Below are positions 1 to 64,000 of a DNA stretch of 64,000 nt, piece after piece; positions within the stretch are counted from its first letter, which is position 1, and every line of letters begins with the position of its first letter. A model generated the notes under the pieces. That model saw only the letters and a program-made list of their open reading frames with translations. It had not been told where the DNA came from and ran no database searches. This stretch comes from Candidatus Eremiobacterota bacterium (GTDB taxonomy: Bacteria > Vulcanimicrobiota > CADAWZ01 > Ess09-12): assembly GCA_031082125.1 (NCBI GenBank), contig JAVHLM010000004.1:62001-126000 (forward strand), written 5' to 3'. Position numbers and translations under genes: made by a program.

Positions 1-162
1 AAAGGGGAGGGTGATAATGAGCCTGGCACTCCCCGCCATCCCGGGCACTCCGCCGGAAAAGCCGCCTCCCGTCCCCGTGCTGCAGCCGGAGAAGGCGAAG
101 AGAAGTGAGAGATAAAGAGCAAGCACGGAAAGAATCGTTACCCTGGTGAGACTGTTTCTCAT
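1..162 (-). CDS. Lipoprotein, N-terminal part only (cut by left edge)
   Basis: Reading the minus strand from the ATG at 162 gives an open frame to the window edge (54 codons). It starts with a basic n-region (MRNSLTR), a hydrophobic stretch and a lipobox-like FSGC at about residues 24-27, then a Gly/Ser-rich linker. This is a lipoprotein signal peptide (signal peptidase II type), so the product should be an outer-surface or periplasmic lipoprotein. The mature domain lies outside the window and cannot be identified. A GGAGG ribosome site sits 7 bases before the ATG, and a good sigma-70 promoter lies about 160 bases upstream. Confidence 0.75.
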   Translation of the reverse strand, partial: MRNSLTRVTILSVLALYLSLLFAFSGCSTGTGGGFSGGVPGMAGSARLIITLPF

Positions 163-322
163 TGAATATCCTCCAGGCTTCATCACATCTGGACAGAGTC
201 CGGTATTCAGCTTGATGAAGCGGCCGAATACTCCCTGATAGTCCGATTACCTCTGATGAGCATGGGAAGATCAGTGGAACGACCTGGCAGAATGAGTGGA
301 GCTGCTCATCATTCTTCAGCAT
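163..322 (-). promoter_or_regulatory. Structured 5' leader of the lipoprotein gene (interlocking inverted repeats)
   Basis: The predicted transcript leader (about 150 nt) contains two interlocking inverted repeats: 177-185 with 213-221 (GCTTCATCA / TGATGAAGC) and 203-208 with 226-231 (GTATTC / GAATAC). Each pairing encloses one arm of the other, so they form either a pseudoknot or two alternative hairpins. A small third hairpin (189-194 / 198-203, loop AGA) lies inside. The first stem ends a few bases before the GGAGG ribosome site. This could be a translational switch; it matches no riboswitch consensus I know. The wider gap 163-499 holds no gene. Confidence 0.4.
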
Positions 323-352
323 ATCATAGCATGGGAATGTAATGATTTTCAA
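323..352 (-). promoter_or_regulatory. Sigma-70-type promoter for the left-edge lipoprotein gene
   Basis: On the minus strand a -35 box TTGAAA (352-347) and a -10 box TATGAT (328-323) are separated by 18 bases. Each differs from consensus at one position. The predicted start of transcription is near 316, giving a leader of about 150 nt. Confidence 0.6.
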
Positions 353-499
353 TAGGTTTCCTGTGCCTCTTTTGATGATTATTTCCCCGGTGTTTCCTCT
401 TTTGCCTTCCCAGGACGGTGAAAGGGAGAGTGCCTTTTGTGAAGAACTCCATGAGAGAGAGAATCCCTGTCAGCCGATGGAGAGGGGAGAGTGAGCGCC

Positions 500-985
500 A
501 TGCTCACAGAAGAGCAGAGAAAAGAGATCCGCGAGGAGATGGGCCGCTTTCCTGATGCGCAGTCGGCCCTTCTCGGGGCCCTCCGCATTGCCCAGAGTGA
601 AAAGGGATACGTCGATAATGATTCCCTTGTCGAGATCGCTGACCTCTTCTCCCTCTCTCCCGCTGAAGTCTATGGCGTGGCGAGCTTTTATCAGATGATC
701 AGGCAGGAGCCCGTGGGCACCTGGCATATCCAGTTCTGCACCAATGTCTCCTGCTCTCTTGCCGGCGCTCCCCGCATCCTTGAGCATCTCAAGAGCCTCC
801 TCGCCATCAGTGAAGGGGAGGTGACACCGGACGGCCTGTTTTCCCTTGAGTGCGTGCAGTGCCTTGGCGCATGCGGGAGCGCGCCGGTGATGATGGTGAA
901 TGATGAGCTTCACGAGCGCCTTGACGAGGAAAAAATCAGCGGGATCATCGGTTATTTGAAGAAGCGGGGCACCCCCCATGAGTGA
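500..985 (+). CDS. nuoE: NuoE-like NADH dehydrogenase 24 kDa [2Fe-2S] subunit
   Basis: The 161-residue product is a thioredoxin-fold [2Fe-2S] protein of the NuoE family, which passes electrons between the flavin subunit (NuoF-type) and a partner. The four cluster cysteines are visible as C-x4-C (CTNVSC) and C-x3-C (CLGAC) with the usual spacing, and the N-terminal half carries the family sequence SLSPAEVYGVASFY. I chose the ATG at 500 because GGGGAG lies 10 bases upstream; the in-frame GTG at 491 sits directly on that site. The gene overlaps nuoF by 8 bases. No NuoG, hydrogenase or formate dehydrogenase subunit follows, so the physiological partner is unknown. Confidence 0.9.
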   Translation: MLTEEQRKEIREEMGRFPDAQSALLGALRIAQSEKGYVDNDSLVEIADLFSLSPAEVYGVASFYQMIRQEPVGTWHIQFCTNVSCSLAGAPRILEHLKSLLAISEGEVTPDGLFSLECVQCLGACGSAPVMMVNDELHERLDEEKISGIIGYLKKRGTPHE

Positions 986-2207
986 GCCCATACTGCTCCG
1001 CCGCCCCCTCCCTGAAAAGCCCGTCGCCCTTGAGGAATACCTGGACGGCGGGGGATATGCCGCCTTCAGGAAAGCCCTCACGATGGAGCCTTCCCTGATC
1101 ATTGACGAGGTAAAGCGCTCGGGCCTGCGCGGCAGGGGAGGCGCCGCCTTCCCCACGGGCGACAAGTGGGGCTATGTGCCCCGCGGCTCAGGTAAGCCTG
1201 TCTACCTGGTATGCAACGCCGACGAGGGCGAGCCGGGAACCTTCAAGGACAGGGTCCTCATGGAGAGCGATCCCCACCTTGTCATAGAGGGGATGCTCTG
1301 CGCCGCCCGGGCCATCGGGGCGGAGCGGGGCTTCATCTACCTGAGGGGGGAGTTTGCCAGGGCAGCCCGGGCCATCGGGGAAGCCCTCGAGGAGGCACGG
1401 CACGCCGGTATCCTGGGACATGATAAAGAGCTTCCCTTTGATATAAGCATTTTCAGGGGCGCCGGGTCTTACATCTGCGGTGATGAGACAGCCCTCATAG
1501 AATCCCTCGAGGGAAAGCGCGGCCAGCCAAGGATGAAGCCTCCCTACCCGGTGCAGGCCGGCCTCTATGGCTGCCCCACCGTGGTGAACAACGTGGAGAC
1601 CCTCGCCTGCATCCCCTTCATCATAAGGGAAGGCGCCGGCATGTTTGCGGCCATCGGCAGCGGCAGAAGCAGGGGCACGAAGCTCTTCTCGGTGAGCGGC
1701 GATGTGAAAAGACCAGGCTGCTACGAGTATCCCATGGGAACACCCCTCCACACTCTCATTAATGAAGGGGCAGGGGGCATCGGGGAGGGGATGATCCTCA
1801 AGGGCGTCATCCCCGGCGGTATCTCGACGCCGGTGCTCCTGGCAGCGGAGTGCGATGTGACAATGGACTATGAATCTCTCGAGGCCCGAGGCTCTTCACT
1901 TGGCTCGGGAGGAGTGATTGTCCTGGGCTCGGGGGCGTCAATCCCGGGCATTGCCCTCACGGCGGCCCTTTTCTTCAGGGATGAGTCATGCGGCCAGTGC
2001 GGGCCCTGCCGCGAAGGCACGGCGATGCTCGCCCGCCTCCTGGAGGAAACTGAGGCCCCGCCTCTTCAGAGCATTGAGCGCCTCTGCACTTATATGAGGG
2101 GAGCCTGTCTCTGCCCCCTTGGCGACGCCGCGGCCCTGGCCATCGGTACAATGGCAAGAAAATTCAGAAGCGAGTTCGCCCGAAGAGGATTTTTCCCGCG
2201 GGAATAA
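978..2207 (+). CDS. nuoF: NuoF-like NADH dehydrogenase flavoprotein (FMN, [4Fe-4S])
   Basis: The 409-residue product is the NADH-oxidising FMN subunit of the NuoF/HydB/FdhB family. It has the glycine-rich FMN/NAD motif GRGGAAFP near residue 52, NADEGEPGTFKDR, the soluble ligand-binding (SLBB) region, and a C-terminal [4Fe-4S] motif SCGQCGPCREG with the fourth cysteine in the later CLCPLGD. It lacks the extra N-terminal thioredoxin-like and C-terminal ferredoxin domains of bifurcating hydrogenase HydB. The start overlaps the end of nuoE, indicating translational coupling. With NuoE it would form a diaphorase module; whether it feeds a hydrogenase, formate dehydrogenase or the Hdr complex encoded at 54-60 kb cannot be seen here. 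Confidence 0.92.
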   Translation: MSEPILLRRPLPEKPVALEEYLDGGGYAAFRKALTMEPSLIIDEVKRSGLRGRGGAAFPTGDKWGYVPRGSGKPVYLVCNADEGEPGTFKDRVLMESDPHLVIEGMLCAARAIGAERGFIYLRGEFARAARAIGEALEEARHAGILGHDKELPFDISIFRGAGSYICGDETALIESLEGKRGQPRMKPPYPVQAGLYGCPTVVNNVETLACIPFIIREGAGMFAAIGSGRSRGTKLFSVSGDVKRPGCYEYPMGTPLHTLINEGAGGIGEGMILKGVIPGGISTPVLLAAECDVTMDYESLEARGSSLGSGGVIVLGSGASIPGIALTAALFFRDESCGQCGPCREGTAMLARLLEETEAPPLQSIERLCTYMRGACLCPLGDAAALAIGTMARKFRSEFARRGFFPRE

Positions 2208-2225
2208 AAAGACAGTAGGAGCTAC

Positions 2226-2231
2226 TATAAT
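2226..2231 (+). promoter_or_regulatory. Possible -10 element (TATAAT)
   Basis: A consensus TATAAT lies 32 bases before the start codon of the DUF4349-like gene, in the short gap after nuoF. The -35 position has only AATAAA, so this is a weak promoter call. Confidence 0.35.
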
Positions 2232-2263
2232 GGCTGCATTAAATAATCTGGAGGGGGGATAGT

Positions 2264-3034
2264 ATGAAAAAGGTATCATTGTGGATCATGCTCTTTTTCT
2301 TCTGCATCTCGGCATGCCAAGTGCCGGCCGCTCTTGAAGCAGAGGCTTCAAAGCCCAGGAAGCGGGTGGTCCAGACCTATATCAACGCCACTGTGATCGC
2401 CAGCGACCTCCCCACGGCAGCGGGGAGGCTCACCGATATGGTGAAGCAGCACAAGGGGATCCTCTCGAATCTCAACATCGATGACAATTCCGCAAGCGGC
2501 AACGCGTCGATCCAGATCCCCACGGCGGCCGTCTCTTCGTTCCTCTCCGACCTGAAACAGGTGGGAAGACTGCAGAGCCAGAGCATGTCCACGTCGGACT
2601 ATTCGCAGTCCTACGATGAGTATTCCAGGAAGCTCAAGGCCTATGAGCTCCTCGCCAAGGCTTCGAGGGAGGGCCTTTTTTCCAGAATTGAAATCTCCGA
2701 CGTGGAGCGCCCCATCCTTGAGGCTGAGTTCGCGAACCTGCTCAAAGACCAGATAACAAGCTGCAGGAGCAGCCTGAGAAACTACGACAACTACGGCGAC
2801 AATGCCAATGTGAGCATAGCCCTCAAGGGGACCGGCCAGGGCCACGCGGTCCAGCAGGACCGGATCAATGTGACGGAAGTGAAGGAGATCGTGAGGGAAA
2901 AGGCCCCGAGCGATATGCCTGCAAGCTCTGCGATTGTCATCGCTCTCTGCGTCATGCTTGTGGCAGCCCTTCTCTATCTGGTCGTCCTTTACCGGAAGGT
3001 GCAGCAGATGAAAGACAGCCGAAAGACAGGGTAA
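2264..3034 (+). CDS. DUF4349-like membrane-anchored lipoprotein
   Basis: The 256-residue product has an N-terminal signal with a lipobox-like ISAC (residues 16-19), a soluble middle region and one C-terminal membrane segment (about residues 220-240) followed by a short basic tail. The pattern of an ATVxASDLPTAAGRLTDMV strand-helix unit, a NASIQIP strand, and a long helical region resembles the DUF4349 family of cell-envelope proteins whose function is unknown. A strong GGAGGGGGG ribosome site precedes the ATG by 5 bases. It lies between nuoF and gatE on the same strand, 10-60 bases from each, with no obvious functional link to either. Confidence 0.65.
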   Translation: MKKVSLWIMLFFFCISACQVPAALEAEASKPRKRVVQTYINATVIASDLPTAAGRLTDMVKQHKGILSNLNIDDNSASGNASIQIPTAAVSSFLSDLKQVGRLQSQSMSTSDYSQSYDEYSRKLKAYELLAKASREGLFSRIEISDVERPILEAEFANLLKDQITSCRSSLRNYDNYGDNANVSIALKGTGQGHAVQQDRINVTEVKEIVREKAPSDMPASSAIVIALCVMLVAALLYLVVLYRKVQQMKDSRKTG

Positions 3035-3050
3035 TACCGAGGGATTGAGC

Positions 3051-5027
3051 ATGCCTATGCCATCATCGCAGGAATATGTTGAAGAAGCCGCCGGGACCGC
3101 TCCGGAGCCTGATTATTCTTACAGGTTCAAGCCTTTCCAGGAGATGACCCCTGAAGATTACCGGCTGGTGGGCTTCAAGTCGGGGCTTGAGGTGCACCAG
3201 CAGCTCCTTACGGGGAAAAAGCTTTTCTGCCGCTGCCCCGCAGGGCAGTACAGCGATCACTATGACGCCGAGATAATGCGCCACATGCGCCCTACCCTCT
3301 CGGAGCTCGGTGAATACGACGGCACGGCCCTGATGGAGTTCAAGACCAGGAAGGAGATCATCTACCACATCAACAGGGACACGGTATGCACCTATGAGAT
3401 GGACGACACGCCTCCCTTTGAGCTGAACGAGGAGGCTCTCGAGATTGCCCTCAGCATCGGGCTTCTTTACGGGTGCTCAATGGTTGACGAGATCCATATC
3501 GCCCGGAAGCAGTATCTCGACGGGAGCATTCCCACGGGATTCCAGCGCACGACCATAGTGGGCGTAAATGGCCGGATCCCTTACAAGGGTCGCACGATTG
3601 GCGTCGTGCAGCTCGGCCTCGAGGAGGATGCCTGCCGCGAGGTAGCCGACGTGGGCCACCGCCGCTATTACCTCACAGATCGCCTGGGCATGCCCCTCAT
3701 CGAGACGGTGACGGCTGCCGAGATGATAACGCCCCAGGAGGTCGCCGAAGTGGGGGAGATCATAAGGCGTCTTGCGCGCAGTACCGGAAAAGTGCGGACC
3801 GGCATCGGCGCCGCGAGGCAGGACGTCAACGTGAGCGTGACGGGCGGCACGCGCGTCGAGATCAAGGGAGTCTCCCGGATCCCTTACATCCCCCTTCTCA
3901 CTTATAACGAGGCCATGCGCCAGTGGAACCTGCTGGGTCTCAGGGAGGAGCTCAGGAAGCGAGGCATCACGCCTGATACCTTCCGGTCCAGGACCGAAGA
4001 CCTTTCAAGGATACTCCGGAAGACGCGCTATGAGCCCATCCACAATGCAATCAGCGGGGGAAAGGTGGTAAAGTGCGTCACTCTCTATGGATTCGGGGGC
4101 CTTCTCAGGTGGCAGACGCAGACAGACACCTATTTCTCCCGGGAGATCTCCGACAGGGTGAGAGTGGTGGCATGCCTGACGACCCTTCCCAATATCATCC
4201 ATTCCGACGCCCTTGCAGAGACCCTCTCGACGGCCGAGTGGCGGAACGTGAAGAAGGCTGCCGGCGCCGGCGAAGATGACACGGTGGTCCTTGTGTGGGG
4301 GGACGTGGCTGATGCTGAGACCGGGGCAAAGGAGATCGCCATCAGGGCCCATGAAGCCGCCACAGGCATTCCCTCGGAGACCCGCCAGGCCCTGAGCGAC
4401 GGCACCAACGGATTTGAGCGCATTCTCCCGGGCCCTGACAGGATGTACCCCGACACGGACCTTCCCCCGAAGCGGATAAAGGGTGAGCGCCTCGAGGGGA
4501 TAAGGGCTACCCTGCCGCCGCCCTTCTGGGAGCGCGAGGAGTGGTACCGCAGCCTGGGGATTCCCGCTGATGTCATAAGGCCCCTGGCTATATCGCCCTA
4601 TGCCGGCCTCTTCGAGAGGCTCGTCAGGGAGAAGAGGATAAACCCCACCGCCGCTGCCGTGGCGCTGATCCAGTACCCCAAGCGCCTCAGGAAAAAAGGC
4701 TTTCCCGCCGTCACCATAGACGGATCAGTCATGGAGCTCATACTTGACGCCTGCAGCCGCGGCATCATCCCCCGGGAGGGCATCTACCGCTCCCTTGAGC
4801 ATTATACCCGCGAGGGGAGGCTCGAGATACCGCTGCGCTGCACCGAGGACGACATGGCGGCGGCTGTGAGGGCCGCTTTTGATGATACCCGCGAGATGAA
4901 ATTCACCGCGCCGGAAAAGAGGTTCAGGATCATCATGGGCATCGTGATGAGGAAAATAAGCGGCTCGATAGAGGGGAGAAGGGTGGCGGACTTTGTAAGG
5001 CAGCTTTTCCCGGAGGTAAAGCCATGA
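3051..5027 (+). CDS. gatE: Archaeal-type Glu-tRNA(Gln) amidotransferase subunit E
   Basis: The 658-residue product is GatE, the tRNA-dependent kinase/amidotransferase subunit that activates Glu on misacylated Glu-tRNA(Gln) and accepts ammonia from GatD. The N-terminal GatB-like core is clear (GFKSGLEVHQQL, KLFCRCP, and QDVNVSV with R-x-EIKG following), and the length of about 650 residues with an AspRS-like insertion fits GatE rather than GatB (about 480). The C-terminal YqeY-like tail domain is present. The ATG at 3051 has a GAGGG site 7 bases upstream; an in-frame TTG lies at 3045. It overlaps gatD by 4 bases (ATGA). GatDE is established as the archaeal route; finding it in a bacterial context is unusual. 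Confidence 0.93.
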   Translation: MPMPSSQEYVEEAAGTAPEPDYSYRFKPFQEMTPEDYRLVGFKSGLEVHQQLLTGKKLFCRCPAGQYSDHYDAEIMRHMRPTLSELGEYDGTALMEFKTRKEIIYHINRDTVCTYEMDDTPPFELNEEALEIALSIGLLYGCSMVDEIHIARKQYLDGSIPTGFQRTTIVGVNGRIPYKGRTIGVVQLGLEEDACREVADVGHRRYYLTDRLGMPLIETVTAAEMITPQEVAEVGEIIRRLARSTGKVRTGIGAARQDVNVSVTGGTRVEIKGVSRIPYIPLLTYNEAMRQWNLLGLREELRKRGITPDTFRSRTEDLSRILRKTRYEPIHNAISGGKVVKCVTLYGFGGLLRWQTQTDTYFSREISDRVRVVACLTTLPNIIHSDALAETLSTAEWRNVKKAAGAGEDDTVVLVWGDVADAETGAKEIAIRAHEAATGIPSETRQALSDGTNGFERILPGPDRMYPDTDLPPKRIKGERLEGIRATLPPPFWEREEWYRSLGIPADVIRPLAISPYAGLFERLVREKRINPTAAAVALIQYPKRLRKKGFPAVTIDGSVMELILDACSRGIIPREGIYRSLEHYTREGRLEIPLRCTEDDMAAAVRAAFDDTREMKFTAPEKRFRIIMGIVMRKISGSIEGRRVADFVRQLFPEVKP

Positions 5028-6412
5028 CGAGCAGCGAGAATTACAAAGGATACAGGGGAGAGGCCCTGGCTGCCCTCAGGAATTTCAAGGCCGAAGTCTG
5101 GAGCGATGTCGTCGTGAAGACAGCCCGTGGCTCCTTCACGGGCATCATTCTCCCGCGCTCCGAGACGGCCGATCCCTACCATATCGTGATGAAGCTCCGC
5201 ACGGGCTACAACATTGGCATAGCGGCGTCCAGCATCGAAGCCGTGGAGATAGCCGGGAGAAAGGAAGCCCACTATAAAATCCCGGAAAAGGACTTTCCCT
5301 TTGACCCCCACAAGCCCAAGGTGAAGCTCCTGGGCACAGGGGGCACCATCGCGAGCCGCCTCGACTACCGCACCGGGGCAGTAATCCCCGCCTTTTCCCC
5401 GGGAGAGCTTTACGGCTCCGTTCCTGAGCTCGCCGACATCTGCAACCTCGAGACCGAGAAGCTCTACGGCGTCTTCAGCGAGAACATGGGGCCCGAGCAG
5501 TGGATAGGGACGGCAGAGGCCATCGGCAGGGAGATTGCCAGGGGCGTCCATGGCATTGTCATAGGCCACGGCACCGACACAATGCACCACACGGCGGCAA
5601 TCCTCTCCTTCATGGTCCAGGAGTCGCCGGTGCCCATCGTAATGGTGGGCTCGCAGCGCTCAAGCGACAGGCCCTCGTCTGACGCCGCTCTCAACCTCAT
5701 GCACAGCGTGAAGGCGGCCGCCGAGAGCGACATCGCCGAGGTCCTCGTGTGCATGTTCGGCCCCACTTCCGATGAGTATGGCCTTCTCCACAGGGGCACA
5801 AGGGTGAGGAAGATGCACTCGAGCTACCGCTCCACCTTCCGCACCATAGGCGATATCCCCATCGCCATGGTGAGCCGCGACACGATTACGCCCCTCAGGC
5901 AGGACTATGCAAAGAGACGCCACGACAGGCATGTGCGCATCAACACGGCCTTTGAAGAAAAGGTGAGCATCGTCTATTATTACCCCAACATGAAGCCCGA
6001 CATCATCGACTCCCTCATCGACAACGGCTACCGCGGCATCGTCATCGCGGGGACAGGCCTGGGCCACGTGAACAAGCCCCTCTATCCCGCCCTGAAGCGC
6101 GCCCAGGAGAAGGGCCTGGCCGTCTACATGACGGTGCAGACCCTCTGGGGGTACGTGCAGATGTATGTCTATGACACGGGCCGCGATATGATGGAGCTGG
6201 GTGTGGTTCCCATGGCCAACATGCTCCCCGAGGTGGCCTACGTGAAGCTCGGCTGGGCCCTGGGGCAGACGGGCGATCTCCAGGAGGTAAAGGAGATCAT
6301 GTACAGGCCTGTAGCCGGCGAGATAACGGAGCGCGAGCCCAGCAACGGCTACCTGATCCTGCAGGGCGGCATCCCCGAGGTTGAGGAGTACATCTCAAGG
6401 TACAGGAAATAG
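5024..6412 (+). CDS. gatD: Archaeal-type Glu-tRNA(Gln) amidotransferase subunit D (asparaginase-like)
   Basis: The 462-residue product is GatD, the glutaminase subunit that hydrolyses Gln to supply ammonia to GatE. It has an N-terminal SH3-like barrel (about residues 20-80, GSFTGIILPRSE) and an L-asparaginase-type catalytic domain with both catalytic threonine motifs: LLGTGGTIAS (about 105-114) and GHGTDTMHHT (about 183-192). A bacterial type I asparaginase would lack the N-terminal barrel and be about 330 residues. The ATGA overlap with gatE indicates translational coupling and 1:1 synthesis. Confidence 0.93.
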   Translation: MTSSENYKGYRGEALAALRNFKAEVWSDVVVKTARGSFTGIILPRSETADPYHIVMKLRTGYNIGIAASSIEAVEIAGRKEAHYKIPEKDFPFDPHKPKVKLLGTGGTIASRLDYRTGAVIPAFSPGELYGSVPELADICNLETEKLYGVFSENMGPEQWIGTAEAIGREIARGVHGIVIGHGTDTMHHTAAILSFMVQESPVPIVMVGSQRSSDRPSSDAALNLMHSVKAAAESDIAEVLVCMFGPTSDEYGLLHRGTRVRKMHSSYRSTFRTIGDIPIAMVSRDTITPLRQDYAKRRHDRHVRINTAFEEKVSIVYYYPNMKPDIIDSLIDNGYRGIVIAGTGLGHVNKPLYPALKRAQEKGLAVYMTVQTLWGYVQMYVYDTGRDMMELGVVPMANMLPEVAYVKLGWALGQTGDLQEVKEIMYRPVAGEITEREPSNGYLILQGGIPEVEEYISRYRK

Positions 6413-6414
6413 CG

Positions 6415-7014
6415 ATGAAGCTCATCTGCGTGGGAGGCGCCCAAAGCGGCGCAGGGAAAACCGTTGTCATCGAGTACCTTCTCAGGAGGCTCCCGGGCTT
6501 TTTGGCACTGAAGGTGACACCCTTTCACGATCACGGCATCGGGCACTGTCCCAGGCAAAATCCCTGCGGCGCCTGCGAGCCTTCCGTGGAGGGGTACGAG
6601 ATAATTGATGATGAAGAGCGCCTTTCCACTGATGGAAAAGATACGGCCCGGATGAAAGCGGCAGGGGCTTCCAGAGCTCTCTGGCTCAGGGCGTCGCCTG
6701 AAGGGCTGAAAGGCGGCCTGGATGAAGCCCTCGGGAGTCTCGCCCCCTGTGAGGGTGTAGTGATAGAGGGGAACAGGCCCCTCGTGGCTCTTCCTCACGC
6801 GTCAAAGCTTTTCGTGGTGAGCCGCTCCCTCGACCTGATAAAGCCCCGGGCCCTTGATGCCTTCCAGGCAGCTCACCTCATCGTGGTGACAGAGGGGATG
6901 AGCGAGAAAGTGCCGGGGAAAGTCACGGTCCCTTTTCCCCCTGCACCCGGTGACGGTGAAAACAGCTTTATCGCTGCGGTGCTGAAGGCGGCCCTCGAGA
7001 ACCCGTCACCATGA
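6415..7014 (+). CDS. P-loop NTPase, MobB-like
   Basis: The 199-residue product starts with a Walker A motif GGAQSGAGKT (residues 7-16) and continues in a MobB-like fold, with VVIEGNRPL as a probable Walker B-like strand. A CPRQNPCGAC cysteine cluster follows the first helix (about residues 43-52) and could hold metal. MobB proteins bind GTP in molybdopterin-guanine dinucleotide synthesis; this is the nearest family I recognise, but other SIMIBI metal-insertion GTPases are possible. It begins 2 bases after the gatD stop codon, so it is probably in the same operon. An XdhC homologue at 30.2-31.0 kb would fit molybdenum-cofactor use, but no molybdoenzyme is in view. Confidence 0.55.
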   Translation: MKLICVGGAQSGAGKTVVIEYLLRRLPGFLALKVTPFHDHGIGHCPRQNPCGACEPSVEGYEIIDDEERLSTDGKDTARMKAAGASRALWLRASPEGLKGGLDEALGSLAPCEGVVIEGNRPLVALPHASKLFVVSRSLDLIKPRALDAFQAAHLIVVTEGMSEKVPGKVTVPFPPAPGDGENSFIAAVLKAALENPSP

Positions 7015-7022
7015 GCGCGCTT

Positions 7023-7451
7023 CTAATCCCACTTGAGCGAGGGATAGAAATACAAGGTCTTTTTACCGCACATCGGGCATGTGATACAGTCCTTCGCCTT
7101 CGGGGCGCCCTGCACCCCTGGCATCTCCCTCAGCGAGCTGAGAGTCTCCTCCCTGATCTCGAAGGCGCTCTTTTTGCATTTCGGGCATGGATAGATGGCT
7201 TCAATGGTCCCCGTGAGGGGATTGAGGCCCTTGCCTCCGGTCTTGGACGGCCTGACAGAGTGGAAAGCCTTGCATGCGGGGCAGTATATCACGGTGCTTT
7301 CTGACTGCATCCCCTGGCCTGTTCTCACCGTATCGCTTTTGTAGCCGCAGCTTTTGCAGACGAACTCGCCGCCCCAGCCGGCAAGCGAGGGGAGAGCGCA
7401 CAGGAGCATCAATGCAAATGAAATCAGCATTGAGGCAAAGAGTCTTTTCAT
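7023..7451 (-). CDS. Secreted zinc-ribbon protein, function unknown
   Basis: The 142-residue product has a clear Sec signal peptide (basic start, hydrophobic core, ALPSLAG cleavage region near residue 25). The mature part carries four CxxC knuckles (CKSC, CPAC, CPKC, CPMC), as in two rubredoxin/zinc-ribbon units. Exported proteins with this many free cysteines are uncommon; the fold suggests bound zinc. The ribosome site AAAGGAG lies 9-10 bases before the ATG. It converges on the gatE-gatD-mobB-like operon with an 8-base gap. No family name can be given. Confidence 0.7.
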   Translation of the reverse strand: MKRLFASMLISFALMLLCALPSLAGWGGEFVCKSCGYKSDTVRTGQGMQSESTVIYCPACKAFHSVRPSKTGGKGLNPLTGTIEAIYPCPKCKKSAFEIREETLSSLREMPGVQGAPKAKDCITCPMCGKKTLYFYPSLKWD

Positions 7452-7502
7452 AAGTCTGGCTCCTTTCAGTTCCGATGAGTCATCTCACAAGGCAGGCCCG
7501 CT

Positions 7503-7528
7503 CCCTTTCCGGGAAGGGTGCTTTTTTT
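7503..7528 (+). terminator. Rho-independent terminator-like hairpin, plus strand
   Basis: A short hairpin (CCCTTT / GAAGGG around CCGG, 7503-7518) is followed by seven T residues at 7522-7528 on the plus strand. It lies upstream of the minus-strand zinc-ribbon gene, so it would stop plus-strand transcripts reading out of the gatE-gatD operon in antisense across that gene. The stem is short, so confidence is moderate. Confidence 0.45.
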
Positions 7529-7544
7529 ACAGGCCTGCAGGACT

Positions 7545-7573
7545 ATCTTACAGGAAAAGTGGCTGAAGGTCAA
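7545..7573 (-). promoter_or_regulatory. Sigma-70-type promoter for the secreted zinc-ribbon gene
   Basis: On the minus strand TTGACC (7573-7568) and TAAGAT (7550-7545) are spaced by 17 bases. The start codon at 7451 would have a leader of about 85 nt. Confidence 0.6.
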
Positions 7574-7613
7574 TACCATCAAGCTCTGCGGTGCATCAAG
7601 AGGCCAGAGGCTC

Positions 7614-8459
7614 TCAGTACGCCGTCGTCATGTCTATGGTTCCCGCGCGCCGCGTCACCTTCTCGAGGGAATTGAACACCACGAGGGACAGGACCAGGAA
7701 GAGGGCGGTGATTGCAGAGAAGATGCCAATGAGGCCTGCCGTGGAGATGCCGGCCATGAGGGGATCGGGGGGAAGGGAGGGAATGACGGCACGCCGCACG
7801 GCTTCCATCCAGTAGGTGAAGGGGAGGTAGAGGGCGACTTTCTGAAGGACTGGCGGGAGGACGCTTAAAGGGTAAAGAACGCCCGAGAGAAAGTAGAAAA
7901 GGGAGCCTGCCGCCGCCGAGAAGAAAAAGTTATGCATTGCCGTCACCATGGAGATTGCCGCAAGGATGAGCCCAAAAGAGGCAATCGCCACGAGCCCCAG
8001 GAAAAGTGACATAAGAAGAAGAGGATAGTCGATGGTACCGAGGCCTATGGGGAGGTGAAAGACGGCGATGCCGAAGACCAGAGTGATAAGCACCGACAGG
8101 GCGGTTATGACAATCCGCGCCGCGGCCCTCCCGAAAAGATAGACATGGAGGCTCGACGTGGCTATGTAGACGTATTTGAGGGTCTGGTAGTGCTCACGCT
8201 CGATATGGAGCACCATTGAAAGGCCCTGGAGCGATCCGAGGACCAGCATAAAAAAAGCGTTCCCCACGTACATGAAAGCGAAGAGGTCGGCCCTGGAGCG
8301 GCCTCCCGTGACGACAAAGTACATCACCACCAGGATAAGGCAAGAGGAGATAGGCTTGATGATGGAGTACAGCGTAAAGAGGAGCGGATGGGCCCAGTTG
8401 GCCTCTATCTGCCAGCCAAGCCAGAATGCCGAGAGAAACGTGGAGAGATGCTTTTTCAC
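7614..8459 (-). CDS. ABC-2 type exporter permease (second permease)
   Basis: The 281-residue product is an ABC-2 (DrrB/YadH-like) permease with six hydrophobic segments and a cytoplasmic N-terminus. I place the start at the GTG at 8459, because GTGA overlaps the stop of the upstream permease by 4 bases, matching the coupling used elsewhere in this operon, and because the frame upstream of it encodes a sequence unlike a permease. The family moves drugs, polysaccharides or lipids out of the cell, powered by the ATPase encoded at 9286-10260. Its low similarity to the first permease suggests a heterodimeric channel. Confidence 0.82.
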   Translation of the reverse strand: MKKHLSTFLSAFWLGWQIEANWAHPLLFTLYSIIKPISSCLILVVMYFVVTGGRSRADLFAFMYVGNAFFMLVLGSLQGLSMVLHIEREHYQTLKYVYIATSSLHVYLFGRAAARIVITALSVLITLVFGIAVFHLPIGLGTIDYPLLLMSLFLGLVAIASFGLILAAISMVTAMHNFFFSAAAGSLFYFLSGVLYPLSVLPPVLQKVALYLPFTYWMEAVRRAVIPSLPPDPLMAGISTAGLIGIFSAITALFLVLSLVVFNSLEKVTRRAGTIDMTTAY

Positions 8460-9289
8460 TGCCACCTGAGGGTAAGCCTCCCTTCGCGGCGCGCCCTTCT
8501 CTCCATGAAGCGGAGGGCTTTCAAAGCCAGGACAAAGTAAATGATCCCCAGCAGGATGATGAGAGCTATCTCGAGGGCAAGGGGCAGAAAGATGAAGGTG
8601 CCTTCGCCGAAAAGAACCTGCCGCATGGCATCGAGCCCCAGGGTGACAGGTATCAGTGAAGCAACGGCTGCAATGCCGTAACCGAGCCTGGCCACAGGGA
8701 AATAAAAGCCTGTCACGAGAAATATGGGCTCCTGGAGAAGGTTCGAGAAATGCCAGGCGTCCCTGCCATACATGAGAAATAATGAGCTTCCCAGCATCCC
8801 GAGGCTGTAGAGCGCAAAGAGCGTCACCATGAAGGTAAGGGCAAAAGCCCCCCATGACGAGACCACCAGGGGCACTTTGAAAATCCATATGCCAAGGAAA
8901 AATGTCGTGAGAGCTCTCAGGCCCGTGTTGTACATCCCGCCGAGGGCCATGCCAAGGAGAAGTGCCTCGAGGGAGAAAGGGGCGATAAGAAGGTGGTCCA
9001 GCAGGCCCCTCTCCTTTTCCCAGTAAAGCTGCGACATCATCCCCCAGAGCACGTTCATCCAGAAGCCTATCATGGAGCCTCCAAGTATCACATAGCCGAT
9101 GAAAGCCACGGGGGAATCGAGGGCTTTATAGACATAGACATAGGAGGCAACGGTGAGGAGCGGAAGCACCACCTCAAAGATCATCCAAGAGGGCTCCCTG
9201 TTCATGCCCTTCACGCGGGCCCATGCCCTTGCGAATGCAGCGCGACTGTTTCTCTCCACGGTGTCGCGGAACCTCTCCCGGGCTGTCAT
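8456..9289 (-). CDS. ABC-2 type exporter permease (first permease)
   Basis: The 277-residue product has a short basic N-terminus, then six membrane segments, with the cytoplasmic loop LYWEKERGLLDHLLIAP between segments 2 and 3, which is characteristic of ABC-2 permeases (E-R-G-T/L-x-x-x-L-L). It overlaps the ATPase gene upstream by 4 bases (ATGA) and the second permease downstream by 4 bases. The substrate cannot be told from sequence. Confidence 0.88.
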   Translation of the reverse strand: MTARERFRDTVERNSRAAFARAWARVKGMNREPSWMIFEVVLPLLTVASYVYVYKALDSPVAFIGYVILGGSMIGFWMNVLWGMMSQLYWEKERGLLDHLLIAPFSLEALLLGMALGGMYNTGLRALTTFFLGIWIFKVPLVVSSWGAFALTFMVTLFALYSLGMLGSSLFLMYGRDAWHFSNLLQEPIFLVTGFYFPVARLGYGIAAVASLIPVTLGLDAMRQVLFGEGTFIFLPLALEIALIILLGIIYFVLALKALRFMERRARREGRLTLRWQ

Positions 9290-10260
9290 TCCAGGCTCCT
9301 CCCGCAGAGCGAGAGGAACACGTCCTCAAGGGTGGTATCCGATCGCTTCACAGAGACCACCTTTGCATCCTGCTCGGTGAGCTTCTGGAAGATGACCTCG
9401 AGGGGGAGGTCATTCTCCAGTATGAAGTGGAGGTCCCTGGTGGAGCCGTCGGGGCCGTCGCTCACCGTGAGGGCTTTCACATGAGGAAGGCTCCCGAGGT
9501 CGTGAAAATCTCCCCTGCCGTTCCTCACGGTGATGTGGAAGCTGGACTGCTGCGCCACCAGCTTTTTCAGGCTTCCCGGGGAGTCGCATGCCACGATCTT
9601 CCCTCCGTTTATGATGGCCACGCGGTCGCAGAGCTCATCGGCCTCGGCCATGTAATGAGTCGTGAGGAGCACAGTTCTCTCCTTCTTTTCCGAGAGCCAT
9701 GACTTTATATAGGTCCTGAGCTTTTTGGACGTGGCCACGTCAAGCCCCAGCGTAGGCTCATCCAGAAAGATAATCTGGGGATCGTTGACAAACCCCCGGG
9801 CAAAATTGAGCTTCTGGCGCATGCCTGTCGAGAGCTTGTGGACTCTCGTGGAAGCCTTTTCGCGGAGCTCCACGATGTCTATGAGCTCGTCGATGCGCTT
9901 TTCCGCTGTCTTCCTCTCCACGTTGTAAAACTGCGAGAACATCCAGAGGTTCTCCCTGACGCTCAGGATACCGTACCCTGAATACTCGCCGCCGGCGATC
10001 AGGTTGATGATCTTTCTTATGGGGAGAGGGTCGCCCTCGACATCGTGGCCTGCCACGTATGCCTTCCCGCTTGAAGGGAGGAGGAGCGTCGAGAGGATCT
10101 TGATGAGCGTCGTTTTCCCGGCGCCGTTGGGGCCCAGGAGCCCGAAGAGCTCGCCGCGCCTCACCTGGAGGCTCACCTCATCGAGGGCCGTTATGGTGAT
10201 ATCCTTCTTCGGCTCCCTGAAGATTCTTGTGAGTTTTTCTGTCAGAAGTGCATACTCCAT
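9286..10260 (-). CDS. ABC exporter ATPase (DrrA/CcmA-like)
   Basis: The 324-residue product is the nucleotide-binding subunit of the exporter. Walker A GPNGAGKTT is near residue 43, the Q-loop region follows, the signature motif is LSTGMRQ near residue 145, Walker B is IIFLDEP near 167, and the switch histidine is in LLTTHYM. The extra C-terminal domain of about 90 residues (after residue 235) is the DrrA-type extension. It is the first gene of a three-gene minus-strand operon. The ribosome site before the ATG is weak. Confidence 0.92.
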   Translation of the reverse strand: MEYALLTEKLTRIFREPKKDITITALDEVSLQVRRGELFGLLGPNGAGKTTLIKILSTLLLPSSGKAYVAGHDVEGDPLPIRKIINLIAGGEYSGYGILSVRENLWMFSQFYNVERKTAEKRIDELIDIVELREKASTRVHKLSTGMRQKLNFARGFVNDPQIIFLDEPTLGLDVATSKKLRTYIKSWLSEKKERTVLLTTHYMAEADELCDRVAIINGGKIVACDSPGSLKKLVAQQSSFHITVRNGRGDFHDLGSLPHVKALTVSDGPDGSTRDLHFILENDLPLEVIFQKLTEQDAKVVSVKRSDTTLEDVFLSLCGRSLE

Positions 10261-10480
10261 AAGTACAATGGTTTCTTTCCGGCACCATTATTTCCTTCGG
10301 AAACCGGCAAGAAAACCACAGCACAAGAATCGTGAGGCCAGGGGACAGCTGGCGAGTTTTTGATCGCTCGCAAAAGTTAACATGAGCAGCTTCTTTTTCA
10401 TACTTTTTTCAAGGGTTAATCACCTATTTTTCAGGAGCTGTCGGTATAGAGAGGCAGAAGAAAAAAGCGAGGTGTTCAAT

Positions 10481-10927
10481 ATGATCGGATCACTCGGACA
10501 GATGCCAAGACTCGGCGGAATGAATTCAGGCGGCGTCGCGCCTACATCCCTTATGGGCCTTCCCACGACGACTATGAATACAAACCCTCTCGGCTCGAGT
10601 GGCCTTGACAGCTTCAGACCCAGCAAGGAGACCCTGGGGGGCCTCTCAGGCGGGATGCCTTCTCCGACACCGATGCCTCAGATGAACAACGGCTCCAATG
10701 ATTTGATGAAGATGATGGGCACGAGCATGCTTTTAAATGCTATAGGCAACCTTATCAAGAGCATTTTCGGCGGCGGAGGCCAGCAAGGCGGCGGCGGCGC
10801 ACAGAGCGCCGGCAGCTCAGGCGGAAATGACGGCGGCAACGACATACCTGATGACGGCGGCGGGCTCGACACCGATACCGACGAGGACCAGACAATTGAC
10901 GGAGGAAGGGACCTCATCCAGGACTGA
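10481..10927 (+). CDS. Small Met/Gly-rich protein, function unknown
   Basis: The 148-residue product is low in complexity: an N-terminal Met/Gly/Pro/Ser-rich half, one moderately hydrophobic helix (LMKMMGTSMLLNAIGNLI, about residues 82-99), a Gly/Gln tract and an Asp-rich acidic tail. I prefer the ATG at 10481, which has GCGAGG 8 bases upstream, over an in-frame ATG about 100 bases earlier that has no ribosome site. No family is recognised. The helix plus glycine and acidic tail might attach to a membrane or to a larger assembly, but this is a guess. Confidence 0.55.
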   Translation: MIGSLGQMPRLGGMNSGGVAPTSLMGLPTTTMNTNPLGSSGLDSFRPSKETLGGLSGGMPSPTPMPQMNNGSNDLMKMMGTSMLLNAIGNLIKSIFGGGGQQGGGGAQSAGSSGGNDGGNDIPDDGGGLDTDTDEDQTIDGGRDLIQD

Positions 10928-10957
10928 GAAAACGAATCACCGCGACGAGGCTGAAAG

Positions 10958-11440
10958 ATGCGGATAGGCGTTATTGCTGACAGCCATGATAACCTGAATA
11001 CCATCAAAAAAGCCGCGGCAGCTTTCCGAAGGGAAGGTGTCGCGCTTGTGCTTCATGCCGGCGACCATATCTCCCCCTTTTCCCTTGCGCCCCTCAAGGA
11101 TACGGGGTGCAGGGTCATCGGCGTTTTCGGCAACAATGACGGCGAAAAAATACTGCTTGCAAAGCGTTATGAGGAAATCGGGGAGATTCATGCCGCTCCC
11201 CATTTTCTTGCCTGTGAGGGGTTCCACATCGCCCTCATGCATGAGCCTTTCGCAATCGACAGGCTGGGGGAGAGCGGGGCTTTTGACCTTGTCATCTACG
11301 GTCACACCCACAGAAAAGACATAAGAAAAGGAAAGAGCCTCGTGGTAAACCCCGGTGAATGCGGCGGCTGGCTCAGTGAGGAGCCGACGGTGGCCGTCGT
11401 TGACCTGCCTTCAGGGGATGTGCAGGTCATCAGCCTCTGA
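10958..11440 (+). CDS. Metallophosphoesterase, YfcE/MJ0936 family
   Basis: The 160-residue product is a complete calcineurin-like phosphodiesterase of the small cytosolic type. The metal ligands are all visible: DSH (residues 8-10), GD (37-38), GNND (about 58-61), a lone His in ALMHE (about 91) and GHTH (about 113-116). Family members hydrolyse phosphodiesters such as bis-pNPP in vitro; the native substrate is not known. It follows the Met/Gly-rich gene by 30 bases and ends facing the zf-TFIIB gene. Confidence 0.88.
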   Translation: MRIGVIADSHDNLNTIKKAAAAFRREGVALVLHAGDHISPFSLAPLKDTGCRVIGVFGNNDGEKILLAKRYEEIGEIHAAPHFLACEGFHIALMHEPFAIDRLGESGAFDLVIYGHTHRKDIRKGKSLVVNPGECGGWLSEEPTVAVVDLPSGDVQVISL

Positions 11441-11457
11441 GCCTGAGCCAGGGAGGC

Positions 11458-11820
11458 TCACAGCTTGTCCAGATCTTCCTTGACATCAGGCTGGCCGAAG
11501 AGGTTCTTATAGATGGAGCCCAGGAACGAGGCTTCCTTCTTCATGAGAGTCTGAACCTCGCCCTTGTCGAACCATACGCCGCCGCACTTTTTGCACTTGT
11601 CGAGCATGATATCCATGAACTCTATTTCCATCAGGTCAGAGCCGCACTTGGGGCATTTCATATGGTGGAGCTTTTTCTGTTCCTCGAGCTTCTTCTGCTC
11701 CAGCTCATGCTTGTGCTTTTCAATGAGCTCCTTGTCGCGCTCCGCAAAGTAGGAATCCTCTGCAGTGTGCTTTTTCCTGAGGACGAACTGTTCATCTTCC
11801 TGATTTCCGTTGTTCTTCAT
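11458..11820 (-). CDS. zf-TFIIB-type zinc-ribbon protein with coiled-coil N-terminus
   Basis: The 120-residue product has a charged helical N-terminal half (Glu/Lys/His-rich, residues 15-50, likely a coiled coil), then the zf-TFIIB signature: CPKCG, then about 20 residues later CKKCGGVWFDKGE. Small bacterial proteins of this type are common but have no established role. It converges with the phosphodiesterase gene with 17 bases between the stop codons. A possible ribosome site (AGGAAGG) precedes the ATG. Confidence 0.75.
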   Translation of the reverse strand: MKNNGNQEDEQFVLRKKHTAEDSYFAERDKELIEKHKHELEQKKLEEQKKLHHMKCPKCGSDLMEIEFMDIMLDKCKKCGGVWFDKGEVQTLMKKEASFLGSIYKNLFGQPDVKEDLDKL

Positions 11821-11902
11821 TTCTGCACCTTCCTTCTGTCTCCATGGTGCCCCCCACCGGGCGGGTCAGCTCTTCAAGATTCGAAATGGCCCTTTCGGGT
11901 GA

Positions 11903-11931
11903 TTGCGCAATGCCTCATGGATATCTATAAT
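11903..11931 (+). promoter_or_regulatory. Promoter-like element before the response regulator gene
   Basis: TATAAT (11926-11931) is preceded at 17 bases by TTGCGC (11903-11908). The -10 box is perfect and the -35 is weak. It would give a leader of about 35 nt. Confidence 0.5.
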
Positions 11932-11972
11932 GGAATAAGGTATATTTTATCATTTTTCTTGCCATTTCCTTC

Positions 11973-12356
11973 ATGGAAGATATGAAAAAAATTCTGATTA
12001 TTGACGACGACGAGGATTTCAGCGAGCTTGTGCACTACACGCTGAAAGGGTGCGGCTTCAGCCTTATGAAGGCCCACGATGGTGAGAGCGGAATGGAGAG
12101 AGCCGTGAAAGAGCTCCCCGACCTGGTGCTCCTCGATATGGTGATGCCCCGCAAGAATGGCATAGAAATGCTGGAAGAGCTGAAAAGCAACGAGATTACG
12201 GGAAATATTCCCGTAATCATGCTCTCGGGATACAGGGAAGAGGACCGTATCCTGCAGGCCAGGCAGCTTGGCGTGGTCGATTACGTGACAAAGCCCTTCA
12301 GCCCCCTCACGCTCCTGCAGAGTGTTTACAAGGCCCTCGGGATGGAGTGCCTTTAA
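11973..12356 (+). CDS. Single-domain response regulator (CheY-like)
   Basis: The product (127 residues, or 124 from the ATG at 11982) is a stand-alone receiver domain. It has the acidic pocket DDDE near residues 10-13, the phosphorylated Asp in LVLLDMVMP, a conserved Ser in MLSGY and the Lys in YVTKPFSP. No output domain is present, so it would act by protein contact. Neither start has a convincing ribosome site. No histidine kinase is adjacent; the nearest one is the hybrid at 49.3 kb. Confidence 0.88.
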   Translation: MEDMKKILIIDDDEDFSELVHYTLKGCGFSLMKAHDGESGMERAVKELPDLVLLDMVMPRKNGIEMLEELKSNEITGNIPVIMLSGYREEDRILQARQLGVVDYVTKPFSPLTLLQSVYKALGMECL

Positions 12357-12395
12357 AAAGTGCCAGTCCCCGTTTATCTGCCCCCCTGTTTATAG

Positions 12396-12401
12396 TATAA
12401 T
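12396..12401 (+). promoter_or_regulatory. Probable -10 element before the SGNH hydrolase gene
   Basis: A perfect TATAAT lies 45 bases before the start codon. The matching -35 position has TTTATC, which is weak. Confidence 0.4.
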
Positions 12402-12446
12402 AGACATTGTAACAGCCAGCACATTATTTTACAGGGAGGAGCAGCT

Positions 12447-13481
12447 ATGATACACACCCTCATGAGATCCGCACTGCTTGTGCTTCTGGCCTTTACCCTT
12501 ATCGGTGGCCATGAGGCCGGGGCCCTGGAGGTCTATGTAAGGAACAAACCCCTGAATGAGAGGCTTATCGAGGTCAAGGGCACCGTCTATGCTCCTCTCG
12601 ATTCCCTTATAAAGCTCCTGGGCTTCTCTGCCGAAGCTGGTGAAGGCACTGCCGCCATCGTGAAAAAAGCCGGAGAGTGCTCCCTTCCCCAGGGGACCTT
12701 CACCCTCACCTGCGAAGGCGCTCCCCTGGAGATTCCCATGGTCATCAGGGAGGGGAGGGCTTACGTGCCCCTCAGGGAGTTTGCAGAAAAGCTGGGCGCC
12801 TCGGTGCTCTATACAAAAGAAACAGACATAATGGACATCACGCTCAGGAAGAACATCTCCGCCCAGGAGATCCAGAAGTCCATAAACGATATGAAGCTCC
12901 AGAGGCTGGAGACACAGAAGAAGCTCGGCACCATATCCACTTTCAAATACGTGGTCCTGGGCAGCAGCAGCGCCGAGGGAAGCGGCGCCGATCCCGCGTC
13001 CAAGGGGTTTGCCTGCCAGATCGGCGACAGGCTAAGGGCCCGGTTCCCCGACCTGGTGATGAAGAACCTGGCAAGGGGAGGCAAATCAAGCTCGGACTTC
13101 ATCTCCATGGGCCTTATCCAGCAGGCCGTCCAGGAGCAGCCTCACCTGGTGGTGATACTGTCGCTTATCGACCACAACGGCTACGGGATGGAACAGGGCC
13201 TCTTCAGGAAGAACTGGACGCAGATCTTCCAGTCTCTCACCTCGGGAACAAAGGCAGTGATAGTTTTCGGGAATTTTTACGTGCCCGGGGCCTCGAACAG
13301 CCTTGAGCTCAAGAGGATTATCGAAGAGCTTGCACCCCGCTATAACGTCAAGCTCGTGGACTTCCCCGACATGTTCAAGGAGCATCCTGAATACAGGCAT
13401 GCCGACGGCATCCATCCCAACAACAAGGGCCACGATGCCTACACAGACCGCTTCTGGCAGGTCATTGGGAACCTGTTTTAA
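12447..13481 (+). CDS. Secreted SGNH/GDSL-type hydrolase with N-terminal copper-amine-oxidase-like domain
   Basis: The 344-residue product begins with a signal peptide (cleavage near GHEAGA, residue 26). Residues 28-132 form a copper amine oxidase N-terminal-like (stalk) domain, recognised by YAPLDSLIKLLG and YVPLREFAEKLG, a module used for cell-wall or sugar contact in exported proteins. Residues 165-344 are an SGNH hydrolase: block I LGSSSAEG with the nucleophilic Ser (about 172), block II with NLARGGKSS, block III near VVILSLIDHNG, and the catalytic D-x-x-H in DGIHPNNKG near the C-terminus. The likely reaction is removal of an acyl group from a polysaccharide or lipid outside the cytoplasm. 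Confidence 0.85.
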   Translation: MIHTLMRSALLVLLAFTLIGGHEAGALEVYVRNKPLNERLIEVKGTVYAPLDSLIKLLGFSAEAGEGTAAIVKKAGECSLPQGTFTLTCEGAPLEIPMVIREGRAYVPLREFAEKLGASVLYTKETDIMDITLRKNISAQEIQKSINDMKLQRLETQKKLGTISTFKYVVLGSSSAEGSGADPASKGFACQIGDRLRARFPDLVMKNLARGGKSSSDFISMGLIQQAVQEQPHLVVILSLIDHNGYGMEQGLFRKNWTQIFQSLTSGTKAVIVFGNFYVPGASNSLELKRIIEELAPRYNVKLVDFPDMFKEHPEYRHADGIHPNNKGHDAYTDRFWQVIGNLF

Positions 13482-13482
13482 C

Positions 13483-13510
13483 AAAAAAAGAGGGGCGGTG
13501 ATACCGCCCC
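13483..13510 (-). terminator. Rho-independent terminator of the DUF2339 gene
   Basis: A perfect 8-bp stem (GGGGCGGT / ACCGCCCC, 13492-13510) with a 3-base loop is followed, on the minus strand, by a T-rich run with seven consecutive T residues (13489-13483). It lies 28 bases beyond the stop codon of the minus-strand DUF2339 gene. The same hairpin could serve the convergent SGNH gene, but there is no T-run in that direction. Confidence 0.85.
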
Positions 13511-13538
13511 GGCTTCTGTACCAAACTCCAGGTGGAGG

Positions 13539-16500
13539 TTATGCGGCTTCGATGGCAAGCTTCTTGGCCTGGTATTTCTCGGCAAGGATGTTCCTGTGCT
13601 TCTGGTAGAGGAACGAGGTTATCAGCAGCAGCACGCCGATGATGATGAAGGTCGTCACCTTGTTGTAGGCGTTGAGGACCCAGAGGTCAACGAAGCATAT
13701 CTTGAGGATAGATGCCACGAGGAGCATAAGGCCGAACTGCCGTGATATCTTGAGCTCCTGGTAGATGCCGTAGGTGATGAAGAGGAAGGCGAAGATGCTC
13801 CAGAAGCCCGAGAGGATGACCTGGAAGTAATCCAGGATGCCGTAGAACTTGTAGAGTATGAATGATGACTGGAAGCAGAAGATGAAGAGCGCAAGGGCGA
13901 TGAGGAAATTCCTGAGATCGAAGTTGGCCCATACCATCCTGGCAGCCACCACGTAGATGGCGATGATGCCGATTATAGCTGCCACGTCAAAGAGCCTGAG
14001 CGACGCGGCGCCCGTGGCGGCAATGTCAATCCCCCCCGACACGCACACGAAGTTGGCGTCGAAGAGAACGGACTTTATGAAGCTCACGAGGAAGGTGAAC
14101 TGGGCGAGGGTGAGGTAATGGCTGCCCTTGGGATCCTTCTGCCCCTTGACAAGGAGCCCCAGGGCCGTAAGAGCCCATATCAGCGTTGATGCTGAGCCGG
14201 TAGTCTCGGCAAGCACGCTTTTCATCAGCACGATCCCTATCATGTAGGGGATGGCCGCGATGGTCCATTTCTCCTCTTTCACGATAAGGTCCTCGTTCTT
14301 CCTGAGCACTGTGCCCGTGAGATAGAGCACCGCAGCGATAAGGAGCATGGCGCCGAACTGGAGGTTCAGGAAGGGAGTGAAGGGTGCCCTGTTGATGAAG
14401 AGCCCTGATCCGAGTATGGAGAGGACGGTGAGCATGAGGCCGATATGGCCCAGGTTCTGCCAGCCCTTGAGGAGCTCGTAGTACCTGAAGCTCATATAGA
14501 TGAAGAGGGCGCTCACGAGCGTCGCGGCAACCTGGAGGTAAAGGAGCCCTGATGCCATGGTCATCACCAGGTATGAGCCAAGGCACAGGGAGGCGAGAAG
14601 GCTCATGGTCATATAGGCTCTCTCTTCCTTGCCGGCATTGCCCATTCCCCGGTAAAGGGTGCTGAAGTACCCGAAATAGGCACATGCCATGACAAGCCAC
14701 ATCCAGCGCTCGTTGTTGATCGCGGCGGTCGCGGGAGCAGCAAGATCAGGAAGTACCGCAAAGACCTGGTAGGAGGCCATCACGAGATAAATCACAGAGG
14801 CTCTTCTCATGAAGCGCTCGTATTCAGGAAGGATGCGCCCGGCGGCAAGAAGAGTGCTGAAGGAGAGAATGCCGTAGGCGACGGGCAGAAGAAGAGGAGC
14901 GGGTGAGAAGCTGCCAACCATGTAAGTCACTACTGCCATTGATGCCGTGAGGGCTGTCGTCATTGCGGCGCGCTCTTCCTCGCCAAGGCTGTCACGCCTG
15001 CCGTAGAGGGTGAGGAAGTAGGCAAGATATACGCCTGCCGAGAGGAGGTAAATAACGAATCTCGAAATCGCAAGGTTCAGATTGCCTTCCATAGTGGGAA
15101 TCACGTAGAGAAGCTGCGCCGAGGCAAGAAGCATCGCGAAGTAGGAGTATCTCCTGAGGATCTTCCCATACTCGCCGGCCAGGAAGCTCAGCTTGAGGAG
15201 GCCGAGGGCCTCGGCGAACCAGAGGGCCGTCACGATGGAGAAGCAGGTCGTTCCCTTCGAGAAGTAGGTGATGAAGCTCACCGACGCCGTGAGGAAGAGG
15301 ATTCCCAGGACCAGGTTGTTCCTCACGATCTCCGAGAACATGGGGTCCTTTTCCTCCATCTTCCTGGCCTGCCAGGTGAGGCCCAGGTGAATCACGCCAA
15401 GGAGCACATAGACCGAGGTGGCCCAGATGTTGGCCATCTTGAGGAGCACGAAGTAGGAGGTGATGGCGAACACGGTGGGCGAGAGGTAGGAGAGGAACAG
15501 GTGGTAGTCGCTCGATGACTTTCTCGTGAAGTGGAGGATGTTGTTGGAAAGAAGGAAGAGAAGATAGATCGCGATGAGGAAGAAGAGGGCGTGGACCGGC
15601 TGGGTCATGTGGAAATTATAGAAGTAGAGGAGGTAGGTGGCAAGGAAGGCCACCGTCGTGAAGTAGTCCCATTTCTTGTAGTAGGCCACGTAGGCCACGC
15701 CGCAGTTGATGGCGATAAGGTAGAACGTTATGATGCCGGTGCCTGAGAAGCTGAACTGCATGAAGAAGGGAGCCAGGAATGCCGCGATCAGCATCCCGTT
15801 TCCGATAAGCTTTGAGTCGTACTTGAAGATCGATATGCCCGACCAGGCTACAATGGCGAATATTGAGCAGAAGAGCACGTAGCTCCCTATTATATGGTAA
15901 TAGAAATAGGAGGCGCACACGGTGAAGAAGAGGATGCAGAATCCGCCGCCGATAAGGGGGTGGGCGAACTTCTGCATGTTCTTCTGATAGAGGTAGTGGC
16001 CGATGAAGACCAGGAGAAGACCGAGACCGATGCCGCCGATGGCCTGGAGGAGGCCTGCCGACCTGAGGGTGATGGTGAGATAGGTGATAATCCCGATGAT
16101 AAGGAATATGATGCCGGTGAAATTAAGCCAGGTCCCTGCAAACTCCATCTCCATCCTCGAGGCTTTCTCGGTGTAAGTCTTGGCCGTTGAGGCCTTGGTT
16201 GTGGAAGTCTTCTCCGTGTCGGTCGTCCCGTGATCAAGGATCTCATCCCAGATGCGGTCATTGCTTTCCACGAGAGCAAGGGGCTTCGCTTCAACAGTTA
16301 TCTCGCCTGCCGGCGTGATAGTTCTGGCCGGCTCTGATTCAGTCTTTGGAGCCGCGGAAGCCTGAGGCGCTGCTGGCTCTGCCTTTTCCGCCACGAGGGA
16401 AAGGACAGGGGCCTTTTCCCTGGCCGGTTCAGCCGGTGACAGGGGCGCCGGTTTCGCTGAGGCTGCAGGCATTATGTTCTCTGCCCGGGCCTGTGACAAA

Positions 16501-16820
16501 ACCCCTGAGAGCGGCGAAAGCCTGCGGGCTGAGAGGGATGCCGCCGGTTTCTTTTCCGCCTCGGAAGCATCGGCTGCCTCGACAGCCTCGGGCTTCCTGG
16601 CTGCCGTAAGCATTGCAATATCCCTGGAATGCTTGGTGGCCGTCATTTCCAGGACAAGGACGCGCTGCTCGACGGCGTCATACCTTTTTCCGGCCATCTC
16701 CAGGAACATGAGCCGGTTTTCCACGGAGTCGCGCCGCGCCTGCTCCTGGTTTTTCCTGCTCTGGTCGGAGAGGACCGCGGCGATTATCAGGATGATGACG
16801 ATAAAGACGAGAATCTCCAT
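13539..16820 (-). CDS. DUF2339 polytopic membrane protein
   Basis: The 1093-residue product has an N-terminal membrane anchor (residues 1-18), a coiled-coil and Ala/Pro/Glu-rich cytosolic stretch to about residue 220, then about 28 hydrophobic segments to the C-terminus. This layout, with the first core segments WLNFTGIIFLIIGIITY and GGIGLGLLLVFIGHYLYQ, is that of the large DUF2339 membrane family, whose function is unknown. The start ATG has a strong AAGGAGG site 8 bases upstream. It stands alone between a terminator and a divergent kinase gene. Confidence 0.85.
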   Translation of the reverse strand: MEILVFIVIILIIAAVLSDQSRKNQEQARRDSVENRLMFLEMAGKRYDAVEQRVLVLEMTATKHSRDIAMLTAARKPEAVEAADASEAEKKPAASLSARRLSPLSGVLSQARAENIMPAASAKPAPLSPAEPAREKAPVLSLVAEKAEPAAPQASAAPKTESEPARTITPAGEITVEAKPLALVESNDRIWDEILDHGTTDTEKTSTTKASTAKTYTEKASRMEMEFAGTWLNFTGIIFLIIGIITYLTITLRSAGLLQAIGGIGLGLLLVFIGHYLYQKNMQKFAHPLIGGGFCILFFTVCASYFYYHIIGSYVLFCSIFAIVAWSGISIFKYDSKLIGNGMLIAAFLAPFFMQFSFSGTGIITFYLIAINCGVAYVAYYKKWDYFTTVAFLATYLLYFYNFHMTQPVHALFFLIAIYLLFLLSNNILHFTRKSSSDYHLFLSYLSPTVFAITSYFVLLKMANIWATSVYVLLGVIHLGLTWQARKMEEKDPMFSEIVRNNLVLGILFLTASVSFITYFSKGTTCFSIVTALWFAEALGLLKLSFLAGEYGKILRRYSYFAMLLASAQLLYVIPTMEGNLNLAISRFVIYLLSAGVYLAYFLTLYGRRDSLGEEERAAMTTALTASMAVVTYMVGSFSPAPLLLPVAYGILSFSTLLAAGRILPEYERFMRRASVIYLVMASYQVFAVLPDLAAPATAAINNERWMWLVMACAYFGYFSTLYRGMGNAGKEERAYMTMSLLASLCLGSYLVMTMASGLLYLQVAATLVSALFIYMSFRYYELLKGWQNLGHIGLMLTVLSILGSGLFINRAPFTPFLNLQFGAMLLIAAVLYLTGTVLRKNEDLIVKEEKWTIAAIPYMIGIVLMKSVLAETTGSASTLIWALTALGLLVKGQKDPKGSHYLTLAQFTFLVSFIKSVLFDANFVCVSGGIDIAATGAASLRLFDVAAIIGIIAIYVVAARMVWANFDLRNFLIALALFIFCFQSSFILYKFYGILDYFQVILSGFWSIFAFLFITYGIYQELKISRQFGLMLLVASILKICFVDLWVLNAYNKVTTFIIIGVLLLITSFLYQKHRNILAEKYQAKKLAIEAA

Positions 16821-16987
16821 TCCACATACCTCCTTTTTCTATTCTGACAGGTATATTCCCCGGGAATGGAATTTTAGACAGGGGGAGAAAAAATATTTTG
16901 AACCCCTTGGGCTGATGAGTAATGGGGGGATGGCAAAGGAGGGCTGCAGGGTGGCGGCGAGAATATATAAATCAAGCGAGGTATCAT

Positions 16988-19033
16988 ATGTTCTGTCCGT
17001 CCTGCGGGGGTAACAACATTGAAGGGGCCAGGTTCTGCACCCATTGCGGCATGAAAATGACCAGTGCCGCATCGGCCCCGCCTGCAGCCTCCTCCGCATC
17101 GGGCACTCTCTCGACGGGTACTCTCTCGACAGGCACCCTGCTTGACGGGCGCTATGTCATCGAGTCCCTCGTCTCGAGCGGGGGATTCGGCAAGGTGTAC
17201 CGGGCAAAGGACACTCGGTTCTCATCGGAAGTGGCCCTCAAGGAGATGACGGGCCAGGCGGGCTCCGATGAAGAGCAGTCCGTCTTCCAGCGCTATTTCA
17301 GGCAGGAAGCCCAGGTGCTCAGGAGCCTCAAGCACCCCTCTCTTCCCAGGGTGATTGACTATTTCAGCGAGCAGGACCGGTTCTTCCTGGTAATGGATTT
17401 CATCATGGGAGAGAGCCTCAGAAGCCTCATCGAAGGGAGGGCAGGGAACCCCGTCCCTGAAGAGGAGGTCCTGGAATGGTTCTTCCTGCTGCTGGACATC
17501 ATGGAATATCTCCATGGCCAGGAGCCTCCCATCATTCACCGGGACATCAAGCCCGACAACCTCATCTGGCAGGCGGGGAGAAAAGCCCTTTACCTCGTGG
17601 ATTTCGGCATCGTGAGGGTCGGCTGCGCCACAAAGACCCTCTCGTACGGCACGCCGGGCTATGCGCCACCGGAGCAGGCGCAAGGCCTGGCCCATCCCTC
17701 GATGGACATCTACTCGGCAGGAGCCACGCTCCACCATCTCCTTTCAGGGGTAGATCCCGCAGGGCACCCCTTTGATTTTGAGCCATTGGGCACAGTAAGG
17801 CGGGACATCCAGAGGGCCTTTGCCGACACCGTGGACAGGATGGTAGCCCTCAAGGCAAAGGAGAGATTCCAGAGCGTCGGGGAGATAAGGGAATTCTTCG
17901 ACCGTGAGTCATCGTCGGGTTCATTCTCTCAACAGGCGAAAGCAGCACCCGCAGGTGTCCTTCCCGCCGCGATGTCACAACCACCAGCCCCGGATGCCTC
18001 ATCTGCGCTGCCTCCTGCAGCTGTTATCCCGTCACCTCGGCCCGCTCCCGCGGAGCGCCAGGCGGTCTCTCCTGCTCCTCAGCCTCCCGCAGCGCCTTTG
18101 ATGCCATCCATAGCGGCTTCTATACCATCCGCCACTCAGCCGCAGCAGGAAAAGAAAGCTCCTGTGGCATGCATCAGAGAACCAGGCGAAAGCCCGGCAA
18201 AAGCACCGGAAAGGCCCCGGGGCAAGGACTCGCCGGCAGTCGTTCCTGAAGGCCTCACCTTCACCGGCATCAACGCCCAGGGCTTTGAGCTCTACCAGAA
18301 CCTGAGAGACAGGGCCCCGATGATATGGATACCGCAGGGTGAGGCTCTCCTGGGAGCCCATCATGATGACAGGGAGGGGCGCCCCGAGGAGAGGCCCCTT
18401 CACATGGCAGTGCTTTCTCCATACTGGGCCTATGAGCAACCCGTCACCAACAGGCAGTTCGCCCGCTTTGTCTCCCTCACGGGGTATGAGCCCGAGGGGG
18501 AATGGGAGGAATACTGGGAGAAATCCGGTGACGAGTACCCCGTGGTTCAGGTCTCCTGGAACGATGCCAGGGCTTACTGCGGGTGGGCCCGCGCGGAACT
18601 CCCGACAGAGGCCCAGTGGGAAAGGGGAGCCCGCGGCACCGATGAAAGAGTCTATCCCTGGGGGAGCTTTTTTGACGTCTGCCGCCTCAACTGCTGGGAC
18701 AGCCCCAAAGCCCCGTGGAAAGCTCATTTCTTCGAGGAGAAAGGGCCCTCCCCCCCGGGGGCCTACCCGGGAGGGGCATCACCCTGGGGATGCCTTGACA
18801 TGGCGGGGAATGTATGGGAGTGGTGCCTGGACAGCTTCAACGAGGGATTCTACAAGGCGGCGCCCCGCGTGAACCCCTTCCATGAATCGCCGAAGACCCC
18901 TTACAAAGTGGCAAAAGGAGGGGCCTGGAACGAGCTTCCCCGGAACTGCAGGATCGCAAGGAGGCTGAAAGTCGAGGCGGTAAGCGCCGCCAAGGAGAGG
19001 GGCTTCCGGGCCGTGATGAATTATGCTACCTGA
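16988..19033 (+). CDS. Ser/Thr protein kinase with zinc ribbon and C-terminal FGE-sulfatase domain
   Basis: The 681-residue product has four parts. A double-knuckle zinc ribbon (CPSCGGNN and CTHCG) fills residues 3-22. A Hanks-type kinase spans about 50-315, with SGGFGKVY as the glycine loop, the ATP-binding Lys in VALKEM, catalytic HRDIKPDN (about 182) and DFG (about 204). A Pro/Ala/Ser-rich linker follows to about 440. The last 240 residues are an FGE-sulfatase (SUMF1, C-type-lectin-like) domain (LPTEAQWERGARG, MAGNVWEW). No membrane segment is seen. The FGE domain has the NCR cysteine but lacks the first catalytic cysteine of true formylglycine-generating enzymes, so I infer a ligand-binding role. 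I chose the ATG at 16988 for its GAGG site. It overlaps the convergent pseudokinase gene by 8 bases. Confidence 0.9.
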   Translation: MFCPSCGGNNIEGARFCTHCGMKMTSAASAPPAASSASGTLSTGTLSTGTLLDGRYVIESLVSSGGFGKVYRAKDTRFSSEVALKEMTGQAGSDEEQSVFQRYFRQEAQVLRSLKHPSLPRVIDYFSEQDRFFLVMDFIMGESLRSLIEGRAGNPVPEEEVLEWFFLLLDIMEYLHGQEPPIIHRDIKPDNLIWQAGRKALYLVDFGIVRVGCATKTLSYGTPGYAPPEQAQGLAHPSMDIYSAGATLHHLLSGVDPAGHPFDFEPLGTVRRDIQRAFADTVDRMVALKAKERFQSVGEIREFFDRESSSGSFSQQAKAAPAGVLPAAMSQPPAPDASSALPPAAVIPSPRPAPAERQAVSPAPQPPAAPLMPSIAASIPSATQPQQEKKAPVACIREPGESPAKAPERPRGKDSPAVVPEGLTFTGINAQGFELYQNLRDRAPMIWIPQGEALLGAHHDDREGRPEERPLHMAVLSPYWAYEQPVTNRQFARFVSLTGYEPEGEWEEYWEKSGDEYPVVQVSWNDARAYCGWARAELPTEAQWERGARGTDERVYPWGSFFDVCRLNCWDSPKAPWKAHFFEEKGPSPPGAYPGGASPWGCLDMAGNVWEWCLDSFNEGFYKAAPRVNPFHESPKTPYKVAKGGAWNELPRNCRIARRLKVEAVSAAKERGFRAVMNYAT

Positions 19034-20873
19034 AATACTTTATGGCACAGGGATTTCTCCCTGTCTCTATCGTCGTCTCCACGTAACGGGAAACCGTGTT
19101 GACAATCGATATGTTGTGAGAGCCGTAATTCGCCACCCAGAGCTTCTTTGAGCTTTCAAAGGCCATTGATGAAGGATTTTTTCCCACTTTTATCTCGTGG
19201 GTCACTTTCTTTTCGGCAAGATTGAAGACCATCACCTTGAACCGCTCACTGTCACAGATATAGAGGTTTTCCTTCAGGGGATCGAGGGCCATGCATGAGG
19301 CTTTCTTGAGGCCGATGTTGGAATACTCCTCGACAACCTTGCTTTTCCTGGTGTTGAAGCACTGGATGCCGTCCCACTTCGTGCAGGCGATGTAGAGATT
19401 CTCCTCTGCGGCGTCGAGGGCGATGGGGCCCGCTCCTCCCGGCATTATAATAATGGCCTTGTTGATGTTGCCGATGGGATCCACTATATGGATGGAGTCA
19501 ACCGAAGTGTTGGAGATGAAGAGCAGGTTGTCACTCATTGAATAGGCCAGGTCCGTGGGCTTCCCGCCCGTGGGGATGATTGAGACCATTTCATTCCTGT
19601 CGGTGGAGACGACGGATATATTGTTCGTGGTCTCATTGACGCAGAAAAGCATGGGGCCTGCGAGGAGCATCCTTGTGGGGTTCCTGTCCACCGCCAGCGA
19701 CATGGTAATGTGGTTATGGAGCGTATCCATCAGGTCAATCGTTGAACGGGAGGTGTTCGAGAGGTAAGCCACGCTCCGTCCTTCGCAGATATCGCCGATA
19801 TCATAGTCGAGAACCTTCCTGTCCAGCAGTTTTCTCGTAGCGGCGTCAAGGGTTATCAGCTCGCGCCTGCAGGCAATCATCACGACAGGCCCCGGCTTTG
19901 TGTAGTTCCAGCCGGGGTGCATGAGGGCCCATATTATGATGGTAATGATGATAAGGGCTATGATCTCGGCAATGAAATAAGACAGCTTCTGCGAGAAGAT
20001 TGCATAGATGAGGTTATCCAGATTCCTTCTCGTGGGAAGGATATTGATGTAAAAAGGGGGAGTCTTCTCCTTTACCTTGACCTCTTCCTTCTCTTCGGTC
20101 TTAGGGTGGATCAGCTTGTTGATCTCCACGATGAAATCCTGGGCATCGCGGTAGTTGCGGGCGGGGTCATCGGAGAGGCAGCGGTAGATTATCTTGCTCA
20201 TCTGCTCGGAGCAGTTCGGGAGTTCAATGCTTATCTGGCGGGGATCATACTCCTTTTTCGCAAAGAGGAAATAGAGCGTTTTGCCCAGCTCAAAGTAATC
20301 GTCGGCGACATCGATAAAGCTCGTCGTGAAAGCCTTGAAATCCTGCTTCGGGTCGAAAAACCTGTTGAGTCCCAGGTTCACAAGCTGCACCCGGTTCTGG
20401 GCGTCAAGCATGACGTGGGCAGGGTCAAGCTCGCTGTGAATAAAGGGCTTGGGCCTTGTATGAAGATAGTTGAGGGCCTCCACGATGCCTAGGGCCCATT
20501 CGGCAATCTGCAGCTCTTCGAGGGCAGCGACGCTCATCTCGCTCAAGCCCTTGAGGGTGACGCCCTCGACGTTCTCCATTACCAGGTAATGGCGCTGGGC
20601 ATCCTTGAAGTGGTCCAGTATCCTGGGAAGGCTTTGATGCTCAAAGTTGGAGATCACCTCGAGAGTCTCGTAATATGCCTGCTCGCGGATCTTGAGCTCC
20701 TCCTCGCCGAATCCCGCATCGTCAGCGAAGATGAACTCCTTCAGAATCCAGGTCTTCTCGGTGATCTTGATGTCCTTGGCGAGATAGACGCCGCGGTTTC
20801 CGTCGAAAGAGAGAACTTTTCTTATCTTGTAACGGTTGTTGAGCACAAGATCGGGAAGAAGCGCTTCAGCCAT
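19026..20873 (-). CDS. Predicted pseudokinase, membrane anchored, with C-terminal beta-propeller
   Basis: The 615-residue product has an N-terminal kinase fold (about 10-270), one membrane segment (about 295-317) and an exported C-terminal half made of six or so 40-residue YVTN/NHL-like repeats, a beta-propeller. The kinase lysine (WILKEF) is kept, but the catalytic loop reads HSELDPAH in place of HRDxKxxN and the DFG motif reads NLG. Both acidic residues needed for phosphotransfer are altered, so the domain is probably inactive and serves as a scaffold or sensor relay. Divergently transcribed from the pilin cluster; its 3' end overlaps the FGE-kinase gene. Confidence 0.82.
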   Translation of the reverse strand: MAEALLPDLVLNNRYKIRKVLSFDGNRGVYLAKDIKITEKTWILKEFIFADDAGFGEEELKIREQAYYETLEVISNFEHQSLPRILDHFKDAQRHYLVMENVEGVTLKGLSEMSVAALEELQIAEWALGIVEALNYLHTRPKPFIHSELDPAHVMLDAQNRVQLVNLGLNRFFDPKQDFKAFTTSFIDVADDYFELGKTLYFLFAKKEYDPRQISIELPNCSEQMSKIIYRCLSDDPARNYRDAQDFIVEINKLIHPKTEEKEEVKVKEKTPPFYINILPTRRNLDNLIYAIFSQKLSYFIAEIIALIIITIIIWALMHPGWNYTKPGPVVMIACRRELITLDAATRKLLDRKVLDYDIGDICEGRSVAYLSNTSRSTIDLMDTLHNHITMSLAVDRNPTRMLLAGPMLFCVNETTNNISVVSTDRNEMVSIIPTGGKPTDLAYSMSDNLLFISNTSVDSIHIVDPIGNINKAIIIMPGGAGPIALDAAEENLYIACTKWDGIQCFNTRKSKVVEEYSNIGLKKASCMALDPLKENLYICDSERFKVMVFNLAEKKVTHEIKVGKNPSSMAFESSKKLWVANYGSHNISIVNTVSRYVETTIETGRNPCAIKYFR

Positions 20874-21052
20874 TGCCCACCTGCTTGAGATTGATGCTCA
20901 ATTCTCATTCTCCCTCAGTCGTAAATTACCTTTTTTCACCCTGGCGTGCCTGCCGCAGAAGATTCTCCCGGGGGAGGAGAGCAGAAAATAGGTCTAACGA
21001 AGTACTCCTGAATTACGCACATGGTAGGATGAACTATTCCATGCTTTAGTGC

Positions 21053-21058
21053 TATAAT
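21053..21058 (+). promoter_or_regulatory. -10 element before the prepilin gene cluster
   Basis: A perfect TATAAT lies 34 bases before the ATG at 21092. The -35 region (TGAACT, 21030-21035) is poor, so an activator may be needed. Confidence 0.45.
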
Positions 21059-21091
21059 ATATAGGTGGGAGACACCAGCGGAGGTTTGCCT

Positions 21092-22399
21092 ATGTCCCTG
21101 AAAAGAAAAGAGCGCGGATTATCCATCGCAATGACGCTCATCATTCTCACCATTCTTGTAGTAATAGTCTTCGCCATAGCCGCAAGAGGCATATACGGCC
21201 TGAGGGCCTCCACGCTGGAGAAGAGGGACAGGATTCTCTTCTATGCCGCCGAGGCGGGGATGCAGGAAGCCCTGCTCAATTACAAAAGAAACTCTTCTGA
21301 CTGGAGCAGCGGTATCCCTCTCAAGGAGATCTGGCGGAATGGCAGTGAAATCGCCCGGTGCCAGGTGAGCGTCACCAATAACCAGCAGGCCCTTCAGGGC
21401 GCCGCCAGTCTCACGGCCCCCGACGGGACCATAGTGCCTCCGGGCCTCTGCTACTTTCTCTCCACGGGGTCTTTCGCCAATTACCCCATTACCAAGAAAG
21501 TGGGCGTCATGGTGAAGTACTCCTTCCTGGGGACCTTCAACTATGCCCTTGCCGCCGGTGACAAAATCAGTTTTAATGCCAGTAGCAAGATATATGGGAA
21601 CATAAAGAGCAACAATACCATCAACTTCGAGGCGGCATGCGAAGTGATAAGCGTCAAGGGCCAGGGAAACGTGTTCTGCTCGAAAGATATCAATGTCAAC
21701 GCAAAGCTGGAGATGGAGACAAGCCAGTTCTGCAGGGCAAGAGCCGACATCACGGGCGCTTCCAAGATTTTAAATGCCACCGTGGTGGCCTATGATACCT
21801 CTGCGGATACGTTGCCCTTTTCATGCGAAGCTGCCACAACTATGGCTGATAGCACAGGGATTGAATCAATGCCCAACCCCGACATAAGCAAACTCTTAGC
21901 ATCGGCGACTCTGGTTGAGCACACAGAGACCACGTGGGACAAAGAACTGAACCTGGACAGCAAGGTCCATTATTTCCCCAACGGCGTCACTTTTGGAAAT
22001 AAGAGCAGCTATAAGGGGACAGGGAGCATTGTGACGGGAAACGGCACCAACATGGTTTTTGAGCGCTCCCTCGGTGACTCGAAGAGCTATTACCCGGTAA
22101 ATCTGGTCGCCCTGGGGAACTGGGACGCCCTCACAAAAAAATACAGCGGGGGTAACATTTCTTTTACAGGAGGCTCACACTGCTTTGTCAACGGCCTTGT
22201 CTTTGCCCATGGCTCTATCACCACAAACTCGACCTTCGCGGTCCAGGGCACTGTTATCGCATACAGTGGCATGGTGAGCACCAGTTCACAGGCGGACTTT
22301 ATTTTTTACCCTATCCCTGTATTCTGCCCGGGCTTTGAGGCATGGAGCATAGGGCCGGGGACAGAACGTGTTGATATTATTTCGTGGCAGAGAAAATAA
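21092..22399 (+). CDS. PilX-like pilus/prepilin-type protein with large beta-rich domain (copy 1)
   Basis: The 435-residue product starts with a short basic leader, RGLSIAMTLIIL and a single hydrophobic helix, ending in AAEAGMQEALLNY, the PilX N-terminal pattern of minor type IV pilins. The rest (about 90-435) is a Gly/Asn/Thr-rich, strand-rich region with polymer-like repeats (YGNIKSNNTINF and INVNAKLEMETSQ), probably a beta-helix. The ATG at 21092 has GCGGAGG 7 bases upstream. A second copy follows at 22660-23952 and two pseudopilins follow that, so this is a minor-pilin or pseudopilus operon. Prepilin peptidase and the assembly ATPase are not in the window. Confidence 0.75.
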   Translation: MSLKRKERGLSIAMTLIILTILVVIVFAIAARGIYGLRASTLEKRDRILFYAAEAGMQEALLNYKRNSSDWSSGIPLKEIWRNGSEIARCQVSVTNNQQALQGAASLTAPDGTIVPPGLCYFLSTGSFANYPITKKVGVMVKYSFLGTFNYALAAGDKISFNASSKIYGNIKSNNTINFEAACEVISVKGQGNVFCSKDINVNAKLEMETSQFCRARADITGASKILNATVVAYDTSADTLPFSCEAATTMADSTGIESMPNPDISKLLASATLVEHTETTWDKELNLDSKVHYFPNGVTFGNKSSYKGTGSIVTGNGTNMVFERSLGDSKSYYPVNLVALGNWDALTKKYSGGNISFTGGSHCFVNGLVFAHGSITTNSTFAVQGTVIAYSGMVSTSSQADFIFYPIPVFCPGFEAWSIGPGTERVDIISWQRK

Positions 22400-22500
22400 A
22401 GAGAGTTTTGAGCAGATCGAGCGATAGAGGGAACAAAGGCTCTGTCGCTTTCATTTTGCCGGGGAGCAAGAAGGGGATTTTTTCATGATGGACAATACTC

Positions 22501-22529
22501 TTGCAAGTGAGCCTGCTGCCCCTTATAAT
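22501..22529 (+). promoter_or_regulatory. Promoter for the second PilX-like gene
   Basis: TTGCAA (22501-22506) and TATAAT (22524-22529) are separated by exactly 17 bases. The leader of about 120 nt contains the hairpin at 22577-22604. Confidence 0.6.
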
Positions 22530-22576
22530 GAAGGAGGGGGCACCAGGAAAGAAGAACCCCGAAGAAAGGGGAATGG

Positions 22577-22604
22577 CTGTTCTGTAAGAAAACTTACAGA
22601 ACAG
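22577..22604 (+). promoter_or_regulatory. Perfect 12-bp hairpin in the leader of the second PilX-like gene
   Basis: The arms CTGTTCTGTAAG and CTTACAGAACAG are exactly complementary around an AAAA loop. No T-run follows, so it is not a simple terminator. It lies between the promoter at 22501 and the ribosome site at 22641, which suggests an mRNA-stabilising or regulatory structure, or a dyad operator. Confidence 0.5.
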
Positions 22605-22659
22605 GGCACACAAGCGGAGTATAATGGGATCAGGAACACAGGAGGGGGGATGGTTCATA

Positions 22660-23952
22660 ATGAGAACCAATAAAAGACAGCGGGGATTGTCAATCGCCAT
22701 CACGCTCATTATACTCACTATCCTTGTAGTAGTCGTCTTCGCCATCGGCGCAAGGGGAATCAACGGCCTCAGGGACACCACCATGGAGCGAAGGGACAAG
22801 GTGCTCTTCAATGCCGCCGAGGCAGGGGTTCAGGAAGCCCTCCTGAACTACAAGAAGAACATTCCGACATGGTCGGCAGGCATTCCTCTTAAGACGTGCT
22901 GGCAGAATGGAGGCGAGACTGTCCAGTACGAGGTGACGATAACGAACAACCAGATGGCGCTGCAGGGGTCACCCTCAATAACGGCGCCTGACGGTGTGCA
23001 GGTGCCGCCGGGCCTCTGCTACTTCCTCTCCACAGGGTCTATCGCCAATTACCCCATCACCAAGAAAGTGGGCGTCATGGTGAAGTACTCGTTCCTGGGG
23101 AACTTTGACTATGCCCTCGCTGCCGGCGACGCCATCAATTTCCAGTCCAATACCACCGTCTACGGAAATATAAAGAGCAACAAGACCATCACCTTCAGCT
23201 CGGCATGCTCTATTGTGAGCGTAAAGGGCTCAGGGAATCTGTTATCGGCAGAAAATATCGACGTGAAGGCAAGGCTCGTGATGGAAACCGGCCAGAATGC
23301 CTGGGCAAATGGAATTATCATCAATCCGACCAATATAGAAAATGCCAATGTGCAGTCCGGGCCGGGTTTGGTTACTCCTTTTGACCTTTCCGGCGACACC
23401 ACGGTATCACCGGCTCCCGGCACCGAAACGATGCCCAATCCCGACCTGAGCGTGCTTCTTGCCGGTTGCCAGAGCCATATGGAAACCAGTATAAACGGCG
23501 AGTTAGACCTTGGCAGCAAGGTTCATTACTTCCCCAACGGCATCACTTTCGGGAACAAGGCCTCTTTCAAGGGCACAGGGAGCATCGTCACAGGAAACGG
23601 CAAGAATATGACTTTTCAGACCAGTATCGGCGCGAAGCCTGACAAATACTACCCGGTGAACCTCATCGCCCTTGGTGAATGGGATGGATCAAAATACGTC
23701 GGGGGAAACATAAGCTTTGATCATGGCTGTCATTGCATCACCAACGGCCTTGTGTTCGCCCATGGCAAGATCGATATGCAGGCTGAATTCAAGACAAGGG
23801 GTACTACCATAGCTTACAATGGGATGGTCGGCACGGGCGGGCAGGCCGACTTCGAGTTTTTCCCGATGCCCGTGTTCTGCCCAGGCTTTGAAGCCTGGAA
23901 CATGGGGCCGGGGACTGCGCGCGTGGACATCGTCTCGTGGCAGAGACAGTAA
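22660..23952 (+). CDS. PilX-like pilus/prepilin-type protein (copy 2)
   Basis: The 430-residue product is a close paralogue of the protein encoded at 21092-22399, aligned over its full length: RGLSIAITLIIL helix, AAEAGVQEALLNY, and the same strand-rich C-terminal domain ending CPGFEAWNMGPG. Nucleotide identity is about 90% over a central stretch of about 100 bases by eye, well above the flanks, which suggests recent duplication or gene conversion. The ATG at 22660 has a GGAGGGGGG site 10 bases upstream; an out-of-frame ATG at 22650 would stop after 7 codons. Confidence 0.75.
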   Translation: MRTNKRQRGLSIAITLIILTILVVVVFAIGARGINGLRDTTMERRDKVLFNAAEAGVQEALLNYKKNIPTWSAGIPLKTCWQNGGETVQYEVTITNNQMALQGSPSITAPDGVQVPPGLCYFLSTGSIANYPITKKVGVMVKYSFLGNFDYALAAGDAINFQSNTTVYGNIKSNKTITFSSACSIVSVKGSGNLLSAENIDVKARLVMETGQNAWANGIIINPTNIENANVQSGPGLVTPFDLSGDTTVSPAPGTETMPNPDLSVLLAGCQSHMETSINGELDLGSKVHYFPNGITFGNKASFKGTGSIVTGNGKNMTFQTSIGAKPDKYYPVNLIALGEWDGSKYVGGNISFDHGCHCITNGLVFAHGKIDMQAEFKTRGTTIAYNGMVGTGGQADFEFFPMPVFCPGFEAWNMGPGTARVDIVSWQRQ

Positions 23953-23995
23953 CGGGTTGTTAAAGAGAGAGGCCGTTTTGCAAGGGAGTATGACC

Positions 23996-24475
23996 ATGAA
24001 AAGACAATATGTGAGGGACCGCAGAGGATTCAGCCTTATAGAGCTCCTGATAGCCATTGCCATCTTTCTCACGAGCTTCTGCATGATAATAGGCGTCTTT
24101 CCCGTCACGTTCCGCTCCATCCAGATGGCTAAGAACCAGATGCTGGCCACCCATTTTGCCGAGGAGCGCATTGAATACGTGAAGGGCATGGAGTTTGCCA
24201 GCATTCTCGCCATGTCAGAATATAATCCTCCTGCCCCGCCACCTGTCCCGTTGAATGGCAGCTTTACCGTCACCTCGATGGTGAACGGCGTGACGCAGAC
24301 CCTCTCCTATAACTGGAATATCCAGGTAAACAAGCTGCCGGATGCGGCTGCGAATCCGTGCGAGCTCTGCGGCGTGAGGGTTACTGTATGGTGGTATGAG
24401 AACAGCAATGAAGCCGCGACGATCAACAAGGTTCACTCCGTGGACCTCTATACCGAAGTTGCCAAGCTCAAGTGA
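23996..24475 (+). CDS. Type IV pilin/pseudopilin (PilV/GspI-like)
   Basis: The 159-residue product has a textbook class III prepilin signal: a short basic leader, RRGFSLIELLIAIAIF with cleavage after Gly and Glu at +5, then a hydrophobic helix. The globular part has a CELCGVRVTVWW strand pair. A length near 160 residues and a PilV-like GVFPVTFRSIQMAKN segment suggest a minor pilin. The ATG at 23996 has AAGGGA 8 bases upstream. It is followed by another prepilin gene. Confidence 0.82.
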   Translation: MKRQYVRDRRGFSLIELLIAIAIFLTSFCMIIGVFPVTFRSIQMAKNQMLATHFAEERIEYVKGMEFASILAMSEYNPPAPPPVPLNGSFTVTSMVNGVTQTLSYNWNIQVNKLPDAAANPCELCGVRVTVWWYENSNEAATINKVHSVDLYTEVAKLK

Positions 24476-24489
24476 GCAAGGAGGGCATC

Positions 24490-25113
24490 ATGTCAGGGGA
24501 ATTATCGTCTAAAAAGAGCACAGGCACAACCCTCGTGGAGCTCATGGTCTATATGACCCTTTTCTCCTGCGTGCTCTCCTGCGTGTACTGGGTGCTCATC
24601 ACCAGCATGCGCTATTACAACGTGGCCGATGCCTCGGTGGATCTCCAGAGCCAGGCGATGCGGGGCATGGCAACTCTCACGCAGGACCTGAGCGAGACCA
24701 CGTCGATGAGCGTTTATGACCTTGACGCCTCCACCCCCAAGGGCATAATCTTTGCAAGCCCCAGGAACTCCCAGAAAAAATACACCTACAATGCTTACAA
24801 CGAGCTTCTCTGGAAAAGATGGGTATGCTATTACATAGGCTCAAACAAAGGCGTGAGCTACCTCTATAGAAAAGAGGTGATCAATGACGCCGGCACCGCC
24901 ACCATCCCTGCAATTCCGGCCGGCAAGGACACCATCTCAGGATGGATAAACGACAACTCGCTCACCGCCACCACCGTGGCCAAGTATGTGGATTCCGTCA
25001 ACTTCGAGATATACACCGACATAGTGACGGCGACTTACAGCCTGGAGAACTCGCCGAGCACCGACAAGCGGAACACCCTCCAGATCACAAGCCAGATAAG
25101 GACCAGGAACTAG
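24490..25113 (+). CDS. Prepilin-type protein (PilW/GspJ-like)
   Basis: The 207-residue product has a prepilin-type N-terminus (TGTTLVELMVYMTLFS, Glu at +5 after the TG|T site) and one hydrophobic helix, then a soluble domain with strands typical of GspJ/PilW-type minor pilins. The cleavage site lacks the usual Phe/Met at +1. The start is set at the ATG at 24490, with GGAGG 5 bases upstream; a GTG at 24472 overlaps the preceding stop. Its end overlaps the convergent GH13-like gene by 4 bases. Confidence 0.75.
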   Translation: MSGELSSKKSTGTTLVELMVYMTLFSCVLSCVYWVLITSMRYYNVADASVDLQSQAMRGMATLTQDLSETTSMSVYDLDASTPKGIIFASPRNSQKKYTYNAYNELLWKRWVCYYIGSNKGVSYLYRKEVINDAGTATIPAIPAGKDTISGWINDNSLTATTVAKYVDSVNFEIYTDIVTATYSLENSPSTDKRNTLQITSQIRTRN

Positions 25114-27179
25114 CCCGCCTCGGAGATGACGTAAAGGCGCACTCCCAGGGGCTCCACTTCCTTGAGGAAGATGCACCCGTTCCTGTCGGGTTCAATGTGC
25201 TTCTTCTTCCCCGTGGTCACATCAATCTCTGTCACGGCGGCATTGCGCACAGGCGAGTTCTCGTAAAGATAAAGGTACACGTCCTTCACGGCCTCGTAGA
25301 CGGGCTTTTTCTCCGCGAGGACCTTCACTTTTTTCACTTCCCTCTCCAGGTTTGCGTAACAGAGAATCCTTGAGGGCTTCTCACCCCGGCAGTCCAGGAA
25401 CCACCACATGGCGCCCCTGTCGATATGAAGGGGGCCCTGCACCGAAGAGGCGATTAAGGGCTTCAGCTCCTCGTAGACATTCTCAAGGGCGTGATAACGG
25501 CGGCAGTACTCCTTGTCGCCCACCCAGGTAAGGCTTTTTGCGTTGTTATTGGTCTCATAGAGGCCGTAGCTCAGGTCCTGGTTCCCGATGCACTCGTATT
25601 TGGGCCTCCTGAGGCCGCCTGCGTAGAGGAACCGGGAGATAAAGTGCCTGAGCGCCATCCCGCGGGCCCCGATGACCTGCGAGACAGGGGTGGTCCAGAA
25701 GAGGGGGTGGCCCGAATCGTGGGTGTCCACGGCAAAGAGCACCGATGCAGGGCGCTTCCATGAAGGCGCCTGGCTCTTTATTTTCTCATGGGTCTCAAGG
25801 CACCATGTGAGATAGCCTGGGTGCATCGTCGTGAGGATGTCCTGGCCCAGGACCAGGTCAAAGCCCACTTTCTGATAATCCCAGATGTCCTGGCCCATGC
25901 GCTCGGCCATGGTGCCGAGCCAGGGCTTTGCTTCGCGGGCTTTCTCTATGACAGCGGCAAGCACCTTGGGCGTCATGCGGTCCGAGAGGGGGATGTCCCA
26001 CGATTCATCGACGGTGCTATCAAAAATGTGGTCCACATAGTCAATTCTCAGGAAGTCAAAATCATATTTTTCCAGGATCTTCGGGAATATTCCCGTAAGA
26101 AACTTGAAAGTGTCCTCTTTATACACAGGAGGGTCTTCAGGGGTGGGCACCTCGTTGAAGGGCAGATTGGTGTAGAGAGAGAAGGGCGTGAGCATCCCGA
26201 AGGATTGATCATGCTGGTCCTCCCCTTCGATGTCCAGGTAGGTGAAATCGGGATAGCCTCCCTCCTTGCTGTACTTGTTGAACTTAGGGAGCCCCACGCC
26301 GTTCCATGTATGGCTCGGGAGAGTCCAGTACCCCTTTGCGATGAGCATCTCGAGGATATCACAGTGGGCCTCGCGGAGTTCCGTCACGCCCTGCGAGAGG
26401 TCTTCCATGCGGGTGAGGCCGTGCTTTTTCAGTTCCTGCCCGATAAGTTCCTTCACTTCCTTGACTATTTTCGCCTGCTCGGCGGGGCTGAACATCTTTT
26501 CATGGGTGAAGCCTCCCTGGAGGCCCTTCCTGCTCTTGTCGAGGTGGAGCCACCGGAAGTGCTGGGGGTTCTCGAGGACCACCCTGGAGAACTGGCTCGT
26601 GTGGGGCTCCAGGTCAAATCCCACGGTCTTTCCAAGGATATGGATGGCGTCGATGAGAAGCCTCATCTGGTCATCGGGGGCGATGCCCGCCTCGAGGAGC
26701 TCATGATCCACAATGTCCTCGGTGAGGATCCTGAGGCTGTCGATGGCGTAAAGGTTGTGCATGGTGCAGTCAAAGAAAGGGGCAAGGTGGAACGAGCCGG
26801 CCCTCACTATGGGAAGAAGCCTGAAGGCGTCCGAAATGGTTCCTGTCTTGCTTTTCTTCGGTGAGAGGGCCCTGATGTTGATGAAACAGAAATCGGTGCC
26901 GAGCATCCATGCGGAGTCGCTCTGCCCTTCGACGGGAGAGGGGATCGCCCCGTCCCGGAACTGCCCTTTCCCAAGCTCTTCGTAAAAGAAGGGGTAGAGG
27001 AGGGGATCGTCGTTGACGGCCTCGCTGGGCGTGAAGGGGAGATAGCCTTTGGAGCGGTATTTCTCGGCAAGGGCCGATGCTTTTGCCCTGAGCTTTGAAG
27101 GATCGGCGCCGCTCTTTTTTGCTTTCTCTTCCGTGTGGGCGATAAAACGCTCCCATATGGTCCTTGTTTCTTTTTTCAT
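25110..27179 (-). CDS. GH13-like (alpha-amylase superfamily) glycoside hydrolase or transferase
   Basis: The 689-residue product is a cytosolic TIM-barrel enzyme. All three catalytic positions of the alpha-amylase superfamily can be seen: nucleophile Asp in FLRIDYVDH (about residue 379), acid/base Glu in GTMAERMG (about 424) and the third Asp in VDTHDSGHPLF (about 487). Outside these motifs it is unlike common amylases, and the region before the barrel (GFDLEPHTSQFS) is an odd form of conserved region I. A small beta-rich C-terminal domain follows. I chose the ATG at 27179 (GGAGG 5 bases upstream) over an in-frame ATG at 27344 with no ribosome site. Substrate unknown; no signal peptide. Confidence 0.75.
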   Translation of the reverse strand: MKKETRTIWERFIAHTEEKAKKSGADPSKLRAKASALAEKYRSKGYLPFTPSEAVNDDPLLYPFFYEELGKGQFRDGAIPSPVEGQSDSAWMLGTDFCFINIRALSPKKSKTGTISDAFRLLPIVRAGSFHLAPFFDCTMHNLYAIDSLRILTEDIVDHELLEAGIAPDDQMRLLIDAIHILGKTVGFDLEPHTSQFSRVVLENPQHFRWLHLDKSRKGLQGGFTHEKMFSPAEQAKIVKEVKELIGQELKKHGLTRMEDLSQGVTELREAHCDILEMLIAKGYWTLPSHTWNGVGLPKFNKYSKEGGYPDFTYLDIEGEDQHDQSFGMLTPFSLYTNLPFNEVPTPEDPPVYKEDTFKFLTGIFPKILEKYDFDFLRIDYVDHIFDSTVDESWDIPLSDRMTPKVLAAVIEKAREAKPWLGTMAERMGQDIWDYQKVGFDLVLGQDILTTMHPGYLTWCLETHEKIKSQAPSWKRPASVLFAVDTHDSGHPLFWTTPVSQVIGARGMALRHFISRFLYAGGLRRPKYECIGNQDLSYGLYETNNNAKSLTWVGDKEYCRRYHALENVYEELKPLIASSVQGPLHIDRGAMWWFLDCRGEKPSRILCYANLEREVKKVKVLAEKKPVYEAVKDVYLYLYENSPVRNAAVTEIDVTTGKKKHIEPDRNGCIFLKEVEPLGVRLYVISEAG

Positions 27180-27531
27180 TATGTCCTCCAGAGGTTTTGT
27201 TTCAAGCCTGTTCAGGCAGGCGGGTTTTCCGTATACTACAATTCTCTTCCCGTTGAAAACAACCTTCTCTGCCGTCACTGATGCCCCGGGAGCGCGTTCG
27301 CCTTTCCCATGCGGACCCGCCCCGCCTTTGCTGGTTTTTTCCATGGTTCAGGATCTCATGATTTTTCTCAGCCGCTCTCCGGCCCTCTCCCGGCGCATGG
27401 CAGATTCCGCGGTGAATCCTGGAGCGCACTCTGAAGTGAGACCGCAAAAAGCCTTCACCGGAGAGGCAGGGAGAAGGGAGAGGCAGGCAGAAGAAAGATC
27501 CATCGCTGATGAAGCACAGGAGGAGCAAGAC
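27180..27531. other. Divergent intergenic region
   Basis: The region separates the divergent GH13-like and phosphoesterase genes. Both flanking reading frames stay open into it, but neither has a ribosome site there and the translations are not protein-like, so I treat it as noncoding. A short hairpin (GCCTG / CAGGC, 27206-27217) lies upstream of the GH13-like start. No confident promoter is seen, and nothing else stands out. Confidence 0.4.
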
Positions 27532-28362
27532 GTGACCGCCAGACAGCTCATTGTATGCCTTTTACTGCTTATCATGCATGCCGCCCCGGCCTTCGCAGCC
27601 GGCGAGGAATCCTTCACCTTCGCGGTGATCTCCGACACCCACCTGGCGCCGGCACCGGGCTCATGGCGCCTCCACCACGCCACGGACATAATCGTATCGT
27701 CGCTCGTCAATGAAGTGAAGCCTTCCTTCGTGCTGCACTGCGGCGACATGATCAGCATCAACAGCCATTCAGCCTATGAGGCCGCTATTCTCTCCATGTG
27801 GGACACCTTCAACGCCGGGGTGAGGGCTCCTCTCACGGCGGCAGGCATTGCCTTTTTCCCTTCCCCGGGGAACCACGATGTCTACGGCATGGGAAGGGCT
27901 CTCTACGGGAAGGAATGGGCTTCCTTCAGGAACAAGGGCATCGCCCTGGACAGCGGCTCCTATGGGAGCTATTACTCCTTTCATTACGGCCGCTGCTTCT
28001 TCATCATGCTTGACGGGAGTGGCATCTCGATCCCCGCGGCACAGCAGCAATGGCTTGCAAAGGTGCTTGCAAAGGCGAAGCCCGCATATGGCAGGGTTTT
28101 TGTTATCTCCCACGTGGGCCTTCTCGGGGGGGGGAGGCACCCAGGTGACTTCATGCAGGGCAATCTCTCATGGTTTCTTGAGAAGAAAGGGGTGGACTAT
28201 TTTCTCTCGGGCCATCAGCACAGTTATTCCGTTGACAAGCTGGGGAAAATGATCCACCTGACATGCGGCTCGGCAGGGGAGACGCCGCCTTATTACTACC
28301 TGGTGTTCACGGTCAAGGGGCAGAAGGTGACCTGGGAGGCGAAGACCGCCTCTTCCCGCTAA
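27532..28362 (+). CDS. Secreted calcineurin-like metallophosphoesterase
   Basis: The 276-residue product has a signal peptide (start MTARQLIVCLLLLIM, cleavage near AFAA) and a complete calcineurin-type metal site: ISDTHL (about 36), CGDMI (about 70), GNHD (about 110), HVG and GHQH near the C-terminus. It resembles exported phosphatases of the purple-acid/Icc group. The start is the GTG at 27532, preceded by GGAGGAG. The 3' end overlaps the next gene's 3' end by 4 bases. Confidence 0.82.
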   Translation: MTARQLIVCLLLLIMHAAPAFAAGEESFTFAVISDTHLAPAPGSWRLHHATDIIVSSLVNEVKPSFVLHCGDMISINSHSAYEAAILSMWDTFNAGVRAPLTAAGIAFFPSPGNHDVYGMGRALYGKEWASFRNKGIALDSGSYGSYYSFHYGRCFFIMLDGSGISIPAAQQQWLAKVLAKAKPAYGRVFVISHVGLLGGGRHPGDFMQGNLSWFLEKKGVDYFLSGHQHSYSVDKLGKMIHLTCGSAGETPPYYYLVFTVKGQKVTWEAKTASSR

Positions 28363-28895
28363 CCCTCCACTATGATGCTGTACCTGTTTATGGCGTCGGG
28401 GAACTGCTTGATGTCAAAGCGGACCGTGACATACCACTCGATGGAGATGGCCTGCTCTTCGTCCCACCCAAAGCTCTTCCTCTTCGTGGGAAGGCCGTCG
28501 CGGGGAACGGCAATATTTGATGAGTAAGAGCAGGTTTCACCGGCCTTCACCATTTTCCCCACGGGAATATAGGTGGTTTCCTTGCAGAGGGTGTCCTTTT
28601 CGTAATGGTGATGGCGGTCGCCAGCACGATGCTCACGGAAAGTGCGCTCGCATGTAATCGTCACCTCGATCATGTCCAGCTCAAGGCTCATCCGCGGGCT
28701 GAACTCTATGACTGCCGACAGCTCCTGGCCCCGCTTCACCTTCTCCGGGGAGAGAGTGATCCTGGGGTTTATGGCGTTTGCCGCATAAGCGCGCACTATC
28801 CAGTAGACCACCGCCCCGCCCGCAGCAAGCGCGAGAACAGTCATAAAAAAGGCCATGACGGGCTCATGATTCCAGAGCTCCCTGTAAGTCTCCAT
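28359..28895 (-). CDS. Membrane-anchored beta-rich (arrestin-like) protein
   Basis: The 178-residue product has one N-terminal membrane segment (about residues 13-33) and a beta-strand-rich exported or cytosolic domain with the pattern of an arrestin-like sandwich (PEKVKRGQELSAVIEFSPR, then a charged His-rich loop RHHHYEK, then AISIEWYVTVRFDIKQ). The sequence recalls SpoOM/arrestin-type domains, but I cannot confirm a family. GAGGAGG precedes the ATG. It lies 12 bases downstream of the SpoIIE-type phosphatase gene and probably forms an operon with it. Confidence 0.5.
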   Translation of the reverse strand: METYRELWNHEPVMAFFMTVLALAAGGAVVYWIVRAYAANAINPRITLSPEKVKRGQELSAVIEFSPRMSLELDMIEVTITCERTFREHRAGDRHHHYEKDTLCKETTYIPVGKMVKAGETCSYSSNIAVPRDGLPTKRKSFGWDEEQAISIEWYVTVRFDIKQFPDAINRYSIIVEG

Positions 28896-28907
28896 GACGC
28901 CTCCTCA

Positions 28908-30137
28908 TCACTCCAGTATCTTCAGGACCACGACGGTGATATCGTCGCTGCACTTCTCCTTGCCGCAGAAATCGAGGGTCCTGCTGACGATTTCATCGCA
29001 CACCGCGGCGGCAGGGAGAGAGGTAAGCTCTCTCATGGCCTTATGGAGGTCCCGGGGGGGGAAGAACTCGCCTCCAGGATTTCTTGCGCCCGCAACTCCG
29101 TCGCTCAGGCAGTAGAGCACGTCGCCGGCCTTCAGCGAGACGGAGTGTGCATTGAAAGAGGCGTCACGAAGGAGGCCCAGGGGAATGTCGGTCCCCCTCA
29201 GCTCCCTCGTTCTTCCTCCCCTCACAAGCACCGGGGGCGGGTGGCCGGCGCTCACGTAACTGAGCCTCCTGTTCTTGTGCATGTAGCGGAGGTAAAGGGC
29301 CGTGATAAAGATCTCCTCGGGGGTGTCCCTGGAGATAATGGCGTTGATTTTTTCCATGGTCCTGGCCATCGGCGCGCTCTGGGAGCTGAATGCCATGAGG
29401 AGGTACTTGATCATTGAGACAAGGAGGGCTGCCGACGCTCCATGGCCCATGACATCGGCAAGGATGACCTCGAGGGAATCGCTGCTGCTCCGGGAAATAT
29501 CCCAGAAGTCGCCGCCCACTGCGTCAGTAGTCACGATTTTTCCCGCGATATCGATTCCATGAATGGGGGGAAGCTCAGCCGGGAGCAGCGCCCCCATTAT
29601 CCTGGAGCTGATAAGGCGCTCCTTGAGAAGGAGCTCCTCCTCCTTCTCAAGCACTATCTTCTGGAGCTCCTCTACATAGGCGCGGGCTATAGAGGCCGTG
29701 ATCTCGTTGAAAAAAAGCTTCAGCTTGTAGTGGCAGCTTGCATGCTCCTGGAAAAACTCCTCGCGGACGCGCATGTCGCGGTCATAAAGCTTTTCCTGCC
29801 TGAGGCTTTCCGACAGATACTCCCAGAAGATATCCTGGAGCATGGCGAACCTCTCGAGGACCTCGTCAATGGTGTACCCCTGCCGGGCCATGACGTGGCC
29901 TGACTCGTGGAGACTGTCACAGGAAGTGCCCTGGAGCGTGCATACCTTGCCGGGTATCTCCTCTGCCTGGAAAGTCTCAATGATCTTTTCCAGTATTGTC
30001 GAGAGAATCTCATCCTGGATCTTGGGGGGGAGCTGCTTGGAAAATGAGGCAAGAGCCTTTCTGCACCTCGCGATAAGGTCTTCATGACCTGCAGTCATCC
30101 TGCGGGCACACGCATCACACATAAGCCGGTTTTCCAT
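28908..30137 (-). CDS. SpoIIE/RsbU-type PP2C protein phosphatase
   Basis: The 409-residue product has an N-terminal helical region of about 190 residues resembling RsbRD/RsbT-coantagonist input domains (MARQGYTIDEVLERF), a coiled coil (LEKEEELLLKERL) and a C-terminal PP2C domain. The metal-binding motifs are DAVGGDFWD, ADVMGHG, SDGV and SDDITVVVL. Such phosphatases dephosphorylate anti-anti-sigma factors, so a sigma or anti-sigma partner is expected; none is adjacent. Two cysteines near the N-terminus (CDAC) are notable. The ATG has GAGGAG upstream. Confidence 0.85.
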   Translation of the reverse strand: MENRLMCDACARRMTAGHEDLIARCRKALASFSKQLPPKIQDEILSTILEKIIETFQAEEIPGKVCTLQGTSCDSLHESGHVMARQGYTIDEVLERFAMLQDIFWEYLSESLRQEKLYDRDMRVREEFFQEHASCHYKLKLFFNEITASIARAYVEELQKIVLEKEEELLLKERLISSRIMGALLPAELPPIHGIDIAGKIVTTDAVGGDFWDISRSSSDSLEVILADVMGHGASAALLVSMIKYLLMAFSSQSAPMARTMEKINAIISRDTPEEIFITALYLRYMHKNRRLSYVSAGHPPPVLVRGGRTRELRGTDIPLGLLRDASFNAHSVSLKAGDVLYCLSDGVAGARNPGGEFFPPRDLHKAMRELTSLPAAAVCDEIVSRTLDFCGKEKCSDDITVVVLKILE

Positions 30138-30165
30138 TATCTGCTCCTCTTGCGGATCTCTTCAC

Positions 30166-30969
30166 TCAGAGCTTTGCCGCCTCGGGGGCACACCTCATGT
30201 GGGGGGCTTCAGCACCCTGCCCCAGGGCGATCATCTCTGCAAGTATGCTCACCGCTATCTCCGCGGGTGTATCGGCGCCGATTGCAAGGCCCACAGGGCT
30301 GTAAACGTGCTCCAGCTTCTGCCTGTCAATCCCTTCCCTGAGAAGGTTCTCAAAGGTCACTTTGACCTTTTTCCTTGAGCCTATCATCCCGATGTAGGCA
30401 AAGGAGTCGTCGCGCATGAGAAGAGCCTTCAGTATCTCCGCGTCGTGGCCATGCTTATGGGAGACGATGAGGCAATAGGCAGGGTGGTGAATGGGAAGAG
30501 CCCCGATGACTTCCGTGTACTCACCAAGGATTACCTTCTTTGCCGCAGGGTGGAGGGCCTGCCGGGCGATTTCCTCTCTGTTGTCAATAACCGTGATGGA
30601 AAATCCCAGCGCTGCCGCCATAGGGGCCACCGCCTGGCAGATGTGGCCACCGCCGAAGATATAGAGGGATTTCAGGGGAGCGATATATTCATGAAATATC
30701 TTCACGGCGCCGCCGCAGGCCATGCCGATTTTCTCGAGGTTCAGCTCCTGGAGGGCATTTCTGCCGGCATTGAGGCACTCTTTTGCCTTTTTCACGGCCT
30801 CGTACTCAAGTGCCCCTCCTCCCACCGTCCCGGCAGTCGTCCCGTCAGCGAGGACTATCATCTTGAAGGCCTTGCGCGCCGGTGTGCTGCCCAGGGTCTC
30901 CACTACGGTGACGATGACCATCTCCTTCTGCTCATCAATAAGAGCAGCGATTTTCCTGTAAATGTCCAT
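30166..30969 (-). CDS. XdhC/CoxI family protein
   Basis: The 267-residue product contains both XdhC domains: an N-terminal XdhC/CoxI unit (VTVVETLGSTPARKAFKM and GTVGGGALE) and a C-terminal Rossmann-fold domain with IFGGGHI. XdhC proteins load sulfurated molybdenum cofactor into xanthine dehydrogenase-type enzymes. No molybdoenzyme is in the window. It lies 28 bases downstream of nothing coding on its strand and directly before the phosphatase gene in the direction of transcription, so a shared transcript is possible. The ATG has GGGAG 5 bases upstream. Confidence 0.85.
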   Translation of the reverse strand: MDIYRKIAALIDEQKEMVIVTVVETLGSTPARKAFKMIVLADGTTAGTVGGGALEYEAVKKAKECLNAGRNALQELNLEKIGMACGGAVKIFHEYIAPLKSLYIFGGGHICQAVAPMAAALGFSITVIDNREEIARQALHPAAKKVILGEYTEVIGALPIHHPAYCLIVSHKHGHDAEILKALLMRDDSFAYIGMIGSRKKVKVTFENLLREGIDRQKLEHVYSPVGLAIGADTPAEIAVSILAEMIALGQGAEAPHMRCAPEAAKL

Positions 30970-31077
30970 TGTTTCTCCCTGCCTTCATAATATTGAGAGC
31001 TTCGAGCCCCTCTCTTTCTCCAAGAATACTATTCAGGAAAGAGGAAAGAATACCTCTTCCCGGGGACTGGTAACAAT

Positions 31078-32265
31078 TCAGGGCTCTATAAGGCTCTTCA
31101 GCGTCGAGAGAAGCTTTTTTATCGTCGCCCTTGATCCCGGGAGATCCAGGCCCTCCTTCCTCAGCTGCCGGAGCGCTTCGGGAAACCCTATGTCGTATCC
31201 CCGTTTTTCGCTTTCGAGCCATTTCAGCTCTGAGAGCATGAGGTAGAGATCGCCCGGCGTTTTTCTTGGAAAGCCGCTCATATGCCGCTCCTCCTCAATG
31301 AGGTGCCTTATGGGGTAATATATCTCGTAGTACCAGTCAAGCGCCGCTTCGTCAAGAGATAGTTCCCTGCCTTTTTTCTCCGAGAGGAGATACTTATGCT
31401 CCTTGATCTGCTTCAGGAGGGCCCCATAGGAGTGATCCTTTGAGAGGCTTATCGAATGGAGACCTGTTCTCTTCTCAAATGCTTTTCTTCTTGGCGGGAT
31501 GACTCGAAAGCCTGCAAAGAGGTCCTTTACAAGGCCGGAAAAGGTTTTTTCCTCATCTTCCCTGTGAAAATCCCTTATGGCGGTGGAAAAGCCGATATCA
31601 TAGCCTCTCCTCTGGCTCTCCATCCACTTGTGGTCGGAGATGTACACATAGAGATCGTCACAGGTCCTGCCATGGAAGTCATTGAGAATCCCTTCATGCT
31701 CGATCCTTGAGATGAGAGGGCTGAATACCTTCGCATGCCAGTCCTTTGCCGCGTCTCTGAAGGGAATTTCCTTTTTTTCCTTCTCGCTGAGGTAATACTT
31801 ATGCTCCCTGATCTGGCTTTTCAGCTTGCGGTACTGAGAAAGCTCAGTGAGATGGATATCCATGAGGCCCGTGGCAAGCTCAAACTCCGATTTTTCCCTC
31901 GAGAGCATGTTTTCCACTGAGTCTCTTGGGGGGAGAAACTCGACGACCCTCGCTCTCACCGCTTCCAGTCCCATCTGCCGGGCCGCAATCAATCGGTGAT
32001 GGCCATCAAGGATAAAGTAATGATCTTTGATCTTGTAAAGATCAAGAGGCGGGAACTCGCCCTTTTTCTTATAAAGAGCGATAAGGTCTTCAAGACGCCT
32101 TTTCGAATCTATATTCGACATGAGGTAAGTGCCGTCAAAATCCCTGTACCGGCCCACAGTCCCCACGATTTCCTCCAGGGGGACATCGACAAAGCCAAGT
32201 TCGTAGCTTGCCTCAGGCTTCACCCGGGTATATTCTTCATTAAACTCGTAAAGATGTTCGCTCAT
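31078..32265 (-). CDS. ParB/sulfiredoxin-like protein with duplicated DUF4032-type domain
   Basis: The 395-residue product begins with a ParB/Srx-like nuclease or nucleotide-binding domain (about 20-120; FPPLDLYKIKDHYFILDG then HHRLIAARQ, like the ParB GHHR box). The rest is an internal tandem duplication: residues about 130-235 and 265-385 share IREHKYYLSEK/IKEHKYLLSEK, AAxDWxxxxxxP, and EKRGYDIGF/SQRRGYDIGF, as in DUF4032. The domain is of unknown function. The ATG at 32265 lacks a good ribosome site. It may be part of a DNA- or nucleotide-related stress system, but this is inference. Confidence 0.65.
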   Translation of the reverse strand: MSEHLYEFNEEYTRVKPEASYELGFVDVPLEEIVGTVGRYRDFDGTYLMSNIDSKRRLEDLIALYKKKGEFPPLDLYKIKDHYFILDGHHRLIAARQMGLEAVRARVVEFLPPRDSVENMLSREKSEFELATGLMDIHLTELSQYRKLKSQIREHKYYLSEKEKKEIPFRDAAKDWHAKVFSPLISRIEHEGILNDFHGRTCDDLYVYISDHKWMESQRRGYDIGFSTAIRDFHREDEEKTFSGLVKDLFAGFRVIPPRRKAFEKRTGLHSISLSKDHSYGALLKQIKEHKYLLSEKKGRELSLDEAALDWYYEIYYPIRHLIEEERHMSGFPRKTPGDLYLMLSELKWLESEKRGYDIGFPEALRQLRKEGLDLPGSRATIKKLLSTLKSLIEP

Positions 32266-32469
32266 AGTGAAAGACCGCAGGAAATTATTTATGTGAGAGC
32301 TTTATAATGCCGTTCCAGTCAGCTGGAGGCCCTTCCTGGAGATATCGGCGGGCATGACCAGAGAGAAAAAGGGGCAATATCCAATGCCTCTGAGTCCCCG
32401 TGACAAGCGATGAAGCAGTCAGCGGAGACTTCAGGCCTGATGCAGTGTCCCTGTTGTCTGCAGTGGTCA

Positions 32470-35400
32470 TCATGGTTTTCCCCCCTGCTCCTCAAGCTGT
32501 TTTTTACTCTCTTCCCATTTGTTGAGGCCTGCCGGCTGGATGTTGCCTGCAGTATCAACAGTGACGCCCGTGGACACAAGAGAGCGAAGGGAAAGAACCT
32601 TTTCCGGGAGGTCCACCTCAGGAGGGATGTTATAGAGCGCCGCATACTCGTTCTTCGATGCTGCCACGAACCTTTTCCCATCGCCACTGAAGGAAACGCA
32701 GTGAATGTCCCCATGAGGCTCCATGGGTAGTGCCATGGGCAGGGCTGTCCATGCATCCCAGAGCCGTACCTCACTGCCTTTTTTACCCGATACCGAGGTC
32801 ATCACCCAGGAATTGCAGGGATCAAAGTCAACAAATCTTATAGAGTCCACCTCTTCCGAGGAGGCTATGATCTCACCACTGGTAATGTCCCAGGTCTTGA
32901 AATCCTTCCGTGAGCAGGTAATTATATGGTTTCCGTCGCTGGTGAAAAAGACCTTTTCAACTCTCTGGCCATGGTGCAGTGACGGCGCAATGGAGGCATA
33001 CGTCCTGCCATCCCACTGGCGTATCGTGCCATCAAGCCCTGCAGTCAGAATCCTGCTCCCCTCGGGGCTGAAAGTGATGCCGACTACTTCGGCGCTATGC
33101 TTTAAGATGGCCGGTGCCCCCCCGGTATCTTTCACGTCCCAGAGAAAAACCGCCGTTCCCCCACCGCAGGCGACTTTTTTCCCGTCAGGGCTGAATAGTG
33201 CACAGGTCCTCAATCTCTGGTCACAGGCGAGCTCAGGTGACAGGGCCCTGCCATTTCTGGCATCCCATATTCTGGCATAGCTGCGCTGAGAGAATTTCCC
33301 GTAATCGGTGATGCAGGTGGTCACCACAAGGGTGCCTGCAGAGTTGAAGGAGGCCGATCCCACAAACCCGTCATGGACCATCTTTCTGCAGAGGGGTTTC
33401 CCTGTCCTGACATTCCATACTATTGCCGTGCGGTCATAAGACGAAGTGACTACTTTTTTGCCGTCATTGCTGAATTCAGCCGATGTAATGGCATCAGTAT
33501 GCCTCATCGTGAGCGATATGGGCAGCCCGCTCTTTGAGTCCCACACTCTTGCCTCTGCCGGAGGGTTGGGGCTTGCCTCGCAGGTCACTCCCATATTCCT
33601 TACCTCGCCTGTCTTTGTAGATATAGTGAGAAGCATTGTTCCATCAGGGCTGAACACGGCATATTGAAGGGCTTTCTTGTGAGGTATTACCATGGGCGGG
33701 GTGAGGTGCCTCTCCCTTTTCCAGGTTTTCAATGTTCTGTCTTTAGCCGCTGAGACTATGGTTTCTGAAGGAAGAAGGAGAGATACCTCAACCTGAGCGC
33801 TGTGCAGGAGAGGAGGGGTAAGCCTCCTGCCCAGATCGGAGCTGAATAGGCTCACCGTTCCATCGCTGCATATCACTGTCACTGATTTGCCGTCAGGTGC
33901 AAAGTTCGCGCTTTGCACCGGCTGATCAAAGACTATGGGAGCGCCTGCTTCCTTGCCTGAATGGGAATCAATAATCCGGACAGAACGGTCCTCAATTGTG
34001 GTTACTGCGATGGAACGGCCATCAGGAGAAAAGCTTGCGCCAGTCAGGCCAGATTCAAAATTGAGCGGGCCAAGGTCCGCTTTGCCGGTTTTTTCGAGAA
34101 ACACCACAAGGGAGTTGCCTGCCCGGGTAAGGACTCTTTCGCCGCTCCTGTCGAAAGCTCCCCAGAAAACCTGAACTCCTTCGCCGTGAACAACCGGTGG
34201 GATAAGCTCAACTCCCTTCTCGGCATCCCATATTCTCGCATTCCTGCTGCAGCATGTGAGGACCCTTTTCCCATCGGGGCTGAAAGTCGCCCAGTTCACA
34301 AAGTCACCTTCCGGGTGAAGAAGGGACGCAAGAAGCTTTCCATCAACAGAACGGCGGATATGGACGGCCTTCCTTTTAAGGGAAACAGCTATAGTATTGA
34401 CGGCAAGGAGCTTCGAGCCATCACTCGAGAATTCCACATGGGTGAGCGGTCCACTATGTACAAGCAGAGGGCTCTGAGGAGTTCCGCTCCCGAGGTCCCA
34501 GAGCCTGAGGGCATTGTAAATCTTTACCGCAGCGATATCACCGCTGCTGAAAATCACCTCATCGGGATTCATTTTGAGCGCAAGGAGCTCCTTTACCCCC
34601 TCACTGTCACTATCTGCCGAGCATTGCCTGTCAGTGCCCTGCAAAGGCTTAAGGAGCGGTTTCCCGGTAAGGGTGTCAATAATCAAGACAGAGCCATCCT
34701 GCATGCCATAGGCTGCTTTCGTTCCACTGGGGTTCAGGTCCATGCAGGAGATTTCCCCCTGGACTCCATGAAATGAACTGATCTCCCAGAGGTCCTTCAG
34801 GCTGTATACCACTGCAAGCCCAAATGCCCTGTTTCCCGGGCTGATCCTGAGAGATCCTGCATACCATGGCAGTCCGGCAGAGAAAATTTTCCATTTTTCT
34901 GACTGCTCCAGCCCTTTCCTGTAAACATTGCTGGCCTGGCGGTTGCTCGCCATCTCTCTTAAGGTCTTTTCCTTTACCGCGATAACCTTCGCCTCACGGC
35001 GGGCCTGATCTTCTTTCTGGCGGGCTTCATCAGCCTGGCGCGTCGTGAAGAATATGAAGACGGCGGCTAGAGAGGCGATGACAATAGTAAGGAGTATGAG
35101 AGAGAGAGTAAGCCTGTACCTTGAGAAGAAGCGTTCCGCCAGGTAAAGGGGAGTGTGTTTTACGCATGACAGAGACCTCTTTTCCTTCCTGTTCTGGAGA
35201 TCCCTGAGCACCTGCGTTGCATTTCCATATCTCTTCTGAGTATCCATAGAGAGGCAGCACTCAACTATGGAGGCAAGATCCCTGTCCACAAGGGGGTTGA
35301 GCTTCTGAAGGGGCTCAAGTGGCGACGAGAATATAAGGTTTTTATATTTTTCGAGCTTTTCTTCAATGGTGGGGAAGGCATTCAGGACCACCAGACTCCC

Positions 35401-36138
35401 CCGGGACAGGTAGGGAATCGTCCCGGTGAGCATGAAGTAAATAGTGGCGCCGAGGGCATAGATATCCCATGAAGAGTCGGGATGCCCCTGCATTGCCTGC
35501 TCAGGGGGCATATAACCCAGGGTCCCCAGAGCGCCGGAGCGCTCGCCGCTTACCTGTGCCTGGCCGAAGTCCGCGATGCGCACGTTCTCATTCTCATCTA
35601 TCAGGATGTTGGCCGGTTTCAGATCGCAGTGGATCATACCCTTGTTCTGCATATAGGCGAGAGCCTCGGCGCATTGGCTCATCCAGCGCTCTGCCCTGGA
35701 AACGAAGTCCCCCTTGACATGCTCCCCCTTCTTATAAGATATTCCCTCACAGAATCCTTTGAGAGACGCGGGCAGGAGCTGCATGACCAGAAAAGGGGTA
35801 TCAATTTCTGTTTCTGCATCCAGCAGGGTGAGCACAAAGGGATGCGCGGTGATGCGCCTGAGCCTGTCTATTTCATGGCCCAGATTGAGCCTTTCGGAAG
35901 AGTGGTGCCTGGTAAAGATTTTTACCGCCACCGCCTGGCTGGTGCTCGACTGGGTCGCCTTCCAGACTTCGCCGAAAGTTCCCTGGCCTATCTTTTCTTC
36001 AAGCTCATAGCGCGGAATACGGAATGCGGCTCCCTGAACCGCATCCTTTGATGCCTGCCTGGCCAGCCTTGCAGACTCTTCACTCTGAAGGACAGTCCCT
36101 TCATCGGAGACGCCATCTCCATTTGCACTCTCATTCAA
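32470..36138 (-). CDS. Large Ser/Thr kinase with WD40 repeats
   Basis: The 1222-residue product has a Hanks-type kinase (about 45-310; GQGTFGEVW, VAVKIF, HCDLKPAN near 169, DFG), one membrane segment (about 343-365) with a coiled coil after it, and a C-terminal region of about 800 residues built from WD40-like repeats (many copies of the FSPDGxxV pattern and RxWD endings). In this topology the kinase is inside and the WD40 fan outside, typical of bacterial sensor kinases. It starts at a TTG (36138) with GGGGTGAG upstream. The 204-base gap downstream holds no gene; the sequence 3' of the stop contains weak hairpins only. Confidence 0.85.
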   Translation of the reverse strand: MNESANGDGVSDEGTVLQSEESARLARQASKDAVQGAAFRIPRYELEEKIGQGTFGEVWKATQSSTSQAVAVKIFTRHHSSERLNLGHEIDRLRRITAHPFVLTLLDAETEIDTPFLVMQLLPASLKGFCEGISYKKGEHVKGDFVSRAERWMSQCAEALAYMQNKGMIHCDLKPANILIDENENVRIADFGQAQVSGERSGALGTLGYMPPEQAMQGHPDSSWDIYALGATIYFMLTGTIPYLSRGSLVVLNAFPTIEEKLEKYKNLIFSSPLEPLQKLNPLVDRDLASIVECCLSMDTQKRYGNATQVLRDLQNRKEKRSLSCVKHTPLYLAERFFSRYRLTLSLILLTIVIASLAAVFIFFTTRQADEARQKEDQARREAKVIAVKEKTLREMASNRQASNVYRKGLEQSEKWKIFSAGLPWYAGSLRISPGNRAFGLAVVYSLKDLWEISSFHGVQGEISCMDLNPSGTKAAYGMQDGSVLIIDTLTGKPLLKPLQGTDRQCSADSDSEGVKELLALKMNPDEVIFSSGDIAAVKIYNALRLWDLGSGTPQSPLLVHSGPLTHVEFSSDGSKLLAVNTIAVSLKRKAVHIRRSVDGKLLASLLHPEGDFVNWATFSPDGKRVLTCCSRNARIWDAEKGVELIPPVVHGEGVQVFWGAFDRSGERVLTRAGNSLVVFLEKTGKADLGPLNFESGLTGASFSPDGRSIAVTTIEDRSVRIIDSHSGKEAGAPIVFDQPVQSANFAPDGKSVTVICSDGTVSLFSSDLGRRLTPPLLHSAQVEVSLLLPSETIVSAAKDRTLKTWKRERHLTPPMVIPHKKALQYAVFSPDGTMLLTISTKTGEVRNMGVTCEASPNPPAEARVWDSKSGLPISLTMRHTDAITSAEFSNDGKKVVTSSYDRTAIVWNVRTGKPLCRKMVHDGFVGSASFNSAGTLVVTTCITDYGKFSQRSYARIWDARNGRALSPELACDQRLRTCALFSPDGKKVACGGGTAVFLWDVKDTGGAPAILKHSAEVVGITFSPEGSRILTAGLDGTIRQWDGRTYASIAPSLHHGQRVEKVFFTSDGNHIITCSRKDFKTWDITSGEIIASSEEVDSIRFVDFDPCNSWVMTSVSGKKGSEVRLWDAWTALPMALPMEPHGDIHCVSFSGDGKRFVAASKNEYAALYNIPPEVDLPEKVLSLRSLVSTGVTVDTAGNIQPAGLNKWEESKKQLEEQGGKP

Positions 36139-36235
36139 TGCATCTCACCCCTGAATATGCTCTTTTGCCCTCGCTGCAATGAACAGGAGCCCTTTGCTCC
36201 AAGGATCCTCTATGTCGCCAGTGAAATAACACAAA

Positions 36236-36251
36236 GGTCCTTATAAGGACC
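36236..36251. repeat. Perfect 16-bp palindrome
   Basis: GGTCCTTATAAGGACC is an exact palindrome, 34 bases after the sigma-factor stop codon on the minus strand. A T-rich stretch (TTTGTGTTATTT) follows on that strand. It may be a weak terminator or an operator dyad. Confidence 0.45.
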
Positions 36252-36285
36252 CCTGTGATTGCTTTCAATGTCCGGACTGAGGCCC

Positions 36286-37233
36286 TCAGCGGGCCATTGC
36301 CCTGAGGGGCGCTCTGGGAATCGATTCGCTGAGGCGCCTTAATTTCGCCAGAGTCGTCATCAGGATCTTCCTTGCGCCCTGCTTGGTGATGGAGAGCCTT
36401 CCCGCAATGTCCTGGAACGAGAGAGGCTCATCATCGTCTATGCCGAAGCGCCACTTCACCACGTTTCTCTCCCTCTCGGAGAGGTAGCTGAGGAGCCAGT
36501 GGAGCTCCTGCTTCATATACTTCTTCATGCAGGTCTCTTCCGGCGTCTCCACTTCCTTGGCCGCGATGGCTTCCACGAACACGCAGCTCTCGTCTTCACC
36601 GCAGGGCTCATCGAGGGAGAGGGGCACCTGGGCGATCTGCAGGACTTCTTCCAGCTCATGGAAGAATTTCCGCTTCTTTTCCCTCTCATCTTCCCTTGTC
36701 ACGAGGTCGTCGAGGGTAAGGGTCCCTTCCTTGAGCCTGGTGCGGTCCTGGTGAATTTCATCTTCAAAGCTGTAAAGCTCCTGGGCAATCTCGTGGCTTG
36801 AGGGATCGCGGCCCAGCTTGTGGGAAAGCCTCTCATGGGCGTGATAATAACGCTTTATCTGGTCAAGGATATGGGTGGGTATCCTGATGATCCGGCTCTG
36901 GTTCTTGAGGGCGAGCATTATGGTCTGCTGGATCCAATAGAACGCGTAGGAAGAGAACTGCACTCCCTTGGTGGGATCGAATTTCTGCACCGCTTTCAGG
37001 AGGCCCAGGTTGCCTATCTGGATGAGGTCCGAGAGCTCGATCCCCTGGCCCATGTGCTTGCGGGCAAAAGAATAGACCAGTTTCTGGTTCTCGGTGATGA
37101 GCCTGTCACGCTCAATCTTGTCCTCTTGCTCTTCTTCGGGAAGCTCATGAGGGGGGGGCGTATAGGTCTCGGCGTATCTTCTGCTTCTGTAGGGATCTTG
37201 TTCCTCTACCCTGGCAAGCAAGGTATCGCTCAC
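36286..37233 (-). CDS. RNA polymerase sigma-70 family factor
   Basis: The 315-residue product carries region 2 (ENQKLVYSFARKHM, DLIQIGNLGLLKAV, FSSYAFYWIQQTI), region 3 (HKLGRDPSSHEIAQEL) and region 4 (SERERNVVKWRFGIDDDEPL, helix-turn-helix ITKQGARKIL). It has no region 1.1, and a short acidic N-terminal tail, so it is a group 2/3 alternative factor rather than the main RpoD. An insertion of about 50 residues lies between regions 3 and 4. The start is a GTG at 37233 with GGAGGAG upstream. Two promoter-like elements lie upstream. Confidence 0.9.
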   Translation of the reverse strand: MSDTLLARVEEQDPYRSRRYAETYTPPPHELPEEEQEDKIERDRLITENQKLVYSFARKHMGQGIELSDLIQIGNLGLLKAVQKFDPTKGVQFSSYAFYWIQQTIMLALKNQSRIIRIPTHILDQIKRYYHAHERLSHKLGRDPSSHEIAQELYSFEDEIHQDRTRLKEGTLTLDDLVTREDEREKKRKFFHELEEVLQIAQVPLSLDEPCGEDESCVFVEAIAAKEVETPEETCMKKYMKQELHWLLSYLSERERNVVKWRFGIDDDEPLSFQDIAGRLSITKQGARKILMTTLAKLRRLSESIPRAPLRAMAR

Positions 37234-37289
37234 TTGAGGTTCTCCTCCCTGGCTGTTTTTTCTGCTTCTTTTCAGGGCGTCCTTTTCAC

Positions 37290-37318
37290 GTTATACTCTC
37301 AAGGAGAAAAAAAGTAAA
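37290..37318 (-). promoter_or_regulatory. Possible second promoter of the sigma factor gene
   Basis: On the minus strand, TTTACT (37318-37313) and TATAAC (37295-37290) are separated by 17 bases. It is weaker than the upstream promoter at 37342-37370. Confidence 0.4.
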
Positions 37319-37341
37319 CCCTATGAAATTATTTCTTCTTT

Positions 37342-37370
37342 ATTATACCATGATCACCAGGCATACTCAA
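37342..37370 (-). promoter_or_regulatory. Sigma-70-type promoter of the sigma factor gene
   Basis: On the minus strand, TTGAGT (37370-37365) and a perfect TATAAT (37347-37342) are separated by 17 bases. The leader would be about 100 nt. Confidence 0.65.
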
Positions 37371-37385
37371 GGAGGGGGAAGTCTG

Positions 37386-37420
37386 AAAAAACGAAGGGCG
37401 GCATTGCTGCCGCCCTTCGT
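37386..37420 (-). terminator. Strong rho-independent terminator of the clostripain-like gene
   Basis: A perfect 13-bp GC-rich stem (37391-37403 / 37408-37420, arms ACGAAGGGCGGCA / TGCCGCCCTTCGT) with a 4-base loop is followed on the minus strand by TTTTT (37390-37386). It lies 19 bases past the stop codon of the minus-strand gene. Confidence 0.92.
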
Positions 37421-37439
37421 GGCTATTTACCGGGTAATT

Positions 37440-38738
37440 CTAGTATTCGTCAAAGCCGAACTCATAACCGCCTGAAGGAGGTGCGGAGGGCGCTGAAGGC
37501 TCAGCGGGCACCTCGGTCTTCGAGATCTTGCCCATTGCCTCGTCCCAGCTGGTGTCCTTGGCAAACTGGAGATCCTGGTATTTGCCGCTCAGGCCGCCCC
37601 AGGAGGGGAGCTCTATCTGGAGGCCATGGGCGCCGGGGTAAGCATTGGAGTGCTGGTTGGCCAGTATGGCCTTGTCAAGGCTCGCCATGACATCCTTCGC
37701 CGCTGTTTTGAGGCTCTCGTCCTTGAGGTTCTGGGAGCCTGCCACCTTCTGGCAGAAATCATAGACATCCTTGAACTCGCCAAAGGACTGCGTTCTGCCC
37801 GCAAGGCTCTTGAGCTCGCCCGCGGAGCCCTCTGAGGCAATGATGGCCTTTGCAAAGCCGTCAACTTTCGCTGCCACGTCGCCCATCTTGCTCATGTCGA
37901 TGGTGGACATGGTGGGGAGGTCGCCCTGGACCTGCTCGGCATCGGCCACGATCTTGGTGGCAAACTCCTTGGGATCGACATTAATTTTGTGCCTCAAGGC
38001 TTCCTGCAATGACGAGAGGACCTTGTCGTTGAGCACGTTGTTGTAAGGCCAGCCGAGTCCGCCTTCAGTCTCTTCCGAAGCCACCATGTAATTGGTCACA
38101 TCCTTGAGCTCATAGGCCACCTCGGTGTTTGCCATCAGGCAGCAGTCAAAGCCCAGCACGTCAATCTTCTTGCCTGTAATGGCCTCTGCATCGGCGAAAG
38201 CTTTCTTCAGGTCAGCCGGGCTCATCATGCCATAGCCGCCATCCCTGTCGTCGGATATGGCTCCCGCCGTGCCGCCGCCATGATCGCCTATGCTCACTCC
38301 CACGAAATCGGAGGGGAAGTTTTTCTGGCCCCACACAAGGAAATCGGTGAGGGTCTTGGGATCGGACATGTCCACCTTGGAACCCATATCCTGGAGCACC
38401 GGCGACGTCATTTTGCCGTTCACTCCCGCGGGATCCTTCTGCAGGTGATAGCGCTTGCAGGTGCCGCTTGACATATCAAGCTGTGAAACGAGGTGGGTGT
38501 TGGCATCGGAGCCTATCGACTCCGCCTCGTCAGCGTCCCTCATGATATATTGCGACAGGTTGTTGTCTCCTGCTCCGTAGTGGAGGAATGTCCACTTCTT
38601 CTTGACCACCTGGTCCTGGCCCGTGCCGAGGGATACCTGGTCGCCTGCCGGCTGAGGGGCTGTCTCATTCTGTGCCGGTTTGCCGGGCTTCTCGAATTGT
38701 ATGTGCTCTAGCGCTCCGCCTGTTGGTCTGATGTCCAT
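37440..38738 (-). CDS. Clostripain-like (C11) cysteine peptidase, no signal peptide
   Basis: The 432-residue product is a caspase-fold C11 peptidase. The catalytic pair is His in SIGDHGGGT and Cys in GFDCCLMANTEVAYEL, with the spacing and strand context of clostripain. The N-terminus (about 45 residues, Pro/Gln/Gly-rich) is disordered and there is no signal peptide or membrane segment, so the enzyme appears cytosolic or leaves by another route. The C-terminal tail is Pro/Ala/Ser-rich. The ATG at 38738 has AGGAAGG about 9 bases upstream; a TTG at 38744 is an alternative. Clan CD peptidases cleave after Arg/Lys; substrate unknown. Confidence 0.82.
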   Translation of the reverse strand: MDIRPTGGALEHIQFEKPGKPAQNETAPQPAGDQVSLGTGQDQVVKKKWTFLHYGAGDNNLSQYIMRDADEAESIGSDANTHLVSQLDMSSGTCKRYHLQKDPAGVNGKMTSPVLQDMGSKVDMSDPKTLTDFLVWGQKNFPSDFVGVSIGDHGGGTAGAISDDRDGGYGMMSPADLKKAFADAEAITGKKIDVLGFDCCLMANTEVAYELKDVTNYMVASEETEGGLGWPYNNVLNDKVLSSLQEALRHKINVDPKEFATKIVADAEQVQGDLPTMSTIDMSKMGDVAAKVDGFAKAIIASEGSAGELKSLAGRTQSFGEFKDVYDFCQKVAGSQNLKDESLKTAAKDVMASLDKAILANQHSNAYPGAHGLQIELPSWGGLSGKYQDLQFAKDTSWDEAMGKISKTEVPAEPSAPSAPPSGGYEFGFDEY

Positions 38739-38949
38739 ATTCAAGAACCTTCCTTTCCTCTATTTTGCTCTTTATTTATCATACACTAAATGAGTGGGGA
38801 AATCTATAGGTCGGGCCGGCGCAAGTGTTAATTTTTTGTTAACAGCTGTTCATCCCTCAGGAGGGGAATTCATCTCAAAATGAAAGGGGAAAGATGATGC
38901 TTCTCTAATATTATATAAAACGAGGAATCTGGTTCGGGGAGTGATTGCG

Positions 38950-39615
38950 ATGAAGACAGTTCAGGATACGGCGAAGCTCTTGAAGGCCATTCCCATTTTT
39001 GCAGAGGTTGATGAGGAGGTCCTCAAGGACCTCTGCAGGGATTCCATAAGGCGCGGCTTCAAGAAGAACAGCACCATCTGGCAGAAGGGTGATGAGAACG
39101 CGGGCCTCTATCTGCTGCTCTCTGGGATGGTGAAAGTCGTTGAATATACCAAGGACGGCAAGGAGTTCATCCTGAACATCATGGTGCCTTCAGATTCGAT
39201 GGGCGAGATGTCCCTCATCGACAAGAAGCCCCACTCGGCAGACCTTGTCTCCATGGAGGAATGCGAGTTCCTCATCATACCCCCCGCAGCTTTCCACAGC
39301 GTGACCAGGAGGCACCCGGAGCTCATCCAGGCTTTCATTCACAACGTGTCGGAGCGCCTGAGAGCCCTTTCAGAGAGGGCGAGCGTCCTCAAATATACCG
39401 ATGTGTACGGGAGGGTCTGCAAGCTCCTGTCTCATCTGCTTCTGCGGTATAAGCTCCCCGATCGGTGTGTCACCCTTACCCATGAGGAGATCGGCAACCT
39501 CATAGGCGCCACCCGGGCCAATGTCACAAGGGCCCTTAACGAGATGCAGAACAAAGGGCTCATCCGTGTAGAGCGGAACAGGATATTCATACTTGATGCT
39601 TTTGTCTGCGAGTGA
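38950..39615 (+). CDS. Crp/Fnr family transcription regulator
   Basis: The 221-residue product has an N-terminal cyclic-nucleotide-binding beta-roll (about 15-130; GEMSLIDKKPHSADLV) and a C-terminal winged helix (about 165-220; THEEIGNLIGATRANVTRALNEM). The conserved Arg of the cAMP-binding pocket (PRSA) is His here, and there are no FNR-type N-terminal cysteines, so the effector is not cAMP or an iron-sulfur cluster by the usual rules. The ATG at 38950 has GGGGAG 8 bases upstream. It is divergent from the C11 peptidase gene. Confidence 0.88.
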   Translation: MKTVQDTAKLLKAIPIFAEVDEEVLKDLCRDSIRRGFKKNSTIWQKGDENAGLYLLLSGMVKVVEYTKDGKEFILNIMVPSDSMGEMSLIDKKPHSADLVSMEECEFLIIPPAAFHSVTRRHPELIQAFIHNVSERLRALSERASVLKYTDVYGRVCKLLSHLLLRYKLPDRCVTLTHEEIGNLIGATRANVTRALNEMQNKGLIRVERNRIFILDAFVCE

Positions 39616-39636
39616 AACGGGGAGGGGAGAAGCCTT

Positions 39637-40257
39637 ATGACCAGATTTGTGACATGCCCCCGGTGCGGTGCGATGAACAGGGATATCGATGAGAAATGCT
39701 ATCAATGCGAGGCTCCGCTTGCACAGGGAGCGGCGCCTTCCGGCGAGGCTCCTGCATCTCTGGGAGTGCCCATACCTCCCAAGTCTGACACAAAGATACC
39801 GCGCTACGAGTATGAAGAGTCCCCTGTTCCCAAGAAGGATACCAGTTCGACCTGGTTCCAGGGCATCAGGAGCGGCGCCATCGCAGGAGCGGTGATCGGG
39901 GTGCTCAGCGGTCTTTTCTTTACTTTTTATGGTGGGACCTATACCGCATCCTTCATATCGAGTCTTGCCGGTGCCGGTATGGCAGGCGCTGCCATCTTCG
40001 TCGCTGTTTTCCTTGGCTGTGTCATCTACGGCGCCCTGCTGGGCATGCTTGTGGGAGTCCTTAACGTGCTGTGCATCCAGATAGAGTGCATGAAATTCGG
40101 CTCAATCACTGGCGGCATTGCCACGATATTGCTATGGCTCACCGGAGGGGGCGAACTTGTGCTGGTTTTGGGGGGGGCTTTCCTGGGGGGCCTTATCGGC
40201 TCGCTGACATCTTTTGTGGAGCGCAGTATCTTCAGGCAGCATCAGGAAGGACTCTGA
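39637..40257 (+). CDS. Zinc-ribbon membrane protein, function unknown
   Basis: The 206-residue product begins with a zinc ribbon (CPRCG and CYQCE, residues 8-28), a Pro-rich linker, and four hydrophobic, Gly/Ala-rich segments (about 78-98, 105-130, 135-160 and 165-192). The segments contain GxxxG/A-type packing motifs. It lies 21 bases after the Crp/Fnr gene on the same strand and has a GGGGAGGGGAG ribosome site. The ribbon-plus-membrane layout is common in this window. Confidence 0.7.
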   Translation: MTRFVTCPRCGAMNRDIDEKCYQCEAPLAQGAAPSGEAPASLGVPIPPKSDTKIPRYEYEESPVPKKDTSSTWFQGIRSGAIAGAVIGVLSGLFFTFYGGTYTASFISSLAGAGMAGAAIFVAVFLGCVIYGALLGMLVGVLNVLCIQIECMKFGSITGGIATILLWLTGGGELVLVLGGAFLGGLIGSLTSFVERSIFRQHQEGL

Positions 40258-40260
40258 GGC

Positions 40261-40602
40261 TCAGGCAACCTGGGGATTCGCGAAGAGCTGGAGCATCATG
40301 GCATAGTCATAAATGCCATCTACTCTCCTTGACCGCGTAACTCCGTCATACCCGTCTCCGGTATTGGAAACCATTTCGATCTTTGTTTTTTTCTCAGGGG
40401 AATCCATGTTCATGAAGGAGCCGGCGCTCCCTCCGTCATCGCCGCGCTGCCCGATTGAGCCGGCGCTGGGGGCATTGCCGCGGACCAGCTCTCTTGAAGG
40501 CTTCAGCGACACGTTCGAAAGGGAAGAGGCACTGTCATTCTTCCGATCGGTGATCTTCTGAACGGACTCCATCAGTTCTGAAAGCCTGTCCTTCGCTGCC
40601 AT
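40261..40602 (-). CDS. Small hydrophilic protein, function unknown
   Basis: The 113-residue product is charged and Ser/Asn/Gly-rich, with no signal, membrane segment or recognised domain. An amphipathic N-terminal helix (RLSELMESVQKITDR) and a C-terminal helix (YDYAMMLQLFAN) flank a disordered middle. GGAAGG precedes the ATG by 5-6 bases. Its 3' end is 4 bases from the convergent zinc-ribbon gene. Coding is supported by the ribosome site and codon pattern but not by a family. Confidence 0.55.
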   Translation of the reverse strand: MAAKDRLSELMESVQKITDRKNDSASSLSNVSLKPSRELVRGNAPSAGSIGQRGDDGGSAGSFMNMDSPEKKTKIEMVSNTGDGYDGVTRSRRVDGIYDYAMMLQLFANPQVA

Positions 40603-40818
40603 ATGCCCTTCCTTTCACTCTCTTCTATTCTCATGATACCGCCGGAAGATAGATAAATGATTTCCCTGATGTTAACAGGATGTAAACTAAAGATGAACAG
40701 AAAGTAACATTTATGAACAACTTCTGAACTTTGTTACTAAGTTGTTGCCTTTATTGAATTTGATTCAATTATAGCGGAATTTTCTGTAACAGTTGTTAAA
40801 AATTATCTGAAGCCGGTG
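40603..40818. other. AT-rich intergenic region with inverted repeats
   Basis: This stretch is markedly richer in A+T than its GC-rich surroundings. It contains an 8-bp inverted repeat (AACAACTT 40716-40723 / AAGTTGTT 40739-40746), nested within AGTAAC ... GTTACT, and a TATAAT on the minus strand near 40774-40769. It is the shared upstream side of the small hydrophilic gene and downstream side of a minus-strand gene. No confident promoter pair could be set. Confidence 0.4.
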
Positions 40819-41157
40819 CTACATCCATATCTGCTTGGCCTTCACGTGGAGCCCCATGGTGTAGCCGCCTTTTACCCTTATTATCATATCCTTGCGGAAA
40901 TATTTCCAGGCCGCGTCAAAGCTCACTTCCCTGTGGTCGATCGAAAACTTCGTGTTTCCATCAATGTCGATATATTGTATGTCCTTGTTGCCGCCTTCAT
41001 GGACTCTCACCTGGAGGCGGTTGTTTTGCCTCTCCACTTTCACAATCTTTACGCGCAGGTTCACCATGATGAGCTGAGCCCTGCAGGGCAGGCTTTTCAA
41101 GGCCATCAACCCCGTAAGGGCGATGGTGATCAGGAGCAGGATGGCAAGTTTTTTCAT
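40819..41157 (-). CDS. Small secreted protein, function unknown
   Basis: The 112-residue product has a Sec signal (MKKLAILLLITIALTG, cleavage near CRAQ, residue 28) and a small mature domain of beta-strands and one amphipathic helix (RLQVRVHEGGNKDIQYIDI, FSIDHREVSFDAAWKYF). The ATG at 41157 has GGAGG 5-6 bases upstream. It lies 38 bases downstream of the FGE-kinase gene and could share its transcript. No family is recognised. Confidence 0.65.
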   Translation of the reverse strand: MKKLAILLLITIALTGLMALKSLPCRAQLIMVNLRVKIVKVERQNNRLQVRVHEGGNKDIQYIDIDGNTKFSIDHREVSFDAAWKYFRKDMIIRVKGGYTMGLHVKAKQIWM

Positions 41158-41195
41158 AGTGTCCTCCTTTGCTTTGTGGGGACACGGAATGTCCC

Positions 41196-43043
41196 CTATA
41201 ATACCGAGATGGCGCAGCGAAAGCCCGTATATATATTGGAGAAGCTCGGGAGAATCCTCTCCCGCGACGTGCAGCGGCACTCCCTCTTGGCACTTTTCCA
41301 GCTCCCCCCCCTTATGGCGATTATCTCGGCTTTTTGCGGCGAAGGCCCCTTGTACGGGTAGCCGGAGATATTATCAAGCGTCAGCTCCCACACATTGCCC
41401 AGCATGTCGTGGCAGCCGAAAGGAGAGACACCACGGAGATATGAACCCACAGCTGTGGTTCCCCTGGCTCCCGAAAGGGTACAATTGAGCCTGTTGTAAC
41501 GCCACTCGTCTCCCCATGGATATTTTCTGCCGTCAACACCCCTTGCCGCCTTTTCCCATTCGGCCTCTGTGGGGAGCCTCTTCCCTGCCCAGGCGGCATA
41601 GGCGCAGGCATCATGCCATGAGACGTTCACCACCGGGTGATTGGAGAGGCGCTCACTCATGATATCCCTGTTCTTGAAGGGGTAACGGGTCTCCTCCAGG
41701 AATAGAAGAAACTGCTTCACCGTGACGGGAAACTTGTCAATATAGTAGGTCCCCACGGTGACCGAATGGCTCGGCCTTTCATAGAAATAAGACTCATCGT
41801 CAAGAGCCGCTCCCATCATGAAGGCTCCCCCGGGTATGAGGACCATCCGGGACTGATCACGGCCGAGGGTGCATTCCACTGATTTCTGCTGAGTCTTGGG
41901 GCCCGTGGTGAAAATATGCCTCGACGACCCTTCAGAGATTGCGGGAGGAGCTTCGTCAATTTCAATCTTTTTTCGCGCCTCGTTGTCAGACATGGTGCTT
42001 TTCAGCTCAATTCTCGGGGAGGCTCCCTGAGAGGGGGGGGGCTCTGAGGAAAGAGCGGACGCAGGCTGAGGTGGGGAAGAGGGCGGGGAAGGGGCGCCTG
42101 GGAACATGCTCGTGGCGGAGCTGATAATCTGGAGGGCGATGGACTGGGCTCCGCCCTGGCCGCCGATGGTGAGGTAATCCTTCAGCTCCCTGGCGCTCCC
42201 GAATCTCTCGTCCATATTCAGGGCAATGAGCCTGTTCACCATGGTGACGGCCTTGTCGGAGATATCGGGCTTTTTCTTCCTCATCGGGGTGAAGTTATAA
42301 GGAACTTCCTTGGAGGGATCGATTCCTGTAAGGAGCTGGTAAAGGGTGACGCCCAGGGAGAAAAGATCAGACCGGGGCTCCGGGTGCCCCTTGTAGTGCT
42401 CAGGGGCGATAAATCCCAGTGTGCCTATTCTCGTGCCCGTTCCCACTGGGGAAAAGAGCTTGGCAATACCAAAGTCAATCAGCATGAGCTTCCCGTCGGT
42501 TTTGAAGATTATGTTTGAAGGCTTGATATCGCGGTGGATCACGGGAGGATTCTGGATGTGGAGGTGCTCGAGTATGTCGGCTATCTCGCAACCCCATTTC
42601 ATGACGGTGCTCTCAGGGAAGAGTCCTCCGGGCTGCTCACCGAGGAGATCCTCCAGGTTCTTTCCCTCGATGTATTCTAGCACCAGGTAATATCTGCCCG
42701 AGTGGATGAAGTAGTCCCAGACCACGGGGATGCCGGGGTGGCGGAGGCTCGAAAGTATCTGCATCTCCCTCTCAAACCACTCGGAGAATTTCTCCTGCAT
42801 CTCCTCGTTGTCGTAAGGCTCGATCATCTCCTTCACTGCGCAGATCCTTTTTCCCAGCCTCTGGTCCTCGGCCTTGTAGACATTCGCCATGCCTCCCTTC
42901 TTGATATGGGAGACGATCCTGTAACGCCGGTCCAGGACGGTGTTGACGGCCTGGCAGAGTGAATCAAGCACGCCTCCGCAGTTGTGGCAGAAGTTTGCCG
43001 CGGTCCTGTTGGTTTTCTGGCAGAAGGGACAGAGCTTGCTCAT
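41196..43043 (-). CDS. Ser/Thr protein kinase with zinc ribbon and C-terminal FGE-sulfatase domain
   Basis: The 615-residue product has the same architecture as the kinase at 16988-19033: an N-terminal zinc ribbon (CPFCQ, CHNCG), a Hanks-type kinase (GGMANVY, CAVKEM, HRDIKPSN near 168, DFG), a Pro/Ser-rich linker (about 308-350) and an FGE-sulfatase domain from about 398 (PTEAEWEKAARG, MLGNVWEL, RGGSW). The second FGE active-site cysteine is kept (ECRC) but the first is not, so enzyme activity is doubtful. No membrane segment. The ATG at 43043 has only AGGCG before it, so the start is less certain. Confidence 0.88.
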   Translation of the reverse strand: MSKLCPFCQKTNRTAANFCHNCGGVLDSLCQAVNTVLDRRYRIVSHIKKGGMANVYKAEDQRLGKRICAVKEMIEPYDNEEMQEKFSEWFEREMQILSSLRHPGIPVVWDYFIHSGRYYLVLEYIEGKNLEDLLGEQPGGLFPESTVMKWGCEIADILEHLHIQNPPVIHRDIKPSNIIFKTDGKLMLIDFGIAKLFSPVGTGTRIGTLGFIAPEHYKGHPEPRSDLFSLGVTLYQLLTGIDPSKEVPYNFTPMRKKKPDISDKAVTMVNRLIALNMDERFGSARELKDYLTIGGQGGAQSIALQIISSATSMFPGAPSPPSSPPQPASALSSEPPPSQGASPRIELKSTMSDNEARKKIEIDEAPPAISEGSSRHIFTTGPKTQQKSVECTLGRDQSRMVLIPGGAFMMGAALDDESYFYERPSHSVTVGTYYIDKFPVTVKQFLLFLEETRYPFKNRDIMSERLSNHPVVNVSWHDACAYAAWAGKRLPTEAEWEKAARGVDGRKYPWGDEWRYNRLNCTLSGARGTTAVGSYLRGVSPFGCHDMLGNVWELTLDNISGYPYKGPSPQKAEIIAIRGGSWKSAKRECRCTSRERILPSFSNIYTGFRCAISVL

Positions 43044-43104
43044 GGTGTGGCGCCTGTGGAATCTTCTTTCTGCAGCAAAGCCGAACTTCCCTTTGGCGGG
43101 AATT

Positions 43105-43133
43105 AAAAAAGGAGGGGGACTGGCCCCCTCCTT
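43105..43133 (-). terminator. Rho-independent terminator of groEL
   Basis: A 10-bp stem (AAGGAGGGGG / CCCCCTCCTT, 43109-43133) with a 5-base loop is followed on the minus strand by TTTTTT (43110-43105). It lies just past the groEL stop codon. Confidence 0.9.
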
Positions 43134-43143
43134 AAAGAGGATC

Positions 43144-45134
<1,991 letters not shown>

Positions 45135-45153
45135 AAAGCATCCTCCTCTCTTT

Positions 45154-45180
45154 TTAGCAGTTAAATCACTTGATTGCTAA
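45154..45180 (-). promoter_or_regulatory. CIRCE-like operator (proximal)
   Basis: Inverted repeat with 9-base arms and a 9-base spacer: TTAGCAGTT (45154-45162), AAATCACTT, GATTGCTAA (45172-45180). The layout is that of the HrcA operator CIRCE (TTAGCACTC-N9-GAGTGCTAA), with substitutions in positions 7-9 of the arms. It overlaps the predicted transcription start of groES, where repression is expected. Confidence 0.75.
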
Positions 45181-45185
45181 AATCA

Positions 45186-45214
45186 TTTGTAATCTATTTT
45201 CGCATGAATTGCAA
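45186..45214 (-). promoter_or_regulatory. groESL promoter
   Basis: On the minus strand, TTGCAA (45214-45209) and TACAAA (45191-45186) are separated by 17 bases, directly upstream of the proximal CIRCE-like element. Confidence 0.5.
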
Positions 45215-45283
45215 CATTCAGAATTCCCTCTTTTTCTAATGAAATCTCTCTAAAGATGCATCATTTGCCAGTTAATGAAGCTT

Positions 45284-45310
45284 TTAGCAATCATGGTAAA
45301 TAATTGCTAA
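45284..45310 (-). promoter_or_regulatory. CIRCE-like operator (distal)
   Basis: A second inverted repeat, TTAGCAATC (45284-45292), ATGGTAAAT, AATTGCTAA (45302-45310), has the same 9-9-9 geometry and almost the same arm sequence as the proximal site. Its centre is 130 bases from the first. It lies upstream of the promoter and also next to the 3' end of the kinase gene at 45372. Confidence 0.65.
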
Positions 45311-45371
45311 ACCATCGGCGGCCGGGCTGATCATGGAGGGGAGGAAGGGAAATCAGGACACGGCGCGAGGC

Positions 45372-46856
45372 TCAGCGGTAAGCGGGCTCGATGAGACCCT
45401 GCACCGAATCATACTGGGGGAAGTCCGGGCCGCACATTATTTCCTTGTGAAATGAGCCCCTGCAATAGATGGTATAGGCGTCTCTTCCGGCGTTGAGCAT
45501 GTAGCTCTCCCTGTAGGTGTCCCTCCCGGCAGAGGGGCAGGTGGGAATTATTTTAAGGTACATGGGGGTGACCTTTTCAATGGTAAGGGGGTACAGCTTG
45601 TCATTATCAGAGGCGTACATCTCAAGAGCAGTCCCTATATTCTTGACGTTGCTCTTGCAGCCCGTGAGCTGGCCGGAGGAGCGGGCCCGCATGATATTGG
45701 GAATGATTACAAGGGCGGGAAGGCCTATGATGAGGGTGATCCCCACCAGGACCTTGGCAGCCTCCCGGGCCGAATCAGAATCAGCTCTCACCAGCGAGGA
45801 AACCAGGGCGCAAAGAGAGAGAAACCACAGAACCAGGATGCCGATGACTCCGGCTATCAGGAAAAAGGGCCCCACGTAAGGAACGCACCCCATCATCAAG
45901 AACATTATAAAGATTACCATTGCGGTCCATGGACTTGAGATGAAGGGGATGATCTTCTGCGGCGCCGTGGTTGTCACAGGCGCTGAGACCGGTGGGAGAG
46001 GAGCCTGGGGGGACGGGGCAGCCTGAGGGGAAGGCGGCGAAACGGTGCTGCCCTTATGGGCTTCTATATACTGCTTCAGGGATGCGGCGCTCTGGAAGCG
46101 TTTGTCCGCGTCATTCTCCAGCAGGCGCGAGAGAAGGCCGGCAAACCAGGGGGGAGCTCCGGCGGCATAGGCGTTGACGGGCGGCACGTTAAAGACGAAC
46201 TGCTCGAGATCCTCGCCTGTCACGAGGAAATAGGCCGTCGCCCCCAGGGAGTAAAGATCGCTCCTGCTGTCAGTCTGCTTCTTCCCATACTGCTCTGGAG
46301 CTGAAAATCCTGGTGTCCCCATCACGAAGGTATCACGCACCTTTTCGGGGGCGAAGTGCCTCGCGATCCCGAAATCAATGAGCTTGGCCCTGCCCCTGGT
46401 GGTGATCATTATATTTGAGGGCTTGAGATCCCTGAATATCACCGGCGGGATCTGGGAGTGGAGGTACTGCAGGATATCGTTGATCTGAATGATCCAGGGG
46501 AGGACCTCATCAACCTCAAAGGGCCTCCCCCTTTTTACAAGACGGGCCTGGAGGCTTTCGCCCTCCACATATTCCATGACCAGACAGTGTCCGCGGTCAG
46601 TGGCGAAATGGTCAATCACCTTGGGAAGCCCGGGATGGTTGAGAGATTTCAGTATCCCGCACTCCTGCTCAAACATGGCAAGGGCATCGTGCTGCTCCGC
46701 GGGATCCAGGAGGGTGCTGAGAATCTCCTTGAGGGCCCACCGCGCGCCAGGCTGCGCCAGATCGTCCACCAGATAGACAGTGCTCATCGCACCTTTCCCA
46801 AGAACACTGACAATTCGGTATCTTTCCGATACCACTGTGCCGGCATCAAGCTCCAT
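45372..46856 (-). CDS. Membrane Ser/Thr protein kinase with C-terminal pilin-like domain
   Basis: The 494-residue product has a cytosolic kinase (about 10-270; GKGAMSTVY, ALKEIL, FRDLKPSN near 140, DFG), a Pro/Ser-rich linker, three or four hydrophobic segments (about 308-395) and a final domain of about 90 residues resembling a pseudopilin (ARSSGQLTGCKSNVKN then IGTALEMYASDNDKLYP). The His of the HRD motif is Phe, as in the kinase at 48333. The last membrane helix directly precedes the pilin-like domain in the way a pilin N-helix does, but there is no prepilin leader. I chose the ATG at 46856; the GTG at 46892 has no ribosome site. Confidence 0.8.
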   Translation of the reverse strand: MELDAGTVVSERYRIVSVLGKGAMSTVYLVDDLAQPGARWALKEILSTLLDPAEQHDALAMFEQECGILKSLNHPGLPKVIDHFATDRGHCLVMEYVEGESLQARLVKRGRPFEVDEVLPWIIQINDILQYLHSQIPPVIFRDLKPSNIMITTRGRAKLIDFGIARHFAPEKVRDTFVMGTPGFSAPEQYGKKQTDSRSDLYSLGATAYFLVTGEDLEQFVFNVPPVNAYAAGAPPWFAGLLSRLLENDADKRFQSAASLKQYIEAHKGSTVSPPSPQAAPSPQAPLPPVSAPVTTTAPQKIIPFISSPWTAMVIFIMFLMMGCVPYVGPFFLIAGVIGILVLWFLSLCALVSSLVRADSDSAREAAKVLVGITLIIGLPALVIIPNIMRARSSGQLTGCKSNVKNIGTALEMYASDNDKLYPLTIEKVTPMYLKIIPTCPSAGRDTYRESYMLNAGRDAYTIYCRGSFHKEIMCGPDFPQYDSVQGLIEPAYR

Positions 46857-46975
46857 GCTCTCGCATTCCCTTCCCTCAGAGATCTTCCCCACTGAGCATG
46901 TTCATCAGGAAAGGGATGAATCCTCCGCGGGAACCTGATATTGATGAAGTGAACCGGTAGATCCCCCATGAAAAA

Positions 46976-47004
46976 TTGATCTTGCCTGCCTCTTGTGCTA
47001 TAAT
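46976..47004 (+). promoter_or_regulatory. Strong sigma-70-type promoter before the 47046 gene
   Basis: TTGATC (46976-46981) and a perfect TATAAT (46999-47004) are separated by 17 bases, 41 bases before the start codon. Confidence 0.7.
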
Positions 47005-47045
47005 AATGAGCCGGAAAGGCCGCAAAGGAAAGAAGGCGAGACTTT

Positions 47046-47846
47046 ATGAGCATAACTGAAATAGTGACGGTCCTCGCAGGGGCGCTTGCCATCTTCTGGA
47101 CCCTGGTCCAGATAATTGCCCATGCCCGGGGGCAGGATTCCAGGAACCTCAAGATAGCTGTTCTGCTTGTGGTGGCCCTTGCGGTTTTTTTCGCTTTCCT
47201 TCAGGTTATCAAGCCCCGTATTCCCGATTCGCTCAGGGTAAAGCTGCCGGCAATGACACCCCAGGTCCCCCACACCGTCATCATAATGACGACGGCAGCG
47301 GCGCCTCCCAACCCGTCGCCGCCCCCGACCGCCAGCAGTCCCGTCATCACCCCTGAAGCACAGCCTCAGCCCGCTCCCACGGCCAGCCCGGCACCTGAGG
47401 AGACACCCCCTGCGGCGCCTCAGCCCTCTGAGTCCATGGAGGCATCTCCCTCAAAGACGATGATGAAATCATCATTCATCATCGATATCTCCCGGAACAT
47501 GCTGGGAGGCATCGGCGGCATCTCTGCCCAGTGCACTTTTGCAGAGCTGGGAGGCAGGGATGTAGAGATAGTTTCCTACTTTATCACCATCGCCTACCAG
47601 GACGATTCTGCCTCTTCAGGCGGTGCTTCGAATGTGAGAAACCTGGAGAGGGCTCTCAAGGAGAGGATCCTTGTCCCCGCCAACAAGACCGTGGAGAAAA
47701 AGGTCTCCTTTGACAGCGAGATAGGCGATCTTCTGCTGAAATCAAAGAAGTCCGGCGCCCAGGGCTCTGTTTCGATAGTATGGACGGGGAGAGATCAGGA
47801 TGGGAACCTTATCACCTCGGAAACAGCCCCTTCCAGGGTAAAATAA
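47046..47846 (+). CDS. Membrane protein with Pro-rich linker and beta-rich domain, function unknown
   Basis: The 266-residue product has two hydrophobic segments at the N-terminus (about 5-25 and 35-55), a Pro/Ala/Ser-rich linker (about 80-140) and a C-terminal soluble domain (about 145-266; SFIIDISRNMLGGIGGISAQCTFAE, strand pattern VSIVWTGRDQDGN). I recognise no family. The topology suggests an envelope-associated protein with the domain outside. Divergent from the kinase-pilin gene. Confidence 0.6.
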   Translation: MSITEIVTVLAGALAIFWTLVQIIAHARGQDSRNLKIAVLLVVALAVFFAFLQVIKPRIPDSLRVKLPAMTPQVPHTVIIMTTAAAPPNPSPPPTASSPVITPEAQPQPAPTASPAPEETPPAAPQPSESMEASPSKTMMKSSFIIDISRNMLGGIGGISAQCTFAELGGRDVEIVSYFITIAYQDDSASSGGASNVRNLERALKERILVPANKTVEKKVSFDSEIGDLLLKSKKSGAQGSVSIVWTGRDQDGNLITSETAPSRVK

Positions 47847-47925
47847 GAATCCCGCCGCTGCAGGAGACTTGATTGATCCTGCATAATTCCTTCTCAGGGA
47901 TACAGGCCATGAGGCAGGTTACACC

Positions 47926-48321
47926 ATGCATGAATGCCCCTTCTGCTCGCCTGACGAGAGCCGGATCATAGCAAGGAGCGGACTCTGCTTCGCCCTGTAT
48001 GACCTCTATCCCGTCAACAAAGGCCATGCCCTGATTATCCCCTCAAGGCATTTTTCCAGTTATTTTGACGCCCTCGCTGACGAGGTGGGCGATATGCACG
48101 CCCTGCTCCTGAGAGTGCAGTCCTTAATCAACGAAAAATTCAGCCCCGACGGGTACAACATCGGCATAAACTGCGGCGGGGCAGCAGGGCAGACTGTCAT
48201 GCACATGCATATTCATCTTATCCCCCGTTACCGCGGGGATATTGACGACCCGAGAGGGGGCGTGAGGAAATTAAAGCACAATCTTGTTGAATATCCAGAG
48301 AATTGCACCCATCATAAGTAA
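47926..48321 (+). CDS. HIT family nucleotide-binding protein
   Basis: The 131-residue product is a complete HIT protein: an N-terminal CPFC knuckle, YPVNKGHALIIPSRH, and the histidine triad MHMHIHLIPRY near residue 100. HIT enzymes hydrolyse nucleoside phosphoramidates or dinucleoside polyphosphates (HinT/Ap4A-type). It lies 11 bases before the next kinase gene in the same direction and may form an operon with it. Confidence 0.92.
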   Translation: MHECPFCSPDESRIIARSGLCFALYDLYPVNKGHALIIPSRHFSSYFDALADEVGDMHALLLRVQSLINEKFSPDGYNIGINCGGAAGQTVMHMHIHLIPRYRGDIDDPRGGVRKLKHNLVEYPENCTHHK

Positions 48322-48332
48322 GGTCACAGGTT

Positions 48333-49301
48333 ATGGCAGTACAACCAGGTTCGGTATTGAACGGGCGCTACCAGGTGATGAGAGTCCTTGGCGAGGGAGG
48401 AATGGCCCGGGTATATGAAGCGCAGGATCTCTCGTCAGCACGGCGCTGTGCCATCAAGGAGATGGAAGACAGCTTCCAGGACGAGGAGCTGAGGGCATGC
48501 GCCATTACGCAGTTCAGAGGGGAGATCACCCTGCTCTTGGGCCTCTCCCATCCAAACATCCCGAGAGTCACCGATTACTTTTCCCATCAAGCAAGCTATT
48601 TCATGGTCATGGACTTCATCGAGGGCAAGGACCTGGACAAGCTTCTCAAAGAGAGGGGTGCCCCCTTTCCCGAGAAAACCATCATGCAGTGGGGCATTGA
48701 GCTGTGCAGGGTCCTGTTCTACCTGCACATCCAGAAGCCGCCCGTCATTTTCAGAGATCTCAAGCCCAGCAACATCATTCTCTCCGCCCGGGGGACCCTG
48801 GTGCTCGTTGACTTCGGCATTGCCCGCATATTCAAGGCCCATAAGCGGGGCGACACTTTCCATATGGGCACTGAGGGCTATGCGGCTCCCGAGCAGTATC
48901 TGGAAAACCGCCAGAGCGACGGCAGGACTGATATTTACGCCCTCGGTGCAACGCTCTATCACCTGGCAACGGGACAGTCGCCTCTTTTCCAATTTCCGCA
49001 CCTGCGGGACCTCTCGCCCGACATTGCGGCAATCCTCAGGAAAGCAACGGACCTTGACCCTGATGACCGCTTCTCCTCTGCAAAGGAGATGAGGATTGCC
49101 CTGGAAAAAGCCTGCGGCATCTCCCCTGACAGGAGGCGCCCGGCCATCGCCATGGCCGCTCCTTCTTCCACATCCACGGACAAGACATCGTATATGATAG
49201 AACGGTCCTCACCAAAAGAGGCGGTGAAATACTGCGACAAGTGCGGGGCTCAGATAAGGGCGAAAAGCCGTTTCTGCAACAGGTGCGGCGCCCGGGCCTG
49301 A
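48333..49301 (+). CDS. Soluble Ser/Thr protein kinase with C-terminal zinc ribbon
   Basis: The 322-residue product has a Hanks-type kinase domain (about 10-260; GEGGMARVY, CAIKEM, FRDLKPSN near 140, DFG) and ends in a zinc ribbon (CDKCGAQ, CNRCGAR). The catalytic-loop His is Phe, as in the kinase-pilin protein at 45372. The ribbon is at the C-terminus, the reverse of the two FGE kinases. The ATG has AAGGT upstream. It converges on the histidine-kinase gene with 7 bases between stops. Confidence 0.9.
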   Translation: MAVQPGSVLNGRYQVMRVLGEGGMARVYEAQDLSSARRCAIKEMEDSFQDEELRACAITQFRGEITLLLGLSHPNIPRVTDYFSHQASYFMVMDFIEGKDLDKLLKERGAPFPEKTIMQWGIELCRVLFYLHIQKPPVIFRDLKPSNIILSARGTLVLVDFGIARIFKAHKRGDTFHMGTEGYAAPEQYLENRQSDGRTDIYALGATLYHLATGQSPLFQFPHLRDLSPDIAAILRKATDLDPDDRFSSAKEMRIALEKACGISPDRRRPAIAMAAPSSTSTDKTSYMIERSSPKEAVKYCDKCGAQIRAKSRFCNRCGARA

Positions 49302-49308
49302 GGGCCTG

Positions 49309-50400
49309 TCAGGATTCCTCGGGCGGAAAGGCGATGGTGCAGGTGAGGCCCTTTTTTGACTCCATCTTCAGGGTCCCATGGAGCTGATCTTCCACAAAGA
49401 GCTTTACAAGGTGAAGCCCCGTGGTCTTCAGCATGTCAAGAGAGAAATCACCGGGGAGGCCCTTCCCGTTGTCGCTGAAGATAATTTTTATGTCGCTGTT
49501 CGCTTTGACGGTGATGGTGATGGTGCCTTTCTTCGTACCGTTGAAAGCGTGCTTCAGGGAGTTTGAGATAAGCTCGTTCAACACAAGACCGCACGTCATT
49601 GCCTTCTCTGAACATATCTGCACTTCGCTTATATCAATGTTCAGAGTCACCTCGGCCCAATTCTCAAAAGTACTGACGATGTTCTTCGCGAGATCGGTGA
49701 GGTAGGGCTTGAGGCGCACCTTCATATAGTCCCCTGAATCCTGGAGCTTCCCGTGAATGAGGCCAATGGCCTGGATGCGCTTCTCAAAATCCAGGAGAAC
49801 CTGCGCCACTTCCTTGTTCCCCGACGATGCCGCCTGGATTCTGAGAAGGCCCGAGATGGCCTGCATATTATTTTTTACACGGTGGTTGAGCTCGCGCAGA
49901 AGCAGGTGCTTCTCCTCAAGGGCAAGCACGAGCTTTTCGTTGGCCTCCTGGAGCTCGTGGGTCCGGAGATTCACCAGGTCTTCCAGGTGCTCCCGGTATT
50001 TCTTGAGCTCCTTCTCAACCTTTGAGCGGTAGAGGCCCATTTCCAGGGCATGCTTGAGGTCATTCGAGCGGATTGGCTTCAGCATATAGCCGAAGGGCTC
50101 CGTCAGCTTGGCCTTTTCCAGGAATTTATCTTCCGTGTGCCCTGTCATGTAAATGACCGGGATCTTGTAGATGGAATTGATGAGGCCTGCCGTCTCAATG
50201 CCGTCGAGGGAGTTGGAGAGCACGATGTCCATCAGCACGATGTCAGGGTTGTGATCAAGCATCTTGTCAAGGGCTTCCTTGCCATTTGAAACGCTGAAAA
50301 CCACCTCGTGTCCCAGCGTTGAGAGCATGATAGTGAGCATATCCACAAACTCATCATCATCATCAACTATGGCAACGCGTGCCTTGAGAATAAGAACCAC
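49309..50400 (-). CDS. Response regulator/histidine kinase hybrid (REC plus HisKA_2)
   Basis: The product (about 363 residues from the GTG at 50400) has an N-terminal receiver domain (VAIVDDDDEF, phospho-Asp in VLMDIVL, Lys in LKPIRS), a coiled-coil linker, and a C-terminal HisKA_2/HATPase module (LNHRVKNNMQAISGLLRIQ, LVLNELISNSLKHAFNG, FSDNGKGLPG). The start is unclear: no ATG fits, GTG at 50400 overlaps its own ribosome site, and an ATT at 50391 has good GGAGG spacing. A REC-kinase layout in one polypeptide lets an upstream kinase control this one. Confidence 0.85.
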   Translation of the reverse strand: MVLILKARVAIVDDDDEFVDMLTIMLSTLGHEVVFSVSNGKEALDKMLDHNPDIVLMDIVLSNSLDGIETAGLINSIYKIPVIYMTGHTEDKFLEKAKLTEPFGYMLKPIRSNDLKHALEMGLYRSKVEKELKKYREHLEDLVNLRTHELQEANEKLVLALEEKHLLLRELNHRVKNNMQAISGLLRIQAASSGNKEVAQVLLDFEKRIQAIGLIHGKLQDSGDYMKVRLKPYLTDLAKNIVSTFENWAEVTLNIDISEVQICSEKAMTCGLVLNELISNSLKHAFNGTKKGTITITVKANSDIKIIFSDNGKGLPGDFSLDMLKTTGLHLVKLFVEDQLHGTLKMESKKGLTCTIAFPPEES

Positions 50401-50479
50401 CTCCCGGAACAAAAGAGCGGCCTTCTCTAGTATAACAGCTGAAAGGCCTATGGTATATCGGTCATTTGCGTTAAATGGC

Positions 50480-50548
50480 AATAGGTCGATTGGCTAAAAA
50501 TGAATAGGTCGATAGGCTAAAAGTGAATAGGTCAATAGTCTTAGTGAC
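50480..50548. repeat. Three tandem 23-bp repeats
   Basis: Copies at 50480-50502, 50503-50525 and 50526-50548 share AATAGGTCGAT followed by GGCTAAAA; the third copy is degenerate. They lie upstream of the hybrid kinase gene and downstream of the peptidase-fold gene. Confidence 0.8.
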
Positions 50549-50597
50549 TGCAGGTCATCTGCGGCAAGGATTCTCCACATCGGGACTTTCAGGTAAC

Positions 50598-50636
50598 AAA
50601 AACGCCGCACCCTGCCTGCGGGGCAGAGGACGGCGT
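50598..50636 (-). terminator. Rho-independent terminator
   Basis: On the minus strand an imperfect stem (ACGCCG ... CGGCGT, with an inner CTGCC / GGCAG pair) is followed by TTTTT. It lies 23 bases past the stop of the YiiX-like gene. Confidence 0.7.
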
Positions 50637-50659
50637 CATGATCAGAGGATTGAAGCTCC

Positions 50660-51562
50660 CTACCAGCCCAGGCCGAACTGGCCGGTCTGCATTTTGTTTC
50701 CCACCAGAATGGAGAGGAGCAGGCCTCCCACGAAGCCTCCCATCGCGCCAAGAGGCCCCAGCACCGCACCTGTCGCCGCGGCTGTGGCCGCTGCTCCGAG
50801 GGCTACAGGGTAATGGGATGCCATGTTCTTCCAGAAATTGCTGTGATCTGTATAGACAACCTTGGCATCCTTGATTCCCTCGAAGCTGTCGGGCGCCACA
50901 GCCTGCTTGCCGAACACGTTGATCAGGGGGGTGTCAATCTTGTTCGGGACGCTCTGGAGAGCTCGCTGCACCAGCTCTGCGCAGTAGATTGACTTGTCGT
51001 CCTTCAGGCTGAAATCGGAGTCATAAGGCTTTCCAAGCTGGCTCCTGCAGTAGGTGACGGCAGCTTCCCGATCTTCCGGTGTCTTGTAGGGAGGGCGGAT
51101 GATCTCCACCAGAATGCGCCCTTCGAGGTATTCACGCAGGTCATTCTCCACGACGCCCTTGCCGCTGGGATCGCCCGTGGTGGCCTCTATGAACTTCCCG
51201 TCGCCGACATACATTGCCGCGTGGGTGTAATCCGAATTCATCGTGAGCTTTTCAAAGCGCTGCCAGCCGGGGTAGGCATTATTGGTCTCCAGGATGACGT
51301 CACCGGGCTCAATGAGCTTCAATATCTCCTCCCGGCGCTCGTCGGTGATGGAAGGTGTCGTGGTGGGCACCCGGATATCAAGGATCTTGGTGAACCAGTT
51401 CCCTGCGCCGCTCTTTCCCTCCTGTTGCTTCATTGCGAGGGGAGTATCGGAAGGAACCTGGTGCGTGAAACTGTCCACGGCTTCCTGGTTTCTGGGGGTC
51501 TCCTCACGGGGAGCCAGAGGTTTTTCGGGGGGGATGAACGATGAGCGATCACCAATCTGCAT
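50660..51562 (-). CDS. Permuted papain-fold (YiiX/NlpC-P60-like) protein
   Basis: The 300-residue product has a disordered N-terminus, a circularly permuted papain-like domain (about 75-225; GDVILETNN, the conserved His in YTHAAMYVGDG, and Cys in YCAELVQ), and a Gly/Ala-rich hydrophobic C-terminus (about 250-295) that may contact membrane. YiiX-type enzymes act as amidases or peptidases on cell-wall peptides or lipids. The ATG at 51562 has AAGGAG upstream, and a promoter (TTGCCT-N17-TATAAT) lies at 51643-51671. Confidence 0.75.
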   Translation of the reverse strand: MQIGDRSSFIPPEKPLAPREETPRNQEAVDSFTHQVPSDTPLAMKQQEGKSGAGNWFTKILDIRVPTTTPSITDERREEILKLIEPGDVILETNNAYPGWQRFEKLTMNSDYTHAAMYVGDGKFIEATTGDPSGKGVVENDLREYLEGRILVEIIRPPYKTPEDREAAVTYCRSQLGKPYDSDFSLKDDKSIYCAELVQRALQSVPNKIDTPLINVFGKQAVAPDSFEGIKDAKVVYTDHSNFWKNMASHYPVALGAAATAAATGAVLGPLGAMGGFVGGLLLSILVGNKMQTGQFGLGW

Positions 51563-51618
51563 GGGCCATCTCCTTTTGCCGCCAGGCGGAAACCTGCACG
51601 CCTGTGAAGGCTTTGATT

Positions 51619-51635
51619 GGCTGCCCGCGGCAGCC
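51619..51635 (-). promoter_or_regulatory. Hairpin in the leader of the YiiX-like gene
   Basis: GGCTGCC / GGCAGCC is a perfect 7-bp stem with a 3-base loop, near the start of the predicted leader and about 50 bases before the ribosome site. Confidence 0.5.
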
Positions 51636-51642
51636 TAATGAC

Positions 51643-51671
51643 ATTATATACTGAATCTTCAGGAAAGGCAA
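51643..51671 (-). promoter_or_regulatory. Sigma-70-type promoter of the YiiX-like gene
   Basis: On the minus strand, TTGCCT (51671-51666) and a perfect TATAAT (51648-51643) are separated by 17 bases. Confidence 0.7.
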
Positions 51672-51757
51672 GATCTTCGCCTCCAGGAGGTATAAGAGCG
51701 CCGGTGAAGAATTCTGGATAGAAAGCCTCATCAAATAACCATACAGGATTGAGCCCA

Positions 51758-52327
51758 ATGAGGTACAAGCCAAGAACTCTCGTAATGATGGCGCTCTTTA
51801 TTGCCATTTCCATCCTGCTGAGGCGGATTCTCACGATCCACCTTCCCGTTGGAATTGTCAACTTTGCAGGCTTTCCCATAATCCTGGCGGGGTTTCTCTT
51901 CGGCCCCCTTGAAGGAGGCCTCGTGGGAGCCATCAGCGATATCCTCGGCTACCCCCTTTTCCCCGAGGGGCCCTATCTGCCTTTTTTCACCCTCACTTCG
52001 GCCCTTACAGGCATAATCCCGGCTTTAACAGTTAAATTTTCAGGCATCAGGGGGCAGATCCCCCTGTGGCTTCTCATCCTGGCAATTTTTACCGGCCAGT
52101 GCATCACCAAGGTCCTGCTGGTGCCTTATATTTTTTCAGTTTACTTTGGCGTGCCCTTTGTCCTGAAGGCAGCAGCGAACTTCGCTGTGGAGATCATCCA
52201 TACGCCGCTCTATGCCATGCTTGCCCAGCCAGTCCTCATGCTGTACGGAGCGATGAGCGGGCCTGAGCGCACCGCGGCAAAGGAGTTTCCCGCCACAGGC
52301 TCGATAGGCTGCGCAAAGCTGCCCTGA
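51758..52327 (+). CDS. folT: FolT-like ECF transporter substrate-binding (S) component
   Basis: The 189-residue product has six hydrophobic segments and the pattern of ECF-type vitamin transporter S components (ISILLRRILTIHLPVGIVNF and GFPIILAGFLFGPLEGGLVG, with GAISDILGY). FolT members bind folate and share an energising module encoded elsewhere. Folate is the cofactor of the genes that follow (fhs, metV, metF), so the folate assignment rests on context as well as fold. The ATG at 51758 is preceded by AGGA about 10 bases upstream. First gene of the ten-gene operon. Confidence 0.7.
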   Translation: MRYKPRTLVMMALFIAISILLRRILTIHLPVGIVNFAGFPIILAGFLFGPLEGGLVGAISDILGYPLFPEGPYLPFFTLTSALTGIIPALTVKFSGIRGQIPLWLLILAIFTGQCITKVLLVPYIFSVYFGVPFVLKAAANFAVEIIHTPLYAMLAQPVLMLYGAMSGPERTAAKEFPATGSIGCAKLP

Positions 52328-52350
52328 AGGGGAAAAGAAAGGAGATACAT

Positions 52351-54066
52351 ATGTCTGGAGCATCGTTGCATGTGCCCTCTGACCTGGAAATCGCCCAGTC
52401 GTCAAAAATGGAGCCTATCGAAAAGATAGCGGAAAAGCTGGGTATCCCTTGCGATGATATTGAGCTTTACGGCAGATACAAGGCCAAGGTCTCCCTCGAT
52501 CTCATCGCAAGGTTGAAAGACAGGCCTTCAGGGAAATACGTGGTCATCACGGCCATCACTCCCACTCCCCTTGGCGAGGGGAAAACCGTTACCACCATAG
52601 GGCTCTCCATGGGGCTGGCCAGGATAGGGAAAAAGGTCTGTACCGCGATACGACAGCCCTCGCTGGGGCCCGTTTTCGGGATCAAGGGTGGCGCCGCAGG
52701 AGGCGGCTATTCACAGGTCCTCCCCATGGAGGACTTTAACCTCCATTTCACCGGCGATGTCCATGCCGTAGGCCTTGCCCACAACCTGCTCTCGGCATTC
52801 ATCGACGCCTCGCTCCTCCACGGGAACCCGCTCGGCATTGATCCTCACTCTATCCTCTGGCCCCGGGTCGTGGACGTGAGCGACAGGGCCCTCAGGCAGA
52901 TAATTGTGGGGCTCGGGGGCAAGGAGAACGGCTCCCCCCGCGAGACAGGCTTTGACATCACCGTGGCTTCAGAAGTGATGGCGATTCTCGCCCTTGCGAA
53001 GAATCTGAAGGATCTCCGGAGCCGCCTCGGCAGGGTGGTGGTCGGCTTTACGAAAGACAAGAAACCTGTAACCGCCGAGGACCTGAAATGCGCCGGCGCC
53101 ATGGCGGTGCTCCTCCGTGACGCCCTTAAGCCCAACCTCATCCAGACCATCGAGCACACTCCCTGCTTTGTCCATGCAGGTCCCTTCGCGAATATCGCCC
53201 ACGGGAACAGCTCCATTGTGGCCGATCTCATCGCTATCAAGAGCGCCGGGTACCTCGTGACGGAGAGCGGTTTCGGTGCCGACTGCGGCGCCGAGAAGTT
53301 CATGGACATCAAGTGCAGGGTAAGCGGCCTCGTGCCTGACGCGGCCGTCATTGTCGCCTCGGTGAGAGCTCTCAAGATGCATGGAGGCCTGGGCAAGGTC
53401 GTGGCCGGCAAGCCCCTTCCCGAGGAGCTTACCAGGGAGAATATCCCTGCCCTTGAAAAAGGCTGCGAGAACCTTGGCAAGCATATCGAGAACATGAGGC
53501 TCTTCGGGGTCCCCGTCGTGGTAGCCGTCAACCACTTCACTTCCGACACCGAAAAGGAGATAGAGACCATAAGGAAGATAGCCCGCGATGCCGGCGCTGA
53601 AGACGCTGTGGTAAGCCAGGTCTGGGCGAAGGGCGGTGAGGGAGGAAAAGATCTCGCCGAGGCAGTGGCGCGCGCCGCCGAGAAGCCTTCGCAGTTCAGG
53701 TTCCTTTACGAGCTGGATATGCCCATAAGGGAGAAGATAGAGACCATAGCCACAAAAGTGTATGGCGCCAAGGGCGTTGAATTCGCCCCTGCCGCCCTTG
53801 GGAAGCTCAAGCTTTACACTGAGCTTGGCTTTGACAGGATGCCTGTCTGCATGGCAAAGACTCATCTCTCCCTCTCCCATGATCCCAGGAAAAAGGGCTA
53901 TCCCAGGGATTACCTGCTTCCCGTGAGGGACATCAGGGCCTCGGTGGGGGCGGGATTCCTCTACCCCCTCTGCGGCGATATGAGAACCATGCCGGGGCTT
54001 CCCTCGGTCCCTGCCGGTACAAGAATTGATATTGACAATGAAGGAAGAGTGGTGGGATTATTCTGA
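52351..54066 (+). CDS. fhs: Formate-tetrahydrofolate ligase
   Basis: The 571-residue product is complete and typical (PTPLGEGKTVTTIGL as the nucleotide loop, KGGAAGGGYSQV, GDVHAVGLAHNLLSA, GSGFGAD-like region). It joins formate to tetrahydrofolate using ATP, the entry step of the methyl branch of the Wood-Ljungdahl pathway or the reverse, ATP-yielding direction. GGAGA precedes the ATG. The stop codon overlaps the next gene by 4 bases (CTGA). Confidence 0.97.
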   Translation: MSGASLHVPSDLEIAQSSKMEPIEKIAEKLGIPCDDIELYGRYKAKVSLDLIARLKDRPSGKYVVITAITPTPLGEGKTVTTIGLSMGLARIGKKVCTAIRQPSLGPVFGIKGGAAGGGYSQVLPMEDFNLHFTGDVHAVGLAHNLLSAFIDASLLHGNPLGIDPHSILWPRVVDVSDRALRQIIVGLGGKENGSPRETGFDITVASEVMAILALAKNLKDLRSRLGRVVVGFTKDKKPVTAEDLKCAGAMAVLLRDALKPNLIQTIEHTPCFVHAGPFANIAHGNSSIVADLIAIKSAGYLVTESGFGADCGAEKFMDIKCRVSGLVPDAAVIVASVRALKMHGGLGKVVAGKPLPEELTRENIPALEKGCENLGKHIENMRLFGVPVVVAVNHFTSDTEKEIETIRKIARDAGAEDAVVSQVWAKGGEGGKDLAEAVARAAEKPSQFRFLYELDMPIREKIETIATKVYGAKGVEFAPAALGKLKLYTELGFDRMPVCMAKTHLSLSHDPRKKGYPRDYLLPVRDIRASVGAGFLYPLCGDMRTMPGLPSVPAGTRIDIDNEGRVVGLF

Positions 54067-55310
54067 AGGCTCATTGTGACGTACTTGTCATCGGCGGCGG
54101 CCTTGCCGGCGTGACGGCATCCATTGCGTGCGCCGGGGAGGGCCGCAGCGTGCTCATTGTTGAGCGCCAGTCCTTTCTCGGGGGGCACGCGGCGTCTTTC
54201 TGCTGCAAAGCGGCGGAGAAATGCCTGGAATGCGGCCTCTGTGCCGCAATGGGCCGCTTCAGGAGCCTTGCCGGGAACAGGCTTGTTGAAAAGCTTTTCT
54301 GCTCCGAGGTGAGCAGCTTTTCCGGAGAGATGCCGCCTTTCTCCGCCGAGATAACGGTGAGGCAGAATCCGGTTGATCCTCTTGAGTGCACCTCATGCGG
54401 GCTTTGTGAAGCCGAATGCCCCGCCGGGGCCGTCACGAGGAATCATGAAGCCATCCCGCCTCAGTTCTATGTCATTGACGGGGTGAAATGCCTGAGGAGC
54501 GCCGGTGAGTCCTGCTCACGATGCGCAGATCTCTGCCCTGCGAAGTGCATAGATTTCTCAAGGACCTCAAAGATCGTGGAAGTGAATCCCAGGGCTGTTA
54601 TCCTTGCGGCAGGCTATGACTCTCTCGATGCCCTCTCGCTTCCGCAGTACGGATACGGCAGCATTGAGGGAGTAATCACGGCCCATGAGCTTGAGGGCCT
54701 CTTAGCATCACAGGGGGAGCTTTCAATGGCTGGCCCTGAAGGCAGGCCCCGCCGGATCGCCTTCATACAGTGCGCGGGCAGCAGAAATCCCCACAAGGGA
54801 AGGGATTACTGCTCCACCGTCTGCTGCCCCTATGCCCTGCGCCTGGCAAGGATGATACGCCACAGGGATCCCGCCGCTGAAGTCACAGTATTTTACATTG
54901 ACCTGCAGCCCGTGGGAAAAAGTCATGGCGCCTTTATCGAGGGGTGCCGCGGCGATGAGAAGCTCAGGCTCCTGAAAGCCCTCCCTGCAAGACTCAGCCC
55001 TGTCACCGGCGGCGTTTCCATAGAATATGAGGAAATGGCGAAAGGCACAAACGTGGTTGAACAATTTGACCTCGTGGTGCTCTCTACGGGCATCACCCCG
55101 TCGGGGGGAAATCACCTCTTGGAGTCCCTTTACGGGATCTCCCTCACCAGGGACGGATTCATAAAGACTCTTGAAGACGGCTCTACGGGAAGGGAAGGAG
55201 TTTTTGCCGCCGGATCGTCCACCGCTCCCATGGACATGGAAGGGACCATCATAAGCGCCTCTGCGGCAGCGGCCCGCGTCATCTCGTACCTTGGAGGGGA
55301 ACGGAATTGA
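54063..55310 (+). CDS. HdrA-like FAD/iron-sulfur subunit with non-AUG start (HdrA core)
   Basis: Reading the frame gives a 415-residue flavoprotein with a Rossmann FAD motif (DVLVIGGGLAG near residue 10), a cysteine cluster CCKAAEKCLECGLC, and a ferredoxin-type [4Fe-4S] motif CTSCGLCEAECP (CTSC-L-C-xxx-C). This is the core of heterodisulfide-reductase HdrA. The full GxGxxG strand requires sequence before the first GTG at 54111, but there is no ATG, GTG or TTG in frame; a CTG at 54063 overlaps the fhs stop (CTGA) with GGTGGGA 5-6 bases before it, and two ATT codons are alternatives. The protein lacks the usual HdrA N-terminal domain, which the next gene supplies. Confidence 0.75.
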   Translation: MKAHCDVLVIGGGLAGVTASIACAGEGRSVLIVERQSFLGGHAASFCCKAAEKCLECGLCAAMGRFRSLAGNRLVEKLFCSEVSSFSGEMPPFSAEITVRQNPVDPLECTSCGLCEAECPAGAVTRNHEAIPPQFYVIDGVKCLRSAGESCSRCADLCPAKCIDFSRTSKIVEVNPRAVILAAGYDSLDALSLPQYGYGSIEGVITAHELEGLLASQGELSMAGPEGRPRRIAFIQCAGSRNPHKGRDYCSTVCCPYALRLARMIRHRDPAAEVTVFYIDLQPVGKSHGAFIEGCRGDEKLRLLKALPARLSPVTGGVSIEYEEMAKGTNVVEQFDLVVLSTGITPSGGNHLLESLYGISLTRDGFIKTLEDGSTGREGVFAAGSSTAPMDMEGTIISASAAAARVISYLGGERN

Positions 55311-56857
55311 AGAATATAGGAGTCGTCATCTGCGACTGTGGAGGCACCCTGGCCGGGAAGCTCGCCACATCCTCACTGAAGGATGCAATGGCGGCGCGGG
55401 GAGCATCGCCCGTGGAGATCCATTCACGGCTCTGTGCCCCCGAGGGGCTTGATTTCCTGAAAGAGCGCTTCAGCGGGAAGAGCGACGCCCTCGTGATAGG
55501 AGCCTGCGCGCCAAGGCTTTACGAGAGCCTCTTCCGCTCCTGCTTCGAGGAGAGCCCCTCCAGGCTCAGCCACATAAGCATCAGGGAGCACTGTGCCTGG
55601 GTGACTGCAGATAATGCCCTGGCGGCATCCAAGGCCCTTCACCTCGTATGCCGCGCTTACGGGGCCATTGAGAAGGACGTTCCCCGGGAGCCTCTGCCTG
55701 CAGCCCCGCTCCCCGCCGCCACGAGGGAGGTTGCCGTGATTGGCGCCGGTATAGCTGGCATTTCTGCCGCATCACTTCTTCTGAAGATGGGCTATCCTGT
55801 GACGCTTGTTGATGAATCGGAGACCCTGCCTCCAGGCGTCGGCGAGGCGGCAGGTGCCGCGCGTCTTATTGGCACAATCGAGGGTATTGAAGGGCAGGCG
55901 GGAAATTACAGGCTCACGGTGAGCACCAGGGAAGGGGCCGTGGAAAAGAAGACTGGAGCAATGCTTATCGCCACAGGCTTTGACAAGAGCAGCGATTTGA
56001 CGGGATTTCCGCCGGAGCTTCATCCCAGGATCCTGGGCGCCGCGGGGCTTGAAAGCCTCCAGGGCGCCTCATGCCCAAGGGGAGTCATTTTCGTCACCGA
56101 TATTTACAGGGATATGCCGCCATGCTTTTACAGGAAAGTGCTGGAAGCCTCCCTGGACCTCAGGAAGAAGGATATCAACGTCACCGTCCTTTACCGCAAT
56201 ATGAGGGTAACCTTTGAAAACGGCGAGCGTCTTTACCGCGAGGCCCGGGAGAAGGGAGTGCTTTTCCTGAGGCCCGGCCCGGCCCCTGTAATGAAAGCCA
56301 TGGAAGGCGGCATGGAGCTTTTTGTCGAAGACACGCTTACCTCCGTGGGTGGGCGTCCCGCCATGGTGAGGGTCGCTGCAGACTATGCAGTGGCTCCCCT
56401 TGTTCCGGGCCCTCTCAAGGGCGCATCGGATCTGGCGGCCATGGCAGGCCTTGGCTGCGATGAAAGCGGTTTTTTTCAGCAGGATAACGGCTCTATCCTT
56501 CCCGGCCGGGCAAACAGGAGAGGAATATTCTTCGCAGGAGGCTGCCGCGGGCCTGTAGATGGAACAAGGGCGCGCCAGGAGGGATACAGTGCTGCCTGTG
56601 CCATCCATGCCTTTTTCATCGGCTGCGGAGACAATTGCGAGGCGCCTGCAGTGAAGGCTCAGGTCGCACCGGGGCTCTGTGCGCTCTGCCTCACCTGCGT
56701 GAGGACCTGCCCTCACAAGGCTGTCGAGGTGGCTTTCGGTGACGGCGAGGCAGTGGCGCCGGCAGCACGGGTATGCCGCGAAGCCTGCGAGGGATGCGGA
56801 ATCTGCGTCGTTGAGTGCCCTGCGGCGGCAATATCGCTCGAGGAGGACAGGCCTTGA
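55307..56857 (+). CDS. HdrA-like protein with HdrA N-terminal domain and two ferredoxin clusters
   Basis: The 516-residue product starts with the HdrA-type N-terminal domain (GVVICDCGG, then LVIGACAPR, IREHCAWV), followed by a Rossmann dinucleotide motif (VAVIGAGIAGISAA near residue 147) and a C-terminal pair of [4Fe-4S] motifs (CALCLTCVRTCP and CEGCGICVVECP). It starts at a TTG that overlaps the previous stop by 4 bases (TTGA), with GGAGGGG upstream. With the 54063 product it would supply HdrA function in two parts. The order of domains fits a flavin-based electron-bifurcating subunit. Confidence 0.85.
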   Translation: MKNIGVVICDCGGTLAGKLATSSLKDAMAARGASPVEIHSRLCAPEGLDFLKERFSGKSDALVIGACAPRLYESLFRSCFEESPSRLSHISIREHCAWVTADNALAASKALHLVCRAYGAIEKDVPREPLPAAPLPAATREVAVIGAGIAGISAASLLLKMGYPVTLVDESETLPPGVGEAAGAARLIGTIEGIEGQAGNYRLTVSTREGAVEKKTGAMLIATGFDKSSDLTGFPPELHPRILGAAGLESLQGASCPRGVIFVTDIYRDMPPCFYRKVLEASLDLRKKDINVTVLYRNMRVTFENGERLYREAREKGVLFLRPGPAPVMKAMEGGMELFVEDTLTSVGGRPAMVRVAADYAVAPLVPGPLKGASDLAAMAGLGCDESGFFQQDNGSILPGRANRRGIFFAGGCRGPVDGTRARQEGYSAACAIHAFFIGCGDNCEAPAVKAQVAPGLCALCLTCVRTCPHKAVEVAFGDGEAVAPAARVCREACEGCGICVVECPAAAISLEEDRP

Positions 56858-57258
56858 TAACTCCCGTGGTAGCTTTCTGTTGTGAGAATTCTGCCTACCT
56901 GGCCGCCGATGCATGCGGGAGCCTCAGGATTGGGCTTCATCCGGATATCGTCATGGTGAGGGTTCCCTGCATCGGCTCCGTGAAAGAGATTGACATACTG
57001 AGGGAGCTTGAGGAAGGCGCCCGGGGGGTGGTCCTCGCGGGATGCCATAAGGATGCCTGCCACCATCTGCAGGGCACATGCCGCGCGGAAAAGAGGGTGG
57101 AAGGTCTTGGGGCTCTCCTCAGGGAGTGCGGCATCGATTCCGGGCGGGTCAGGTATTTTGCCGTCTCGCCCCGGGAAGCCCGGACCTTCGCCGCGATGAC
57201 CGGTGAATTCGCCTGGAATCTGACAAGGGGGAACAATGAACATGAACCTGGAGAGTAA
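56854..57258 (+). CDS. mvhD: MvhD/FrhD-like [2Fe-2S] electron-transfer subunit
   Basis: The 134-residue product matches the MvhD delta-subunit family (VVAFCCENSAYLAAD, VPCIGSVKEIDILREL, GARGVVLAGCHKDACHHLQG). MvhD carries electrons between a hydrogenase or NADH/ferredoxin partner and HdrA. The start is a TTG at 56854, overlapping the previous stop (TTGA) with AGGAGG upstream. Confidence 0.85.
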   Translation: MITPVVAFCCENSAYLAADACGSLRIGLHPDIVMVRVPCIGSVKEIDILRELEEGARGVVLAGCHKDACHHLQGTCRAEKRVEGLGALLRECGIDSGRVRYFAVSPREARTFAAMTGEFAWNLTRGNNEHEPGE

Positions 57259-57291
57259 CTCAGGGGCATCTGCCGCAAGGGGGGTAAGCTC

Positions 57292-57963
57292 GTGATAATC
57301 GCGAAAAGAAAGCCCCTTGAAGAGATCCTGTCCATGATAGAGCCTTATAAGAAAGTGCTCGTGGCAGGGTGCAACGGCTGCGTTGCCATCTGCCTGGCCG
57401 GCGGCGAGAAGGAGGTGGGTATCCTGGCCTCTGCGCTCCGCCTTGCCCGCAGGCAGAAAAAGCAAGAACTGTTGACGGTGGAGCTCACCATCGAACGGCA
57501 GTGCGAGCATGAATTCATAGATGCCCTCACGAAGCCTGTCTCCGAATGCGAGGCTGTCATCTCCATGGCCTGCGGCATCGGTGTCCAGGCCCTGGCGGAG
57601 CGTTTCAGGGACCGCTGGGTCTTCCCCGGCGTGAATACCGAGTTCCTGGGGATGCCTGTGGAGCAGGGCGTCTGGAACGAGTATTGCGCGGCCTGCGGGA
57701 ACTGCCTCCTGGGGATAACGGGCGGGATCTGCCCCGTGGCACGGTGCTCCAAAAGCCTGCTTAACGGGCCATGCGGGGGCACTGAGAAGGGGAAGTGCGA
57801 GGTGGACAGGGAGCACATTGAGTGCGCCTGGCACCTCATTTACGAGAGACTCAAGGAAAAAGGGCGCCTCGATATTCTCGACGAGCTGCAGAAGCCCAGG
57901 GACTGGAGCACCAGCCGCGACGGCGGTGTAAGGCGCATTGTGAGGGAGGACATGAGACTATGA
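57292..57963 (+). CDS. metV: MetV, methylene-tetrahydrofolate reductase Fe-S partner
   Basis: The 223-residue product has a CNGC-type cysteine motif (GCNGCVAICLAGG, residues 22-34), a second cluster (ACGNCLLGITGGICPVARC) and a C-terminal CGG-type knuckle (GPCGGTEKGKC), as in MetV, the zinc/iron-sulfur partner of MetF in acetogens. It starts at a GTG 33 bases after mvhD. Its last bases overlap the metF start (ATGA). Confidence 0.88.
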   Translation: MIIAKRKPLEEILSMIEPYKKVLVAGCNGCVAICLAGGEKEVGILASALRLARRQKKQELLTVELTIERQCEHEFIDALTKPVSECEAVISMACGIGVQALAERFRDRWVFPGVNTEFLGMPVEQGVWNEYCAACGNCLLGITGGICPVARCSKSLLNGPCGGTEKGKCEVDREHIECAWHLIYERLKEKGRLDILDELQKPRDWSTSRDGGVRRIVREDMRL

Positions 57964-58898
57964 AGGCAGGGAGCACCCTTGAGAAGGTTCTGAAAGAGGG
58001 GCACAAGGCAGTCACTGTCGAGCTCGGCCCCCCGAAGAGCGCCAATGCCGCCGTGATAGAGAAGAAAGCGGGCATCCTGAAAGGTTGTGCCGATGCGGTG
58101 AACATCACAGACAACCAGACGGCCGTGGTGAGGATGTCAAGCCTGGCCTCATCGGTGATAGCCCTCAGGCTGGGCCTGGAGCCTGTGCTCCAGATGGTGA
58201 CGAGGGACCGCAACAGGATAGCCCTCCAGAGCGACGTGCTCGGCGCCGCGGCGCTGGGGATAAAAAATATCCTGGTCCTCTCGGGAGATCACCAGAAATT
58301 CGGGAATCATGGGGGGGCAAAAAACGTATTTGATATAGACTCGATACAGCTGCTCTCCGTGTTGAGGACCATGCGTGACGAGAAAAAATTTCAGAGCGGC
58401 GACGTGATGAAAGTGGAGCCCAGGCTTTTCCTGGGGGCGGCCTGCAATCCCTTTGCCGATCCGCTTGAGCTCTCGGTGATGAGGCTCGCAAAAAAGGTGA
58501 GAGCCGGCGCCGATTTCATCCAGACACAGGCTGTCTTTGACCTGGAGCGCTTCAGGGAGTTCATGAAAGAAGTCTGCGCCAGGGGCCTTCATGAGCAGAC
58601 GGCTATCCTGGCCGGCGTGGTGCCTCTCAAATCGGTCAAAGCGGCCCTCCATATGAGAGACAATGTGGCCGGCGTAGGGATGCCCGACTGCGTGATAAAA
58701 AGGATGGAGGGGGCCTCCGATCAGAAGGAAGAGGGGAAGGCACTTGCCCTTGAGACCATCAGGGAAGTGCTTGCGGTGCCCGGAGTGAGAGGCCTGCACC
58801 TCATGGCCATAGAATGGGAAGAGGCGGTGCCTGAGCTCGTGGAGAAGGCTGGGCTTCTGCCAAGGCCGACTGTTTCCCAGGAAAGCCCCGGCAGGTAG
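57960..58898 (+). CDS. metF: MetF, methylenetetrahydrofolate reductase
   Basis: The 312-residue product is a MetF-type TIM barrel (VTVELGPPKSANA, DAVNITDNQ, NILVLSGD, GADFIQTQAVFDLE, AILAGVVPLKS). It reduces 5,10-methylene-THF to 5-methyl-THF, using electrons passed from the MetV and Hdr subunits rather than directly from NAD(P)H. The ATG overlaps the metV stop by 4 bases and has GGAGG 9 bases upstream. Confidence 0.93.
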   Translation: MKAGSTLEKVLKEGHKAVTVELGPPKSANAAVIEKKAGILKGCADAVNITDNQTAVVRMSSLASSVIALRLGLEPVLQMVTRDRNRIALQSDVLGAAALGIKNILVLSGDHQKFGNHGGAKNVFDIDSIQLLSVLRTMRDEKKFQSGDVMKVEPRLFLGAACNPFADPLELSVMRLAKKVRAGADFIQTQAVFDLERFREFMKEVCARGLHEQTAILAGVVPLKSVKAALHMRDNVAGVGMPDCVIKRMEGASDQKEEGKALALETIREVLAVPGVRGLHLMAIEWEEAVPELVEKAGLLPRPTVSQESPGR

Positions 58899-58909
58899 GG
58901 GAGGAGAAA

Positions 58910-59473
58910 GTGGAGCTCTTTATAGATCTTGAAAAATGCGACAGGGCCTTTGCAGGCGAGGTGGCATCCATGCCGGGAGGCGAGGCGGTGAGGAGATGTT
59001 TTCACTGCGGGTGCTGCGCCGCGGGATGCCCCGTGCGTGAGATCGAGGAAGCCTACAATCCCCGGAGCATAATAAGAAAGATTGTGCTGGGCCTCCGGGA
59101 GGAGGTCCTCAGAAGCGACTTCATATGGCTCTGCTCGGCCTGTTATAACTGCCAGGAGCGCTGCCCCCAGGAGGTGCGTATCACCGATCTGATGGTGGTC
59201 CTCAGGAACATGGCAGTAAAATGCGGCTTTATCCATCCCTCCTTCAGGAAGCAGGTGGAGCTTCTTGCAGGCACAGGGAGGCTTTACGAGATTGAAGACT
59301 TCGACAACAAGAAGAGAAAGAAATCGGCGCTCCCGATGCTTCGGAAGGAATTCCCCGAGGTGAGAGCCATCCTGGAGAAAAGCGGCATCATGGCCATGGT
59401 GTTTCCCAAAGAGGCCGGGAAAGCCGAGGAGGGGAAGAAGCTTCCCCAGGAAGATGAAAGAGGCCCTTCATGA
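58910..59473 (+). CDS. hdrC: Heterodisulfide-reductase-like subunit C (HdrC)
   Basis: The 187-residue product has two [4Fe-4S] ferredoxin motifs (CFHCGCCAAGCP and CSACYNCQERCP) and a helical C-terminus, as in HdrC, which links HdrA to HdrB. The start is a GTG at 58910 with GGGGAGGAG upstream. It overlaps hdrB by 4 bases (ATGA). Confidence 0.9.
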   Translation: MELFIDLEKCDRAFAGEVASMPGGEAVRRCFHCGCCAAGCPVREIEEAYNPRSIIRKIVLGLREEVLRSDFIWLCSACYNCQERCPQEVRITDLMVVLRNMAVKCGFIHPSFRKQVELLAGTGRLYEIEDFDNKKRKKSALPMLRKEFPEVRAILEKSGIMAMVFPKEAGKAEEGKKLPQEDERGPS

Positions 59474-60360
59474 AATACGGACTTTTCATGGGCTGCACCA
59501 TCCCCGTGAGGGCTACCCATTACGAGCTCTCTGCCAGGCGCATCCTGGAGAGGCTTGGCATCGAAGTCTCAGATATTGAAGGATTTTCCTGCTGCGGCTT
59601 CCCCCTCAAGTCGGTGGACACCCATACTGCCGAGCTCATTGCGGCCAGGAACCTCGCCTGCGCTTCGAAGGAGGAGATGGGAATATGCACACTCTGCAGC
59701 GCCTGCACCTCCATGCTCACCGAGACTGCCCTCAGGCTCGAAGAACCTGACACGAAGGAAAAAGTGAATGGAGCCCTCTCAGAATTTGGCCTGCAATATG
59801 AGAAACCTGTCAAAATAAGGCATTTTGCCCGCCTCATAGTGGAAGAGGCGGGCTCCGAGAAGATTGGAAGCCTGGTCACCAGGCCCCTGAAAGGCCTCAG
59901 GCTCGCTGTCCATTACGGCTGCCATTTCACCAAGCCCTCTGAGATCTATGAAGGCTTCGACAGCGCCGAGATTCCCCGCACCATTGACGGGATACTCGCT
60001 CTCACGGGCGCGGAAACCATCGCCTATTCGAGAAAGACCTCATGCTGCGGTGGATCGCTGCTTGGGATAAACGAGCAGATAGCCCTCTCCATGGCCCATG
60101 GCAAGCTCCATGATCTGAAGGAGTCCGGCGTTGACGCGCTGGTGCTGGTCTGTCCTTTCTGCAGCGTGATGTACGATGACAGCCAGAAGAAGATAGAGAC
60201 TCAGTTCTCGGAAGCCTATAATCTCCCGGTCCTTTACCTCTCGCAGGTCCTGGGCCTCGCGATGGGAGTTGAGGATAAGGACCTGGGATTCAGGCTCAAC
60301 AAGGTGAGCGTCCAGCCACTGCTTGAAAAGATATCACTCCGGGACGCGGAAAGGAGGTGA
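59470..60360 (+). CDS. hdrB: Heterodisulfide-reductase-like subunit B (HdrB)
   Basis: The 296-residue product has two CCG domains (SCCGFPLKSVD with CTLCSAC, and KTSCCGGSLLGIN with CPFCSVMYDD), the pattern of HdrB, which holds the catalytic non-cubane clusters. In the MetVF-Hdr complexes the true electron acceptor is the MetV/MetF side, so HdrB probably serves as an electron conduit. Confidence 0.9.
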   Translation: MKYGLFMGCTIPVRATHYELSARRILERLGIEVSDIEGFSCCGFPLKSVDTHTAELIAARNLACASKEEMGICTLCSACTSMLTETALRLEEPDTKEKVNGALSEFGLQYEKPVKIRHFARLIVEEAGSEKIGSLVTRPLKGLRLAVHYGCHFTKPSEIYEGFDSAEIPRTIDGILALTGAETIAYSRKTSCCGGSLLGINEQIALSMAHGKLHDLKESGVDALVLVCPFCSVMYDDSQKKIETQFSEAYNLPVLYLSQVLGLAMGVEDKDLGFRLNKVSVQPLLEKISLRDAERR

Positions 60361-60365
60361 ATGAC

Positions 60366-60731
60366 ATGAAGACCATACTCATAGTGGAGGATGAACAGAG
60401 CGATGCGGATCAGCTCGTGGCGGCCCTCAAGCCCTTCAGCAGCAAAATCAGCATCATGAGCGCCGGCAGCGGCAAGGAGGCCATGGAGTGCCTTAAGAAA
60501 AAGCCCGCTGACCTTGTGCTCCTTGACATCTCTCTCCCGGGATACATCTCGGGAAGCAACCTCCTTTTCAGACAGGAGTTCAAGGAGCTCCCCGTGATTC
60601 TCGTCTCTAAAATGGAAGAGATAGATCTGAAGGTAATGAAAGTAAAGTTCCAGAATATCAGGGGGTATATCACAAAGCCCGTCGATGCGGAGGCTCTCAG
60701 GCAGGCCGTGTCTGAGGCGCTTGGTATCTAG
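60366..60731 (+). CDS. Single-domain response regulator
   Basis: The 121-residue product is a receiver domain (IVEDEQSDAD, phospho-Asp in LVLLDISLP, Lys in YITKPVDAE). It has no output domain. The ATG at 60366 has GGAGG 8 bases upstream; a GTG at 60357 overlaps the hdrB stop. It is the last gene of the one-carbon operon, so it may tie the complex to a signal. Confidence 0.88.
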   Translation: MKTILIVEDEQSDADQLVAALKPFSSKISIMSAGSGKEAMECLKKKPADLVLLDISLPGYISGSNLLFRQEFKELPVILVSKMEEIDLKVMKVKFQNIRGYITKPVDAEALRQAVSEALGI

Positions 60732-60857
60732 TAGGAGACTGCAGAGGTACATTGAACTGATTCAGGGGTGGGAACTGACGAAGCCTGTATCGCGGCATTG
60801 CGTTGTCATAAATGAGGTATTATCATCATTATACCCCTGGGGGGAAAGGAGCATACT

Positions 60858-61295
60858 ATGCAGATAGAAGGATATGACTTCCCGGATGGGATCCTGTACC
60901 ACGGTGAGCATGCCTGGGCCAGGATCGAGAGCCCTGAGCGCGTAATCATCGGCATGAACGATTTTTTCCAGAAGTCTGCCGGCGAGATTGTCTATGTCGA
61001 TCTTCCTTTTGAAGATGACGAGGTGGAGAAGGGTGAAACCTGCGGGAAAATCCAGTCGGGCAAATGGGTGGGCAAGCTCGTGGCGCCCCTTTCAGGGGTG
61101 GTGACCGAGGTGAACTCGGCCCTTGAGGATGACCCTTCCCTTATCAACAAGAGCCCTTACGGTGACGGCTGGATTGCCGTGATAAAACCCTCGGCCCTCG
61201 AAGAGGCGAAGGCGGAGCTTCTCGCCACCGCCGCAGCCATCGAGAGCTGGCTGCGCACAGAGATACAGAAAGCCGAAGAGCTTAAGAAGAGATAG
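60858..61295 (+). CDS. gcvH: GcvH-like lipoyl carrier protein
   Basis: The 145-residue product is a biotinyl/lipoyl-carrier domain with the glycine-cleavage H-protein layout: GEIVYVDLP, then CGKIQSGKWVGKLVAPLSG. The lipoyl-lysine is the Lys in QSGKW, aligned with the K of ESVKAVSDLYAPVSG in ordinary GcvH. GCS H-proteins carry aminomethyl groups from glycine to make 5,10-methylene-THF, the substrate of MetF. GcvP and GcvT are not in the window. GGGGGGAAAGGAG lies upstream. Confidence 0.8.
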   Translation: MQIEGYDFPDGILYHGEHAWARIESPERVIIGMNDFFQKSAGEIVYVDLPFEDDEVEKGETCGKIQSGKWVGKLVAPLSGVVTEVNSALEDDPSLINKSPYGDGWIAVIKPSALEEAKAELLATAAAIESWLRTEIQKAEELKKR

Positions 61296-61327
61296 GCATT
61301 CCAAGCCTTTGCTTCCGGAGGTGGAAG

Positions 61328-61987
61328 ATGTCCTCTGACGATTTTCTCTCTTCCCTCACCGGGGAGGAGAAGGAATTTTTCGCTTCCTTTCACCGTCCCA
61401 TAGATATCCAGAGATTTCTTGATACGGTGCGTTACAATGACGGCTACAACTGGAAATCTCCCCGCCAGGCCCTCCTCGAGGGCACGGCGAACTGCGGAGA
61501 GGGCGCCCTGATTGCCGCCGCAGCCTTCAAGTTCATGGGCGCCGAGCCCCTGGTGATGGACATGGGCGTTGTGGACGACGACGATCACCTCGTGGCCCTC
61601 TTTAAGCATGACGGGCACTGGGGCGCCGTGGCCAAGTCCAACACGACGCTGCTGAGATTCCGGGAGCCTGTCTTCAGAAGCGTGAGAGAGCTCGCCATGT
61701 CCTATTTTGAGTTCTATTTCAACGTGAAGGGCTTCAAGAGCCTGCGCAGGTTCTCCCTCCCGATAAACCTTGACGGCCTCGAGCCCCGTGACTGGGTCAC
61801 CACCGCGGCGGATCTCAACATTTACAATGAACAGTTTGCACGCCTTCCCTATGAATCGATCCTCACCATCAAGATGGAAGAGAACCTCACGATTGCGGAG
61901 CCAGATGTAAGGAAGGCCTGTTTCCTCGGCGCCAGCAAGACAGGCCTTTATGTCCCCCCCGGCTGCGATATCGAGGAGCTGGTCTGA
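61328..61987 (+). CDS. Transglutaminase-like cysteine-enzyme fold protein
   Basis: The 219-residue product has a Cys in TANCGEGALIAAAAFKFMG (about residue 57) and a downstream DDDHLVALFKHDGHWGAVAKS (His about 87), the Cys-His order of transglutaminase-like proteases. No signal peptide is present. It lies 32 bases after the GcvH-like gene with GGAGGTG upstream, so it may be in the same transcript. Function unknown. Confidence 0.6.
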   Translation: MSSDDFLSSLTGEEKEFFASFHRPIDIQRFLDTVRYNDGYNWKSPRQALLEGTANCGEGALIAAAAFKFMGAEPLVMDMGVVDDDDHLVALFKHDGHWGAVAKSNTTLLRFREPVFRSVRELAMSYFEFYFNVKGFKSLRRFSLPINLDGLEPRDWVTTAADLNIYNEQFARLPYESILTIKMEENLTIAEPDVRKACFLGASKTGLYVPPGCDIEELV

Positions 61988-62094
61988 CAGGCTAGAAATC
62001 GGGTCTGATTATCATCATTACCACAAATCTCCCTCTTGCCAGCTCCATACCACCTCTTGGCGACCTTTCCTGTATAAGGTTGCCTCCCTTCATA

Positions 62095-62100
62095 TATAAT
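62095..62100 (+). promoter_or_regulatory. Possible -10 element (TATAAT)
   Basis: TATAAT lies 32 bases before the next start codon; no matching -35 box is obvious. Confidence 0.35.
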
Positions 62101-62132
62101 AGAGAAAAAGAGAGCTTTCGGAGGAGAAGATT

Positions 62133-62822
62133 ATGATGATGACAGCCGCAATGGGAGCGCTCCAGACCACGGCCCCGATGCCTCATGGCGCACCTGACTG
62201 CCCGGGCGCTGCCGCCATTGAGCTCGAGGAAGTACCTGACCAGCTTCAATTGATGATAGATAAACGCGAAGAGAGACTGGAATCCCGCAGATCAATGCTC
62301 GAATCGGCGAGGCATGAAGAGGATTCCTGGAAAGACATATCGGAAAAGCAGCTCAAGACCCTGAATAAATGGGCCCGCGAGGACAAGTACCTCAGAAAGG
62401 CCGAGAAAGCGACCAAATTTACCGGAATTCCTTCGCCGACAATAATGATCCTGGGCGGAGTCATTCACAACCCGATTGTCGCGGCAGTGGGCGCCGTTCT
62501 GCTTCTTGGCTCCATCGCGGTGAAGGAGTTTTCAAAGAGAAGGATTGCAAAGATTGACAGGGAATTCGAGCCCCTCAAAAGGGAATACGAGAGCTCGGCG
62601 GCCACCTGCAACAGGGCAGCGGACAAGAAGACCCGCCTTGAGACCGAAGTGATGCAGCTTGAAAATGAATGCGCCTCCCTGAAGGCAAGGAAAGCACAGG
62701 CGGAGAGCGATATAAGAAATATGGCCGGGAGCCTTGAGCGCGGGCCTGAGGAGCTCTATAACGATGATGAGTACCTCGTCATCGGCGGGATAAGGCTCGA
62801 CAAGAAGCTTTACAATAATTAA
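62133..62822 (+). CDS. Membrane protein with coiled coils, function unknown
   Basis: The 229-residue product has a helical coiled-coil N-terminal half (Glu/Arg-rich, about 40-85), two closely spaced hydrophobic segments (about 97-115 and 118-135) and a second coiled coil (about 140-205). The layout is a helical hairpin in the membrane with coiled-coil arms on one side. GGAGGAG precedes the ATG by 6 bases. No family is recognised. Confidence 0.65.
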   Translation: MMMTAAMGALQTTAPMPHGAPDCPGAAAIELEEVPDQLQLMIDKREERLESRRSMLESARHEEDSWKDISEKQLKTLNKWAREDKYLRKAEKATKFTGIPSPTIMILGGVIHNPIVAAVGAVLLLGSIAVKEFSKRRIAKIDREFEPLKREYESSAATCNRAADKKTRLETEVMQLENECASLKARKAQAESDIRNMAGSLERGPEELYNDDEYLVIGGIRLDKKLYNN

Positions 62823-62858
62823 AGCCTCCCGCCAGTGAGAGCTGACGGGAGGCTTTTT
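62821..62858. terminator. Rho-independent terminator (bidirectional)
   Basis: AAAGCCTCCCG (62821-62831) pairs with CGGGAGGCTTT (62846-62856), followed by a T-run to 62858 on the plus strand. It sits between the convergent ends of the coiled-coil gene and the right-edge gene. Confidence 0.9.
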
Positions 62859-62879
62859 CGCAGGCCTGTGATGGCCCTG

Positions 62880-64000
62880 TTACTTTATGATTTTCAGGAT
62901 TTCCTCGTTGATGCGCGGGCATTTCTTATCAACGAAGGACTTCACCTTCTTCTCGATGTCGGGGAACTCCCCGATGGCGGCTTTCCTCAGTGACTCCCTG
63001 AATCCCGGGCTGTGGGTGTCGATTGAGGCCACGGCATCGGCAAGGAGCCTGGGAAAATTCTTGTCCCTGGCGGCGCGGAGATCTTTAAAGAAATCCTCGT
63101 GGGCGGCCTTGAACTCCTTCCCATGCTTTTCCCTCCAGTCTCCTGCGGCGAGCACAAGGTCCCTGGGGAGATCGGGGTATTTCTTTTCCACCATCGTGAG
63201 GACGTCTTCGGTGAACGAGAGGACCTCGGAAGAATGCTTCTCAATGGCGAAGGCGATGACGGTCCTGCGGAGGTCCTTTATCCTTGAGTGGAATTTGCCA
63301 TCTATTCTCTCAAAAAGCGCTCCGGCGAACTTGGGGTTCTGCTTCATTATCTCGCGGAAGTGGCGCGGGCCCCTTTCCTGCGTGGAGAGAGCAGAGAGCA
63401 CCTCAGGATACTTCTCCTGCGCAAGACTCCTCGCCTCGATCCTCATCTCTATGAAAAGGGTGGGATCCTTCTTCAACGCCGTATCGATGGCATCTCTCGC
63501 TATGGTAAGCGAAAGGCCGGGATATTTGTCCTTCATTATGGTGAGGCAGTCTGTCGCCACCTGGGGGTACTTTTCATTTATGACGGCGGAAAGGCTTTTC
63601 CTGAGACCGTTCTCCTCGTGGAGCTTTTTGAAGTCCTCGGGCACGGCAGAGTATTTTTCAGTAAGGAGCGTCTTTACTTCCTTCCTGAATTCCTTTGCGG
63701 GCCCCTCGTAAGACTTCTCGAGATCGCCTGCAACGTCAAGATAAAGCCGGGACAGGGCCTTGCCGTCCATTTTCTTCAGAGTCCTTATCTGCGACTTGAG
63801 AAAGCGGGTAGTAAAGCCTGGGTAGGCTTCAGCAAGGGAGAGGTAGAGTTCCCTCTGAAGGGAAGGGTAGTTCTTCTGCACCATATCCCGCACTTCGGCT
63901 CTCTTTGCCGACGGGGCGTTGATAAGGGAGTTCCTGGTCGAGTCGGGGAGCACCTGTGCCTGGAGCGCCAGGCACATCACTATCACTCCTGCGATAATCA
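62880..64000 (-). CDS. Secreted repeat protein with KYP-type repeats (cut by right edge)
   Basis: The frame runs to the window edge (at least 373 codons); the hydrophobic stretch IIAGVIVMCLALQAQ near the edge looks like the core of a signal peptide, so the start lies outside. The mature protein is almost all helical and contains a repeated signature of the form K-[YN]-P-x-L spaced every 25-40 residues (QKNYP, EKYS, EKYPQ, DKYPG, EKYPE, KKYPD, DKNFP, GEFPD, KKCPR), as in a HEAT-like solenoid. No family is recognised. Confidence 0.6.
   Translation of the reverse strand, partial: IIAGVIVMCLALQAQVLPDSTRNSLINAPSAKRAEVRDMVQKNYPSLQRELYLSLAEAYPGFTTRFLKSQIRTLKKMDGKALSRLYLDVAGDLEKSYEGPAKEFRKEVKTLLTEKYSAVPEDFKKLHEENGLRKSLSAVINEKYPQVATDCLTIMKDKYPGLSLTIARDAIDTALKKDPTLFIEMRIEARSLAQEKYPEVLSALSTQERGPRHFREIMKQNPKFAGALFERIDGKFHSRIKDLRRTVIAFAIEKHSSEVLSFTEDVLTMVEKKYPDLPRDLVLAAGDWREKHGKEFKAAHEDFFKDLRAARDKNFPRLLADAVASIDTHSPGFRESLRKAAIGEFPDIEKKVKSFVDKKCPRINEEILKIIK

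Follow-up and report, generated by a model that had tools for sequence, protein, structure and literature searches.

The window, a stretch of 64,000 nucleotides in an assembly from Candidatus Eremiobacterota (G000:C4:62001-126000), encodes a complete GatD/GatE pair belonging to a branch of this enzyme family that circulates mainly among bacteria and for which we have coined the name type 2. Type-2 GatDE is a real, overlooked bacterial system: a known kind of enzyme, on a new branch. We consider it probable that the pair was acquired from another bacterium and acts as a Glu-tRNA(Gln) amidotransferase, forming the sole route to Gln-tRNA(Gln) in a few carriers and a second route in most, including this host. 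Reviews from 2021-2022 describe GatDE as confined to archaea and as an archaeal signature, and link this both to the lack of GlnRS in archaea and to last-common-ancestor models (PMC9499178, PMC8762117, PMC8007984). No report of a bacterial GatDE was found in the literature searched, which covered few subscription papers; an earlier one is possible, and automatic annotation may already label these genes gatD and gatE.

The two genes are:

3051..5027, + strand: gatE, Glu-tRNA(Gln) amidotransferase subunit E (NCBIfam equivalog; top PDB sequence matches 1zq1_C/2d6f_C; fold match E 2.6e-46)
5024..6412, + strand: gatD, asparaginase-like glutaminase subunit, 462 aa (NCBIfam equivalog; top PDB sequence matches 2d6f_A/1zq1_A)

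Both frames are intact and share an ATGA at their overlap. From the ATG at 3051 gatE specifies 658 aa, and from an in-frame TTG at 3045 660 aa; a Shine-Dalgarno-like stretch lies ahead of each gene. The upstream stop is followed by 17 bases before the gatE ATG, and the gatD stop by two bases before the next frame. GatE matches NCBIfam models PRK04028 [513 bits, cut-off 456; model positions 4-624 of 630, that is, full length] and TIGR00134 [450 bits, cut-off 319.6], and GatD matches PRK04183 [516 bits, cut-off 310] and TIGR02153 [510 bits, cut-off 324]. Pfam places GatB_N on GatE [1e-44] and GatD_N followed by the N- and C-terminal asparaginase domains on GatD. The GatD/GatE pair is confirmed as genuine, far beyond chance.

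Two other assignments were tried and rejected. A mis-annotated GatB is contradicted by scores below cut-off against both GatB models [117 bits vs 338; 97.6 bits vs 314.8] and by the trees, in which GatE and GatB separate at 100/100; the placement inside a GatB clade that the preliminary description had named as fatal to its reading was thus not found. The catalytic core of GatD does match type I L-asparaginase [TIGR00519, 390 bits], but in this comparison by family score the GatD models rank higher, GatD_N is present and the gene overlaps gatE.

Within the two proteins the following regions were located:

3504..3548, + strand: type-2 signature RKQYLDGSIPTGFQR, GatE residues 154-168, catalytic domain (alignment of 76 type-2 rows)
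4038..4313, + strand: GAD (AspRS-like) insertion, GatE residues 332-423 (Pfam PF02938, sub-threshold; AspRS entries in the fold search)
4482..5009, + strand: all-helical C-terminal region with YqeY-like tail, GatE residues 480-655 (full-length PRK04028 match, model helices, weak YqeY match 8xjg)
5093..5248, + strand: GatD_N (SH3-like), GatD residues 24-75 (Pfam PF18195, 47 bits)
5318..6301, + strand: asparaginase/glutaminase domains, GatD residues 99-426 (Pfam; T108, T184, D185 and K263 intact)

An AlphaFold model of GatE, for which 35 sequences from the window and the loci were used [pLDDT 84.8, pTM 0.83], has 1zq1_C as its best fold match over 506 columns, followed by GatB entries, then AspRS entries and, weakly, YqeY [E 0.046]. 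The AspRS entries agree with an AspRS-like GAD insertion, whose Pfam score of 19.8 bits lies below that family's own cut-off of 23.4. Equivalog scores, Pfam domains and fold match together bear out the architecture proposed beforehand, namely GatE with an AspRS-like insertion and GatD with an SH3-plus-asparaginase layout. The YqeY-like tail binds tRNA in the solved GatDE complexes. Residues invariant in GatE are retained in the window copy, and TGGT, HGTD and RKMH, which we take to be the asparaginase-type catalytic motifs (two Thr, Asp, Lys), are invariant in all 83 GatD rows.

Relatives were sought across GTDB species, each represented by one genome, the query being an alignment of the window's GatE with two archaeal ones. 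At least 80 GatE loci were obtained; among the matches listed all but one are bacterial or come from assemblies titled as bacteria, the lone archaeal locus among the 80 best listed being from a Thermoplasmata archaeon. The matches listed span at least 17 NCBI-named phyla or candidate divisions, among them Ignavibacteriota, Bacteroidota, Chlorobiota, Planctomycetota, Acidobacteriota, Calditrichota, Krumholzibacteriota, Fermentibacterota, Aminicenantota, Cloacimonadota, Fidelibacterota, Latescibacterota, Zixiibacteriota, Elusimicrobiota and Myxococcota. GatE of these matches is 48-73% identical to that of the window (median 60%; a fragment accounts for the 73%), while GatD identity has a median of 81% and a maximum of 85.5%, or 86% in the trimmed tree alignment. 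The closest metagenome-assembled genomes (MAGs), from Ignavibacteriota, Aminicenantes and Bacteroidota (L095, L096, L097, L102; GatE 66-67%, GatD 83-86%), have the same gene order and signature but other flanking genes; the host has both GlnRS and GatB, one or the other of which is missing from some of these genomes. With gene starts taken as the longest open frames, uncurated, gatD immediately follows gatE in the same orientation at 61 of the 68 loci holding both. Searches of plasmid and phage collections gave no type-2 GatE; they yielded a single fragment of an archaeal GatE, from Natrinema, besides ordinary gatB. No archaeal GatE was found in viral contigs.

Apart from gatD, glnA and tRNA-Gln, the conserved neighbours of gatDE come in small sets confined to particular lineages, phoH2 in Ignavibacteriota being an example, and tRNA genes near the loci follow no general pattern. 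A glutamine synthetase I gene, glnA [TIGR00653, 501 bits for L164], stands directly upstream of gatE at four loci (L144, L155, L160 and L164, from Planctomycetota, Latescibacterota, Krumholzibacteriota and one unclassified genome). At the archaeal locus L173 gatE is followed by a tRNA-Gln(CUG) with A1-U72 and then by glnA. In G189, G191 and G195 a GluRS gene adjoins genes for tRNA-Gln(CUG) and tRNA-Glu. The bacterial tRNA-Gln inspected nearly all have U1-A72, plus G73 where the end is clear.

In a GatB-rooted GatE tree a canonical archaeal clade [100/97], holding Pyrococcus, Methanothermobacter and most Thermoplasmatota, is separated from type 2 [97/95], to which the bacterial sequences, the window's among them, and a few Thermoplasmatota belong. 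An 85-row GatE tree puts the window beside L097 in a 27-row group of Ignavibacteria, Aminicenantes and Bacteroidota [100], itself within a bacterial group [97]. The GatD tree likewise sets type-2 and canonical sequences apart at 100, several archaeal GatD branches being very long. Because archaeal sampling in the GatE trees consists of Thermoplasmatota and two structures, and because the type-2 clade was chosen by likeness to the window, we regard type 2 as an ancient sister of canonical archaeal GatE provisionally. Independent of this caveat, the window's GatE lies within the bacterial clade and not near canonical archaeal GatE. Since it nests among bacteria, and since the host alone of 149 genomes searched from its phylum has GatE over cut-off, gatDE was most likely acquired laterally from another bacterium. 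Horizontal transfer, as suggested at the outset, is therefore likely. The label "archaeal-type" holds insofar as the family cut-offs are passed and reviews limit GatDE to archaea; it fails insofar as the genes nest in a large bacterial GatDE clade.

At twenty GatE positions the two types differ by fixed or almost fixed residues, and many of these positions lie within catalytic-domain residues 81-171. The signature, RKQYLDGSIPTGFQR in type 2, reads RKIVIDGSNTSGFQR in canonical archaeal GatE and RKNY...P in GatB. Q156, Y157, I162 and P163 are fixed in 76 type-2 rows, Y157 and P163 being the same as in GatB. Several of these roughly 20 substitutions fall in the catalytic domain and leave room for altered specificity, a point against the role we favour. 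Compared with the archaeal enzymes of Pyrococcus abyssi [1zq1] and Methanothermobacter thermautotrophicus [2d6f], the window's pair is alike in its two subunits, domain order, motifs, GAD insertion and fold. It differs in its GatE identity of 36-39%, in belonging to a sister clade, in the fixed substitutions (for example RKQYLDGSIP vs RKIVIDGSNT), in a host tRNA(Gln) with U1-A72/G73 and in having GlnRS alongside. With bacterial GatCAB it shares, through GatB, the catalytic GatB_N domain and the YqeY-like tail; it has no GatA or GatC, and its glutaminase is instead the asparaginase-type GatD.

The host has direct charging enzymes for Gln as well as Asn, and GatDE is the odd one out. It keeps a gatC-gatA-gatB operon on contig C3, separate from gatDE, a full-length GlnRS [G000:C42:8507-10084; 775 bits, cut-off 425.8] in tandem with its one GluRS gene, and a full-length AsnRS [C4:269446-270699, 488.5 bits] on the contig that carries gatDE. 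Because GatCAB, GlnRS and AsnRS are all encoded, GatDE is on paper not needed here. To the question raised beforehand, whether GatCAB is missing or kept for Asn-tRNA only, the answer is that the operon is present and, with full-length GlnRS and AsnRS, is on paper unneeded for asparagine. At the position of T. thermophilus GluRS Arg358, which we take to be a site bearing on discriminating versus non-discriminating GluRS, the host enzyme apparently has Arg, the alignment being weak there. That the host has a single GluRS sits poorly with a rescue role for GatDE.

Canonical archaeal GatDE goes with the absence of GlnRS and with a tRNA(Gln) bearing A1-U72; the host has GlnRS, and the one host tRNA-Gln gene read [G000:C23:14973-15043] has U1-A72 and G73. 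Archaeal GatDE recognizes A1-U72 together with the D-loop (PMC9499178), and the U1-A72/G73 found here thus also speaks against the favoured role. GatCAB is found beside both AsnRS and GlnRS in Bdellovibrio, Deinococcus and Thermus, where it serves Asn synthesis (PMC4206432); this is a parallel for the redundancy, but differs by the Asn role.

Across 51 type-2 genomes full-length GlnRS is present in 39 and AsnRS over cut-off in 44. True GatB was counted in about 20, by our own reading of the hits (score above 58 bits, frame not GatE-sized); by the same reading about 15 of the 51 have GlnRS and GatB and about 24 GlnRS without GatB. With GlnRS so frequent, most carriers should not need GatDE, which counts against the favoured role. 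Six genomes have no GlnRS-like or GluRS match and are probably incomplete there. GluRS is present with neither GlnRS nor GatB in G183 (L149, Fidelibacterota), where one of the two GluRS genes lies close to a tRNA-Gln gene, and in G190 (L158). MAG incompleteness weakens these sole-route cases. The truncated GlnRS in G178 (L140) abuts an N-masked gap, so calling it a pseudogene would be unwarranted.

Among Thermoplasmatota, type-2 GatE occurs alone in G199, G225, G256 and G296, and both types occur in G240 and G249; the latter hints at roles that are not identical. Because four genomes show type-2 GatE only, type 2 can take over from the canonical enzyme in a domain that has no GlnRS, the absence of GlnRS in these cases being based on its reported absence from archaea (PMC9499178).

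For close type-2 pairs, those of Aminicenantes included, dN/dS is 0.10-0.27 for gatE and 0.03-0.12 for gatD; the values come from relatives, the window copy having no close sister. L102, L106 and L112 in this test belong to genomes with GlnRS and AsnRS. By these substitution rates type-2 GatDE of the relatives is under purifying selection, and it is thus maintained even in genomes that would seem not to need it.

Ordinary GatDE chemistry on Glu-tRNA(Gln) accounts for the findings most economically, although we infer the activity, the substrate and the physiological role. GatD would hydrolyze glutamine (or asparagine) and hand ammonia to GatE, which would use ATP to activate the side-chain carboxylate of the Glu carried by tRNA(Gln) and amidate it, yielding Gln-tRNA(Gln). 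Type-2 GatDE would apparently be the sole source of Gln-tRNA in a few bacteria and Thermoplasmatota. In most carriers, the host included, it would provide a second route, rescuing Glu-tRNA(Gln) made by a relaxed GluRS beside direct charging by GlnRS. The archaea-only premise is contradicted by the spread of a GatDE clade through many bacterial phyla, in most cases beside GlnRS. This also opens the supposed incompatibility of GatDE with GlnRS, and the idea of co-evolution with tRNA(Gln), to direct testing in bacteria. The presence of GlnRS, GatCAB and GatDE together in some genomes, as in this one, is a puzzle.

A bolder proposal, which we hold tentatively and judge to have somewhat less than an even chance, is that type-2 GatDE forms an ancient sister lineage of the archaeal enzyme, found mostly in bacteria, with a tRNA or substrate specificity of its own, selected beside GlnRS and GatCAB. 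Such a specificity might be for U1-A72 tRNA(Gln), or for a substrate other than Glu-tRNA(Gln). Were this true, GatDE would not be a signature of archaea and could be older than the divergence of the two domains.

It is rather unlikely, in our estimation, that type-2 GatDE has shifted to another aminoacyl-tRNA, to a tRNA-linked metabolite or to work as a glutamine-responsive glutaminase. A shift would account for persistence beside GlnRS and GatCAB, and it would suit the frequency of these enzymes in type-2 genomes, the fixed type-specific residues, the two Thermoplasmatota with both types and the strong purifying selection despite apparent redundancy. Yet the catalytic motifs are all kept, as is the tRNA-binding tail; type 2 is the sole GatE in some archaea and the sole visible Gln-tRNA route in G183, and its association with glnA and tRNA-Gln points to glutamine and tRNA(Gln).

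That the host pair is a recent, functionless and neutral passenger is improbable. Its occurrence in a single genome of the phylum and the presence of GlnRS, AsnRS and GatCAB in the host would fit; however, the frames are intact and overlap as in a coupled operon, composition is host-like, relatives are under purifying selection and GatD is still 85-86% identical to that of distant bacterial relatives. In the comparison with neighbouring genes called for by the preliminary description, gatE and gatD proved close to them [GC3 0.77 and 0.84 vs 0.63-0.78], gatD being slightly richer.

That the host received a canonical archaeal GatDE directly from archaea has very little probability: the family models carry archaeal names and the nearest solved structures come from archaea, but identity to the two solved archaeal GatE is 36-39% and to GatD typical of archaea 35-44%. 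The best bacterial matches (from at least 17 phyla, Ignavibacteriota, Aminicenantes and Planctomycetota among them) reach 60-67% and 73-86%, and the GatE tree nests the window in bacteria. Contamination or a chimeric contig is just as implausible: the assembly [7.43 Mb; estimated 97.6% complete with 2.2% contamination] is in 69 contigs and the gene is unique in its phylum, but the contig exceeds 270 kb and is bacterial, as the preliminary description had read its context, with uniform composition and an AsnRS gene aboard, the spacing to both neighbours is tight, and type-2 GatE occurs in at least 79 other bacterial assemblies, in three of them on single chromosome records (L099, L140 and L145).

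Across phyla, GatD is far better conserved than GatE, the medians over all type-2 loci (those of the mainly bacterial clade provisionally placed as sister to canonical archaeal GatE) being 81% for GatD and 60% for the partner GatE.

The four order-mates of the host genome (G001–G004) gave no GatE/GatB-type matches. Most genomes of the phylum, unlike these four, do give such a match, and the host, in contrast to them, possesses both GatB and GatE. Two Thermoplasmatota genomes, G240 and G249, carry canonical archaeal GatE together with type-2 GatE (L375–L378).

Immediately 3' of gatD the window contains the following frame:

6415–7014, + strand, open reading frame of 199 amino acids, with a weak MobB-like match (21 bits) falling below the cut-off

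No counterpart of this frame was found near gatDE at other loci. A phoH2 (PIN-PhoH) gene lies upstream of gatE at five Ignavibacteriota/Bacteroidota loci (L108, L113, L116, L119 and L121).

Elsewhere in the host genome the GluRS and GlnRS genes are arranged in tandem on the same strand (L053; contig C42, 8507–11716). Two of the order-mates, G001 and G003, share this pairing, as do G168 and G172 of the Aminicenantes. At L329 (G195), L330 (G191) and L331 (G189) the GluRS gene is followed by genes for tRNA-Gln(CUG) and tRNA-Glu(CUC), a cluster which may possibly constitute a unit for mischarging tRNA(Gln).

Four phage-labelled records (OR846597, OR847198, OR850377 and OR845001) contain gatB-like matches, at 26% to the window GatE; these records probably represent host chromosomal rather than phage DNA.

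Follow-up and report, generated by a model that had tools for sequence, protein, structure and literature searches.

The window analysed here, a 64,000-nucleotide stretch of a Candidatus Eremiobacterota genome, contains a groESL operon preceded by two 27-base inverted repeats that, judged from their sequence and from the presence of hrcA in the genome, are almost certainly operators of HrcA. Taken as a whole, this is a lineage variant of the known HrcA/CIRCE system, whose HrcA offers a candidate specificity residue open to testing. The operon lies on the minus strand and comprises groES (44832..45134, assigned by NCBIfam GroES models) and groEL (43144..44796, TIGR02348 GroEL, 848 bits). Both repeats have 9-9-9 geometry and TTAGCAAT-type arms, referred to below as A-type. 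The proximal operator, site A (45154..45180, minus strand), reads TTAGCAGTT-AAATCACTT-GATTGCTAA in the window and TTAGCAATC-N9-AACTGCTAA on the groES strand, where it lies 19 bp before the groES ATG; its two arms match each other in 7 of 9 positions. The distal operator, site B (45284..45310, minus strand), reads TTAGCAATC-ATGGTAAAT-AATTGCTAA, or TTAGCAATT-N9-GATTGCTAA on the groES strand; its arms agree at 8 of 9 positions, and it precedes the inferred -35 hexamer by ~70 bp. The sites are 130 bp apart from start to start, with 103 bp in between, and site B begins 61 bp past the stop of the upstream neighbor, a protein kinase gene (45372..46892, minus strand; PF00069) whose product has a C terminus that looks pilin-like by eye and which is outside the operator system. 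The initial annotation had described two variant CIRCE sites 130 bases apart before groESL, the distal one near the 3' end of the kinase-pilin gene, and this description holds in each respect.

The CIRCE consensus, as given in excerpts of two reports, is TTAGCACTC-N9-GAGTGCTAA (PMC545781, PMC3842655). Sites A and B share with it the 9-bp arms and 9-bp spacer, the core TTAGCA/TGCTAA, the position before groESL, a proximal copy at the inferred transcription start, and an hrcA in the genome. They differ from it in the absence of the consensus C at position 7, which is replaced by A on three arms and by G on one arm of site A, in the presence of two copies 130 bp apart, and in the lack of a site at the hrcA/dnaK operon. 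The letter at position 7 was not taken as defining CIRCE because it varies among the sites of many HrcA-bearing genomes. When scored against TTAGCANT/ANTGCTAA, each site reaches 14 of 14; the runner-up in the window has a score of 10, and the maximum in 50 Markov-1 random windows is 12. The exact core, TTAGCA-N15-TGCTAA, has four matches in the genome (7.43 Mb, 69 contigs), all of them before the two groESL operons, and a reversed-pattern control gives 0, so that an origin of the repeats by chance, or their use by a different regulator, is very improbable. With one mismatch allowed, there are five sites genome-wide versus five in the control. Because all exact sites stand there and none is near the hrcA operon, the regulon predicted from exact sites consists of the two groESL operons.

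The initial annotation placed a promoter between the two sites, with one copy on the start of transcription. By eye, a sigma-70-type promoter, TTGCAA-N17-TACAAA, can be read at 45186..45214 (minus strand), with TTGCAA at 45214-45209, 17 nucleotides, TACAAA at 45191-45186, and then 5 nucleotides to site A. It would be weak; a consensus promoter scan of the window did not have it among its matches. Better matches are found at the same place in four relatives (G001, G002, G004, and G010), of the form TTGACA-16/17-TAAAAT (TTGACA-16-TAAAAT in G001 and G002, TTGACA-17-TAAAAT in G010), and the proximal site starts a few bases past a -10-like hexamer in the order and in neighboring families. On this reading, the putative transcription start would lie within the proximal operator. 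HrcA footprints cover the transcription start at the groES and hrcA promoters of Campylobacter jejuni, according to the portion of that report available (PMC7464140).

Contig C17 carries the other exact pair, at 72083 and 72212 with a spacing of 129 bp, in front of another groES-groEL operon whose products are paralogs of those in the window (GroES, 65 of 100 residues identical; GroEL, 486 of 553 aligned columns). These two sites are of the same type as A and B and bear on the demand of the initial annotation that other copies should exist near heat-shock genes. A-type sites precede groES in all four relatives from the same order (G001-G004); G003 carries a pair at 131 bp, and the other three have a single site. 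The distal operator of the window has counterparts at the second groESL (L004 1501-1527) and in G003. The stretch between the operators is 103 bp in the window, 102 bp in C17, and 104 bp in G003. An alignment of the window and C17 stretches scores 24, no better than shuffles (31.9 +/- 7.1); C17 and G003 score 58, above most shuffles (32.9 +/- 8.1). The ATG likewise lies at varying distances from the proximal site (46, 48, and 77). Because the window and C17 inter-site sequences align only at shuffle level and the ATG distance is variable, it is the spacing that has been kept within the order, at 129, 130, and 131 bp in three operons of two families, and not the sequence. Pairs in three more distant families are spaced by 137 (G008), 135 (G010), and 153 bp (G013), and paired CIRCE at other spacings are common among the genomes examined. 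Helical phasing was considered as proof of looping and set aside: 129-131 bp corresponds to ~12.3-12.5 turns at 10.5 bp/turn and 135 and 137 bp to ~13, so that the phase varies across families.

The genome has one hrcA (G000:C3), the gene that the initial annotation had proposed to look for. Its product matches the equivalog model TIGR00331 over its full length with 302 bits (cut-off 197.2) and PF01628 with 208 bits. The locus has the order hrcA, thermosome-like chaperonin, grpE, dnaK, and dnaJ, and no CIRCE with one mismatch or fewer was found there in the genome-wide scan, the best local score in that locus (L007) being 10 of 14. The annotation had expected TTAGCAAT-type sites near dnaK/grpE, which is not borne out, and had tied its reading to an hrcA in the genome and to further copies near heat-shock genes; hrcA and the second groESL pair exist, though there are none at dnaK/grpE. 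The chaperonin gene of this locus (L007 9518-11059), present in addition to the two groESL operons elsewhere, is thermosome/CCT-like (group II/III), as indicated by Pfam Cpn60_TCP1 and by thermosome models as the top NCBIfam matches, below their cut-offs. The adjoining grpE (L007 11145-12362) encodes a GrpE of 405 amino acids with ~235 residues ahead of the GrpE domain.

The HrcA sequence differs from most others in the wing, where the second residue after His in the motif PHTS(A/S)GR is usually Ser. The window's HrcA has PHAASGR, and this residue, number 67 here, aligns with Ser74 of the 1stz chain. The recognition helix, which was also considered as the site of change, has the sequence SATVRNEMARLE, ordinary among the HrcAs compared. 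Ala or Val at the wing residue is found in the window's order (G000-G003), in Dehalococcoidia, in a clade of Bacilli, and in a clade that we take to be on the Desulfobacterota side, the assumed placement of the phylum of G158. The initial set comprised G000-G003, six Dehalococcoidia, and four Bacilli, all with A-type operators, to which five genomes of Deltaproteobacteria (Syntrophus and others), all with Val, were added. The true out-of-sample test is the Desulfobacterota-side clade, as the other three belonged to the set that suggested the residue.

Later samples were drawn with position 7 of the operator left free. (i) In the phylum of G158, 59 genomes were drawn evenly and 30 had sites, with HrcA in 28 of 29 searched; among 29 HrcAs scored, G158 included, two have Val and A-type sites only, and 27 have Ser and at least one C arm each. 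(ii) The phylum of G232, sampled with 71 genomes of which 55 had sites, gave, among 30 HrcAs scored, two Ala without C and 28 Ser, 23 of them with C; the Chloroflexota rows are non-random, consisting of every genome with a non-C or mixed arm among the matches listed, except G295 and G327, near-duplicates of G286, plus C-type ones (30 of 55 with a match), with G232 added. (iii) In Bacilli (60 genomes, 50 HrcAs read, 32 with their own sites, counting only sites within the hrcA stretch), there are two Ala without C and 30 Ser, all with C. (iv) In the window's own phylum, 32 HrcAs were read out of 125 genomes with HrcA and 19 were scored, giving four Ala/Val without C and 15 Ser, 12 with C. In the pooled set of 110 HrcAs with exact operators, a C arm occurs with 0 of 10 Ala/Val and 92 of 100 Ser (Fisher 9e-10, the rows being related), and the wing column ranks first of all HrcA columns tested for a link to C at position 7. 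Summed over the four samples, the arm letters are 31 A, 6 G, 1 T, and 0 C for Ala/Val HrcAs and 225 C, 46 G, 23 A, and 2 T for Ser HrcAs. The pool excludes 31 of 141 HrcAs that had no operator matching TTAGCANT-N11-ANTGCTAA in the sequence searched, the distal site of G008, which does not fit this pattern, and the fragment L302; G193 and G284 have sites and no HrcA match. Drift toward AT was rejected as the cause, because GC differs weakly (medians 0.497 versus 0.427, p 0.07) and the wing rule is followed in each of three GC strata.

A-type arms are not confined to these clades. The pattern TTAGCAAT-N11-ATTGCTAA occurs in at least 116 stretches of GTDB contigs; among the matches listed, 65 of 116 stretches contain a heat-shock gene, and a groES, hrcA, dnaK, or dnaJ start follows within 600 bp downstream of 52 of 119 sites, whereas random positions drawn in these stretches give 12.3 on average and at most 21. 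They are found in Dehalococcoidia, Clostridia, Bacilli, Patescibacteria, Elusimicrobia, Leptospiraceae, Chlamydiae, Acidobacteria, and others; the A-type arm is a recurrent form of CIRCE in many phyla and is not unique to the window's genome. The site tables published for Geobacter and Desulfovibrio (Table 8) have the C form in the part of that report available (PMC545781). HrcAs with Ser occur with A-type sites in Patescibacteria, Clostridia, Elusimicrobia, Leptospiraceae, Chlamydiae, Acidobacteria, and Ureaplasma, and in a set chosen for A-type arms, Ser is kept in 29 of 39 HrcAs and in 16 of the 21 reached through handles. A-type arms alone were therefore rejected as a sign of an altered HrcA. 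Because Ser HrcAs occur with A-type sites, and eight of 100 have no C arm (mostly G-type), Ala or Val is not needed for the change of arm: it goes with the absence of C and is not required for the A-type. The altered HrcA specificity that the initial annotation raised as a possibility has support from the correlation between Ala/Val in the wing and operators without C at position 7, but it does not follow from the arms alone, A-type CIRCE also serving many HrcAs with Ser.

In a tree of HrcA built without the wing columns, Ala/Val was gained four times and the no-C trait changed seven times. An independent-pairs sign test has four pairs, which cannot reach significance (p 0.125-0.5), and the small number of independent gains is a limit on the statistics. 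All four gains fall on branches that end in no-C nodes, which make up 14.5% of the tree length, giving a rough chance of 4e-4, with each branch assigned the state of its terminal node. For three gains the wing and the operator trait change on a single branch, whereas Dehalococcoidia lost C before gaining Ala/Val.

In an AlphaFold model of a Dehalococcoidia HrcA (locus L111; mean pLDDT 85.5), residues 42-54 form the recognition helix and residues 58-59 and 67-69 the two wing strands; the wing residue, number 64, is in the loop that connects these strands. A Foldseek search with the HrcA model gave 1stz as the top PDB match, followed, as judged from titles only, by IclR-family regulators including TtgV with DNA. 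HrcA and CIRCE are among the most widely conserved repressor-operator pairs, yet 1stz was the only PDB sequence match to HrcA at E 0.001. Neither the PDB sequence search nor Foldseek found a structure of HrcA with DNA, and we know of none. The wing loop may read base 7 from the minor groove, plausibly with Ser at a G.C pair and Ala/Val at an A.T pair. Whether the wing residue contributes to the base 7 preference we regard as evenly balanced. A more specific proposal is tentative, with the chances somewhat against it: that this one residue (Ser74 of 1stz as aligned) is a switch of base 7 specificity (Ser, G.C; Ala/Val, A.T), flipped on four or more occasions, one of them in the window's order, where it would have become fixed with a jointly acting operator pair at a kept 130 bp.

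The overall explanation that we favor, and consider probable, is that a single HrcA acts on two operators and that arms and wing have changed together. Both repeats would serve as operators for the one HrcA of the genome. HrcA bound to the proximal site would cover the transcription start and block groESL; heat or unfolded protein would draw GroEL away, leaving HrcA inactive and the promoter free, as is established for Bacillus subtilis. The distal site, held ~130 bp away, would act as an auxiliary operator and strengthen repression, possibly through a bridge between two HrcA dimers. In the window's order the arms would have gone from TTAGCACTC to TTAGCAAT(C/T), with the wing changing alongside from Ser to Ala or Val. 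That the distal site adds to repression is moderately probable; the kept spacing permits the cooperative or looped repression suggested in the initial annotation, but looping as its mode of action is doubtful.

Two other readings were weighed. If HrcA reads TTAGCA/TGCTAA only, bases 7-9 would drift and the wing change would be a lineage marker unlinked to base 7. The consensus from ChIP-seq of Waddlia HrcA, TAGCA-N15-TGCTAA with bases 7-9 open in the part of the report available (PMC4989314), is in line with such degeneracy, as are the C, G, A, and mixed arms found with Ser HrcAs and the few independent gains of Ala/Val. It is nevertheless rather unlikely, in view of the strong C bias of Ser HrcA arms against the absence of C in all 10 Ala/Val HrcAs, the first rank of the wing column among those tested, and the agreement of the Desulfobacterota-side sample. 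The other reading is that the two operators are independent, the distal one serving a separate upstream promoter or blocking read-through from the upstream gene without a loop. Distal sites just past the upstream gene, as in the window and in C17 (there after a hairpin that looks terminator-like by eye), a TATAAT just before the distal site in G008, and the frequency of pairs at other spacings make this a possibility to be taken seriously, if not the expected one, since the window is GC-rich just before the distal site and has no promoter-like sequence there, and the spacing is 129-131 bp in three operons of two families.

Genomes lacking HrcA were rejected as a control: a site without any HrcA match occurs in G004, G017, G064-G066, G070, G075, and G079, the coupling being imperfect and the genomes partly incomplete. 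Thirteen other genomes (G134-G146; families f14, f15, and part of f16), four of them assigned by elimination, have neither an HrcA over the cut-off nor exact CIRCE cores and appear to have lost the system; several are of 7-8 Mb, and they carry one to three copies of groES.

No report of an HrcA wing residue tied to the operator, or of looping by HrcA, was found in the open-access literature searched, and no priority is claimed. With a residue that tracks one operator base, the way in which HrcA reads CIRCE could be tested directly by a single mutation. Searches for HrcA regulons could use the right arm letters in lineages missed by the textbook consensus TTAGCACTC.

Tandem CIRCE are described, in the portions of the reports available, at Lactobacillus plantarum hrcA (PMC3842655) and at dnaK and clpB of Spiroplasma melliferum (PMC5138195). 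The window shares with the tandem sites of lactic acid bacteria, Clostridia, and Mollicutes the presence of two CIRCE in one promoter region. In contrast to the 129-131 bp before groESL found here, pairs in the Clostridia and Bacilli examined (e.g. L046 4394, L062 4337, and L101 3105) are mostly 43-53 bp apart before hrcA, and many have TTGACA or its complement in the 9-bp spacer of one copy, so that operator and -35 hexamer coincide. In family f12 (e.g. L168 and L247), the regions upstream of groES contain two CIRCE-like sites 37-40 bp apart that depart from the consensus, with arms of the CTTGCACTC / (G/C)TCTGCTAA and CTGGCACTC types. In the window, several eukaryote-like Ser/Thr kinases surround groESL (45372-46892, 41196-43241, and 48333-49301), among which, by eye, one each has a transmembrane segment with the pilin-like C terminus, an apparent sulfatase-modifying-factor-like domain, and a zinc-ribbon-like tail.
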